A DNA stretch of 32,451 nucleotides. Origin: Candidatus Levyibacteriota bacterium. Lineage in GTDB: Bacteria; Patescibacteria; Microgenomatia; Levybacterales; UBA12049. Made by a program: the position numbers and the translations under genes. Of this stretch, positions 1 through 32,451 are shown piece after piece. The stretch lies in assembly GCA_003173915.1 (NCBI GenBank), contig PPGL01000059.1, positions 1 to 32,451 of the forward strand, written 5' to 3'. The notes under the pieces are model-generated. The model saw nothing but the letters and a program-made list of their open reading frames with translations. It had not been told where the DNA came from and ran no database searches. Position 1 is the stretch's first letter, and the number at the start of each line of letters is the position of its first letter.

Positions 1-1431
1 CCTGGGGCAACAAATTTAGTAACAGGTGTTGCGTATGCACAGCTTGGTGGCATGCCGCTTGTTGTCATTACCGGTCAAAAGCCGATTAAAAAAAGCAAGC
101 AAGGACAATTCCAAATTATTGATGTTGTCGGAATGATGTCTCCTATTACAAAATCCGCCAAGCAAGTTCAAAGTGGTATTACGATTCCATCATTACTTCG
201 AAATGCATTCAAAATTGCAGAAGATGAACGACCGGGCGCAGTCCATTTAGAATTTCCCGAAGATATTGCGCGTGAAGAAGTTGATGCTATGCCCATTCCT
301 CGCATAAAAGTGCGCCGTCCAGGACCGGATCCTAAGGCAATAGCACAAGCTATACAAATGATTGAAGAAGCAAAGTATCCACTAATACTCATTGCTGCAG
401 GTGCTAATAGAAAAATGATTCATGCACGACTTGGTGAATTTATTGAAAAAACAAAAATTCCCTTTATTACAACGCAAATGGGAAAGGGAGTTGTGGACGA
501 GCGAAGCCCTGAATATATTGGAACTGCAGCGCTCACACAAAGTGATTATGTGCACTGTGCATTTGACAGAGCAGATGTAATTTTGGTTATTGGTCATGAC
601 ATCTATGAAAAACCTCCGTTTATTTTGGGATCGGATAGTGGGAAGAAAATGATTCACATAAATTTTTATCCTGCACAAATAGACGATGTGTATGCACCAA
701 CCTTGGAAGTGGTGGGAGATATAGCACACACTATGTGGGCACTCACAGAGCAAATTACTCCTCAAGAACAGTGGGATTTTGGGCTTTTTCACCGGACAAA
801 AGATGCACTGCAAACACACATCCATCGGTCAGATAGTGATAATAGATTTCCAATTCACCCAGAGCGGTTTGTAAAAGACCTTCGGTCAGTCTTGGCAGAA
901 GATGACATTATTACGCTTGATAACGGTATGTACAAATTGTGGATTTCAAGAAATTATCCTGCGTATAGACAAAACGGCGTTCTTTTAGACAATGCCCTTG
1001 CAACGATGGGGGCAGGACTTCCGAGTGCCATTGGCGCAAAAATGGTCAAGCCGCATAGAAAAGTTGTTGCTGTGTGTGGAGATGGAGGATTTATGATGAA
1101 TTCTCAGGACGTAGAGACTGCTGTTCGGTTGGGGCTTGATTTAGTTGTTATTATTCTGAATGACGGAGGGTATGGCATGATTAAATGGAAACAAGATAGT
1201 CAAAAATTACCTTCTTTTGGACTGGATTTTGGTAATCCAGATTTTGTAAAGTATGCAGAAAGTTATGGAGCACATGGACATAGACTTCAAAAAACAGAAG
1301 AATTTGTTCCCCTTATGAATTGTGTTTTGGAAGAAAAAGGAGTTCATGTGATTGATATCCCGATTGATTATTCCGAAAACGTAAAAGTCTTTACAGAAGA
1401 ACTTGCAGAAGATGTTTGCAAGGTGATATAA
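1..1431 (+). CDS. acetolactate synthase-like thiamine pyrophosphate enzyme, 5' end missing
   Basis: The reading frame is open from base 1, so the N-terminus (with the catalytic Glu of the TPP PYR domain) lies outside the window. The first visible residues, GATNLVTGVAYAQLGGMPLV, are the classic acetolactate synthase block, followed by QFQIID and SPITK. The central domain follows, then the C-terminal TPP-binding motif GDGGFMMNSQD (from about 1078) ending in NDGGYGMIKW. The family condenses two pyruvates to acetolactate, for branched-chain amino acids or acetoin. The PITK wording is closer to the catabolic AlsS type, and no small regulatory subunit is adjacent, but other TPP decarboxylases of this superfamily cannot be excluded. 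It is followed after 18 nt by an aldehyde dehydrogenase on the same strand, probably one operon. Confidence 0.8.
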   Translation, partial: PGATNLVTGVAYAQLGGMPLVVITGQKPIKKSKQGQFQIIDVVGMMSPITKSAKQVQSGITIPSLLRNAFKIAEDERPGAVHLEFPEDIAREEVDAMPIPRIKVRRPGPDPKAIAQAIQMIEEAKYPLILIAAGANRKMIHARLGEFIEKTKIPFITTQMGKGVVDERSPEYIGTAALTQSDYVHCAFDRADVILVIGHDIYEKPPFILGSDSGKKMIHINFYPAQIDDVYAPTLEVVGDIAHTMWALTEQITPQEQWDFGLFHRTKDALQTHIHRSDSDNRFPIHPERFVKDLRSVLAEDDIITLDNGMYKLWISRNYPAYRQNGVLLDNALATMGAGLPSAIGAKMVKPHRKVVAVCGDGGFMMNSQDVETAVRLGLDLVVIILNDGGYGMIKWKQDSQKLPSFGLDFGNPDFVKYAESYGAHGHRLQKTEEFVPLMNCVLEEKGVHVIDIPIDYSENVKVFTEELAEDVCKVI

Positions 1432-1449
1432 AACAGATGACAAGTTTGT

Positions 1450-2877
1450 ATGAAAGCTAATTTTGATAAAGTCTTCATTAATAACCAGTGGGTAACCACT
1501 TCAAAAAAAGTAAAAGTTTTGTCTCCGTATGATGAGAAAGAAATGGGGGAGGTTGGTGTTGCCGATAAAAACCTTATGGAAGAAGCAATCACTTCAGCGG
1601 ACAGGGCATTTGCGCAGATGCGACATCTTCCTACATACAAAATTGCAGACGGGCTTACAAAAATGCGTGACTATTTTGTAGAAAATTTTGAAGAAGTTTC
1701 GCGTGATCTTTCGGAAGAAGCAGGAAAACCAATTACTATCGCGCGTGCAGAAGTTAACCGCGCACTGCATACATTTGAAGATGGAATAGAGGAATGTAAA
1801 AGAATGTATGGAGAAACGTTTACTCTGGATCGAAGACCGTGGGGAGAAAATCGCGAAGCAACAGTTCAGCGATTTCCACTAGGGGTAATTGCGGCAATTA
1901 GTCCATTTAATTTTCCTCTTAATTTGGTTGCACATAAAATTGTTCCAGCGCTTGCAAGTAAGAACACAGTTGTTGTTCGGCCAGCAACACAAACTCCATT
2001 TTGTGCACTTCATATTGCCGCAGCATACGAAAAGTCTGGTCTTCCAGCTGGCGGATTAAATGTACTCGTTTCTGACTACCAAGCCGCAGATTTACTCTCT
2101 GAAGACAGTCGCATTAAAATGGTAAGTTTTACTGGTAGTGCGTCTGTTGGATGGAAAATTAAAGAAAAGGCTGCAAAGAAAAAAGTTGCACTAGAACTTG
2201 GTGGGAATGCAGCAGTGGTAGTTCACGAAGACGCAGCAAATCTTGAAAAAGCAGCTGCAGCAGTTGCAAACGGAGGATTTAGTAATGCAGGACAATCTTG
2301 TATTTCAGCGCAGAGGATTTTTGTTCACAAAAGCGTATACGAAGCATTCTTAAAGTTATTAAAAGAAAAAGTTGAAGCAATGGTTGTTGGAAATCCTCGA
2401 GAAGACAAAACGCAAGTAAGTTCATTAATTAGTAAAAAAGAGGCAGATAGAGTAGAAGAGTGGCTTAAAGAAGCAAAAGAAGCAGGAGCAATATTTGTGA
2501 CAGGTGGAAAAAGAGAAGGAAATGTCATGTGGCCAACAATCGTAACACATACCAAACCAGACATGAAAATAAATTGCATGGAAGTTTTTGGTCCAGTGGT
2601 AACAGTTGTTCCGTACGAAGATTTTGACATAGTTCTTAAAGAAATTAATGCATCTGAATTTGGCTTACAGGTTGGTGTTTTTACACAAAATATTAATCTT
2701 ATTCATACGGCATATCAAGAGCTTGAAGTTGGAGGACTTATTATTAACGATGTCCCGACATACAGAATTGACCATATGCCCTATGGGGGAATCAAGATGT
2801 CTGGGGTTGGTAGGGAAGGTGTCCGCTATGCTATGGAAGAAATGACCGAGCCAAAACTTCTTGTTACCACTTACTAG
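1450..2877 (+). CDS. aldehyde dehydrogenase family protein (NAD(P)+-dependent)
   Basis: A full-length ALDH of 475 residues. The cofactor-binding block ISPFNFPLNLVAHKIVPALA is present, then VSFTGSASVG, the general-base Glu at residue 249 in LELGG, and the catalytic Cys at residue 284 in NAGQSCISAQR. The family oxidises an aldehyde to the acid through a thioester on this Cys. The usual Lys in the VVxKP cofactor motif is Arg here (VVVRPATQTP). The motifs resemble lactaldehyde, succinate-semialdehyde and non-phosphorylating glyceraldehyde-3-phosphate dehydrogenases; the substrate cannot be chosen from sequence alone. The start has no Shine-Dalgarno sequence. It sits 18 nt behind the acetolactate synthase-like gene, which suggests a joint role in pyruvate/aldehyde fermentation chemistry. 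Confidence 0.85.
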   Translation: MKANFDKVFINNQWVTTSKKVKVLSPYDEKEMGEVGVADKNLMEEAITSADRAFAQMRHLPTYKIADGLTKMRDYFVENFEEVSRDLSEEAGKPITIARAEVNRALHTFEDGIEECKRMYGETFTLDRRPWGENREATVQRFPLGVIAAISPFNFPLNLVAHKIVPALASKNTVVVRPATQTPFCALHIAAAYEKSGLPAGGLNVLVSDYQAADLLSEDSRIKMVSFTGSASVGWKIKEKAAKKKVALELGGNAAVVVHEDAANLEKAAAAVANGGFSNAGQSCISAQRIFVHKSVYEAFLKLLKEKVEAMVVGNPREDKTQVSSLISKKEADRVEEWLKEAKEAGAIFVTGGKREGNVMWPTIVTHTKPDMKINCMEVFGPVVTVVPYEDFDIVLKEINASEFGLQVGVFTQNINLIHTAYQELEVGGLIINDVPTYRIDHMPYGGIKMSGVGREGVRYAMEEMTEPKLLVTTY

Positions 2878-2892
2878 TCTTCGTTATTTTTC

Positions 2893-2923
2893 TTGCACAT
2901 TTCTTACCATTTGCTATTACACT
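2893..2923 (+). promoter_or_regulatory. candidate promoter for the 122-residue protein
   Basis: TTGCAC (2893-2898), 16 nt, then TGcTATTAC (2912-2920), an extended -10; an overlapping TACACT ends at 2923. The ATG at 2940 follows. It lies in the 62-nt gap after the aldehyde dehydrogenase. Not conclusive. Confidence 0.35.
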
Positions 2924-2939
2924 AAGAACACTTTTTAAT

Positions 2940-3308
2940 ATGATTGATAATCCTCGACTACTACAATTGGTTCAGTCATCGTCCGAAGGAACTCATAGAC
3001 CTTTTCAAGAATATCGAAAACAACATCAAGGTGAAGGAAGAAGACCGAGTTCGGGTCCGATAACCACTCATTTATCTGCTTCGCTTACTGTTGCCTCTGC
3101 AGCAGAAAAACAAGCACTCGCAGGTACTTTTGTCCGCATTTTAGCTGGAGAAGATTTAGTTACTCTTATTTTACATGGACACCCCTTACTTCATAAACTA
3201 CAAGAAATGGGAATGGAAAGTGCTGATGTTTTTAGGCAAATTGTTTTGGCAAAACAAATAGAACCTAATTCTCGTGATAGTGGTGAAAGTAGGCGAAGAG
3301 CAGGATAA
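2940..3308 (+). CDS. hypothetical protein, 122 residues
   Basis: I do not recognise a family. The N-terminal half is polar and basic and probably disordered. Residues about 40-105 look helical (SASLTVASAAEKQALAGTF, then a Leu/His-rich amphipathic stretch), and the tail is rich in Arg, Ser and Gly. There is no signal peptide, membrane segment or Cys motif. The gene has its own candidate promoter and stops 3 nt before the -35 box of the proS promoter. Codon use looks like that of its neighbours. It could be a lineage-specific small protein; the frame is uninterrupted but nothing else confirms that it is expressed. Confidence 0.5.
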   Translation: MIDNPRLLQLVQSSSEGTHRPFQEYRKQHQGEGRRPSSGPITTHLSASLTVASAAEKQALAGTFVRILAGEDLVTLILHGHPLLHKLQEMGMESADVFRQIVLAKQIEPNSRDSGESRRRAG

Positions 3309-3310
3309 TT

Positions 3311-3339
3311 TTGACAAGCGAGCTAAGAATACGTATAAT
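3311..3339 (+). promoter_or_regulatory. consensus sigma70-type promoter of the proS leader
   Basis: TTGACA (3311-3316), exactly 17 nt, TATAAT (3334-3339): a perfect match to the vegetative consensus and the strongest promoter in the window. Transcription should start near 3346, about 380 nt before proS, leaving room for the T-box leader. It begins just after the stop codon of the upstream gene. Confidence 0.85.
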
Positions 3340-3382
3340 TAGATAAATGCGATAATTGGGAATTCCCGCCCAATTTTATGAA

Positions 3383-3453
3383 CAAGATTCTGGACAAGTC
3401 CTTCGACAAGCTCAGGACAGTGAGCAAAGTTGAACTGCCAGAATGACGAGTTC
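3383..3453 (+). repeat. dispersed repeat sequence inside the presumed T-box Stem I
   Basis: CAAGATTCTGGAC (3383-3395) and CCAGAATGACGA (3438-3449) recur in the same order and orientation inside nadE (22975-22987 and 23000-23011). The interior TTCGACAAGCTCAGGACA (3402-3419) matches 22626-22643 of nadE with one difference. Both blocks belong to short palindromic repeats of the kind scattered through small bacterial genomes. Confidence 0.65.
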
Positions 3454-3562
3454 ATGAAGCAGACTACGACGAGTAAGTCCGGAGGCAAAACCGAAAAGAA
3501 AAGTGCACAAAGCAAGGTGGTAACACGATAATTTAGAGTTCAGAATCTAGAATTCAGAATTA

Positions 3563-3609
3563 CGTCCTTGTAAGAGTCAAGAATATTGATTTTTACACGG
3601 GCGTTTTTT
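3563..3609 (+). terminator. intrinsic terminator of the proS T-box
   Basis: CGTCCTTGTAA (3563-3573) pairs with TTACACGGGCG (3593-3603), with one mismatch and one G-U pair, and is followed by TTTTTT (3604-3609). Its 5' arm is the 3' arm of the T-box antiterminator, so binding of uncharged tRNA would prevent termination. Confidence 0.8.
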
Positions 3610-3620
3610 GTTTGAATCAA

Positions 3621-3699
3621 TTGTCATCCTGAGCGGAACGAAGTGGAGTCGAAGGATCTTCTATTTTGGGAAGATTCTTCGCTATACTCAGAATGACAA
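3621..3699. repeat. palindromic intergenic repeat (TTGTCAT...ATGACAA)
   Basis: TTGTCATCCTGAG at the left end and CTCAGAATGACAA at the right end form an inverted repeat with one mismatch. The inner parts (GGATCTTC and GAAGATTC) also pair. It lies between the T-box terminator and proS, so it is transcribed in the proS mRNA. It is related by its GTCAT...ATGAC ends to elements at 5213, 18262 and 24391. Confidence 0.7.
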
Positions 3700-3728
3700 C
3701 ATAATAAGTAATTTGTTATCATACATCT

Positions 3729-5516
3729 ATGAAATATTCACAATTACCAATTAAAACAAGTAAAACAGTAAGTGGAGAGTTGAGCTCTAAAAATGCAAAA
3801 CTTTTGACTCAAGCTGGATTTATTCATCAAGAAATGGCAGGAGTGTATACGTTTTTGCCACTTGGACTTCGTGTTCTTAAAAAAATAGAAAAAATCATTC
3901 GCGAAGAAATGGATACAATTGGCGCAGAAGTCTTAATGACAACACTTGCTCCAATTGAAAATTGGGTACAAAGTAAGCGATTTGATTCAGTTGATGTCTT
4001 AATGAAAACAACTCCGGCAAATGAAAAAGCAAAAGCCAAAAATGACACAGAATACGTATTATCTCCAACGCATGAAGATATTGTGACTCCAATGATGCGG
4101 GATTTTAATCGAAGTTATAAAGATTTTCCATTTGCTGTCTATCAAATCCAAACAAAATTCCGTAACGAACCTCGCGCAAAATCAGGTCTACTTCGTTGTC
4201 GGGAATTTCGCATGAAGGACTTATACAGTTTTCATACGTCAGAAGATGACTTAAAAAAATATTACGAGGCATCAAAAGATGTGTATTGGAAAGTGTTTGA
4301 TCGGATTGGATTCAGTCGATCGGATACGTTTATTACACTTGCCTCTGGTGGAGATTTTACTAAGGAATATTCTCATGAATTTCAAACAGTTTGTGATGCT
4401 GGGGAAGATATTGTTTTTCGTGTGCCAAGTTCGGGTTTGACTTTCAACAGAGAAGTTGCACCAAGTAAAGCACCGAGTATGGACCAAAATAATGTAGAGA
4501 TGAAACCTCTTGAAGAAGTTGAAGGAGCAGGAATTATTGGCGTTGAAGAAGTTGCAGCGCACGTTGGTATTGATCCTTCGCAAACAACAAAAACATTGCT
4601 GTTTACCAATCAAAATGGCGAAGTGATTGCTGCTGCTGTAAGAGGCGGATATGACATTGATGAAGAAAAATTAAAAAAAATATCAGGTTCAGATTCTTTA
4701 CAACTCGCATCAGCGGAAACTGTCGAGAAAGTAACCGGTGCAAAAGTTGGATATGCAGGACTTCTCAATCTTCCAAAAGATGTAAAAATCTTCATGGATG
4801 AGTCAATGCAAGGGCGACGCAATTTTGAAATGGGAGCAAATAAAACACATTATCACTCAGTTAATGTAAATTTTGGTCGGGATTTACCAGAACCGGAAAA
4901 GTTTTATGATATTAAAATAACCAAAGAAGGGGATGCGTATCCTGAAACAGGAGAAGTATACGAAGTCTATAAAACAGCAGAAATTGGCAATATTTTCCCA
5001 CTCAACACAAAATTTTCAAAAGCATTTTCGTATTACTACACAGATGAAAATGGAAAAGAAAATCTTGTCTACATGGGATGTTATGGAATTGGTCCATCAC
5101 GAATAATGGGAGTTCTTGTAGAAAAATATGCAGACGTAAAAGGATTGGTTTGGCCGGATTCTGTTGCGCCGTTTCAGGTTCACTTAATTCAAATCAAAAA
5201 TGCTAAATCTTCTGTCATTGCGAGTGAAACGAAGCAATCTCAGGAAGGAGAGATCGCCACGTCGCAAGCTCCTCGCGATGACAATAGGGGAGAAGAAATT
5301 TACAATCTCCTAAAGCAGAATGGCGTTGAAGTTTTCTTTGATGACAGAGAAAATGTTTCGGCAGGACAAAAATTTAGCGATGCGGATTTATTTGGTATTC
5401 CGGTGCGTTTGGTTGTGAGTCAAAAAACAGGAGATGCAATAGAATGGAAAAAAAGAACAGAAGAAGCGACAGAACTCATTAGTCTTGATGAAGTTTTGCA
5501 GAGATTAAAAAAATAA
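3729..5516 (+). CDS. proS: prolyl-tRNA synthetase with an in-frame repeat-encoded insert
   Basis: Class II aminoacyl-tRNA synthetase that charges tRNA-Pro. Visible in order: the N-terminal catalytic core with SPTHEDIVTPMM and CREFRMKDLYSFH (motif 2 region); a YbaK-like editing (INS) domain at about residues 255-380, which clears mischarged Ala-tRNA; motif 3 MGCYGIGPSRIMG; and the C-terminal anticodon-binding domain (FQVHLIQIK...FFDDRENVSAGQKFSDAD). The anticodon domain is interrupted at about residues 495-519 by a segment encoded by a palindromic DNA repeat (5213-5283), lying between the first strand and the following helix. Total length 595 residues, against about 570 for bacterial-type enzymes with the editing domain, which fits one such insertion. 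Expression should be controlled by the upstream T-box. Confidence 0.97.
   Translation: MKYSQLPIKTSKTVSGELSSKNAKLLTQAGFIHQEMAGVYTFLPLGLRVLKKIEKIIREEMDTIGAEVLMTTLAPIENWVQSKRFDSVDVLMKTTPANEKAKAKNDTEYVLSPTHEDIVTPMMRDFNRSYKDFPFAVYQIQTKFRNEPRAKSGLLRCREFRMKDLYSFHTSEDDLKKYYEASKDVYWKVFDRIGFSRSDTFITLASGGDFTKEYSHEFQTVCDAGEDIVFRVPSSGLTFNREVAPSKAPSMDQNNVEMKPLEEVEGAGIIGVEEVAAHVGIDPSQTTKTLLFTNQNGEVIAAAVRGGYDIDEEKLKKISGSDSLQLASAETVEKVTGAKVGYAGLLNLPKDVKIFMDESMQGRRNFEMGANKTHYHSVNVNFGRDLPEPEKFYDIKITKEGDAYPETGEVYEVYKTAEIGNIFPLNTKFSKAFSYYYTDENGKENLVYMGCYGIGPSRIMGVLVEKYADVKGLVWPDSVAPFQVHLIQIKNAKSSVIASETKQSQEGEIATSQAPRDDNRGEEIYNLLKQNGVEVFFDDRENVSAGQKFSDADLFGIPVRLVVSQKTGDAIEWKKRTEEATELISLDEVLQRLKK
5213..5283. repeat. 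palindromic repeat embedded in frame in proS
   Basis: TGTCATTGCGAG (5213-5224) and CTCGCGATGACA (5272-5283) form a 12-bp inverted repeat with one mismatch. The interior (AAACGAAGCAATCTC, then GAGATCGCCACGTCG) also pairs partly. The 71-bp element is read through as about 25 residues (SVIASETKQSQEGEIATSQA and onward) of the ProRS anticodon-binding domain. Confidence 0.8.
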
Positions 5517-5525
5517 TAACTCAGC

Positions 5526-6035
5526 TTATTGGCTTAAAAAGGGAATAGAAAATGGAAGTGGAATATTAAAGAATTTAAGCCAAAAAACTGTATATACTGC
5601 AAGAAAAATAATTCCTATTACGATAAGAAAAATTGGAGAAATTCCAAGCCCCTTTTTACCTGCAACAAATCCATGAGACGCCTCTCCTGGCTTGGCTTGT
5701 TTTTGTTGTGGTTGTTGTCCTTGCTGTTGTGGTTGTGCTGGGGGTTGCCCAAAAGGATTTCCTGTTGGAACAGGAATTGGTTGTGCAAATTGCATCGGTT
5801 GTGCTGCTTGTGGCATAATAGGCGGTTGTGCCACTGCCTGCGCTGGTGGAGCAGGTGGCGGTGGTGGAGGAGGCGGCAATGGTTGAGACGATGCTGGAGG
5901 AGTTGTGACAGGAGGAGGTGGAGTTGTTGGTTGTGGTGTAGATTGAGGGGAAGTTCCAACTGGAGCTCCCATAACACGTTCGTATGCTTCTTTGAGTTTT
6001 GGGTCAAGTTGATTGAGTTGTTGTTTGGGATCCAT
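5526..6035 (-). CDS. proline-rich membrane-anchored protein
   Basis: 169 residues. A short helical N-terminus (KLKEAYERVMG) is followed by a long Pro/Gln/Ala low-complexity region with an uninterrupted run of eight prolines near residues 54-61, then a Gln-rich stretch. A single hydrophobic helix at about residues 131-155 (SPIFLIVIGIIFLAVYTVFW) lies near the C-terminus, with a Lys-rich flank before it, suggesting a cytoplasmic N-terminal region. No enzymatic motif; the function is unknown. Translating the poly-Pro run would need EF-P and ample Pro-tRNA. The gene converges on proS with a 9-nt gap. A TAGAAT hexamer (complement of 6044-6049) lies 8 nt before the start codon. Confidence 0.75.
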   Translation of the reverse strand: MDPKQQLNQLDPKLKEAYERVMGAPVGTSPQSTPQPTTPPPPVTTPPASSQPLPPPPPPPPAPPAQAVAQPPIMPQAAQPMQFAQPIPVPTGNPFGQPPAQPQQQGQQPQQKQAKPGEASHGFVAGKKGLGISPIFLIVIGIIFLAVYTVFWLKFFNIPLPFSIPFLSQ

Positions 6036-6143
6036 GGCAGTGTATTCTAATGGTCGGTCATTTTAATTTTTTTGTCAAGGGTAAAGTTTATTATGATATC
6101 TTGTAGTAATTGATTTATATTGCTTGTTTGGCTTATATGAATG

Positions 6144-6171
6144 TTGACAAATTAAAAATAAGTGAAATAAT
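6144..6171 (+). promoter_or_regulatory. candidate promoter of the 475-residue unknown protein
   Basis: TTGACA (6144-6149) and AATAAT (6166-6171), spaced 16 nt, in the 160-nt divergent region between two genes. The -10 is only a fair match; the ATG is at 6196. Confidence 0.4.
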
Positions 6172-6195
6172 TATGATGGCATATAGTAAAAATTT

Positions 6196-7623
6196 ATGTC
6201 TAAAGGTTTTACTTATGAACATAGTCCTCGGTTTTCTCCAATTGATAGATCTGGTTTTTCAGGGGAAAGGCCAAAACTATTAACGCCTGATACAGGTGGA
6301 ATTATAAAAAGAGTTGGTCGTGTTGCTAATGCATTTGAACATGCATCTGATCGTATAGTTGGGGCAATGGTTACAAATCGATTTCCAGAAAGTGTTGCGG
6401 GAGCTATTGTAGGAGGAGAGCAGGGAAGAATTTTAGGATTAGGAAGGGCGTTTTGGCCCTTTTTTTATGGACTGCCAATGGAACTTTTAGCAGCATCTGG
6501 ACATCCGGTAAAAAAACTTTTTGAAGTCGGACCATCATTTGAAGCACATTTAGCAGCACTTAATGAGTCATTACAACCTCGAAGATCTCTAGCATTTGAT
6601 ATGCCACATATTGCTCGTGGGGCAAAAGTTTCAGTACAAGCAATGCAAACTGAAGGTTTGCTTCGTAAAGATGCAAACTATCGTGTTCAATCAGGAGAAA
6701 ATTTGTTATCTCCTTTATTTCATGCAGATCTTTCTGTTTCTATTTTAGAAGCACAATACGATAGTGCGAATAGATTAGCAAAATCATTATTTAAGCATAG
6801 CGATACTGTACTTGTGGGAGATGTTTTACATGGGTTAACAGCTTTGCCTCCTTCAAATTCTACAAAGGAGGGGGATACGGTTGCATTTAATACCTCAACA
6901 TTGCCTAATAAAGCAACAGGATTTCATTTAGATATTTTACAAGAAGTAGGATCATATGATGACACAGATCAAGTCTACCAACGCAGATACTTTGAGTATA
7001 AGATTGCAACAGATCCCCAGATAATTCATGAAGATAGAGCTATTTCTTATATGGACACAGGAGCAAATCAACAAGGAGTATGTACTATTTTTGTTGATAA
7101 GAAAACGGGCCAAGAATACGTACAGGCGTGGGGATATCGTCCCAACGAGGGGGCCAATCCACTAGTCGTGAGAAAAGTTTTTGAAGCAGAAGAAACACTC
7201 CATGACTTATATGCATATACACCTGAGTGGGATGGAAACGGCGCAATGGGAGTTTTGCATGAATTAGTTGGAGCAGCATCAGAGAGAAGAGGAACATCTA
7301 TTGATACATTGGTGACAACGATGGTTCCAAATGCAGAAGAGATGTCTGGTAGATTACCTTTGTCTATTTTACTACGCAACAAGAAAGAATTAGTTGAGCG
7401 TGCAGAAAAAGGAGAATTGCGATTTATTGGTAAAAATAAAAAATATAAATCTGTTGATGATTTTCTAGATATGGTTCAAAAAGATTTACTTAATTTTTCA
7501 GAATCTGGTTCAGGAAAAGCAAAAATAGATGAAATTGCTACGTTTTACCCGCCTCCACTTCTTGATATTCTTGCATCAAGAAATAGAAAAGTTATCAGTG
7601 ATATTCGTGCTTTAGCGGCGTAA
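6196..7623 (+). CDS. hypothetical protein, 475 residues
   Basis: I do not recognise this family. Nothing indicates a signal peptide; a weakly hydrophobic segment around residues 80-100 (RILGLGRAFWPFFYGLPMEL) might associate with membrane but is not a clear transmembrane helix. The middle (about 220-330) looks like a mixed alpha/beta domain with conserved-looking GNGAMGVLHELVGAASER downstream, and the C-terminus is helical. Only one Cys is obvious (QQGVCTIFVD), so no metal-binding cluster. It stands alone between a divergent proline-rich membrane protein and a sensor kinase 50 nt downstream on the same strand. Length and an uninterrupted frame make it a real gene. Confidence 0.75.
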   Translation: MSKGFTYEHSPRFSPIDRSGFSGERPKLLTPDTGGIIKRVGRVANAFEHASDRIVGAMVTNRFPESVAGAIVGGEQGRILGLGRAFWPFFYGLPMELLAASGHPVKKLFEVGPSFEAHLAALNESLQPRRSLAFDMPHIARGAKVSVQAMQTEGLLRKDANYRVQSGENLLSPLFHADLSVSILEAQYDSANRLAKSLFKHSDTVLVGDVLHGLTALPPSNSTKEGDTVAFNTSTLPNKATGFHLDILQEVGSYDDTDQVYQRRYFEYKIATDPQIIHEDRAISYMDTGANQQGVCTIFVDKKTGQEYVQAWGYRPNEGANPLVVRKVFEAEETLHDLYAYTPEWDGNGAMGVLHELVGAASERRGTSIDTLVTTMVPNAEEMSGRLPLSILLRNKKELVERAEKGELRFIGKNKKYKSVDDFLDMVQKDLLNFSESGSGKAKIDEIATFYPPPLLDILASRNRKVISDIRALAA

Positions 7624-7673
7624 TGAATTTCCTTGCTATTCATTTGCTTTTTCTGTAAACTTTTTTATAAAGG

Positions 7674-9845
7674 ATGCTTGTTCAACAAATTGCTGTACTT
7701 GCAGCAGGTTTTATTGACTTGTTTCTTGGGTTTTTAGTTATTTCTAGAAATTCAAAAGAATTAATCAACCGGGTCTTTTTACTCCTTTCGCTCTCTTACG
7801 CTTTTTGGTCTTTTTCTTTATTTTTTTACCAGAATCCTATTATCTTTTCTAGCTTTTTTTGGATTCGTCTAACATACGTGCTTGTTGTTGTATTTATTTC
7901 CTTTGTCCTTGTTTTCTCTTTTATTTTTCCAATTCGCGTGTCATCAAAGTTTTTTAAAATAGGGAGTTTTGTTGGAGTTACCTACATTCTTTTTAGTATA
8001 TGGTTACTTTTTTTTACGCCGTGGTTTGTTACACGTGTTGTTCATGATCCTCATAAAGGGCTACAGACAATTCTTGGTTCAGGATATCTGTGGTGGGGTG
8101 TCTACAGTTGGTTTCCATTAATCATTGCATCGCTTAACATTGCTGGCAAAACGAAAAAAGTAAATAGACTTGTGAAAATACAGATGAATTATTTCTGGGC
8201 TGCTTTTACCATATTTGGGATTGCGGTTTGTATTCCGGATGTTGTTATTCCTCTTATTTGGCATGATACTCGCTATTTTTATATTAGTCCTGTTTCTAAT
8301 TTTATTTTTAGTGGAACAGTCGCATACATTATTTTACGGCATAGATTTCTCGATGTTCGAAGGATTATTGCAAATGTACTGAGCCAAATATTTATTATCC
8401 TTGTTCTTGGAGTTCTTTATTCGACTATTGCCATTGCTATAGGGAAATATTTTTTTCCCAAGAATACAAATATCATGTATATTTTGGTGACTGTTGGTGT
8501 TTGTTTGGTAGTTCGTCTGATTACTCAACCCCTAGAACAAAGTGGTATCAAGCAGATGCAAAAACTGTTTTATAAAAAAAGATATGATAGAGAAGAAGTT
8601 TTACAGCAAGTGTCACACATGATTATTCAATCGCTTGATTTGTATGGGTTATCAACTTTATTGGCCAAATACTTAACTTCTATATTTAATACGCATAATG
8701 CGTCTGTTGTTGTTAGATCAAAAAAAGAAAGTAATATTTTTACTGTTTATTCTCTTGAGCCAATACGAAAAGTTGTTCATCGCTCAAAATCATTTGAAAA
8801 AATTCTTGAAGAAACAACAAGTAAATTTGTTATTACAGATGAATTGCCTGCAACAAATCCCGTTAAAAAATTCTTTCAGGATAGACATGTCGCGATATCT
8901 TCTCCTCTTTTCGTTAGAAAAGAACAAGTTGGATACCTAACTTTGTATGAAAAAAAAGATGATGAAATTTATACAGACTACGATTTCAAAACAATTGAAT
9001 TAATTTCCCCGTATGTTGCACTTGCCTTGCAAAATGTTTTACATCTTGAGGAGATAAAACAATTTAATAAGATTTTGCGAAAAGAAGTTAGTTATGCAAC
9101 AACAAAACTGCAAAAAGCGAATAATGCATTACTACAGCTGGATCACTTAAAAGATGAATTTATTTCTATGGCAAGCCACGAACTTCGAACTCCAACAACA
9201 GTAATAAAAAGTTTTTTATGGATTGTGCTCCATAAAGATACGTCTATTTCTCTAGAATCAAAAAAAAGGCTTGAAAGAATTTATGAACTTTCGACCCACA
9301 TGGGAAATCTTATTCGCGATATGCTTGATGTTTCTCTAATTGAAAGTGGCAAAATGCATTTGGCTCCTGAGCTTTTTAATATTTCTCAGTTAGTAAAAGA
9401 TACAATGGGAGAGATGGAAGCGACAATGAGGGAGCAACGGAAAATTGTTTTCTTAGGAAGTGATAACCATGTTGTGTATGCTGACAGAGATAAAATTTAT
9501 CAAGTTGTTGGAAATTTATTAACAAATGCCATTAAATATTCAAAGGCAAATGGGAAAATTACTGTGTCAATTTCTGAAAATGGGAAATATGTTAGTATTT
9601 CTGTAATTGACAATGGAATGGGAATTAGTAAGGAGAATATAAAAAAATTGTTTACAAAATTTGGTAAATTGCATAGTGTTCATTCTTCCGAAGGACAAAT
9701 TCCTGGAAGTGGATTGGGGTTGTACATTACAAAGCGTATTCTTGATTTTTCTTCTGGAACACTTTCTGTTAAATCAACACTTGGTCGTGGAAGTACCTTT
9801 ATGTTTACCCTTCCAAAGCAAACAAATAATGGTAAAATCTCCTAA
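7674..9845 (+). CDS. sensor histidine kinase with multi-pass membrane N-terminus and GAF-like domain
   Basis: 723 residues. Residues about 1-270 hold seven to eight hydrophobic helices, like the 7TM sensor region of some bacterial kinases. Residues about 300-460 resemble a GAF domain, and a short coiled coil leads into HisKA with the phospho-accepting His502 in SMASHELRTPTTVI. The HATPase_c domain shows the N box (GNLLTNAIKYSK), G1 (VIDNGMGIS), F box (LFTKFGKL) and G2 (GSGLGLYIT). It should autophosphorylate and pass the phosphate to a response regulator, but none is encoded in the window, so it is an orphan kinase. The start ATG directly follows TTTATAAAGG, which could serve as a weak ribosome site. 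It is 20 nt upstream of the DHH-like gene, which has its own promoter-like hexamer inside that gap. Confidence 0.9.
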   Translation: MLVQQIAVLAAGFIDLFLGFLVISRNSKELINRVFLLLSLSYAFWSFSLFFYQNPIIFSSFFWIRLTYVLVVVFISFVLVFSFIFPIRVSSKFFKIGSFVGVTYILFSIWLLFFTPWFVTRVVHDPHKGLQTILGSGYLWWGVYSWFPLIIASLNIAGKTKKVNRLVKIQMNYFWAAFTIFGIAVCIPDVVIPLIWHDTRYFYISPVSNFIFSGTVAYIILRHRFLDVRRIIANVLSQIFIILVLGVLYSTIAIAIGKYFFPKNTNIMYILVTVGVCLVVRLITQPLEQSGIKQMQKLFYKKRYDREEVLQQVSHMIIQSLDLYGLSTLLAKYLTSIFNTHNASVVVRSKKESNIFTVYSLEPIRKVVHRSKSFEKILEETTSKFVITDELPATNPVKKFFQDRHVAISSPLFVRKEQVGYLTLYEKKDDEIYTDYDFKTIELISPYVALALQNVLHLEEIKQFNKILRKEVSYATTKLQKANNALLQLDHLKDEFISMASHELRTPTTVIKSFLWIVLHKDTSISLESKKRLERIYELSTHMGNLIRDMLDVSLIESGKMHLAPELFNISQLVKDTMGEMEATMREQRKIVFLGSDNHVVYADRDKIYQVVGNLLTNAIKYSKANGKITVSISENGKYVSISVIDNGMGISKENIKKLFTKFGKLHSVHSSEGQIPGSGLGLYITKRILDFSSGTLSVKSTLGRGSTFMFTLPKQTNNGKIS

Positions 9846-9852
9846 GCTAAGG

Positions 9853-9858
9853 TATACT
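9853..9858 (+). promoter_or_regulatory. -10 hexamer for a near-leaderless start
   Basis: TATACT ends 7 nt before the ATG at 9866, so transcription would begin at or within one or two bases of the start codon. No convincing -35 box is seen. Confidence 0.5.
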
Positions 9859-9865
9859 TACTCTT

Positions 9866-10786
9866 ATGAAAATCATTGTAACGCACAGCAGTCCTGATTG
9901 GGATGCGATTGCTTCTGTATGGGTATTAAAACGATTTTTGCCTGGGTGGGAAAATGCATCAGTGCAATTTGTTCCTGCAGGACAGCGTGTCGCCCCTTTA
10001 AAAGGTGAGAGTGCAATAGAGCATATTGGTAGTGATGAAGTAATTCATGTAGATACAGGAATGGGACCACTTGATCATCATCAGACATCGGATATGGATG
10101 TCTGTGGTGCAAGTAGAAGTTGGGATTATGTGAAAGGTGAGAATTCAGAATTTAGAGTTCAGAACGAAAAAACAAAAGATAGGGTAGAAGCTATTGATAG
10201 AATTATAAAAATTGTTGTTGCGATAGATCATTTCCAAGAAGTTTTTTGGCAAGATGCATCAGCAGATTATTATGAATTTTCACTGCTTGGGCTTTTAGAT
10301 GGTCTTAAAATTCAAAAACCAAATGATGATGAGTTTTATATGATGTTTGGCATGGAATGTCTTGATGGACTGACTCATCAATTCGAAAACCGTATTTGGG
10401 CCGAACAAGAAATTAAAAAAGGAAAAGAATTTCAAACACGATTTGGAAAAGGCATTGCTTTTGAAACACTTAACGATACTGTCATAAAACTCTCTCAAAA
10501 GATGGGGTATGTCATTGTTATTCGTAAAGATCCGCGCAAAGGGTATGTTCGAATAAAAGCGCGACCTGCACGAAATAGCAAATTGTCAGACTCCAGCTCG
10601 AAAAATAGCGAAGAAGCAATAGATCTTACCTTGGTGTACGAACAACTTTCCAAAATGGATCCGAATGCAACATGGTTTTTACATGTTTCTAAAAAAATGC
10701 TCTTGAATGGTACGCCCAAAAATCCTACAATGGTACCAACAACGTTGAGTTTGGATCAGATAATTAATGTTGTGAAGAATATATAG
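9866..10786 (+). CDS. DHH-like phosphoesterase family protein (MYG1-type motifs)
   Basis: 306 residues. The N-terminal motif THSSPDWDAIAS and the later HVDTGMGPLDHHQ are metal-binding signatures of the DHH superfamily; the pairing of an HxxxD/DA motif with D-HHQ recalls the MYG1/UPF0160 group of nucleases. Members cleave phosphodiester bonds in RNA, nanoRNA or cyclic dinucleotides. A single target cannot be named. At residues about 92-100 a stretch encoded by GAATTCAGAATTTAGAGTTC interrupts the fold; the same string type occurs in the proS leader. The C-terminus (DPNATWFLHVSKKMLLNG) looks like a separate small domain. Start chosen at the ATG 7 nt after a TATACT box. Confidence 0.65.
   Translation: MKIIVTHSSPDWDAIASVWVLKRFLPGWENASVQFVPAGQRVAPLKGESAIEHIGSDEVIHVDTGMGPLDHHQTSDMDVCGASRSWDYVKGENSEFRVQNEKTKDRVEAIDRIIKIVVAIDHFQEVFWQDASADYYEFSLLGLLDGLKIQKPNDDEFYMMFGMECLDGLTHQFENRIWAEQEIKKGKEFQTRFGKGIAFETLNDTVIKLSQKMGYVIVIRKDPRKGYVRIKARPARNSKLSDSSSKNSEEAIDLTLVYEQLSKMDPNATWFLHVSKKMLLNGTPKNPTMVPTTLSLDQIINVVKNI
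10141..10164. repeat. short repeat GAATTCAGAA/TTTAGAGTTCAGAA inside the DHH-like gene
   Basis: GAATTCAGAATTTAGAGTTC is followed by AGAA. The blocks TTTAGAGTTCAGAA and GAATTCAGAA also occur, in the other order, at 3532-3560 in the T-box antiterminator loop. Here they are translated in frame (SEFRVQN) at about residue 92. Confidence 0.5.
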
Positions 10787-10828
10787 CCAATAGCAAATAG
10801 TTCATGGTTCATAGTTATTATTATTTAT

Positions 10829-11158
10829 ATGACTGATTGTCTTTTTTGTAAGTTTGCAAATAAGGAAATAGAAAAAAAATTCACCTTCGAAGATGACCTT
10901 ATTATGGTTTTTCCTGATATTAGGCCAATTAAGCCTGTTCATCTGCTTGTTGTTCCCAAGGAGCATATTCCTGACTTTACCGCTCTTGAAGATGACAAGC
11001 TTCTGGGAAGAGTCAGGCACGTTATTCAACAAATGGTTAAAAATCAGGAGATAGAAAATTCAGGTTATAGGATTGTTGTCAATGCTGGGGGAGCACAGGC
11101 CATTGATCATCTGCATTTCCATGTGACTGGTCCATGGGGCAAGGCTGCAGACTTATAG
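10829..11158 (+). CDS. HIT family nucleotide-binding hydrolase
   Basis: 109 residues, normal for the HinT branch. The catalytic histidine triad is seen in DHLHFHVTG near the C-terminus, and the N-terminal DCLFCKFANKEI is the usual start with two Cys. Family members hydrolyse AMP-lysine and other nucleoside phosphoramidates. The fold elements KPVHLLVVPKEHIP and GYRIVVNAGGAQA are conserved. The 42-nt gap before it has short direct repeats (GTTCATGGTTCATAGTT) and an AT-rich stretch but no clear Shine-Dalgarno sequence. It is followed by the separately promoted ribosomal protein S21 gene. Confidence 0.93.
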   Translation: MTDCLFCKFANKEIEKKFTFEDDLIMVFPDIRPIKPVHLLVVPKEHIPDFTALEDDKLLGRVRHVIQQMVKNQEIENSGYRIVVNAGGAQAIDHLHFHVTGPWGKAADL

Positions 11159-11214
11159 TTTAATTTTCCCTCAAAACAAGAGTGATTCCTTCGCTTTCAC
11201 TAAAATTTTTTCCG

Positions 11215-11223
11215 TGCTATAAT
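11215..11223 (+). promoter_or_regulatory. extended -10 promoter of rpsU
   Basis: TGcTATAAT (11215-11223) is a consensus extended -10; the -35 region is weak (TTTCAC, 11195-11200). Transcription should start near 11230, giving a leader of about 55 nt, long enough for the strong ribosome site. Confidence 0.65.
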
Positions 11224-11285
11224 AAGAATTGCCTTCAACGAATGTTACAATTGTGTAAATACGTGAAAGGGGGTGTTTGTACTAT

Positions 11286-11471
11286 ATGGTTAAAGTAAAA
11301 AAGATGCCTGGAGACAGCGACGACAGTCTTATTCGAAAATTCTTGAAAAAAGTGATGAATGATGGTGTGCTTTTAGAAGCAAAACGTCGACAATTTCATC
11401 TTAAGCCCTCTGCTGCGAGAAAACAAAAGAAAAAAGATAGACAAATGGCTCGTGCAGCAGCTCGCTGGTAA
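11286..11471 (+). CDS. rpsU: 30S ribosomal protein bS21
   Basis: 61 residues in the 11286 reading: MVKVKKMPGDSDDSLIRKFL, then a Lys/Arg-rich helical tail ending RAAARW. bS21 binds the small subunit near the anti-Shine-Dalgarno helix and helps initiation. I place the start at the ATG at 11286 rather than the in-frame TTG at 11277. The strong ribosome site AAGGGGGTG (11267-11275) sits 10 nt before this ATG but would nearly touch the TTG. This is one of few genes here with a good Shine-Dalgarno sequence. ybeY follows. Confidence 0.93.
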   Translation: MVKVKKMPGDSDDSLIRKFLKKVMNDGVLLEAKRRQFHLKPSAARKQKKKDRQMARAAARW

Positions 11472-11539
11472 AATAAGCATCATGAATCAAGAGTCGAAAG
11501 TTAAGAAAATTGCCTCAGTGTATTCTTGGTTTCGTTCTT

Positions 11540-11935
11540 ATGAAAAATAACAGCAATGTAACTATTCTGCTTTTTGTTGAAAGTAGATATAAGGTAAATC
11601 GAAAACGGATTAAAAATAAAATTATAGAAACACTTGCTGCCCAACATATAAAAGGTCCGGTTGAGGTTTCTGTTGCATTTGTTGGGGACAGAAAGATGCG
11701 AGAATTGTCAAAAACGTACAAAGGAGAAGACCGAACACGAAATATTCTTTCTTTTTCTCTTCATGAAGGCGAGCCAACGATTCTCCCAACTGATAAATTA
11801 CGTCTGGGGGACATTGTGATTTCCTATCCATTTCTTATTAGAGAAGCAGCGGAGGAAGAAGAACTCGTTGATGATAGAGCAGATATGCTTGTCGAGCATG
11901 GATTGTTGCATTTATTGGGGCTGCATCATGAGTAA
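11540..11935 (+). CDS. ybeY: endoribonuclease YbeY, C-terminally short
   Basis: 131 residues from the ATG at 11540; an in-frame TTG at 11510 would add 10 unlikely residues. YbeY is a zinc-dependent RNase for 16S rRNA 3' maturation and ribosome quality control. The fold blocks VSVAFVGDRKMRELSKTYKG, NILSFS and LGDIVIS are present. The zinc motif reads HGLLHLLGLHH (residues 120-130): His120, His124 and His130 are the three ligands, and the usual Asp before the last His is His129. The protein stops one residue after the motif, whereas relatives usually continue for 15-20 more as a C-terminal helix. An inverted repeat begins within 5 nt after the stop, so the end may have been lost to it. Confidence 0.85.
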   Translation: MKNNSNVTILLFVESRYKVNRKRIKNKIIETLAAQHIKGPVEVSVAFVGDRKMRELSKTYKGEDRTRNILSFSLHEGEPTILPTDKLRLGDIVISYPFLIREAAEEEELVDDRADMLVEHGLLHLLGLHHE

Positions 11936-11939
11936 ATGA

Positions 11940-12027
11940 AATACTACAAATAATACCAATTTCAAATACTACTAATATCGTTACTAATTGACATTTGTTA
12001 TTTGATATTTGTAGTATTGGTAGTATT
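11940..12027. repeat. inverted repeat with four AATACTAC octamers before dnaX
   Basis: ATACTACAAATA (11941-11952) is perfectly complementary to TATTTGTAGTAT (12006-12017). The octamer AATACTAC occurs at 11940-11947 and 11965-11972, and its complement GTAGTATT at 12011-12018 and 12020-12027. It fills most of the 115-nt gap between ybeY and dnaX and overlaps the dnaX -10 box. Confidence 0.7.
11988..12017 (+). promoter_or_regulatory. candidate dnaX promoter inside the inverted repeat
   Basis: TTGACA (11988-11993), 18 nt, TAGTAT (12012-12017). The -10 lies within one of the GTAGTATT octamers, so a protein binding them would block transcription. Expected start is near 12024, followed by AAAGGAG (12037-12043) and ATG at 12051. 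Confidence 0.5.
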
Positions 12028-12050
12028 CTTCGACTGAAAGGAGATGCATT

Positions 12051-13601
12051 ATGGTGTATTACTTAAAATATCGTCCACAAACAATTAGTGATTTGGATAG
12101 TACCAAACTACGAGAAACACTGTATTCAGTTCTCAGACCTGTTGCTGTAGAACAAAGTGGTTCAACGCTTGTCAAGCAAGCGAACTCCTCCTTTCAGTCG
12201 TCCGTTCCCCACGCATTTTTGTTTACCGGTCCAAAAGGACTTGGCAAAACATCAACAGCGCGTATTGTTGCAAAAGTGGTTAACTGTCTGCATACGGGTG
12301 ATAGTTCTCAATCTAGTAAAAGTTCTAAGGAAGAGAATCGGTCTATTGAGCCGGATAATACTTGCACACAATGTGTTTCTATTACCAACGGAACAAATAT
12401 GGATGTTTTAGAAATTGATGGAGCATCAAATCGTGGCATTGATGAGATTCGCGATTTGCGGGAAAGAGTTAGGTTGGCTCCTTCTGCAGCGCATAAAAAA
12501 GTTTACATTATAGACGAAGTACACATGCTGACAACAGAAGCATTTAATGCACTCCTTAAAACAGTTGAAGAACCACCGAGTCACGTTGTCTTTATCTTTT
12601 GTACAACAGAGCCGCAAAAAGTTCCAGATACAATTCTTTCGCGATGTTTCCATATTTCTTTTGCAACTGCAACAGAGGATGAGATTGTTCATTCGCTGGA
12701 AAGGATTGTACAAGGAGAAAAAATTTCTATTTCCACAGATGCACTTAAAAAAATTGCACATTTATCAGACGGAGGATTTCGAGATGGCGCAAAGCTCTTA
12801 GAAGAAGTTGTTGCTCTTTCTAGAGATAAAAAAATAACTGTAGAGATTGTTGAAGACACGCTGCATATTAGTGGGCTTTCATCATATATTACATCACTGC
12901 TCGAAGCGCTTGCTGAAAAAAATGCACAAAAAGGAATCGCTGTTTTGTCAGAAGTTGTACAACAAGGAGGGGATATGAAGTTTTTTTTGCAAGAGGTTTT
13001 GCAAACACTGCACATACTGCTTCTTGCAAAAGTAGGAGTGAGAAAAGAAACATCTACTCTTTTAGAAAAATTTTCACTTGAGGAGATAGAACAACTTCTG
13101 TCTCTTTTTTCTGACAGTATCCAACAAATAAAATATGCAGCAATTGCACAATTGCCACTCGAGCTTATTGTTATCGGATGGGCTCGTCAAAACAAGGTAG
13201 ATGTAATAATTCAAAATAATAATACTCAGCCAACAATTGAGACACTTATTCGTAAAGAGAAGAATTTAAAAGTGCATAATTTGCTTTATCCAAAAGACCA
13301 AAAACCCAAAAAAATCAAAGAAGATGCAGACCAACCAGAAATTACTTCTCATTCCAATACTTCAGAGACGCTTATGGAAAATATTATTTATAAAGTAAAA
13401 TCAATCAATGCGTCAGTTGCTGGAGTGCTTCGTGGATGTGTAATTTTAACTGTTAGCGACAAAGAAATTATTTTTGAAACTGCCTATAAATTTCATAAAG
13501 AGCGGTTGGAAGAAGCAAAAACATATGCGATAATAGAAAAAGTTATACGAGAAGTAACAGGCAAACCATTACAGGTGAGAGTTCAATTAAAAAAGTCCTA
13601 G
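12051..13601 (+). CDS. dnaX: DNA polymerase III subunit gamma/tau
   Basis: 516 residues; the clamp-loader AAA+ ATPase. Walker A is GPKGLGKT (residues 60-67), Walker B VYIIDEVHML, sensor 1 FIFCTTEPQKVPDTILSRC. The zinc module normally has four Cys (NC plus CxxCxxC); here only Cys79, Cys105 and Cys108 remain, and the first of the triple is Asp. A Ser-rich insert of about 20 residues lies between Cys79 and Cys105, and another (QSGSTLVKQANSSFQSS) precedes Walker A. Residues about 380-516 are a tau-like tail. A strong Shine-Dalgarno AAAGGAG lies 7 nt before the ATG. Followed 96 nt later by ybaB, the common partner. Confidence 0.95.
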   Translation: MVYYLKYRPQTISDLDSTKLRETLYSVLRPVAVEQSGSTLVKQANSSFQSSVPHAFLFTGPKGLGKTSTARIVAKVVNCLHTGDSSQSSKSSKEENRSIEPDNTCTQCVSITNGTNMDVLEIDGASNRGIDEIRDLRERVRLAPSAAHKKVYIIDEVHMLTTEAFNALLKTVEEPPSHVVFIFCTTEPQKVPDTILSRCFHISFATATEDEIVHSLERIVQGEKISISTDALKKIAHLSDGGFRDGAKLLEEVVALSRDKKITVEIVEDTLHISGLSSYITSLLEALAEKNAQKGIAVLSEVVQQGGDMKFFLQEVLQTLHILLLAKVGVRKETSTLLEKFSLEEIEQLLSLFSDSIQQIKYAAIAQLPLELIVIGWARQNKVDVIIQNNNTQPTIETLIRKEKNLKVHNLLYPKDQKPKKIKEDADQPEITSHSNTSETLMENIIYKVKSINASVAGVLRGCVILTVSDKEIIFETAYKFHKERLEEAKTYAIIEKVIREVTGKPLQVRVQLKKS

Positions 13602-13697
13602 ATCTAAGTATTTAGATTACTCAGATCAATTTGTGTTTGTACACGAGAAAGATTTTTAAAGGTATAAAAATAAAGAAAGGTGGTGAGTTAACGATAT

Positions 13698-13976
13698 ATG
13701 TTTAATCCATTACAAGGTCTTGGCGATTTAAAAAAAATGCGCGATCAGGCAATGGCAATCCAGAAAGAGCTCCAAAAAGAGCAAGTTTCTGTTGATAAGC
13801 GAGGTGTAAAGGTTGTTATTTCAGGAGATCAAAAAATTCTTTCCATCGAAGTAAACGATAGATCAGATGATGATGTAAAAGAAGCAATAAACGAAGCAAT
13901 CAAGAAATCTCAAGAAGTAGCGGCAAAAAAGCTTGCTCAAATGGGAGGCGGGCTTGGTGGACTTTTAGGAAGATAG
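13698..13976 (+). CDS. ybaB: YbaB/EbfC family nucleoid-associated protein
   Basis: 92 residues, a little shorter than the usual 100-110. N-terminal MFNPLQGLGDLKKMRDQA and helix IQKELQKEQV are followed by the beta strands VKVVISGDQKILSIEV and a C-terminal helix ending in a Gly-rich tail (GGGLGGLLGR). The family forms DNA-binding dimers. The ribosome site AAAGGTGGTGA is strong. Position after dnaX is the widespread arrangement; recR, normally next, is 4.4 kb downstream behind the two prs genes. A small hairpin (ATCTAA-GTAT-TTAGAT, from about 13602) with no T-run lies between dnaX and ybaB. Confidence 0.93.
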   Translation: MFNPLQGLGDLKKMRDQAMAIQKELQKEQVSVDKRGVKVVISGDQKILSIEVNDRSDDDVKEAINEAIKKSQEVAAKKLAQMGGGLGGLLGR

Positions 13977-14026
13977 CTAAAAACTTAGCTTGCTAGTCTT
14001 TTCTAAAGGAAGTAAGCACTTCGTGC

Positions 14027-14055
14027 TTGATTCTATCATGCTTTCTTGCTACAAT
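14027..14055 (+). promoter_or_regulatory. promoter of the first prs gene
   Basis: TTGATT (14027-14032), 17 nt, TACAAT (14050-14055), with the extended TG one base upstream. Start expected near 14062, leaving a 20-nt leader. Just upstream is a hairpin, AAGCAC-TTC-GTGCTT, without a T-run. Confidence 0.65.
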
Positions 14056-14081
14056 CCAAGTATATCCTATAAAGATATTTT

Positions 14082-15062
14082 ATGAATCAAGGACAGTCTG
14101 AACAGACACCAGATTCCAATGGATATATTCTTCTTTCTGGAAGAAGCAATCCGCAACTTGCACAAAGTGTTGCGGATATTTTAGGTAAGCAACTTTGGCA
14201 ACCAATATCTAGTTTTGCAGATGGAGAAATAAGGGTAAAAGGTATTCCAAATCTTCGCCGCCGCCACGTTTTTATTATTCAACCAACCTCTTTTCCTGTA
14301 AACGATCACATTATGGAGCTTGTTCTTATGATAGATGCAGCAAAGCGTGCTTCTGCACGTGAAGTTATTGCTGTTATGCCATATTTTGGTTACTGTCGAC
14401 AAGATAGAAAAGAAATGCCTAGAGTCCCAATTAGCTCATCTGTTATCGCAAATATGATAGAACATGCCGGAGCAGATAGGATTTTGACGCTTGACATTCA
14501 TTCCGAGCAAGCTGAAGGATTTGTTACCATTCCTTGGGATAATTTGTATGGAAGCTATACACTTTTGCCCGCAATTAAAGACTTAGGTCTTCAAAATTTA
14601 GTTGTTGCATCACCTGACAAAGGAGGAATGGTACGAGCAACTGCGTATGCAAGTAGGCTATCGGCAACAGGAATTGCAACAGTGTATAAAGAGCGAGATA
14701 TTAATTTAAATAATGTTTCTTCTGCTCTTGGCATGATTGGTGATGTGAAAGGAAAAGACGTTTTAATTGTTGATGATCTTGTTGATACCGCAGGCACTGT
14801 TGTAAATGCAGCAAATTATATGAAAAAATCTGGAGCAAAAAGAATTGTAGTTGCTGCAACACACGGTCTTTTTAATAATAATGCAATGGAGAAAATTACT
14901 AATTCGGCAATAGAGAAGGTAATTGTTACCGATAGTACGCATATGCAAGACGAGGTTGTCAGTAATCCAAAGGTACATATTGTATCTGTTGCTCCGCTGC
15001 TTGCTGCCGCAGTCCAGAGGGTGAGAACAGGAGAATCCCTTAGCAAAGATCTTATTTTATAA
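14082..15062 (+). CDS. prs: ribose-phosphate pyrophosphokinase, bacterial type
   Basis: 326 residues. Makes PRPP from ribose 5-phosphate and ATP for purine, pyrimidine, His, Trp and NAD synthesis. Class I signatures: PVNDHIMELVLMIDAAKRAS, the catalytic flexible region YFGYCRQDRKEMPRVPI, LTLDIHSEQAEGF, and the PRPP loop VDDLVDTAGT. A 15-residue polar N-terminal extension precedes the normal start YILLSGRSNPQLA. It has its own promoter and opens the block prs, HAD, EEP-HAD, second prs. A second, different PRPP synthetase is encoded 2.1 kb downstream. Confidence 0.95.
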   Translation: MNQGQSEQTPDSNGYILLSGRSNPQLAQSVADILGKQLWQPISSFADGEIRVKGIPNLRRRHVFIIQPTSFPVNDHIMELVLMIDAAKRASAREVIAVMPYFGYCRQDRKEMPRVPISSSVIANMIEHAGADRILTLDIHSEQAEGFVTIPWDNLYGSYTLLPAIKDLGLQNLVVASPDKGGMVRATAYASRLSATGIATVYKERDINLNNVSSALGMIGDVKGKDVLIVDDLVDTAGTVVNAANYMKKSGAKRIVVAATHGLFNNNAMEKITNSAIEKVIVTDSTHMQDEVVSNPKVHIVSVAPLLAAAVQRVRTGESLSKDLIL

Positions 15063-15136
15063 CAAATTGGTTGTTTACTGTTTGCAGGGAATGATCCTCC
15101 TTTGTTTAACTCGTTCAACTATAAATAAACATACGT

Positions 15137-15790
15137 ATGATTACATCTGTTATTTTTGACATGGATGGAGTTATTATTGATAGCGAACCGATCACATCAA
15201 AAACATATGATATTCTCTTAAGATCTATGGGGAAGACTCCAAAGTTGCAGCATCATGGACTAATTCATACTCCCGGAGTGCGAGGGGATGATGTCTGGAA
15301 AGAAATTATGGAAGAGTATAATCTTGAGGGAAATATTGAAGAGTTACGAAAAATGCGAAGAGATACGTTTTTACAACTTTTAGAAGATACTGTTGAGCCA
15401 ATGAAAGGGGTACGAGAATGCATCGGAATGCTTTCTTCACATGCAGTAAAGCTTGCTATTGCGTCGGGCTCAGACCGAAATATAATTACACATATTCTTG
15501 CAAAGTTTGGGCTTACCAAATTTTTTCCAGTTATTGTGTCTGGAAACGATGTAACAAAAGGCAAACCAGATCCTGAATGTTTTATAAAAGCAGCAACACA
15601 GATGGGAGTAAGTGCAAAAGAGTGTGTTGTTATTGAAGATGGACAACCAGGAGTGATTGCAGCAAAAAAAGCAGGAATGAAAGTGATTGCTGTGTCACAT
15701 CAATTTAGCAAACATCATGATTTTTCTCAGGCAGATTTAGTGGTAAAATCTCTGGAAGAAGTTACTATGGTAACACTTGCGTCATTATAA
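15137..15790 (+). CDS. HAD-superfamily hydrolase, beta-phosphoglucomutase/phosphatase-like
   Basis: 217 residues. HAD motif I is FDMDGVIIDSEP with nucleophile Asp8 and acid Asp10; motif II is IASGSD; the motif III Lys is in GKPDPECF; and motif IV is VIEDGQPGV. The helical cap after motif I places it with the beta-phosphoglucomutase/GPH-like group. Substrate unknown; sugar or nucleoside phosphates are typical. It lies between the first prs and the EEP-HAD fusion, whose ATG starts 4 nt after this stop, so the two are likely cotranslated. There is no ribosome site worth noting before the ATG. Confidence 0.85.
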   Translation: MITSVIFDMDGVIIDSEPITSKTYDILLRSMGKTPKLQHHGLIHTPGVRGDDVWKEIMEEYNLEGNIEELRKMRRDTFLQLLEDTVEPMKGVRECIGMLSSHAVKLAIASGSDRNIITHILAKFGLTKFFPVIVSGNDVTKGKPDPECFIKAATQMGVSAKECVVIEDGQPGVIAAKKAGMKVIAVSHQFSKHHDFSQADLVVKSLEEVTMVTLASL

Positions 15791-15794
15791 TAGT

Positions 15795-17147
15795 ATGCTT
15801 TCTGTCATTACATATAACATACAAAAAGGAAAAAAACTAACAGAAATTACGGAGTGGATTCTTTCACTCAAAAAAATTCCTGATATTATTTGTCTGCAGG
15901 AATTTCCTTTTGTTGATTTTGAAAATTTTTTAAAAGAAATCATTAAAATATATGATTTTGATGCTCGTTTTGCCTTAGGATTTTCTCGAAAAGGAGAAAA
16001 ATTTGGACAAGTAACGCTTATTAAAAAAGACTCGCTTCGTATTGTTCAAGATCACATTATTTCTTTAGGAAAAAGTGCAATAGAAAGTAGAGTAGTTAAT
16101 AACAAAATGCAACGGACAGCGCTTGTTACTATCGTTGCAATGGAAAATAAAAAATTTATTCTTGTTAATGCACACTTAGTCTGTCTTAGTCTTAATTGGT
16201 CGAGAATTAGGCAAGTTGAAAAAATACTTTCTTCTGTCTCGCGTTTTGATCCACATGGAAAACTGCCAGTTGTTATCTTAGGAGACTTTAATTACAGTAC
16301 ATTGACAAGGCAAAAGCAATTAGTAAAAATAATGCAACGCCATGGATTTTTTAATGCATATAAAAAATATACTCATCGATTATTTTATGTAAAACATCAA
16401 ATTGATTACGTGTTTTATAAAAATTGTTTTGTCGATGGTGTTGATGTTTTAAGACTCAAACTTTCAGATCATTATTGCATCAGTTTTAATCTTGATTTTT
16501 CTCCAAAAGCAAGGAAAAAAGTGGCAATTTTTGATTTTGACGGGACAATAGCAGATACCATTCCAACGACACAAAATATGGCAGCATTATTCAATCAATT
16601 TGCAGATGATTTAGGATTTACCCAAAGGGTGACAAAAAAAGATGTTGCAATTTTCCGCGAAAAAAGCTTAAGAGAAATTATTTCTATGCTGCATATCCGT
16701 TTTTATAAGTTGCCATTTATTTTACGAAAAGTTCAGAAGGGGATGCGGGAAGATTTGGAAAATGCAAAACCAATTGTTGGGATAAAAGGTGTTCTTGCAG
16801 CACTTAAAGAACACGGATACACATTAGGAATTCTCTCAAGTAGCAGACAAGAATTGGTTGAAAAATTTTTACAAAAAAATAATTTGTTATATTTTGATTT
16901 TATGTCGACCGGCTCGAGTCTTTTTGGTAAGCATAAAAAAATTCAAAAACTTTTGAAAAAAAATCATTTTTCTAAAGAAGAAACAATTTATATTGGAGAT
17001 GAAATTCGGGATATAGAGGCAATGAAAAAGGTTGGCATTCATATGATTGCAGCGACATGGGGATTTAATAATAAAAAAGGATTGGTGCGTTTTATGCCAA
17101 ATTTTGTTGTTGATAAACCTCAAGAACTTCTTGATATTCTTGTATAA
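15795..17147 (+). CDS. fusion of an endonuclease/exonuclease/phosphatase (EEP) domain and a HAD phosphatase
   Basis: 450 residues from the ATG at 15795 (an upstream in-frame TTG at 15777 overlaps the preceding gene and is less likely). Residues 1 to about 230 carry EEP motifs: TYNIQKG (Asn8), CLQEFPF (Glu36), NAHLV, VILGDFNYS, QIDYVF and LSDHYC, all metal and catalytic positions. Residues from about 243 are a HAD domain: IFDFDGTIADT, LGILSSSR, and YIGDEIRDIEAMKKVG. The EEP family cleaves phosphodiesters or phosphomonoesters in DNA, RNA, lipids or inositol phosphates. Both halves keep their catalytic residues. A joint substrate is suggested but unknown. The frame is continuous through the junction. 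Confidence 0.85.
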   Translation: MLSVITYNIQKGKKLTEITEWILSLKKIPDIICLQEFPFVDFENFLKEIIKIYDFDARFALGFSRKGEKFGQVTLIKKDSLRIVQDHIISLGKSAIESRVVNNKMQRTALVTIVAMENKKFILVNAHLVCLSLNWSRIRQVEKILSSVSRFDPHGKLPVVILGDFNYSTLTRQKQLVKIMQRHGFFNAYKKYTHRLFYVKHQIDYVFYKNCFVDGVDVLRLKLSDHYCISFNLDFSPKARKKVAIFDFDGTIADTIPTTQNMAALFNQFADDLGFTQRVTKKDVAIFREKSLREIISMLHIRFYKLPFILRKVQKGMREDLENAKPIVGIKGVLAALKEHGYTLGILSSSRQELVEKFLQKNNLLYFDFMSTGSSLFGKHKKIQKLLKKNHFSKEETIYIGDEIRDIEAMKKVGIHMIAATWGFNNKKGLVRFMPNFVVDKPQELLDILV

Positions 17148-17189
17148 CTTCTTACTTTTTTTAAGCATGTGGTGTAGAATAATCAGTAC

Positions 17190-18260
17190 ATGAAGGTTGT
17201 AAGCGGATCTGCCAATGAGAAGTTGGCAGCAGACATTGCAAAAAAGTTAGACGTTCAATTATCTGACAGAGAAATTTTTATATTTCCAGATGGTGAAAGA
17301 CGGGTACAAGTTATTGGTAATTTTGTTGGCGAGCATACTGTTGTTGTAGAGCCAACAGCTCCTCCCGCAGATACCAACTACATGGAATTATTTTTCCTTA
17401 TTGATGCACTCAAAAGATCGGGTGCAGAATTTGTCACAGCAGTGGTTCCGTATTTAGGATATCAACGGCAAGATCATGTTTTTCGAGATGGGGAAGCGGT
17501 ATCTCTGGAAGTTATTGTTAAAACACTGGAAAGTGTTGGGACAGATAGAATTATTTCTCTTGATTTACATACGCCAAAAATTCCAGATGTGTTTTCAATC
17601 CCAATGAACCATTTATCCGCATTGCCACTTTTTGCTGAAAAAATTCAGCAATTATGTTCTGATGGGGGTCCTGCCGGGAGTCAGACGCCACGCTTGTCTT
17701 CACTTCGTTCCGCAAGCGAGCTCCATCACTTCGTTCGTCCGCTCCATTCGACGGCTTCGCTCACTTCGTTCACTGCAGGCGCTCAACGGGGTGCCCCGAC
17801 TCCCGGCACCCCTAACTTATTGTATGACAATACTGTTCTTGTTTCTCCTGACATGGGAGGAATTAGGAGAATTAAAATGTTGTCTGAAATGCTGAATAAT
17901 ATGCCCTATGCTGCAATCGAAAAAAATCGCGACTTAGCATCTGGAAAAGTAACAGCAACTACATTTGGTGAAGGATCAGTGGATGGCGCCAAGCGGGCAA
18001 TTATTGTTGATGATATGATTGCATCTGGAAAAACAATTGTGACTGCATGTGAGGTTTTACAAGCACATGGAGTGGAGGAGATATATGTGTTTGCAACGCA
18101 TGCAATTTTTGCAAAAGAATCACCACAACTTCTTGAAGGATCTTTGGCAAAAAAGATTTTTGTTACCGATACTGTCACTATAGCAAAAGACAAAGTATTT
18201 CCTAAGCTTGAAGTTTTGTCTGTGGCAGGTATAATAGCAGAGGCGATTCAGAATGAGTAA
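17190..18260 (+). CDS. prs: second ribose-phosphate pyrophosphokinase (archaeal-like), with in-frame repeat insert
   Basis: 356 residues. Starts MKVVSGSANEKLAADIAKKL; PRPP synthetase motifs are FPDGERRV, YMELFFLIDALKRSGA, GYQRQDHVFRDGEAVSLEV, SLDLHTPKIPDVF and the PRPP loop VDDMIASGKT. The QRQD-x-x-F-x-x-GE-x-x-S pattern resembles archaeal-type enzymes more than the first Prs does. At about residues 159-208 lies a Ser/Arg/Pro-rich segment encoded by a GC-rich palindromic repeat (17665-17812). Without it the length is about 306, normal for the family. The insert sits before VLVSPDMGG, presumably in a loop. Whether the enzyme is active is untested. TAGAAT ends 9 nt before the ATG. Confidence 0.88.
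   Translation: MKVVSGSANEKLAADIAKKLDVQLSDREIFIFPDGERRVQVIGNFVGEHTVVVEPTAPPADTNYMELFFLIDALKRSGAEFVTAVVPYLGYQRQDHVFRDGEAVSLEVIVKTLESVGTDRIISLDLHTPKIPDVFSIPMNHLSALPLFAEKIQQLCSDGGPAGSQTPRLSSLRSASELHHFVRPLHSTASLTSFTAGAQRGAPTPGTPNLLYDNTVLVSPDMGGIRRIKMLSEMLNNMPYAAIEKNRDLASGKVTATTFGEGSVDGAKRAIIVDDMIASGKTIVTACEVLQAHGVEEIYVFATHAIFAKESPQLLEGSLAKKIFVTDTVTIAKDKVFPKLEVLSVAGIIAEAIQNE
17665..17812. repeat. GC-rich palindromic repeat inside the second prs
   Basis: GGGGTCCTGCCGGGAGTC (17665-17682) is complementary to GACTCCCGGCACCCC (17798-17812), with small gaps. The interior has several ACTTCGTTC-type strings. Base composition is far richer in G+C than the surroundings. It is translated in frame, adding about 50 residues. 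Confidence 0.8.
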
Positions 18261-18261
18261 A

Positions 18262-18338
18262 TGTCATCCTAAACTAGTTTCAGGATCCTCTCATTTTACT
18301 ACTTGCTGACAGGATTCCGAACTTGATTCGGAATGACA
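18262..18338. repeat. palindromic repeat between prs and recR
   Basis: TGTCATCC at the left end and GGAATGACA at the right end; inner parts AGTTTCAGGATCC and GGATTCCGAACTTG also pair partly. It begins 1 nt after the prs stop. Its right end supplies an ATG (18333) in frame with recR. Confidence 0.75.
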
Positions 18339-18350
18339 AAAAATATATCT

Positions 18351-18965
18351 ATGAAAATTCCAAAAGCAATACACAGTCTTATCGAGTCATTTGAAAAATT
18401 ACCAGGCGTTGGACCAAAAACAGCCCAGCGACTAACATTTTACTTATTGCATGTTCCACAAGAACAACTCGACGCGTTTGCATCGTCATTACAACAATTA
18501 AAAAAAGGGACAGTTATGTGCTCGGTGTGTTTTACTGTTGCCGAAACAAGTCCATGTGATATCGACACCGATCCAATGCGTGATACGTCAACTGTTTGTG
18601 TTGTAGAACAGCCTTTGGATGTCTTAGCTCTGGAAAAATCAGGAAAATACAAAGGTGTGTATCATGTATTACATGGGAAAATTGATCCACTTAATAATAT
18701 TGGCCCAGATGATATTTATATTCCTCAGCTTTTACAAAGGGTAAAGCGTGAAGCGTCAAGTGTTAAGGAAGTGATTATTGCGACAAATCCTACTTTGGAA
18801 GGGGAAGCAACAGCAATGTATCTTCACAAACAGCTTAAAGCGCAAAATGCAGATCTTAAAATCACACGGATTGGTAGGGGATTGCCAATTGGTGCTGATA
18901 TAGAATATGCAGATGATGTAACCCTCCAGCGCGCGATGGAAGGAAGAAGCGAATTTATTGGATGA
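18351..18965 (+). CDS. recR: recombination protein RecR
   Basis: 204 residues. RecR loads RecA with RecO/RecF at gaps. Helix-hairpin-helix LPGVGPKTAQRLTFYLL; zinc finger; TOPRIM domain with YHVLHGKIDPLNNIGPDDI and IIATNPTLEGEATAMYL; C-terminal GRGLPIGADIEYADDVTL. The zinc finger normally has four Cys; here Cys57, Cys60 and Cys69 are present but the fourth is Asp72 (CDID instead of CxIC). I take the ATG at 18351; the upstream in-frame ATG at 18333 lies in the repeat and adds six residues absent from the family. Normally adjacent to ybaB; here separated by the prs block. Confidence 0.95.
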   Translation: MKIPKAIHSLIESFEKLPGVGPKTAQRLTFYLLHVPQEQLDAFASSLQQLKKGTVMCSVCFTVAETSPCDIDTDPMRDTSTVCVVEQPLDVLALEKSGKYKGVYHVLHGKIDPLNNIGPDDIYIPQLLQRVKREASSVKEVIIATNPTLEGEATAMYLHKQLKAQNADLKITRIGRGLPIGADIEYADDVTLQRAMEGRSEFIG

Positions 18966-19001
18966 AGATGGCTTTTCCTAGGTTTTCCTATAATCTTAGT
19001 T

Positions 19002-20144
19002 TTAACTTGCTCTTCTCATTGCACGGTGCGGTTTTTTTGCCACAGCGTGCATTGCATTTTTTACTAATTCAATGTCTCCCTGAGCAATGCCATTGAGAGA
19101 GTATGCATCTGGATTAAACGTTGTGGCATTTCGTCTTTGATCTTCGTCATGTATATGTATCCAGTAGGCACGATATCTTTCGCCACCATCTATTAAGAAA
19201 CCATCCTCAGACATTTTTCTGTTTTTTCGAGATGCTTCAACAGCTGGACTTTCAACAACATACGCATTGGGAATTTCCCAGTCTTCAGAATTTGCTAGCG
19301 TGTATAAATCTATCAGCGTATTTCCAGGAAGTTTTCCATTATTCTGCATTCCTTGGCAGCCGGCTGCAAACCAAGCGGGAAATGAGTCCGTGGTTACGAT
19401 TACTGAGTCCTTAATTGCAAAGTGGGCTCCAATTTCGTTAATATCCGGAGTTGCCACAACGGTATCTGCTCCATACGTTGGCAAATCTTCAGGAGAGTGT
19501 TCAGTAAATATTTTTGCCGTGAAAACGGTAACATGCGCACCTGGGAATACCTTTCTTGCCTCAGCAACTAATTCTACAACTTGATCATCGCTAAATTCTT
19601 TCCAAATTGAGCTTCCGGCTTGAACAATCGTAACTTGTTTTCTATTTTTTATTTGCAGTTCTGTTGTCAGCTCTTTTGCTCGATGAGAAATTTTCCCCCA
19701 ATCAAACTCTTTCAAAGGACCAGCATTCATCTTAAGAGGAAGAGGCAGCGCATGCAGTTCATCATCGGAAAGCGTTACTCCAAGCAAGTGGGAAAGTATT
19801 GCTAAATTACGAGAATATCTATTAGGAGTTTTCATTACATTGTTAAAAGGAGCGATTGAAGATTGGACATACGACCAAACTGGAAAACCGACATTTTCTT
19901 CCTCCGGTACATCTAGTTGTATAGGAGGACTACTGGGGTTAAAAGAGAGACCATGCTTCGCACAAAATTTTTGTAGTACTACATAATGTGCTCGGTACAG
20001 GAGAAAATTATCACCAAACGCGTTAGTAGCAGGTACAAGAATTTTTGCCCGTGGATCCTGAAGTGTTGCCCAAACCGTGCTCCGTAGTTCTCCTAGATGA
20101 GTTGGTACACCTGGTTCGTGCTCCAATCCAGCTTTTTGCTGCAT
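19002..20144 (-). CDS. putative glycosyltransferase, GT-B fold (GT9/heptosyltransferase-like)
   Basis: 380 residues. The C-terminal half carries VTIVQAGSSIWKEFSDDQVV, then an alternating alpha/beta domain, and SVIVTTDSFPAWFAAGCQG, which resembles the nucleotide-sugar-binding end of GT9 enzymes (a GxSxxxK start, then D-S/T-x-P-x-H/A). The N-terminal half has ILVPATNAFGDNFLLYRAHYV, like the GDxL motif of this group. No signal peptide or membrane segment. It may transfer a sugar to a surface polymer, but no other envelope glycan genes are near. It converges with recR. An extended -10 (TGATATAAT) lies 9 nt before its start. Confidence 0.45.
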   Translation of the reverse strand: MQQKAGLEHEPGVPTHLGELRSTVWATLQDPRAKILVPATNAFGDNFLLYRAHYVVLQKFCAKHGLSFNPSSPPIQLDVPEEENVGFPVWSYVQSSIAPFNNVMKTPNRYSRNLAILSHLLGVTLSDDELHALPLPLKMNAGPLKEFDWGKISHRAKELTTELQIKNRKQVTIVQAGSSIWKEFSDDQVVELVAEARKVFPGAHVTVFTAKIFTEHSPEDLPTYGADTVVATPDINEIGAHFAIKDSVIVTTDSFPAWFAAGCQGMQNNGKLPGNTLIDLYTLANSEDWEIPNAYVVESPAVEASRKNRKMSEDGFLIDGGERYRAYWIHIHDEDQRRNATTFNPDAYSLNGIAQGDIELVKNAMHAVAKKPHRAMRRAS

Positions 20145-20153
20145 AGCGAAGCG

Positions 20154-20162
20154 ATTATATCA
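20154..20162 (-). promoter_or_regulatory. extended -10 promoter, near-leaderless start of the GT-B-like gene
   Basis: On the minus strand TGaTATAAT ends 9 nt before the ATG at 20144. TTGCTA lies 16 nt upstream of the -10 as a candidate -35. Transcript start would be 2-3 nt before the start codon. Confidence 0.6.
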
Positions 20163-20285
20163 CATTTTAAACCTATAGCAAGTAAATTGAATAATTTTAT
20201 TTTTGAAATGTGTCACAAATTGGAGGCCAATCAACTATTATTTTATTCGTCTCTTTTTAGAGTAACACCTTTCATTAACATATTT

Positions 20286-20294
20286 TGCTATACT
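20286..20294 (+). promoter_or_regulatory. extended -10 promoter, near-leaderless start of the Cof-type HAD gene
   Basis: TGcTATACT (20286-20294) ends 8 nt before the ATG at 20303, leaving practically no 5' leader. Confidence 0.6.
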
Positions 20295-20302
20295 CAATCC
20301 AC

Positions 20303-21055
20303 ATGAAATACAAAGTACTTCTATGTGATGTTGATGGAACCCTTATCCCAAATAAGGAAAATGGTTTGCCATCAAGAAAAGTTATTAAGGCAATACAAAA
20401 AGCAAATGAACATATTCTGGTTGGAGTTGCAACTGCCAGGTCTTATTGGCAAATTTCACACATTCTTGATTTAGTCCCTTTTACTGCTCCGTGTGTTATT
20501 ACGGGTGGGGCACAAGTGATTGACCCAAAAACTCGCAAAACATTTAGCGAAAAAGGTATTTCAATAGAAGATGTTGTTACAATTGCTGCAATAGGATATT
20601 CTCTTAGGATAACTTTTACCGTTGCGGATAGAGATGGGGAAAGGCCGTATGATAAGAAAAATATTCCAACAAGTCCTCTCGATTTGTACACAAATGCAAT
20701 GTCTGTTAAAAAAGCAGACGAATTTATTCGACTTATTTCTCACATATCAACAGTTTCTATGCACAAAGCATTAGCATGGGGAAATACGGATAATGTTCAT
20801 GTAACAATTGCTCACCCAAAGGCAACAAAAAATGATGGAGTTGCAGAAGTTGCCAAAATTCTTGGTATTTCTACACGCGAGATTATTGGTGTGGGAGAAG
20901 GATATAATGATTTTCCCTTTCTTATGGCATGTGGACTCAAAATTGCAATGGGAAACGCAGTCGAAGATGTAAAAGCAATTGCAGATCATGTAGCTCCAAC
21001 TGTCGATAACGACGGTGTTGCATATGCAATAGAAAAGTTTGTTCTTAAAAAATAG
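20303..21055 (+). CDS. Cof-type HAD-IIB phosphatase
   Basis: 250 residues from the ATG at 20303 (a TTG at 20285 lies upstream of the -10 box and is rejected). Motif I LLCDVDGTLIPNKE, motif II GVATARSY, Lys in the region before GVAEVAKILGI, and motif IV GVGEGYNDFPFLMACG are those of Cof/YbjI/phosphomannomutase-like phosphatases with a C2 cap. Typical substrates are sugar phosphates, erythrose 4-phosphate or flavin precursors; here it is unknown. The C-terminal AMGNAVEDVKAIADHVAPT is also typical. Alone in its transcription unit, with a 73-nt gap to the next gene. Confidence 0.88.
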   Translation: MKYKVLLCDVDGTLIPNKENGLPSRKVIKAIQKANEHILVGVATARSYWQISHILDLVPFTAPCVITGGAQVIDPKTRKTFSEKGISIEDVVTIAAIGYSLRITFTVADRDGERPYDKKNIPTSPLDLYTNAMSVKKADEFIRLISHISTVSMHKALAWGNTDNVHVTIAHPKATKNDGVAEVAKILGISTREIIGVGEGYNDFPFLMACGLKIAMGNAVEDVKAIADHVAPTVDNDGVAYAIEKFVLKK

Positions 21056-21113
21056 ATAATAAAGCAATACGAATTATGCAGTAAGTCATTACGTATTCTA
21101 AACTACAATTCTT

Positions 21114-21122
21114 TGCTACAAT
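21114..21122 (+). promoter_or_regulatory. extended -10 promoter, leaderless start of the EamA transporter
   Basis: TGcTACAAT (21114-21122) ends 6 nt before the ATG at 21129, so the RNA should start at the start codon. Confidence 0.6.
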
Positions 21123-21128
21123 TACTGT

Positions 21129-21980
21129 ATGTTTTGGGAAGTACTTCTTGGAGTGAGCGTTTTAGCATCTGCTATTTGTACAGTTTTGCAGAAATCGCTT
21201 TTAAAGGGAATAAAGGATCCAATGGGATTTGCCATTTTTTTCCAGCTATGCACAGCTATTTTTATTGGATTTTTTGCACTAATTCAGGGATTTGCAATTC
21301 CAAATTTATTACCAATTCTTCCTAATTTTATTGCAACAGTAATTATTTATACTCTTGCAAATATTTGCATTTTCCAGTCTCTTTCACGAATTGATGCGTC
21401 GGAATTTAGTATTCTTTTTGTAACACGTGGAATCTGGACAATTCTTACAGCAACACTTTTTCTCCATGAATCTTTTGCCATTAGGCAAACGCTTGGAACA
21501 TCTCTTATTCTTGGAAGTGTTATTTGGATAACATACAGAAGAAAAATGACAGGACTCAATACTGGAATACTTTTTGGACTTGCTGCAGGGATTTTATTTG
21601 GTATTGGGTACGTAAACGATGCGTATATTGTGCAATTTTTCCCTGCGCCAATTACCTACTCTTTTCTTGATTTTCTTTTACCTGGACTTGTGTTGTTTTT
21701 CTTATTCTTCCGCTCAGTAAAAAAAACAGCTGCAGACATGCTACATTCTAAAAAGATACTTACACTTCTTGTGCTTTGTTTGTTGTATGCAATTTTTGGG
21801 ATAAGTATTCTTCTTGCATACAAATTTGGAGGAGAGGCATCGGTTATTGGAGCGGTAAGCCAAACCGCAACAATTCTTACCGTGCTTCTTGCAATTATTT
21901 TTCTTAAAGAGAAAGACAATATTCTAAAAAAAATGATTGGATCTGTTATTGCTGTAATAGGTGTTATTCTGGTTGGATAA
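21129..21980 (+). CDS. EamA/DMT-family membrane transporter
   Basis: 283 residues, ten hydrophobic helices in two repeated halves (about 1-140 and 148-283), the organisation of the drug/metabolite transporter superfamily. Typical blocks are SRIDASEFSILFVTRGIWTI and FLHESFAIRQTLGTSLILG in the first half and GEASVIGAVSQTATILTVLL with FLKEKDNILKKMIGSVIAV in the second. The substrate (amino acid, nucleoside, sugar or drug) cannot be told from sequence. N-terminus starts directly in helix 1 with no signal peptide. It sits before nadD but has its own promoter-like box. Confidence 0.88.
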   Translation: MFWEVLLGVSVLASAICTVLQKSLLKGIKDPMGFAIFFQLCTAIFIGFFALIQGFAIPNLLPILPNFIATVIIYTLANICIFQSLSRIDASEFSILFVTRGIWTILTATLFLHESFAIRQTLGTSLILGSVIWITYRRKMTGLNTGILFGLAAGILFGIGYVNDAYIVQFFPAPITYSFLDFLLPGLVLFFLFFRSVKKTAADMLHSKKILTLLVLCLLYAIFGISILLAYKFGGEASVIGAVSQTATILTVLLAIIFLKEKDNILKKMIGSVIAVIGVILVG

Positions 21981-22016
21981 TAGCTTTCTTCTCATGCTGC
22001 CTTAATGCATCAAACG

Positions 22017-22025
22017 TGATAAAAT
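22017..22025 (+). promoter_or_regulatory. extended -10 promoter, leaderless start of nadD-nadE
   Basis: TGaTAAAAT (22017-22025) ends 6 nt before the ATG at 22032. Overlapping TACACT (22025-22030) is a less well placed alternative. Confidence 0.5.
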
Positions 22026-22031
22026 ACACTC

Positions 22032-22595
22032 ATGCGTATTGCTGTTTTCGGAGGTCGATTTGATCCACCACATATTGGTCATTTGCAGGTTGCACAAGCT
22101 GTTTTGCAGTCGGACAAACAGATTGATCAAGTGTGGTTAGTCCCTGCGAATACTCATCCATGGCGAAAAATTCAAGCATCAGCACAGGATAGACTTGCGA
22201 TGCTAAAACTCTTGCAAACAGACAAAATAAAAGTTTCAGATATTGATATTTCACGAGGAGGAGAAACATACACAATTGATACCGTCAGGATACTCCTTCA
22301 GGATAAAACAAATACGTATTTTTGGGTGTGTGGAATTGATCAACTCAAGGATTTTTATAGATGGAAGGAATATGAAGAGCTAAATCGTTTGATTGATTTT
22401 TTGGTTTTCCCACGAAAAGGATACGACGAAAAAACACATCTTCCTCCAAAATTCACTCTCATTAAAAATAATTTTCTTCCAAACGATATCGCCTCAACTG
22501 TTGTTCGGGAGAAAATAAGAAAAGGAGAATCCCTTGAAGGATTTGTGCCACAATCTGTTATACGTTATATTACTGAACATCATTTGTATGAATAA
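22032..22595 (+). CDS. nadD: nicotinate-nucleotide adenylyltransferase
   Basis: 187 residues. Adds AMP to nicotinate mononucleotide, giving deamido-NAD. The nucleotidyltransferase signature FGGRFDPPHIGHLQVAQA is at the N-terminus; the substrate loop VWLVPANTHPWR, the core FWVCGIDQLKDFYRWKEYEE, and the C-terminal STVVREKIRKGESLEGFVP with VIRYITEHHLY are all as expected. It overlaps nadE by 8 nt (ATGAATAA), a sign of translational coupling. Together they provide the last two steps of NAD synthesis. Confidence 0.95.
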   Translation: MRIAVFGGRFDPPHIGHLQVAQAVLQSDKQIDQVWLVPANTHPWRKIQASAQDRLAMLKLLQTDKIKVSDIDISRGGETYTIDTVRILLQDKTNTYFWVCGIDQLKDFYRWKEYEELNRLIDFLVFPRKGYDEKTHLPPKFTLIKNNFLPNDIASTVVREKIRKGESLEGFVPQSVIRYITEHHLYE

Positions 22596-23478
22596 TCAAA
22601 AAATCAAAATGCAAAGTTCAATCCATTCGGCAAGCTCAGGACAAGAAATTAAAAGTGAAGAGATTGTTACATGGATTTCAGAGATAGTAAATTCTGCAGG
22701 ATTTACCAATGTTGTAATCGGGCTCTCTGGTGGTATAGATTCTGCTCTTTCAACAACACTTGCAGTAAAAGCACTTGGTAAAGAGCATGTGTATCCTGTT
22801 CTATTGCCTTATAACGCAATGCATGTGCAGGCAACGGCTGATGCTCGTAGTGTTATTGAATTTCTAGAAATTCCAAAAGAACATGTGACTCAGATTGATA
22901 TTAGAGAAGGTGTGGATGGAATTCTTAAAAACGTCATTCTGGGGAGTCTTGAAAACACAACTCTAGAATCCAATCAAGATTCTGGACGCACTTCGTTTGC
23001 CAGAATGACGAATTCTTCAGATAAAATTCGACAAGGGAATATAATGGCACGAGTACGGATGATCTATTTGTTTGATTTGGCAAAAAAACTTGGTGCACTT
23101 GTTTGTGGAACAGAAAATAAAACTGAACATTATTTAGGATATTTTACGAGGTTTGGCGACGAAGCATCAGATATCGAACCTATTCGAAATTTGTACAAAA
23201 CACAGGTTTGGGAAATGGCAAAAGAGCTTGATATCCCAGGCCAAATTATTATAAAAGCGCCAACAGCAGGCTTGTGGGATGGGCAAACAGATGAAAATGA
23301 GCTTGGATTTAGCTATACGGATGCAGATAGAATTTTGCAATTATATTTTGATGAAAAGTGTTCTAAAGAAGAAATTATTGCAAAAGGAATTGCAGAGGAA
23401 GTTGTGTCAAAAGTTTTAGATAGAGTAGAGCAAAATGAATTCAAACACAAACTGCCATACGTTTATAATAACAAATAG
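22588..23478 (+). CDS. nadE: NH3-dependent NAD+ synthetase with repeat-encoded segments
   Basis: 296 residues from the ATG overlapping the nadD stop (a TTG at 22534 lies deep in nadD and is rejected). The PP-loop ATPase motif IGLSGGIDSALSTTLAVKAL, then NIMARVRMIYLFDLAKKLGA, GTENKTEHYLGYFTRFGDE and KAPTAGLWDGQTDENELGF are diagnostic. No glutaminase domain, so it uses ammonia. Residues about 115-141 are encoded by a palindromic repeat (22931-23010) just before the conserved helix QGNIMARVRM; another repeat fragment encodes part of the N-terminus (22623-22645). Both keep the frame. The inserted loop replaces a short linker in relatives. Confidence 0.94.
   Translation: MNNQKIKMQSSIHSASSGQEIKSEEIVTWISEIVNSAGFTNVVIGLSGGIDSALSTTLAVKALGKEHVYPVLLPYNAMHVQATADARSVIEFLEIPKEHVTQIDIREGVDGILKNVILGSLENTTLESNQDSGRTSFARMTNSSDKIRQGNIMARVRMIYLFDLAKKLGALVCGTENKTEHYLGYFTRFGDEASDIEPIRNLYKTQVWEMAKELDIPGQIIIKAPTAGLWDGQTDENELGFSYTDADRILQLYFDEKCSKEEIIAKGIAEEVVSKVLDRVEQNEFKHKLPYVYNNK
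22623..22645. repeat. repeat fragment in the nadE N-terminus
   Basis: ATTCGGCAAGCTCAGGACA (within 22625-22643) matches the proS leader string TTCGACAAGCTCAGGACA at 3402-3419 except for one base. It is translated as SASSGQ near residue 15. Confidence 0.55.
22931..23010. repeat. palindromic repeat embedded in frame in nadE
   Basis: CGTCATTCTGG (22931-22941) is perfectly complementary to CCAGAATGACG (23000-23010). Interior GATTCTGGACGCACTTCG continues the palindromic repeat style. The right half matches sequence in the proS T-box leader (3383-3395 and 3438-3449). About 27 residues of NadE are encoded by it. Confidence 0.8.
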
Positions 23479-23548
23479 TTGATAGTGTATAGTTATTAGT
23501 TTTGTTATCTTTCTGAAAGGTTTTTAAGATGTTAATTTTCCTCTTTTC

Positions 23549-23557
23549 TGTTACACT
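23549..23557 (+). promoter_or_regulatory. extended -10 promoter of the Q-rich protein
   Basis: TGtTACACT (23549-23557) ends 9 nt before the ATG at 23567, leaving a leader of two or three bases. Confidence 0.55.
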
Positions 23558-23566
23558 AAGCTAGCT

Positions 23567-24385
23567 ATGCCAGATGGGATGTCAGGATTATCAATGTCTG
23601 AGATGGGAATTGCTGTAAAAAAAGCAGGAAAGGCTATACAAAAAGCCGGAAGCGGCGCTATGCAACAAGCTGCACAACAAATTACCGGACAAGCACCAAA
23701 TCAAACTCCAACATCCAAGCCCGAACCAACATTTGAAACAGACGATAGTGGTAATCCTCTTGGATTTTTCCAAACTGCAGTCAAACAAGTTTCGGGTAAT
23801 GGAGCAAATTCCTCACAACAACAAAAACAGCCTCCTCTTAAGCCAGATCCACAATACTATACGAGTGATACTGGAGATCCGGTTGATTTATTTGGGGGAG
23901 TAGCAAAACAAGTTATTGGTTCACAAAACAAACAAAATTCATCACATCAGGCTCAACAGCAGGGAACATTTGTTATGCCGAAAAATCAAAGTTCCCAACC
24001 ACCAAGCGAGGTTGCTCCAAAACAAGCAGGAAGTTTTGACATGGCATCTCTTCTTAACGAACAAACCTCGTTTAGTAATGCACAACCTGCTACAGGGGGG
24101 AATGTTTCTTTAGAACAAGAACTTGCCAAACAAAAAGCAGAAGACGAGCAAAAGCTCCAAAAACTGAGAAACCAGTTGCATCAGTTATATTATGATGAAT
24201 TTGTCACTAAAGCCGAGGGAAAAAGCAAAAAAGAAGAAACAGTACAGGAGAAATTGGAAAGAGAAAAGCGCGAAGAAGAAGAGAAAAAAGCAAAAGAATT
24301 GGAGGAAAAAAAGAAAAAAGAAGAAGTCCCACTAGCAATTAAAGGAAGACAGGGGTCACATGAAGGTTTGAAAATACAAGGATAA
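23567..24385 (+). CDS. Gln-rich protein with internal duplication and C-terminal coiled coil
   Basis: 272 residues, family not recognised. An amphipathic start (IAVKKAGKAIQKAG) is followed by two related units: residues 51-77 (KPEPTFETDDSGNPLGFFQT, then AVKQVSG) and 92-118 (KPDPQYYTSDTGDPVDLFGG, then VAKQVIG), separated by Gln/Ser/Asn linkers. Residues about 181-255 form a charged coiled coil (EQELAKQKAEDEQKLQKLRN, later EKREEEEKKAKELEEKKKK). No membrane segment or signal peptide. The layout suggests a scaffold or structural protein with two short binding motifs. It stands alone between nadE and cysS. Confidence 0.75.
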   Translation: MPDGMSGLSMSEMGIAVKKAGKAIQKAGSGAMQQAAQQITGQAPNQTPTSKPEPTFETDDSGNPLGFFQTAVKQVSGNGANSSQQQKQPPLKPDPQYYTSDTGDPVDLFGGVAKQVIGSQNKQNSSHQAQQQGTFVMPKNQSSQPPSEVAPKQAGSFDMASLLNEQTSFSNAQPATGGNVSLEQELAKQKAEDEQKLQKLRNQLHQLYYDEFVTKAEGKSKKEETVQEKLEREKREEEEKKAKELEEKKKKEEVPLAIKGRQGSHEGLKIQG

Positions 24386-24390
24386 ACTTC

Positions 24391-24492
24391 TGTCATCTCG
24401 AGCGAAGCCGAGAGATCTCATACAAAATACTGTATAATATACTCCGGAGGAAGATTCCTCGATTCATCTCTTCGAGATTCACTTGGAATGAC
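24391..24492. repeat. palindromic repeat between the Q-rich gene and cysS
   Basis: Begins TGTCATCTCGAGCG and ends TTGGAATGAC; inner strings CGAGAGATCTC and TTCGAGATTC are of the same style as the other elements. Its right end provides the ATG at 24488, in frame with cysS. It contains TATAAT (24433-24438), which could act as a cysS -10, and a small hairpin GAGGA-AGAT-TCCTC. Confidence 0.7.
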
Positions 24493-24499
24493 CAACAAT

Positions 24500-25885
24500 A
24501 TGTTAAAACTCTATAACACACTTACACATGCAGTCGAAGAGTTTACGTCACTTCAAGACAACGAAGTTGGTATGTATTCTTGTGGTCCAACTGTCTATGA
24601 TTATCAGCACATTGGTCATATGCGTCGCTATGTCGGTGATGATATTTTAATTCGAGTTTTGGAGTGGAATGGATACAATGTCAAACACGTTATGAATATT
24701 ACTGATGTTGGACATCTTACATCAGACAGCGATACAGGCGAAGACAAAATGGAAAAAGGTGCAAAAAAATTTGGACTGTCTGTGTGGGATATTGCACGAA
24801 AATTTGAAAAACAATTTTTTGACAGTACAGATGCTTTAAATATTTTGCGTCCAGATACTCTTATGCATGCAACAGACTATATTGATGAGCAAATTGCACT
24901 TGTTCAAATTCTAGAAAAAAAAGGGTACACATACAAAATAGGAGGAGACGGAATTTATTTTGATACATCAAAATTTCCAGATTATTTTAAACTTTCTCGA
25001 CAAAATCCAGAAGAATTAAAAAAAGGGGCACGTGTTGAATTCGTTGAAGGTAAAAAAAATCCAGCAGATTTTGCATTGTGGAAGTTTTCTCCGAATTCCG
25101 AAAAGCGTCAAATGGAGTGGGAAAGTCCATGGGGCATAGGTTTTCCTGGGTGGCATATTGAATGTAGTGCAATGGCGATGCACGAACTGGGTTCAACTCT
25201 AGACATCCATACAGGAGGAATTGACCACATTGCTGTTCACCACACAAATGAAATCGCTCAGGCAGAATGTGCAACAGGAAAACAGTTTGTGAGATATTGG
25301 GTGCATCATAATTTTCTTGTTGTGGAAAATGAAAAAATGAGTAAAAGCATTGGAAATATTTTTACTGTTGGAGATGTCATAGAAAAAGGATATGATCCAA
25401 TGGCTCTTCGATATTTATATCTCCAAACCCACTATCGTCAGGAAATGAATTTTACCTGGGAAGCACTCGAAGCCGCCCAAACTGCATACCACAAATTAAT
25501 TCGTGAATACCGCTTATTTATAGATAAAAATGGTATCCCAAGTAAGGAATATTTAGATATGTTTTCTCAGGCTTTGAATGATGATTTGAATACTGCAAAA
25601 GCAATAAGTATTTTGTGGGAAATGATGAAGTCTGATATTTCAGAAAATGTGAAGGCAGCAACACTGCAAGATATGGATGGAGTTTTGGGATTAAAAGTAA
25701 TCGATAAAGAATTGGAAGAGGAAGAAGTGGAAGTCCCAGATTCTGTTCAAAAGTTAATAACAAAAAGAGAAGAACTGAGAAAAGCAGGAAAATATGATGA
25801 AGCGGATAAAGTTAGAGAAGAGATTTTAGCAAAAGGGTTTGTTGTGAGTGATACGAAAGATGGTTCGAAGATAGAAAAGAAGTAA
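24500..25885 (+). CDS. cysS: cysteinyl-tRNA synthetase
   Basis: 461 residues, the normal length. Class I enzyme charging tRNA-Cys. N-terminal YSCGPTVYD provides a zinc Cys; HIGH is at residues 37-40; later zinc ligands are in WHIECSAMA and HHTNEIAQAE; KMSKS is at residues 279-283 (25334-25348). The C-terminal helical anticodon domain ends with KREELRKAGKYDEADKVREE, typical of the family. I start at the ATG at 24500 (MLKLYNTL); the ATG at 24488 belongs to the repeat and adds only MTNN. No T-box is seen here; the repeat occupies the leader. Confidence 0.97.
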   Translation: MLKLYNTLTHAVEEFTSLQDNEVGMYSCGPTVYDYQHIGHMRRYVGDDILIRVLEWNGYNVKHVMNITDVGHLTSDSDTGEDKMEKGAKKFGLSVWDIARKFEKQFFDSTDALNILRPDTLMHATDYIDEQIALVQILEKKGYTYKIGGDGIYFDTSKFPDYFKLSRQNPEELKKGARVEFVEGKKNPADFALWKFSPNSEKRQMEWESPWGIGFPGWHIECSAMAMHELGSTLDIHTGGIDHIAVHHTNEIAQAECATGKQFVRYWVHHNFLVVENEKMSKSIGNIFTVGDVIEKGYDPMALRYLYLQTHYRQEMNFTWEALEAAQTAYHKLIREYRLFIDKNGIPSKEYLDMFSQALNDDLNTAKAISILWEMMKSDISENVKAATLQDMDGVLGLKVIDKELEEEEVEVPDSVQKLITKREELRKAGKYDEADKVREEILAKGFVVSDTKDGSKIEKK

Positions 25886-25908
25886 GTTGGCGTTCTTCCT
25901 TATTTTTC

Positions 25909-25938
25909 TTGACACGTCCTTGCTTCGTATGCCATGCT
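25909..25938 (+). promoter_or_regulatory. promoter of the zinc-ribbon gene, leaderless start
   Basis: TTGACA (25909-25914), 18 nt, CATGCT (25933-25938), ending 6 nt before the ATG at 25945. The same pair TTGACA/CATGCT with 17 nt is found at 27890. Confidence 0.5.
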
Positions 25939-25944
25939 TGACAT

Positions 25945-26304
25945 ATGGAATCTGTTCTTGCACCGCCTCATTCTCCACCTGTTTGTAAAAAATGTGGAAA
26001 TCAAGTAAAACTTACTGATAATTATTGTTCAAATTGTGGACTTGTTTTGCGGGAGCAACCAATAGGTGCGGGAAAGCAACTGTACATGTATGCTGTTAGT
26101 GTTTTGTTGCCGCCACTTGGTCTCATATGGACATTTAAATATTTTCGTAGTCAAGATAAAAGTCAAAGATTTGTTGCTGTTGTTACACTTGTTCTTACTG
26201 TAATAGCAACTGTTGCAACAGTGTGGCTTTTTATGGGTTTTCTTCAGACGCTTCAGCAGCAATTAAATGCTACTCTCAACCCCAATATTCCAGGGCTGCA
26301 ATAG
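25945..26304 (+). CDS. zinc-ribbon membrane protein
   Basis: 119 residues. A zinc ribbon with four Cys (residues 14, 17, 28 and 31: CKKCGN and CSNCGL) is followed by two hydrophobic helices, about 49-66 (YMYAVSVLLPPLGLIWTF) and 75-99 (VAVVTLVLTVIATVATVWLF), with positive residues between them (KYFRSQDKSQR). The C-terminus is Gln/Asn-rich. This layout is common in small membrane proteins of unknown function. The last 42 bp overlap, on the other strand, the 3' end of the MFS gene. Confidence 0.8.
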   Translation: MESVLAPPHSPPVCKKCGNQVKLTDNYCSNCGLVLREQPIGAGKQLYMYAVSVLLPPLGLIWTFKYFRSQDKSQRFVAVVTLVLTVIATVATVWLFMGFLQTLQQQLNATLNPNIPGLQ

Positions 26305-27531
26305 TTTTTGTTTTACAAGAGACTGAGCAAAAAATAACTGACTTATTTGTAGTACGGAAAGAATAAATGGACTAAACCGAAGCGCAAATGTTGTTCCATA
26401 TGCAAATATGGATAAAAGAAAAATACTAATTCCCAAAAGTCTTCCACAATTTAAAAATAATTCCTGATCGAATACATAAGCAAAATGATGATAACCAAAG
26501 AGTGGTTGTTCGGAGTCAATAGCATTAAAAGAAATTGTATTATACGGTGCCCAGAAAAATGGCATGCCAATTGCATCTCCTAATAAATACGCAATAACTC
26601 CAATTGCAGAAAAAAATATTCCAAAAAACAAACTTCCAAGTGTTAGAAAAAAAATGCTTACCGAAAGGAAGAGCAATGCATGTTTGTTAGATATTTTACT
26701 TGCAAACAACAGAACAACAAGTGCTGAGACTAGGGAAAAAAATGATTGAACAGATCCTAGGGTTCCTTCTTTTCCTAAAAAATTAAAAACCATAAATGTT
26801 GGAAGAAATGTAATGATTCCAGAAAAAATTCCAGAGCTTACAATATAAAGGCGCATCATACTCCAATTTGAAGAATGATTTTTAACATATGTTGACGAAA
26901 CATCTTGAGATACAGATTTCATTGATTGTATGACGAGTCCAGTAACAAATAAAATAACAAAAGCAATAATAGAAAGTAATTGATACGAAAGCGAAAGACC
27001 AAAAGGAAATACTTTTGAAAGGAGAACAATAATACCTGCACTCATAAGCGGTGCAAGAATGTTTATCCCTGTTCCAATACCTGATTCCAGACTTCCATAA
27101 TACATTCGTTTGTCTGCTTCAACTACCCGAAGTGTTAAAAAATTTCTATTTGCCCAGAAGAATCCAGAACCAATTCCAAAAAGAATACCCCAAAGAAAAA
27201 GTGGAAATATTCCTTGTATATGTAGCCAAGTAATAGCAATGATAATAATTCCTTCAATTGTTGTTCCAACCCAATATAAACGTTGAGATTTTATCTTTCT
27301 TAGTAATAATCCATTAATAAAAAATGCAATTGGAAGACCAACATAAAAACCTGAGTAATATGAAGCAACAGGGAGAAAAGAGTTATGACTTTCTCTATAC
27401 AAAAATGCGGTAAGAAATGTATACAAAATTGGATCTGCAAATCCACTCAACATGCATGAGAGGAAAAACTTTTGAATGTTTTCTCCCAAATTTCCAAAAT
27501 ATTGATATTCTTTTTGTAGAAAAGCAAACAT
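26263..27531 (-). CDS. major facilitator superfamily transporter
   Basis: 422 residues with about twelve hydrophobic helices in two halves separated near residues 205-225 by a polar loop (KSVSQDVSSTYVKNHSSNWS). Blocks such as LRKIKSQRLYWVG (loop 2-3 basic motif position) and WGILFGIGSGFFWANRNFLT fit MFS permeases. Substrate unknown. The final six or so residues are charged and polar; the 3' end overlaps the convergent zinc-ribbon gene by 42 bp. TATACT on the minus strand lies 6 nt before the start codon. Confidence 0.85.
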   Translation of the reverse strand: MFAFLQKEYQYFGNLGENIQKFFLSCMLSGFADPILYTFLTAFLYRESHNSFLPVASYYSGFYVGLPIAFFINGLLLRKIKSQRLYWVGTTIEGIIIIAITWLHIQGIFPLFLWGILFGIGSGFFWANRNFLTLRVVEADKRMYYGSLESGIGTGINILAPLMSAGIIVLLSKVFPFGLSLSYQLLSIIAFVILFVTGLVIQSMKSVSQDVSSTYVKNHSSNWSMMRLYIVSSGIFSGIITFLPTFMVFNFLGKEGTLGSVQSFFSLVSALVVLLFASKISNKHALLFLSVSIFFLTLGSLFFGIFFSAIGVIAYLLGDAIGMPFFWAPYNTISFNAIDSEQPLFGYHHFAYVFDQELFLNCGRLLGISIFLLSIFAYGTTFALRFSPFILSVLQISQLFFAQSLVKQKLLQPWNIGVESSI

Positions 27532-27537
27532 ATTAAT

Positions 27538-27543
27538 AGTATA
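27538..27543 (-). promoter_or_regulatory. -10 hexamer, leaderless start of the MFS gene
   Basis: Reverse complement of AGTATA is TATACT, ending 6 nt before the ATG at 27531. No clear -35. Confidence 0.45.
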
Positions 27544-27622
27544 AATGAAATAGAAGTAATAGTAAAAAATAATCAGAGGATGGAGGAATCTTGAGAGTTC
27601 AGAAGCTTATTTTAATTACCCT

Positions 27623-27805
27623 TTAGACATCTTTTGTTTTTAATTCGGATTCTGCCAAATTAAGTTTGGCTTTTAAATCTGCAAGCTCAAAATCGCGTTC
27701 TTTTCTTTCCATTTCATTTACTTTTTCAGTTTGTGATTCAAGTTCTTCTATGCGTTTTTTATACTCGTTTATTCTACTTTGCAACTCGTCATTTATATCG
27801 TTCAT
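27623..27805 (-). CDS. small coiled-coil protein, 60 residues
   Basis: From the ATG at 27805 the protein is almost entirely a charged helix: MNDINDELQSRINEYKKRIE, then ELESQTEKVNEMERKERDFE, then LADLKAKLNLAESELKTKDV, with heptad-like spacing of Leu/Ile. A longer frame starting at 27958 would run through a terminator hairpin and the promoter of the divergent gene, so the shorter start is preferred. Function unknown; it could be a partner or a structural peptide. It is upstream of the MFS gene on the same strand, 91 nt away. Confidence 0.5.
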   Translation of the reverse strand: MNDINDELQSRINEYKKRIEELESQTEKVNEMERKERDFELADLKAKLNLAESELKTKDV

Positions 27806-27852
27806 AACAAAGCTATTACACTCAAAAAGCATAAATTTCTTGTAACACATAT

Positions 27853-27888
27853 GTAAATTTCCTGTAGGAGGAAATTTACAATTTTTTT
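27853..27888 (+). terminator. intrinsic terminator, plus strand
   Basis: GTAAATTTCCT (27853-27863) and AGGAAATTTAC (27869-27879) form a perfect 11-bp stem with a 5-nt loop, followed by AA and seven T. It directly precedes the promoter at 27890 and would shield it from antisense read-through across the minus-strand genes. Confidence 0.75.
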
Positions 27889-27889
27889 C

Positions 27890-27918
27890 TTGACACTTTT
27901 TTTTGTTTGTGACATGCT
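27890..27918 (+). promoter_or_regulatory. promoter of the membrane-anchored protein at 27928
   Basis: TTGACA (27890-27895), 17 nt, CATGCT (27913-27918). The ATG follows after 9 nt, with AAAGG just before it. Confidence 0.6.
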
Positions 27919-27927
27919 GAGAAAGGT

Positions 27928-28407
27928 ATGAGTAAAACTTCACAATTACCAAAGTCACTTACTACAGTAACGACTTTTTCAAAAGTTCTTGCTGTATTAA
28001 TTATTTTTGCATTTATTCTTTCTGGGGCATATGTAGGTATGGTTTATCAGCGAATGATTGATATGACAATATTTTCCTCATTGCTTGCGACATCTGCAAA
28101 AAGCTCAACAAATGAAAAAATAATCACATTACAAGATAACAACAAAACAATTCCTGTCCATGTAGGCGATATTGTTAATTTTTCGTTAGGAAGTGTTTCG
28201 CAGCGTTGGAATCTTTCATTTTCTTCCAATATTTTAAAACGTGTTCCGTCTGGACCGTCAGAAAAATCTGGACAAGAAGGGAAATATATGGTTATTAAAA
28301 ACGGAACAGTTGTTATCAGTGGGATAGGTATCTCTAATTGTCCCGCAGGTGAAATGTGTCCAATGTATGCAGTGCATTTTTCTGTGACTATTGTTGCAAG
28401 CAGGTAA
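27928..28407 (+). CDS. membrane-anchored extracytoplasmic protein, Ig-like/chagasin-like core
   Basis: 159 residues. One hydrophobic helix at about 19-42 (FSKVLAVLIIFAFILSGAYV), then a predominantly beta domain of about 110 residues outside the membrane: IPVHVGDIVNFSL, RWNLSFSSNIL, KYMVIKNGTVVISGIGI and a final strand YAVHFSVTIVAS. The strand order resembles chagasin (I42) or other Ig-like modules, but the inhibitor NPTTGY loop is absent. Two Cys (NCPAGEMC) may form a disulfide. The function is unknown. DoxX follows 65 nt downstream with its own operator. Confidence 0.7.
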   Translation: MSKTSQLPKSLTTVTTFSKVLAVLIIFAFILSGAYVGMVYQRMIDMTIFSSLLATSAKSSTNEKIITLQDNNKTIPVHVGDIVNFSLGSVSQRWNLSFSSNILKRVPSGPSEKSGQEGKYMVIKNGTVVISGIGISNCPAGEMCPMYAVHFSVTIVASR

Positions 28408-28418
28408 AAATTATACAC

Positions 28419-28434
28419 TGTGATTTGCATCACA
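28419..28434 (+). promoter_or_regulatory. CRP/FNR-family-like operator TGTGA-N6-TCACA
   Basis: TGTGATTTGCATCACA is a perfect palindrome in its two TGTGA arms with the standard 6-nt spacer. Its centre lies about 42 nt before the expected transcript start of the DoxX gene (if TACGAT at 28457-28462 is the -10), the class II activator position. No CRP-type regulator gene is in the window. Confidence 0.5.
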
Positions 28435-28453
28435 TGAAAGGGAAAATATTTGT

Positions 28454-28467
28454 TGTTACGATATATT
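28454..28467 (+). promoter_or_regulatory. candidate -10 of the DoxX gene
   Basis: TGtTACGAT (28454-28462) is an extended -10; TATATT (28462-28467) overlaps it and lies 5 nt before the ATG at 28473. There is no good -35, consistent with activator dependence. Confidence 0.5.
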
Positions 28468-28472
28468 AAGAT

Positions 28473-29042
28473 ATGAGTAAAACACCTGCTAAAGCAATGA
28501 TTGCACAAATTCCCGAACCTGCGGTTTCTTCGCTTTTTTTTGCAAATACTAATACAGCACTTTTCTGGCTTATTGTGAGAGTGTATGTCGGATGGCAATG
28601 GTTGGAAGCAGGATGGGCAAAAGTAAATAATCCAATGTGGGTTGGACCAACAGCAGGTGGCGCAATTAAAGGATTTCTTATGGGGTCTTTAAAGAAAGCA
28701 GCAGGGGAGCATCCGGATGTACAAGGATGGTATGCAATGTTTGTAAAAAACGTTGCAATTCCTAATGCAGCACTGTTTTCTCATATGGTGTCATTTGGAG
28801 AATTACTCGTTGGCATTGCTCTTATCCTAGGACTTTTTACAGGCATTGCTGCTTTTTTTGGGAGTTTTATGAATATGAATTATCTTCTCGCTGGGACAGT
28901 AAGTACGAATCCGGTACTATTTTTCTTGCAACTTTTTCTCATTCTTGCATGGCGTGTTGCAGGGTGGTGGGGACTAGACAGATTTGTTTTACCTCTTCTT
29001 GGAACTCCATGGTTTCCTGGAAATCTCTTTAAGAAAAGATAA
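28473..29042 (+). CDS. DoxX/DoxD-like membrane protein
   Basis: 189 residues. After a short polar start, ALFWLIVRVYVGWQWLEAGW is the first helix with the family's R-x-x-x-G-x-x-W/F-x-x-A-G signature; then a periplasmic-like loop (NNPMWVGPTAGGAIKGFL), and further helices in SFGELLVGIALILGLFTGIA and FLQLFLILAWRVAGWWGLDR. It resembles the DoxD/thiosulfate:quinone oxidoreductase subunit and related electron-transfer or redox-balance proteins. Its precise role here is unknown. A CRP-like site lies upstream. It converges with the following minus-strand gene with a 3-nt gap. Confidence 0.82.
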   Translation: MSKTPAKAMIAQIPEPAVSSLFFANTNTALFWLIVRVYVGWQWLEAGWAKVNNPMWVGPTAGGAIKGFLMGSLKKAAGEHPDVQGWYAMFVKNVAIPNAALFSHMVSFGELLVGIALILGLFTGIAAFFGSFMNMNYLLAGTVSTNPVLFFLQLFLILAWRVAGWWGLDRFVLPLLGTPWFPGNLFKKR

Positions 29043-29045
29043 CTC

Positions 29046-29333
29046 TTATTTCATTCCGATAAAATCTATTTTAGGAAAGGCTTTTCTAATGTAATTCCAA
29101 AATGTTTCTGCTGTTTTGGCAGAAAATTTTCCATATTTTCCACTTTCCGATGTATTACATAATAAATTTTCATATTTTCTAATAATCACAAGAATTTTTT
29201 CTCCTTCTTCGTTAAAGATTTCTTGATACTTTTTTTGATCTTGTGCGTATTGTTGATGAATAACTTCGAATGCATCAAATGCTTCTTTGTTGTAATCCAT
29301 CATGTCTTGAAAATATTGTTGAGATTTTGTCAT
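29046..29333 (-). CDS. hypothetical helical protein, 95 residues
   Basis: Unrecognised. Predicted mostly helical and charged (MDYNKEAFDAFEVIHQQYAQ, then FNEEGEKILVIIRKYENLLC), with a short Gly/Ser/Lys loop and a helical end (AETFWNYIRKAFPKIDF). No membrane segment or signal. It lies 38 nt downstream of the ROK kinase on the same strand, likely in one transcript. The composition resembles small coiled-coil partner proteins. Confidence 0.6.
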   Translation of the reverse strand: MTKSQQYFQDMMDYNKEAFDAFEVIHQQYAQDQKKYQEIFNEEGEKILVIIRKYENLLCNTSESGKYGKFSAKTAETFWNYIRKAFPKIDFIGMK

Positions 29334-29371
29334 ACGTTCAAAGTTATGTTCCTAGTGTAAGAGCAAGTATA

Positions 29372-30157
29372 TCACTCTCCAGGAGAATGTTGAAGAAAGT
29401 AAAATGCTCCCATAAGATTTGCCGTCTCGCCAAGTGATGAGACAACAATAATTGGTAGAGAAGATGTTTTTACCATTTCAACAGCATGATAGAGATGCAT
29501 GGAATGATTTAGTGCAACTCCACCTCCACAAACGATTCTTGCTGCAGGTACTTTTTCAAGAAAAGTTCCAAGATGTTTGGCAAAACGTTGTTCTATAATT
29601 TCCCATTCTTCTTCAGAAAGACTTTCGGCTGGCTTGTTGAATTGATTCATAATACTTTTCCCTCCACAATCTTTCTCCCATGTAGGGAAATAGGTTGACC
29701 ATGCAAGCTGTTTTGCCATTGGCATATTGTCTTGATAAATAACTTGAGCTCCTCCAACTCCTGTTCCCCAAATAAGATAGACAAAATTTTCGCCTTTGTA
29801 TTCTCTAAAAACTGCTTCTCCTAATGCACCAGCAACAGCATCGTTTCGCATAACAACAGGGCATGGAAATGTTTTGGCAACTGCGTCAACTATGTTTTGA
29901 TTATTCCACGTAGAAAAATTTGGCGCTTCAATAAGTGTTTTTTTATCTTCTGCAAGTTGTCCAGCAATTCCTATTCCAATTCCATCAATAGTATTTGATT
30001 TTGCAATAACGCGAATTTCTTCAAGAAGTTTTGGGAAATCCTTTGTGAAGTTATTTGTATTAGGGAAAAATGTCATTTGCTCAACTGCAATTGGAGTTAG
30101 CGAATCTGAAGAGGCAATACGAATTTTTGTTCCCCCAATATCCAAGGCAACGTACAT
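29372..30157 (-). CDS. ROK-family sugar kinase (glucokinase-like)
   Basis: 261 residues. ATP-phosphate loop ALDIGGTKIR; substrate region GIGIGIAGQL; catalytic Asp in RNDAVAGALGEA; second phosphate loop IWGTGVGGAQVI; adenosine motif CGGGVALN. The normal ROK zinc motif (CxCGxxGC) is reduced to one KDCGGKSI, so a zinc site is unlikely. It is somewhat short compared with the usual 290-320 residues. It probably phosphorylates glucose or an N-acetyl amino sugar. An extended -10 (TGaTACAAT on the minus strand) lies 6 nt before the start. Confidence 0.85.
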   Translation of the reverse strand: MYVALDIGGTKIRIASSDSLTPIAVEQMTFFPNTNNFTKDFPKLLEEIRVIAKSNTIDGIGIGIAGQLAEDKKTLIEAPNFSTWNNQNIVDAVAKTFPCPVVMRNDAVAGALGEAVFREYKGENFVYLIWGTGVGGAQVIYQDNMPMAKQLAWSTYFPTWEKDCGGKSIMNQFNKPAESLSEEEWEIIEQRFAKHLGTFLEKVPAARIVCGGGVALNHSMHLYHAVEMVKTSSLPIIVVSSLGETANLMGAFYFLQHSPGE

Positions 30158-30163
30158 AGTGTT

Positions 30164-30172
30164 ATTGTATCA
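30164..30172 (-). promoter_or_regulatory. extended -10 promoter, leaderless start of the ROK kinase
   Basis: Minus strand reads TGaTACAAT, ending 6 nt before the ATG at 30157. Confidence 0.55.
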
Positions 30173-30226
30173 GAATTTTATGAAAGGTGTGAATGCATGT
30201 TGATTTTACTAAGAATCGGCGAATTG

Positions 30227-30255
30227 TTGACAAAATTGGCATTTTTCGCTACGCT
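30227..30255 (+). promoter_or_regulatory. metK promoter
   Basis: TTGACA (30227-30232), 17 nt, TACGCT (30250-30255). Start near 30262, just before the riboswitch P1 helix. Confidence 0.6.
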
Positions 30256-30271
30256 ATGACTACAAATTATC

Positions 30272-30358
30272 GTATCTGGAGTGCAGGGAGGGACCTAGCC
30301 CTACGATCTGCCGGCAACCAACAGAACGGTGCCAATTCTAGCCTGAAAGGGAAGATAC
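30272..30358 (+). promoter_or_regulatory. SAM-I riboswitch (S-box) aptamer of metK
   Basis: P1 forms from GTATCT (30272-30277) and AGATAC (30353-30358). The conserved core is present: GGGAGGGACCTAGCCC, CCGGCAACC and CGGTGCCAATTC. The aptamer binds S-adenosylmethionine, the product of MetK, so excess SAM should favour the downstream terminator. GGAAGA (30350-30355) can pair with TCTTCC (30370-30375) of the terminator, a clear antiterminator. Confidence 0.92.
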
Positions 30359-30367
30359 AACTGTATG

Positions 30368-30393
30368 CCTCTTCCTTTTGGAAGAGGTTTTTT
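30368..30393 (+). terminator. intrinsic terminator of the SAM riboswitch
   Basis: CCTCTTCC (30368-30375), TTTT loop, GGAAGAGG (30380-30387), then six T. The stem is perfect. Its 5' arm competes with the P1 3' strand. Confidence 0.9.
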
Positions 30394-30426
30394 GTGTTAA
30401 GATGATGCGTTATTAACGTTGATCTC

Positions 30427-30519
30427 GTGCATGAATTTTTCTTGTTCCGCGATTGAAATGCGTATATCTTAGGATCGCCAAGCAAGGTGCAAGACGCGAA
30501 CAGCGAAAAAATTATGCAT
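30427..30519 (+). repeat. long imperfect hairpin between SAM riboswitch and metK
   Basis: GTGCATGAATTTTTC...CCGCG (30427-30451) is nearly complementary to CGCG...GAAAAAATTATGCAT (30495-30519). The 43-nt interior starts with a nested hairpin (GCGAT...ATCGC). It lies after the terminator and 19 nt before the metK ATG, so it is in the mRNA only when the switch is on. The function is unknown. Confidence 0.6.
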
Positions 30520-30538
30520 ATCGAAAACATAGTATTTT

Positions 30539-31651
30539 ATGAACAATTATATTTTTACATCAGAATCTGTGTGTGCTGGGCATCCGGACAAAATTTGCGA
30601 TCAGGTGAGTGATGCTATTGTTGATGCTGTATTAGCACAAGATCCAAATGGTCATGTTGCTGTAGAAACGATGGCAGCGCATGGGCATATTGTACTCGCA
30701 GGAGAAATAACATCATCTGCAAAGATTAATTGTGAACAGATTGCTCGAGATCAAATTAAAAAATTAGGCTACACAGATACAAAATCTGGATTTTCATATG
30801 TATCTCCTTTGTCATATTTTGTTCATGAGCAGTCACCTGAAATTCAGGTAGGAGTAGACCATAAAGGGGCAGGGGATCAAGGAATGATGTTTGGATTTGC
30901 TTGTTCTCAAACATCCCAGCTTATGCCGCTTCCAATTGTTTTAGCGCATGCTCTCGCACAAAAAATTGATGAAGTGAGAGAAAAGAAAATTCTTCCATAT
31001 CTTCGTCCAGATGGGAAAAGTCAGGTAAGTGTTGCATATAAAAATGGAAAACCAGTACAGGTTACATCGATTATCCTGGCGGTTCCACATAGTGAGGAAA
31101 AAACATTAGAAGCGGTAAAAAAAGATCTATACCAAAATGTTGTACAACAGGTTTTAGAAACATATGGTTTTGCATTTCCGGAAAAAAACCTTATTGTAAA
31201 TGGAACTGGTGTGTGGCATAACGGGGGACCTTCATCTGATTGTGGTGTGACAGGGAGAAAAATAGTTGTTGATACCTATGGAGGCTATGCACGGGTTGGT
31301 GGAGGTGCATTTTCTGGAAAAGATCCAACAAAAGTGGATCGTTCGGGAGCATACGCAGCAAGGTTTATTGCAAAAAATATTGTTGCACAGGGGCTCGCAA
31401 CACAAGCAGAAGTTCGTCTTGCCTATTTTATTGGAGCGCACAAACCAATTATGCAAGAAGTAGAGACATTTGGTACAGAAAAAATAAGCCAAAAAGCAAT
31501 CGCTGATTTTGCCTCAAAAATACTTGATACATCTGTTGTGGGAATTATCAAAGGACTTCATTTGAATAGACCAATCTATCTACAAACAGCAGCATACGGT
31601 CATTTCGGACGGGAAGAGTTTCCATGGGAGAAAATTGCAACAACGGTATAA
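30539..31651 (+). CDS. metK: S-adenosylmethionine synthetase
   Basis: 370 residues (bacterial enzymes are about 383-400). Makes SAM from methionine and ATP. Motifs GHPDKICDQVSDAIVDA, GVDHKGAGDQGMMFGFA, YLRPDGKSQVSV, GVWHNGGPSSDCGVTGRK, and the phosphate loop GGGAFSGKDPTKVDRSGAY are intact. Control by the SAM-I riboswitch upstream is a direct feedback loop. The ATG lies 19 nt after a long hairpin; there is no strong Shine-Dalgarno sequence. The C-terminus ends HFGREEFPWEK, typical. Confidence 0.97.
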   Translation: MNNYIFTSESVCAGHPDKICDQVSDAIVDAVLAQDPNGHVAVETMAAHGHIVLAGEITSSAKINCEQIARDQIKKLGYTDTKSGFSYVSPLSYFVHEQSPEIQVGVDHKGAGDQGMMFGFACSQTSQLMPLPIVLAHALAQKIDEVREKKILPYLRPDGKSQVSVAYKNGKPVQVTSIILAVPHSEEKTLEAVKKDLYQNVVQQVLETYGFAFPEKNLIVNGTGVWHNGGPSSDCGVTGRKIVVDTYGGYARVGGGAFSGKDPTKVDRSGAYAARFIAKNIVAQGLATQAEVRLAYFIGAHKPIMQEVETFGTEKISQKAIADFASKILDTSVVGIIKGLHLNRPIYLQTAAYGHFGREEFPWEKIATTV

Positions 31652-31703
31652 GAGGAGGTTCTAAATATCTATTATATCGGTAACATTTCTATAGGTCAAG
31701 GAC

Positions 31704-31732
31704 TTGTATGAGGCTAAAAAAAGGTATATGAT
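31704..31732 (+). promoter_or_regulatory. candidate purF promoter
   Basis: TTGTAT (31704-31709), 17 nt, TATGAT (31727-31732); the ATG at 31743 follows after 10 nt. Confidence 0.5.
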
Positions 31733-31742
31733 CTAACTGTTC

Positions 31743-32451
31743 ATGGGTAAGAGTGGTTCACTGATCATCGATAAACTACAAGAAAAATGTGCAGTATTTG
31801 GAGTATACGCTAAAGCAAAAGATATTCCAGCTGCGCGACTTGTTTCCTCAGGGTTATGGGCACTACAACATCGTGGACAGGAAGCAACAGGAATTAGTGT
31901 TTCAGATGGAAAGGGTATACAAACACATAAAGGTCCTGGGCTTGTTGCAGCGGTACATACGGAAGAGGCACTTGACAAACTCATAGGACATATTGCAATT
32001 GGACATAATAGATATTCTACATTTGGAGGTATTTTTGGTCATTTTCAACCAGTAAATTCAGAAAGAAATATTCTTGCACTCGCCCATAATGGTAACCTTC
32101 CTGTTGTTACAAAGCTACGAGAATTTTTACAAAAAACAGGAAAACCACTCGATCACCTTAATGATAGCGAACTTATCCACGAAGTCCTTGAATATTACAT
32201 GGAGAAAGATTTGTCTATTGAAGAAGCGATTACAAAAGCATTTCCGCTTTTTACCGGAGCATTTGCGCTTATCATTCTCACAAAAGACAAATTAATTGGA
32301 CTGCGAGATAGTTATGGAATCAGACCTTTTTGTATTGGACGGATGAATGGAGATGGATACGTGCTTTCTTCAGAGACATGCGGTTTGGATAGTGTTGGAG
32401 CAGAGTTTTTACGAGATGTTGTACCAGGCGAGATGGTTGTTGTTGATAAAA
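31743..32451 (+). CDS. purF: amidophosphoribosyltransferase, 3' end missing
   Basis: Open frame to the window end (236 codons seen). First step of purine synthesis: PRPP plus glutamine to phosphoribosylamine. The glutamine amidotransferase domain shows a short propeptide (about 15 residues) before the catalytic Cys16 in KCAVFGVYA, as in B. subtilis-type PurF; then LQHRGQEATGIS, GHNRYSTFGG, LAHNGNLPVV, and GLRDSYGIRPFCIG. The PRPP-binding domain is outside. It uses PRPP, made by the two Prs enzymes in this window. No purine riboswitch is seen in the 91-nt gap. Confidence 0.95.
   Translation, partial: MGKSGSLIIDKLQEKCAVFGVYAKAKDIPAARLVSSGLWALQHRGQEATGISVSDGKGIQTHKGPGLVAAVHTEEALDKLIGHIAIGHNRYSTFGGIFGHFQPVNSERNILALAHNGNLPVVTKLREFLQKTGKPLDHLNDSELIHEVLEYYMEKDLSIEEAITKAFPLFTGAFALIILTKDKLIGLRDSYGIRPFCIGRMNGDGYVLSSETCGLDSVGAEFLRDVVPGEMVVVDK

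Follow-up and report, generated by a model that had tools for sequence, protein, structure and literature searches.

The window analysed here comprises positions 1 to 32,451 of contig PPGL01000059.1. Close to one end it carries proS, the gene for proline--tRNA ligase, preceded by a promoter and a leader RNA. The features of this region are, from 5' to 3':

3311..3339, + strand: sigma-70-type promoter, TTGACA-17-TATAAT, matching the consensus at 12 of 12 positions
3348..3461, + strand: closing helix of Stem I, UGC (3348-3350) with GCA (3459-3461), enclosing an 80-nt arm
3354..3375, + strand: apical hairpin of an ultrashort Stem I, AAUUGGG / CCCAAUU, loop AAUUCCCG; inner pairs with probabilities of 0.76-0.96
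3365..3367, + strand: predicted specifier codon CCC (Pro), then the purine G3368; unpaired with a probability of 0.96 in the fold
3376..3455, + strand: inserted hairpin arm with the dispersed palindrome GTCCTTCGACAAGCTCAGGACAGTGAGC, absent from the leader of the nearest relative (L001)
3462..3479, + strand: Stem II, GACUAC / GUA(A)GUC, with a bulged A and a GACGA loop; pairs 0.45-0.93
3480..3493, + strand: small hairpin CGG / CCG, Stem IIB-like; pairs 0.93-0.95, with similar ones in relatives
3513..3570, + strand: antiterminator in the nascent-RNA fold, consisting of helix A1 (CAAGG/CCUUG), bulge UGGUAAC (3518-3524) and helix A2 (ACG/CGU)
3528..3562, + strand: antiterminator loop, made longer by repeat string AGAGTTCAGAATCTAGAATTCAGAATT, which matches 10140-10164 and L097
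3562..3609, + strand: intrinsic terminator with U-run, overlapping the 3' strand of the antiterminator; hairpin-plus-U-run score of 35.9
3729..5516, + strand: proS, proline--tRNA ligase (TIGR00409, 423 bits versus a cut-off of 306.7)

From this promoter, transcription would begin at about 3345-3347, immediately at Stem I, and the position of the promoter therefore leaves no room upstream for a long Stem I. A -10-like hexamer was found in the 18 nt ahead of 69 of the 87 related leaders described below, compared with 208 of 1740 random positions. Among 17 proS loci, the nearest relative was that of bacterium WY1.bin131 (L001; 73% identity), the others carrying labels such as Roizmanbacteria, Collierbacteria, Daviesbacteria and similar, which makes a CPR host of the Microgenomates type probable. 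Over the whole window, the sole Rfam family at its gathering cut-off was the SAM riboswitch (RF00162), an ordinary example (53.1 bits, 30269-30361) upstream of metK. Weak Rfam matches to mir-127 and snoZ266 within 3250-3760 (E ≤ 10) were dismissed as chance.

The minimum-energy fold of the nascent RNA held the apical hairpin of Stem I, the arm, Stem II, the IIB-like hairpin and the antiterminator together, and the antiterminator bulge measured exactly 7 nt. In the nascent RNA, A1 was paired with probabilities of 0.94-0.95 and A2 with probabilities of 0.88-0.92, the T-box bulge UGGN lying between them. The terminator hairpin (3562-3604) had an energy of -21.6 kcal/mol (RNAfold) and is mutually exclusive with the antiterminator, as 3562-3570 is common to both. 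The fold and the TIGR00409 match thus agree with a preliminary description of this DNA, which had reported an antiterminator with a TGGT bulge and a competing terminator ahead of proS. A simple terminator scan of 3200-3760 listed no terminator, probably because of an internal mismatch in the hairpin. The terminator with its U-run finishes at 3609, which is 120 bases short of the proS start and speaks against translational control through sequestration of a Shine-Dalgarno sequence. As read by eye, the position expected for a K-turn at the Stem I base had GA-like bases in relatives and AA in the window, and the Stem IIA/B pseudoknot comprised only 3 bp in the window.

To describe related leaders, we built two covariance models. 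The first, R1, came from seven hand-trimmed leaders, the trimmed window leader among them, and matched 67 of the 373 genomes of the class of L001 at E ≤ 0.05, six of these 67 having supplied training leaders. As about 19 chance matches can be expected at 0.05 per genome, the 46 genomes matched at E ≤ 0.001 are the firmer figure. The second, R2, was built from 33 unedited leaders of relatives, with the window row excluded, and gave matches at E ≤ 0.001 in 26 of 379 genomes from the phylum; some of these belong to the class already searched with R1. At E ≤ 0.01, R2 missed the genome of the proline leader L097 (G321), and the models therefore overlook some members.

Six relatives (L001, L007, L008, L009, L013 and L014) shared one arrangement: a base of the AGC/GCU type; then a short hairpin whose loop is UUUCCCG or a variant of it; a second hairpin, mostly with a five-base loop; a third small hairpin; AAGGUGGUA; and CCUU. 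In L008, the apical loop was CAUCCUA and thus contained CCU, another proline codon. The L001 leader matched that of the window, minus the arm. For the wider comparison, 60 of the 75 R1 matches were read together with the window leader; the 14 weakest of the others were excluded, as was L081, considered a chance match. Addition of 28 loci and L097 brought the set to 89, and removal of L039 (a motif variant) and L045 (where the contig ends) left 87 leaders; loci repeating an earlier place, such as L190 and L194, were excluded.

In the 33 unedited leaders, 91.9% of the paired cells were filled by pairs, and both sides had changed in 13 of the 14 pairs. The covariation score was 0.622 versus 0.140 for shuffled alignments (0 of 500 shuffles as high) and at most 0.136 when the partners were slid, in an alignment fitted to R1, which favours this score. 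All six pairs of the Stem II helix had changed on both sides (33 leaders). The base triple of Stem I also covaried across leaders, its outer pair being AU in 21, CG in 3, UA in 3 and GC in 2. R2 aligned the window leader with this base paired; in the energy fold of the window, the 3-bp base reached 2%, which counts against the T-box reading.

The position of Stem I was where our results departed from the preliminary description, which had placed its closure at ATTCTGG/CCAGAAT. Helices of this kind were indeed predicted (0.89-1.0), but inside the inserted arm. The same description had left the specifier between CCC at 3365-3367 and CCA at 3438-3440, and of these CCC was retained. If the repeat arm were itself the working Stem I, CCA would be the specifier; it is followed by G and could in principle serve for proline, and R1 with default filters did put its window match at 3433-3527, inside the arm, which counts against the CCC hairpin. 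We take this misplacement to be an effect of the insert. In the fold, CCA was paired within the arm (unpaired probability ≤ 0.001), while CCC was open, and the alternative hairpin around CCA (3432-3453) had a probability of 0.0. Moreover, R2 with filters off matched the window at 3345-3527 (44.5 bits, E = 5.4e-9), which put UUCCC into the apical loop and handled 83 bases of the leader as insert, and the same CCC hairpin was present in relatives that have no arm. A specifier in the arm thus seems highly improbable. The result that the preliminary description had named as refuting its view, a covariance match whose Stem I excludes the repeat strings, was therefore obtained, except that this Stem I is ultrashort instead of canonical.

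In the related leaders, the codon at this place follows the downstream gene. We used NCBIfam on 30 downstream proteins, chosen so as to represent the codons observed among the 87 leaders; loops and codon frames were assigned manually, with knowledge of the downstream gene. The cognate codon lay at the expected place in 20 of the 22 leaders of aminoacyl-tRNA synthetases named by NCBIfam, several of these synthetase matches falling below the curated cut-off because the fetched genes were cut. This was so for serS (UCC, 2 of 2), tyrS (UAC, 1 of 1), valS (GUC, 3 of 3), alaS (GCC, 2 of 2), argS (CGC, 1 of 1) and proS (CCC, 1 of 1), for seven of the eight ileS leaders (AUC; L070 was one base off) and for three of the four aspS-type leaders (GAC), the fourth (L196) having AAC before an aspartate--tRNA(Asn) ligase.

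Among the genes that do not encode synthetases, we found CGC before argH, CCU before proB, CCC before an ornithine cyclodeaminase gene and GAC before a PEP carboxylase gene, as well as UCC before a phosphoserine-phosphatase-like protein, which was below the curated cut-off. Agreement between codon and gene was less clear for CGC before a GNAT protein (L024), UCC before a phosphatase (L072) and CCC before a tRNA-binding CsaA-like protein (L018). In relatives, proline codons (CCC, CCU or CCG) occupied the specifier place ahead of pro genes. From these sequences, the same small sensor appears to serve further amino acids in relatives. As for the tRNA, the genome of the nearest relative (L001) has tRNA-Pro with anticodons GGG, CGG and UGG; the discriminator base, read by eye, was A on all three, which fits UGGU.

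Leaders with a proline codon were also seen before a small CsaA-like tRNA-binding protein in L018, L027, L032, L044, L049, L050, L054, L057, L059, L065, L071, L073 and L077; the label was given by NCBIfam for L018 and by the N-terminus only for the other twelve.

Evidence for transcriptional control was found across the leaders. A hairpin-plus-U-run score of at least 12 was reached by 76 of the 87 leaders versus 31 of 268 control stretches, a score of at least 20 by 53 versus 2, and a score of at least 30 by 36 versus 0. The 5' arm of the hairpin contained a loosely defined motif of the antiterminator 3' strand in 64 leaders. Of the eleven leaders scoring below 12, four (L023, L043, L061 and L173) seemed by eye to have a terminator; in another four (L044, L049, L059 and L186), no terminator was found either by a score of at least 12 or by eye, and these may act on translation.

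The inserted arm (3376-3455) amounts to 80 extra bases relative to L001, located between the apical hairpin and the Stem I base. It folded as one hairpin of -25.5 kcal/mol, an energy as low being reached by 1 of 300 shuffles. As had been described, its strings recur near and in nadE, as three short matches within the window (TTCGGCAAGCTCAGGACA at 22626-22643, CAAGATTCTGGAC at 22975-22987 and TGCCAGAATGACGA at 22998-23011), and those of the antiterminator loop recur in a DHH-like gene, inside which AGAATTCAGAATTTAGAGTTCAGAA matches the loop (10140-10164). Short as they are (E = 0.008-0.031 for the arm, 2.4e-4 at best for the loop string), these matches make the window alone weak evidence for a repeat.

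The arm might then be a hairpin specific to this leader, resembling a common palindrome by chance or through a lineage-wide sequence bias. This would be in line with the shortness of the matches, with the whole 80-nt arm being found nowhere else among the loci searched, and with most inserts at the same junction being of other types. Indeed, repeat motif A was present in 4 of the 87 leaders (13 of 1352 controls) and motif B in 2 (0 of 1352 controls); as these make up only 6 of the 87 leaders, most junction inserts do not belong to the repeat type of the window. Against such an origin, the 17-base core of the arm, CCTTCGACAAGCTCAGG, was present in 121 of the 349 genomes sampled from the class of L001, with ten copies in G022, and the reversed-letter control gave 0 in the rows inspected; G001 had no copy of the core. 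Identical stretches of 20-21 bases were found in L090 and L108. In addition, residues 135-161 of NadE (27 residues; 22936-23016 of the window) face only 3 residues in a solved NAD synthetase, and arm-like strings fall within this segment, which the solved homologue lacks. A leader-specific origin of the arm accordingly appears rather unlikely, and we regard the arm as a dispersed repeat.

Other palindromes were also observed. Relative to L001, ProS itself has 26 extra residues at a different, in-frame palindrome, TGTCATTGCGAG...GATGACA (5213-5283). Two further palindromes, of the TGTCAT...ATGACA type, were seen at 3622-3698, in the gap between the terminator and proS, and at about 24390-24490, upstream of cysS. 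A search with a second palindrome pattern gave 1-4 copies in 7 of 8 genomes, and 0 copies for the control. Rickettsia palindromic elements and palindromes of the REP/MITE type are small, scattered over genomes and found in frame within genes. The present repeats resemble these elements in being small palindromes scattered in a genome and apparently also in frame inside genes; here, one of them also lies in a regulatory RNA. The comparison is one of form and distribution.

The preliminary description had suggested that a mobile repeat was built into a tRNA-sensing RNA or had replaced parts of it. The first part of this suggestion stood: this is an unusual T-box-like proS leader with repeat strings built in, characterized by an ultrashort Stem I and an inserted arm. 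Replacement of the part that reads the tRNA was not borne out, the codon hairpin being intact and upstream of the arm. In relatives that lack the arm, the same Stem I is present, along with the same Stem II and antiterminator.

Additional hairpins or segments where Stem I joins Stem II, counted by hand since scripted parsing mislabelled several leaders, were present in 9 of the 87 leaders (L020, L021, L035, L036, L042, L052, L064, L205 and the window). Seven of the eight that were folded lay below most shuffles (0-15 of 300 as low); the insert of L021 was not unusually stable (134 of 300 shuffles as low), and that of L205 was read by eye. In L205, an ileS leader, two similar palindromes were found, CCCCACTACGCTAAAGCTACGAGGGG at the junction and a relative of it in Stem II. 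The loop string of the window recurred in L097, another proline leader, at the same place of the antiterminator, after the T-box bulge, and TCGACAAGCTCA directly followed the bulge in L018, L020 and L053. Two alaS leaders, L034 and L053, had an additional hairpin within the specifier loop, just before GCC.

Insertion of the arm could nevertheless have broken the T-box, leaving a decaying leader, deaf to tRNA-Pro, with proS expressed through partial read-through. The 2% pairing of the Stem I base with the arm present would be expected in such a case, and one related locus (L093) has a leader remnant upstream of proS. What argues against decay is that the specifier loop, Stem II, the 7-nt bulge, the antiterminator, the terminator and the promoter are all intact, and that extra RNA occupies the same junction in the eight other leaders listed above. 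We consider loss of function unlikely.

We therefore favour, with a probability of roughly 0.78, a transcription-attenuating T-box riboswitch with an ultrashort Stem I, into which a repeat arm was inserted and whose switch probably works, because both repeats sit where some related leaders carry extra hairpins. The leader looks like a transcriptional variant of the T-box with ultrashort Stem I, in which repeat hairpins are tolerated at a few places, and on this model its function in the window is likely. RNA polymerase would start at about 3346, and the first hairpin would display CCC in its apical loop, where it could pair with the anticodon GGG of tRNA-Pro; Stem II would dock on the codon-anticodon duplex. 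The ACCA end of uncharged tRNA-Pro would pair with UGGU (3518-3521) and stabilise the antiterminator, so that proS is transcribed, whereas charged tRNA-Pro would be unable to pair and the terminator would form. On this view, the arm at the junction of Stem I and Stem II arose by insertion of the dispersed palindrome, and the antiterminator loop owes its additional length to another repeat string. A small tRNA sensor thus appears to switch proS in this candidate phyla radiation bacterium.

The leader was patchily distributed near proS. A proS match was found in 60 of the 73 genomes of the L001 family, and R1 at E ≤ 1 matched 4 of 30 fetched proS loci of this family (L094, L113, L097 and, weakly, L103). 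The leader is therefore often absent near proS, which counts against the T-box reading. In L001 itself, it lies 2.1 kb upstream of proS, ahead of an aminotransferase-proC-proS run and outside the stretch searched. In the 420 bases read upstream of proS in L093, we observed a CCTTG-terminator stretch without the T-box motif, perhaps a decayed leader.

As in transcriptional T-boxes of family RF00230, the window leader combines a predicted reading of the anticodon by a specifier, a UGGN bulge and an antiterminator competing with a terminator, upstream of a synthetase gene. Unlike the canonical form, it has no long Stem I, no specifier in a side bulge and no distal loops binding the tRNA elbow. 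A search with RF00230, as the preliminary description had proposed, gave no match at the gathering cut-off in the window, and relaxing the threshold to E ≤ 10 for 3250-3760 gave none either. Of 20 related loci, none reached gathering for any Rfam family. Related leaders, where seen, matched RF00230 below threshold (e.g., 48.3 bits versus a cut-off of 93 for G013:C43). In the class, RF00230 matched 198 of 373 genomes at E ≤ 0.05, 18 of them above the cut-off; part of the 198 is due to chance, as the control gave 6 of 14 known genomes at E ≤ 0.05, with 2 above the cut-off. T-boxes are thus no novelty for the class, and RF00230 already picks up some of the present leaders below its threshold.

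According to PMC7583486, apical specifiers are known for short Stem I's, mostly in translational T-boxes, and transcriptional T-boxes are said generally to need a long Stem I. Translational ileS T-boxes with an ultrashort Stem I were described in Actinobacteria (Sherwood 2015, as cited in PMC7583486), and translational ileS T-boxes also figure in PMC1262725. With the Actinobacteria type, the present leaders share the specifier in the apical loop, Stem II and the purine after the codon. They differ in that an intrinsic terminator takes the place of the Shine-Dalgarno sequestrator, many amino acids are concerned, the phylum is another one and, in the window, a repeat arm lies at the junction of Stem I and Stem II. 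TBDB, as described in PMC7778990, used RF00230 and a class II model, the latter run in Actinobacteria and applied also to class I matches with truncated Stem I; truncated T-box forms may thus be present in TBDB. No T-box paper naming these lineages, or using the wording ultrashort Stem I, was found in the open-licence PMC literature.

A family that combines an ultrashort Stem I with an intrinsic terminator would make the long-Stem-I rule testable with natural RNAs; these measure only about 90-200 nt up to the T-box motif, and those read here display some nine amino-acid codons. Such a family would also add a regulatory layer, largely below the Rfam cut-off, to the amino-acid economy of a lineage with reduced genomes, and the natural repeat insertions would offer a direct means of probing where a T-box can accommodate additional RNA. 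More speculatively, palindromic mobile repeats might have been recurrently domesticated as arms of ultrashort T-boxes in Patescibacteria, a junction arm replacing the missing distal Stem I (e.g., by stacking on the tRNA or by faster folding) and enabling a minimal Stem I in fast transcriptional control; we regard this as quite improbable.

Finally, nine leaders (L022, L023, L038, L040, L043, L046, L058, L060 and L076) carried an additional domain after Stem II and ahead of the antiterminator, in which an element like GUGUGUC...GGAGCACU was present. By eye, the same leaders showed an internal hairpin with a U-run, resembling a second terminator inside the leader.
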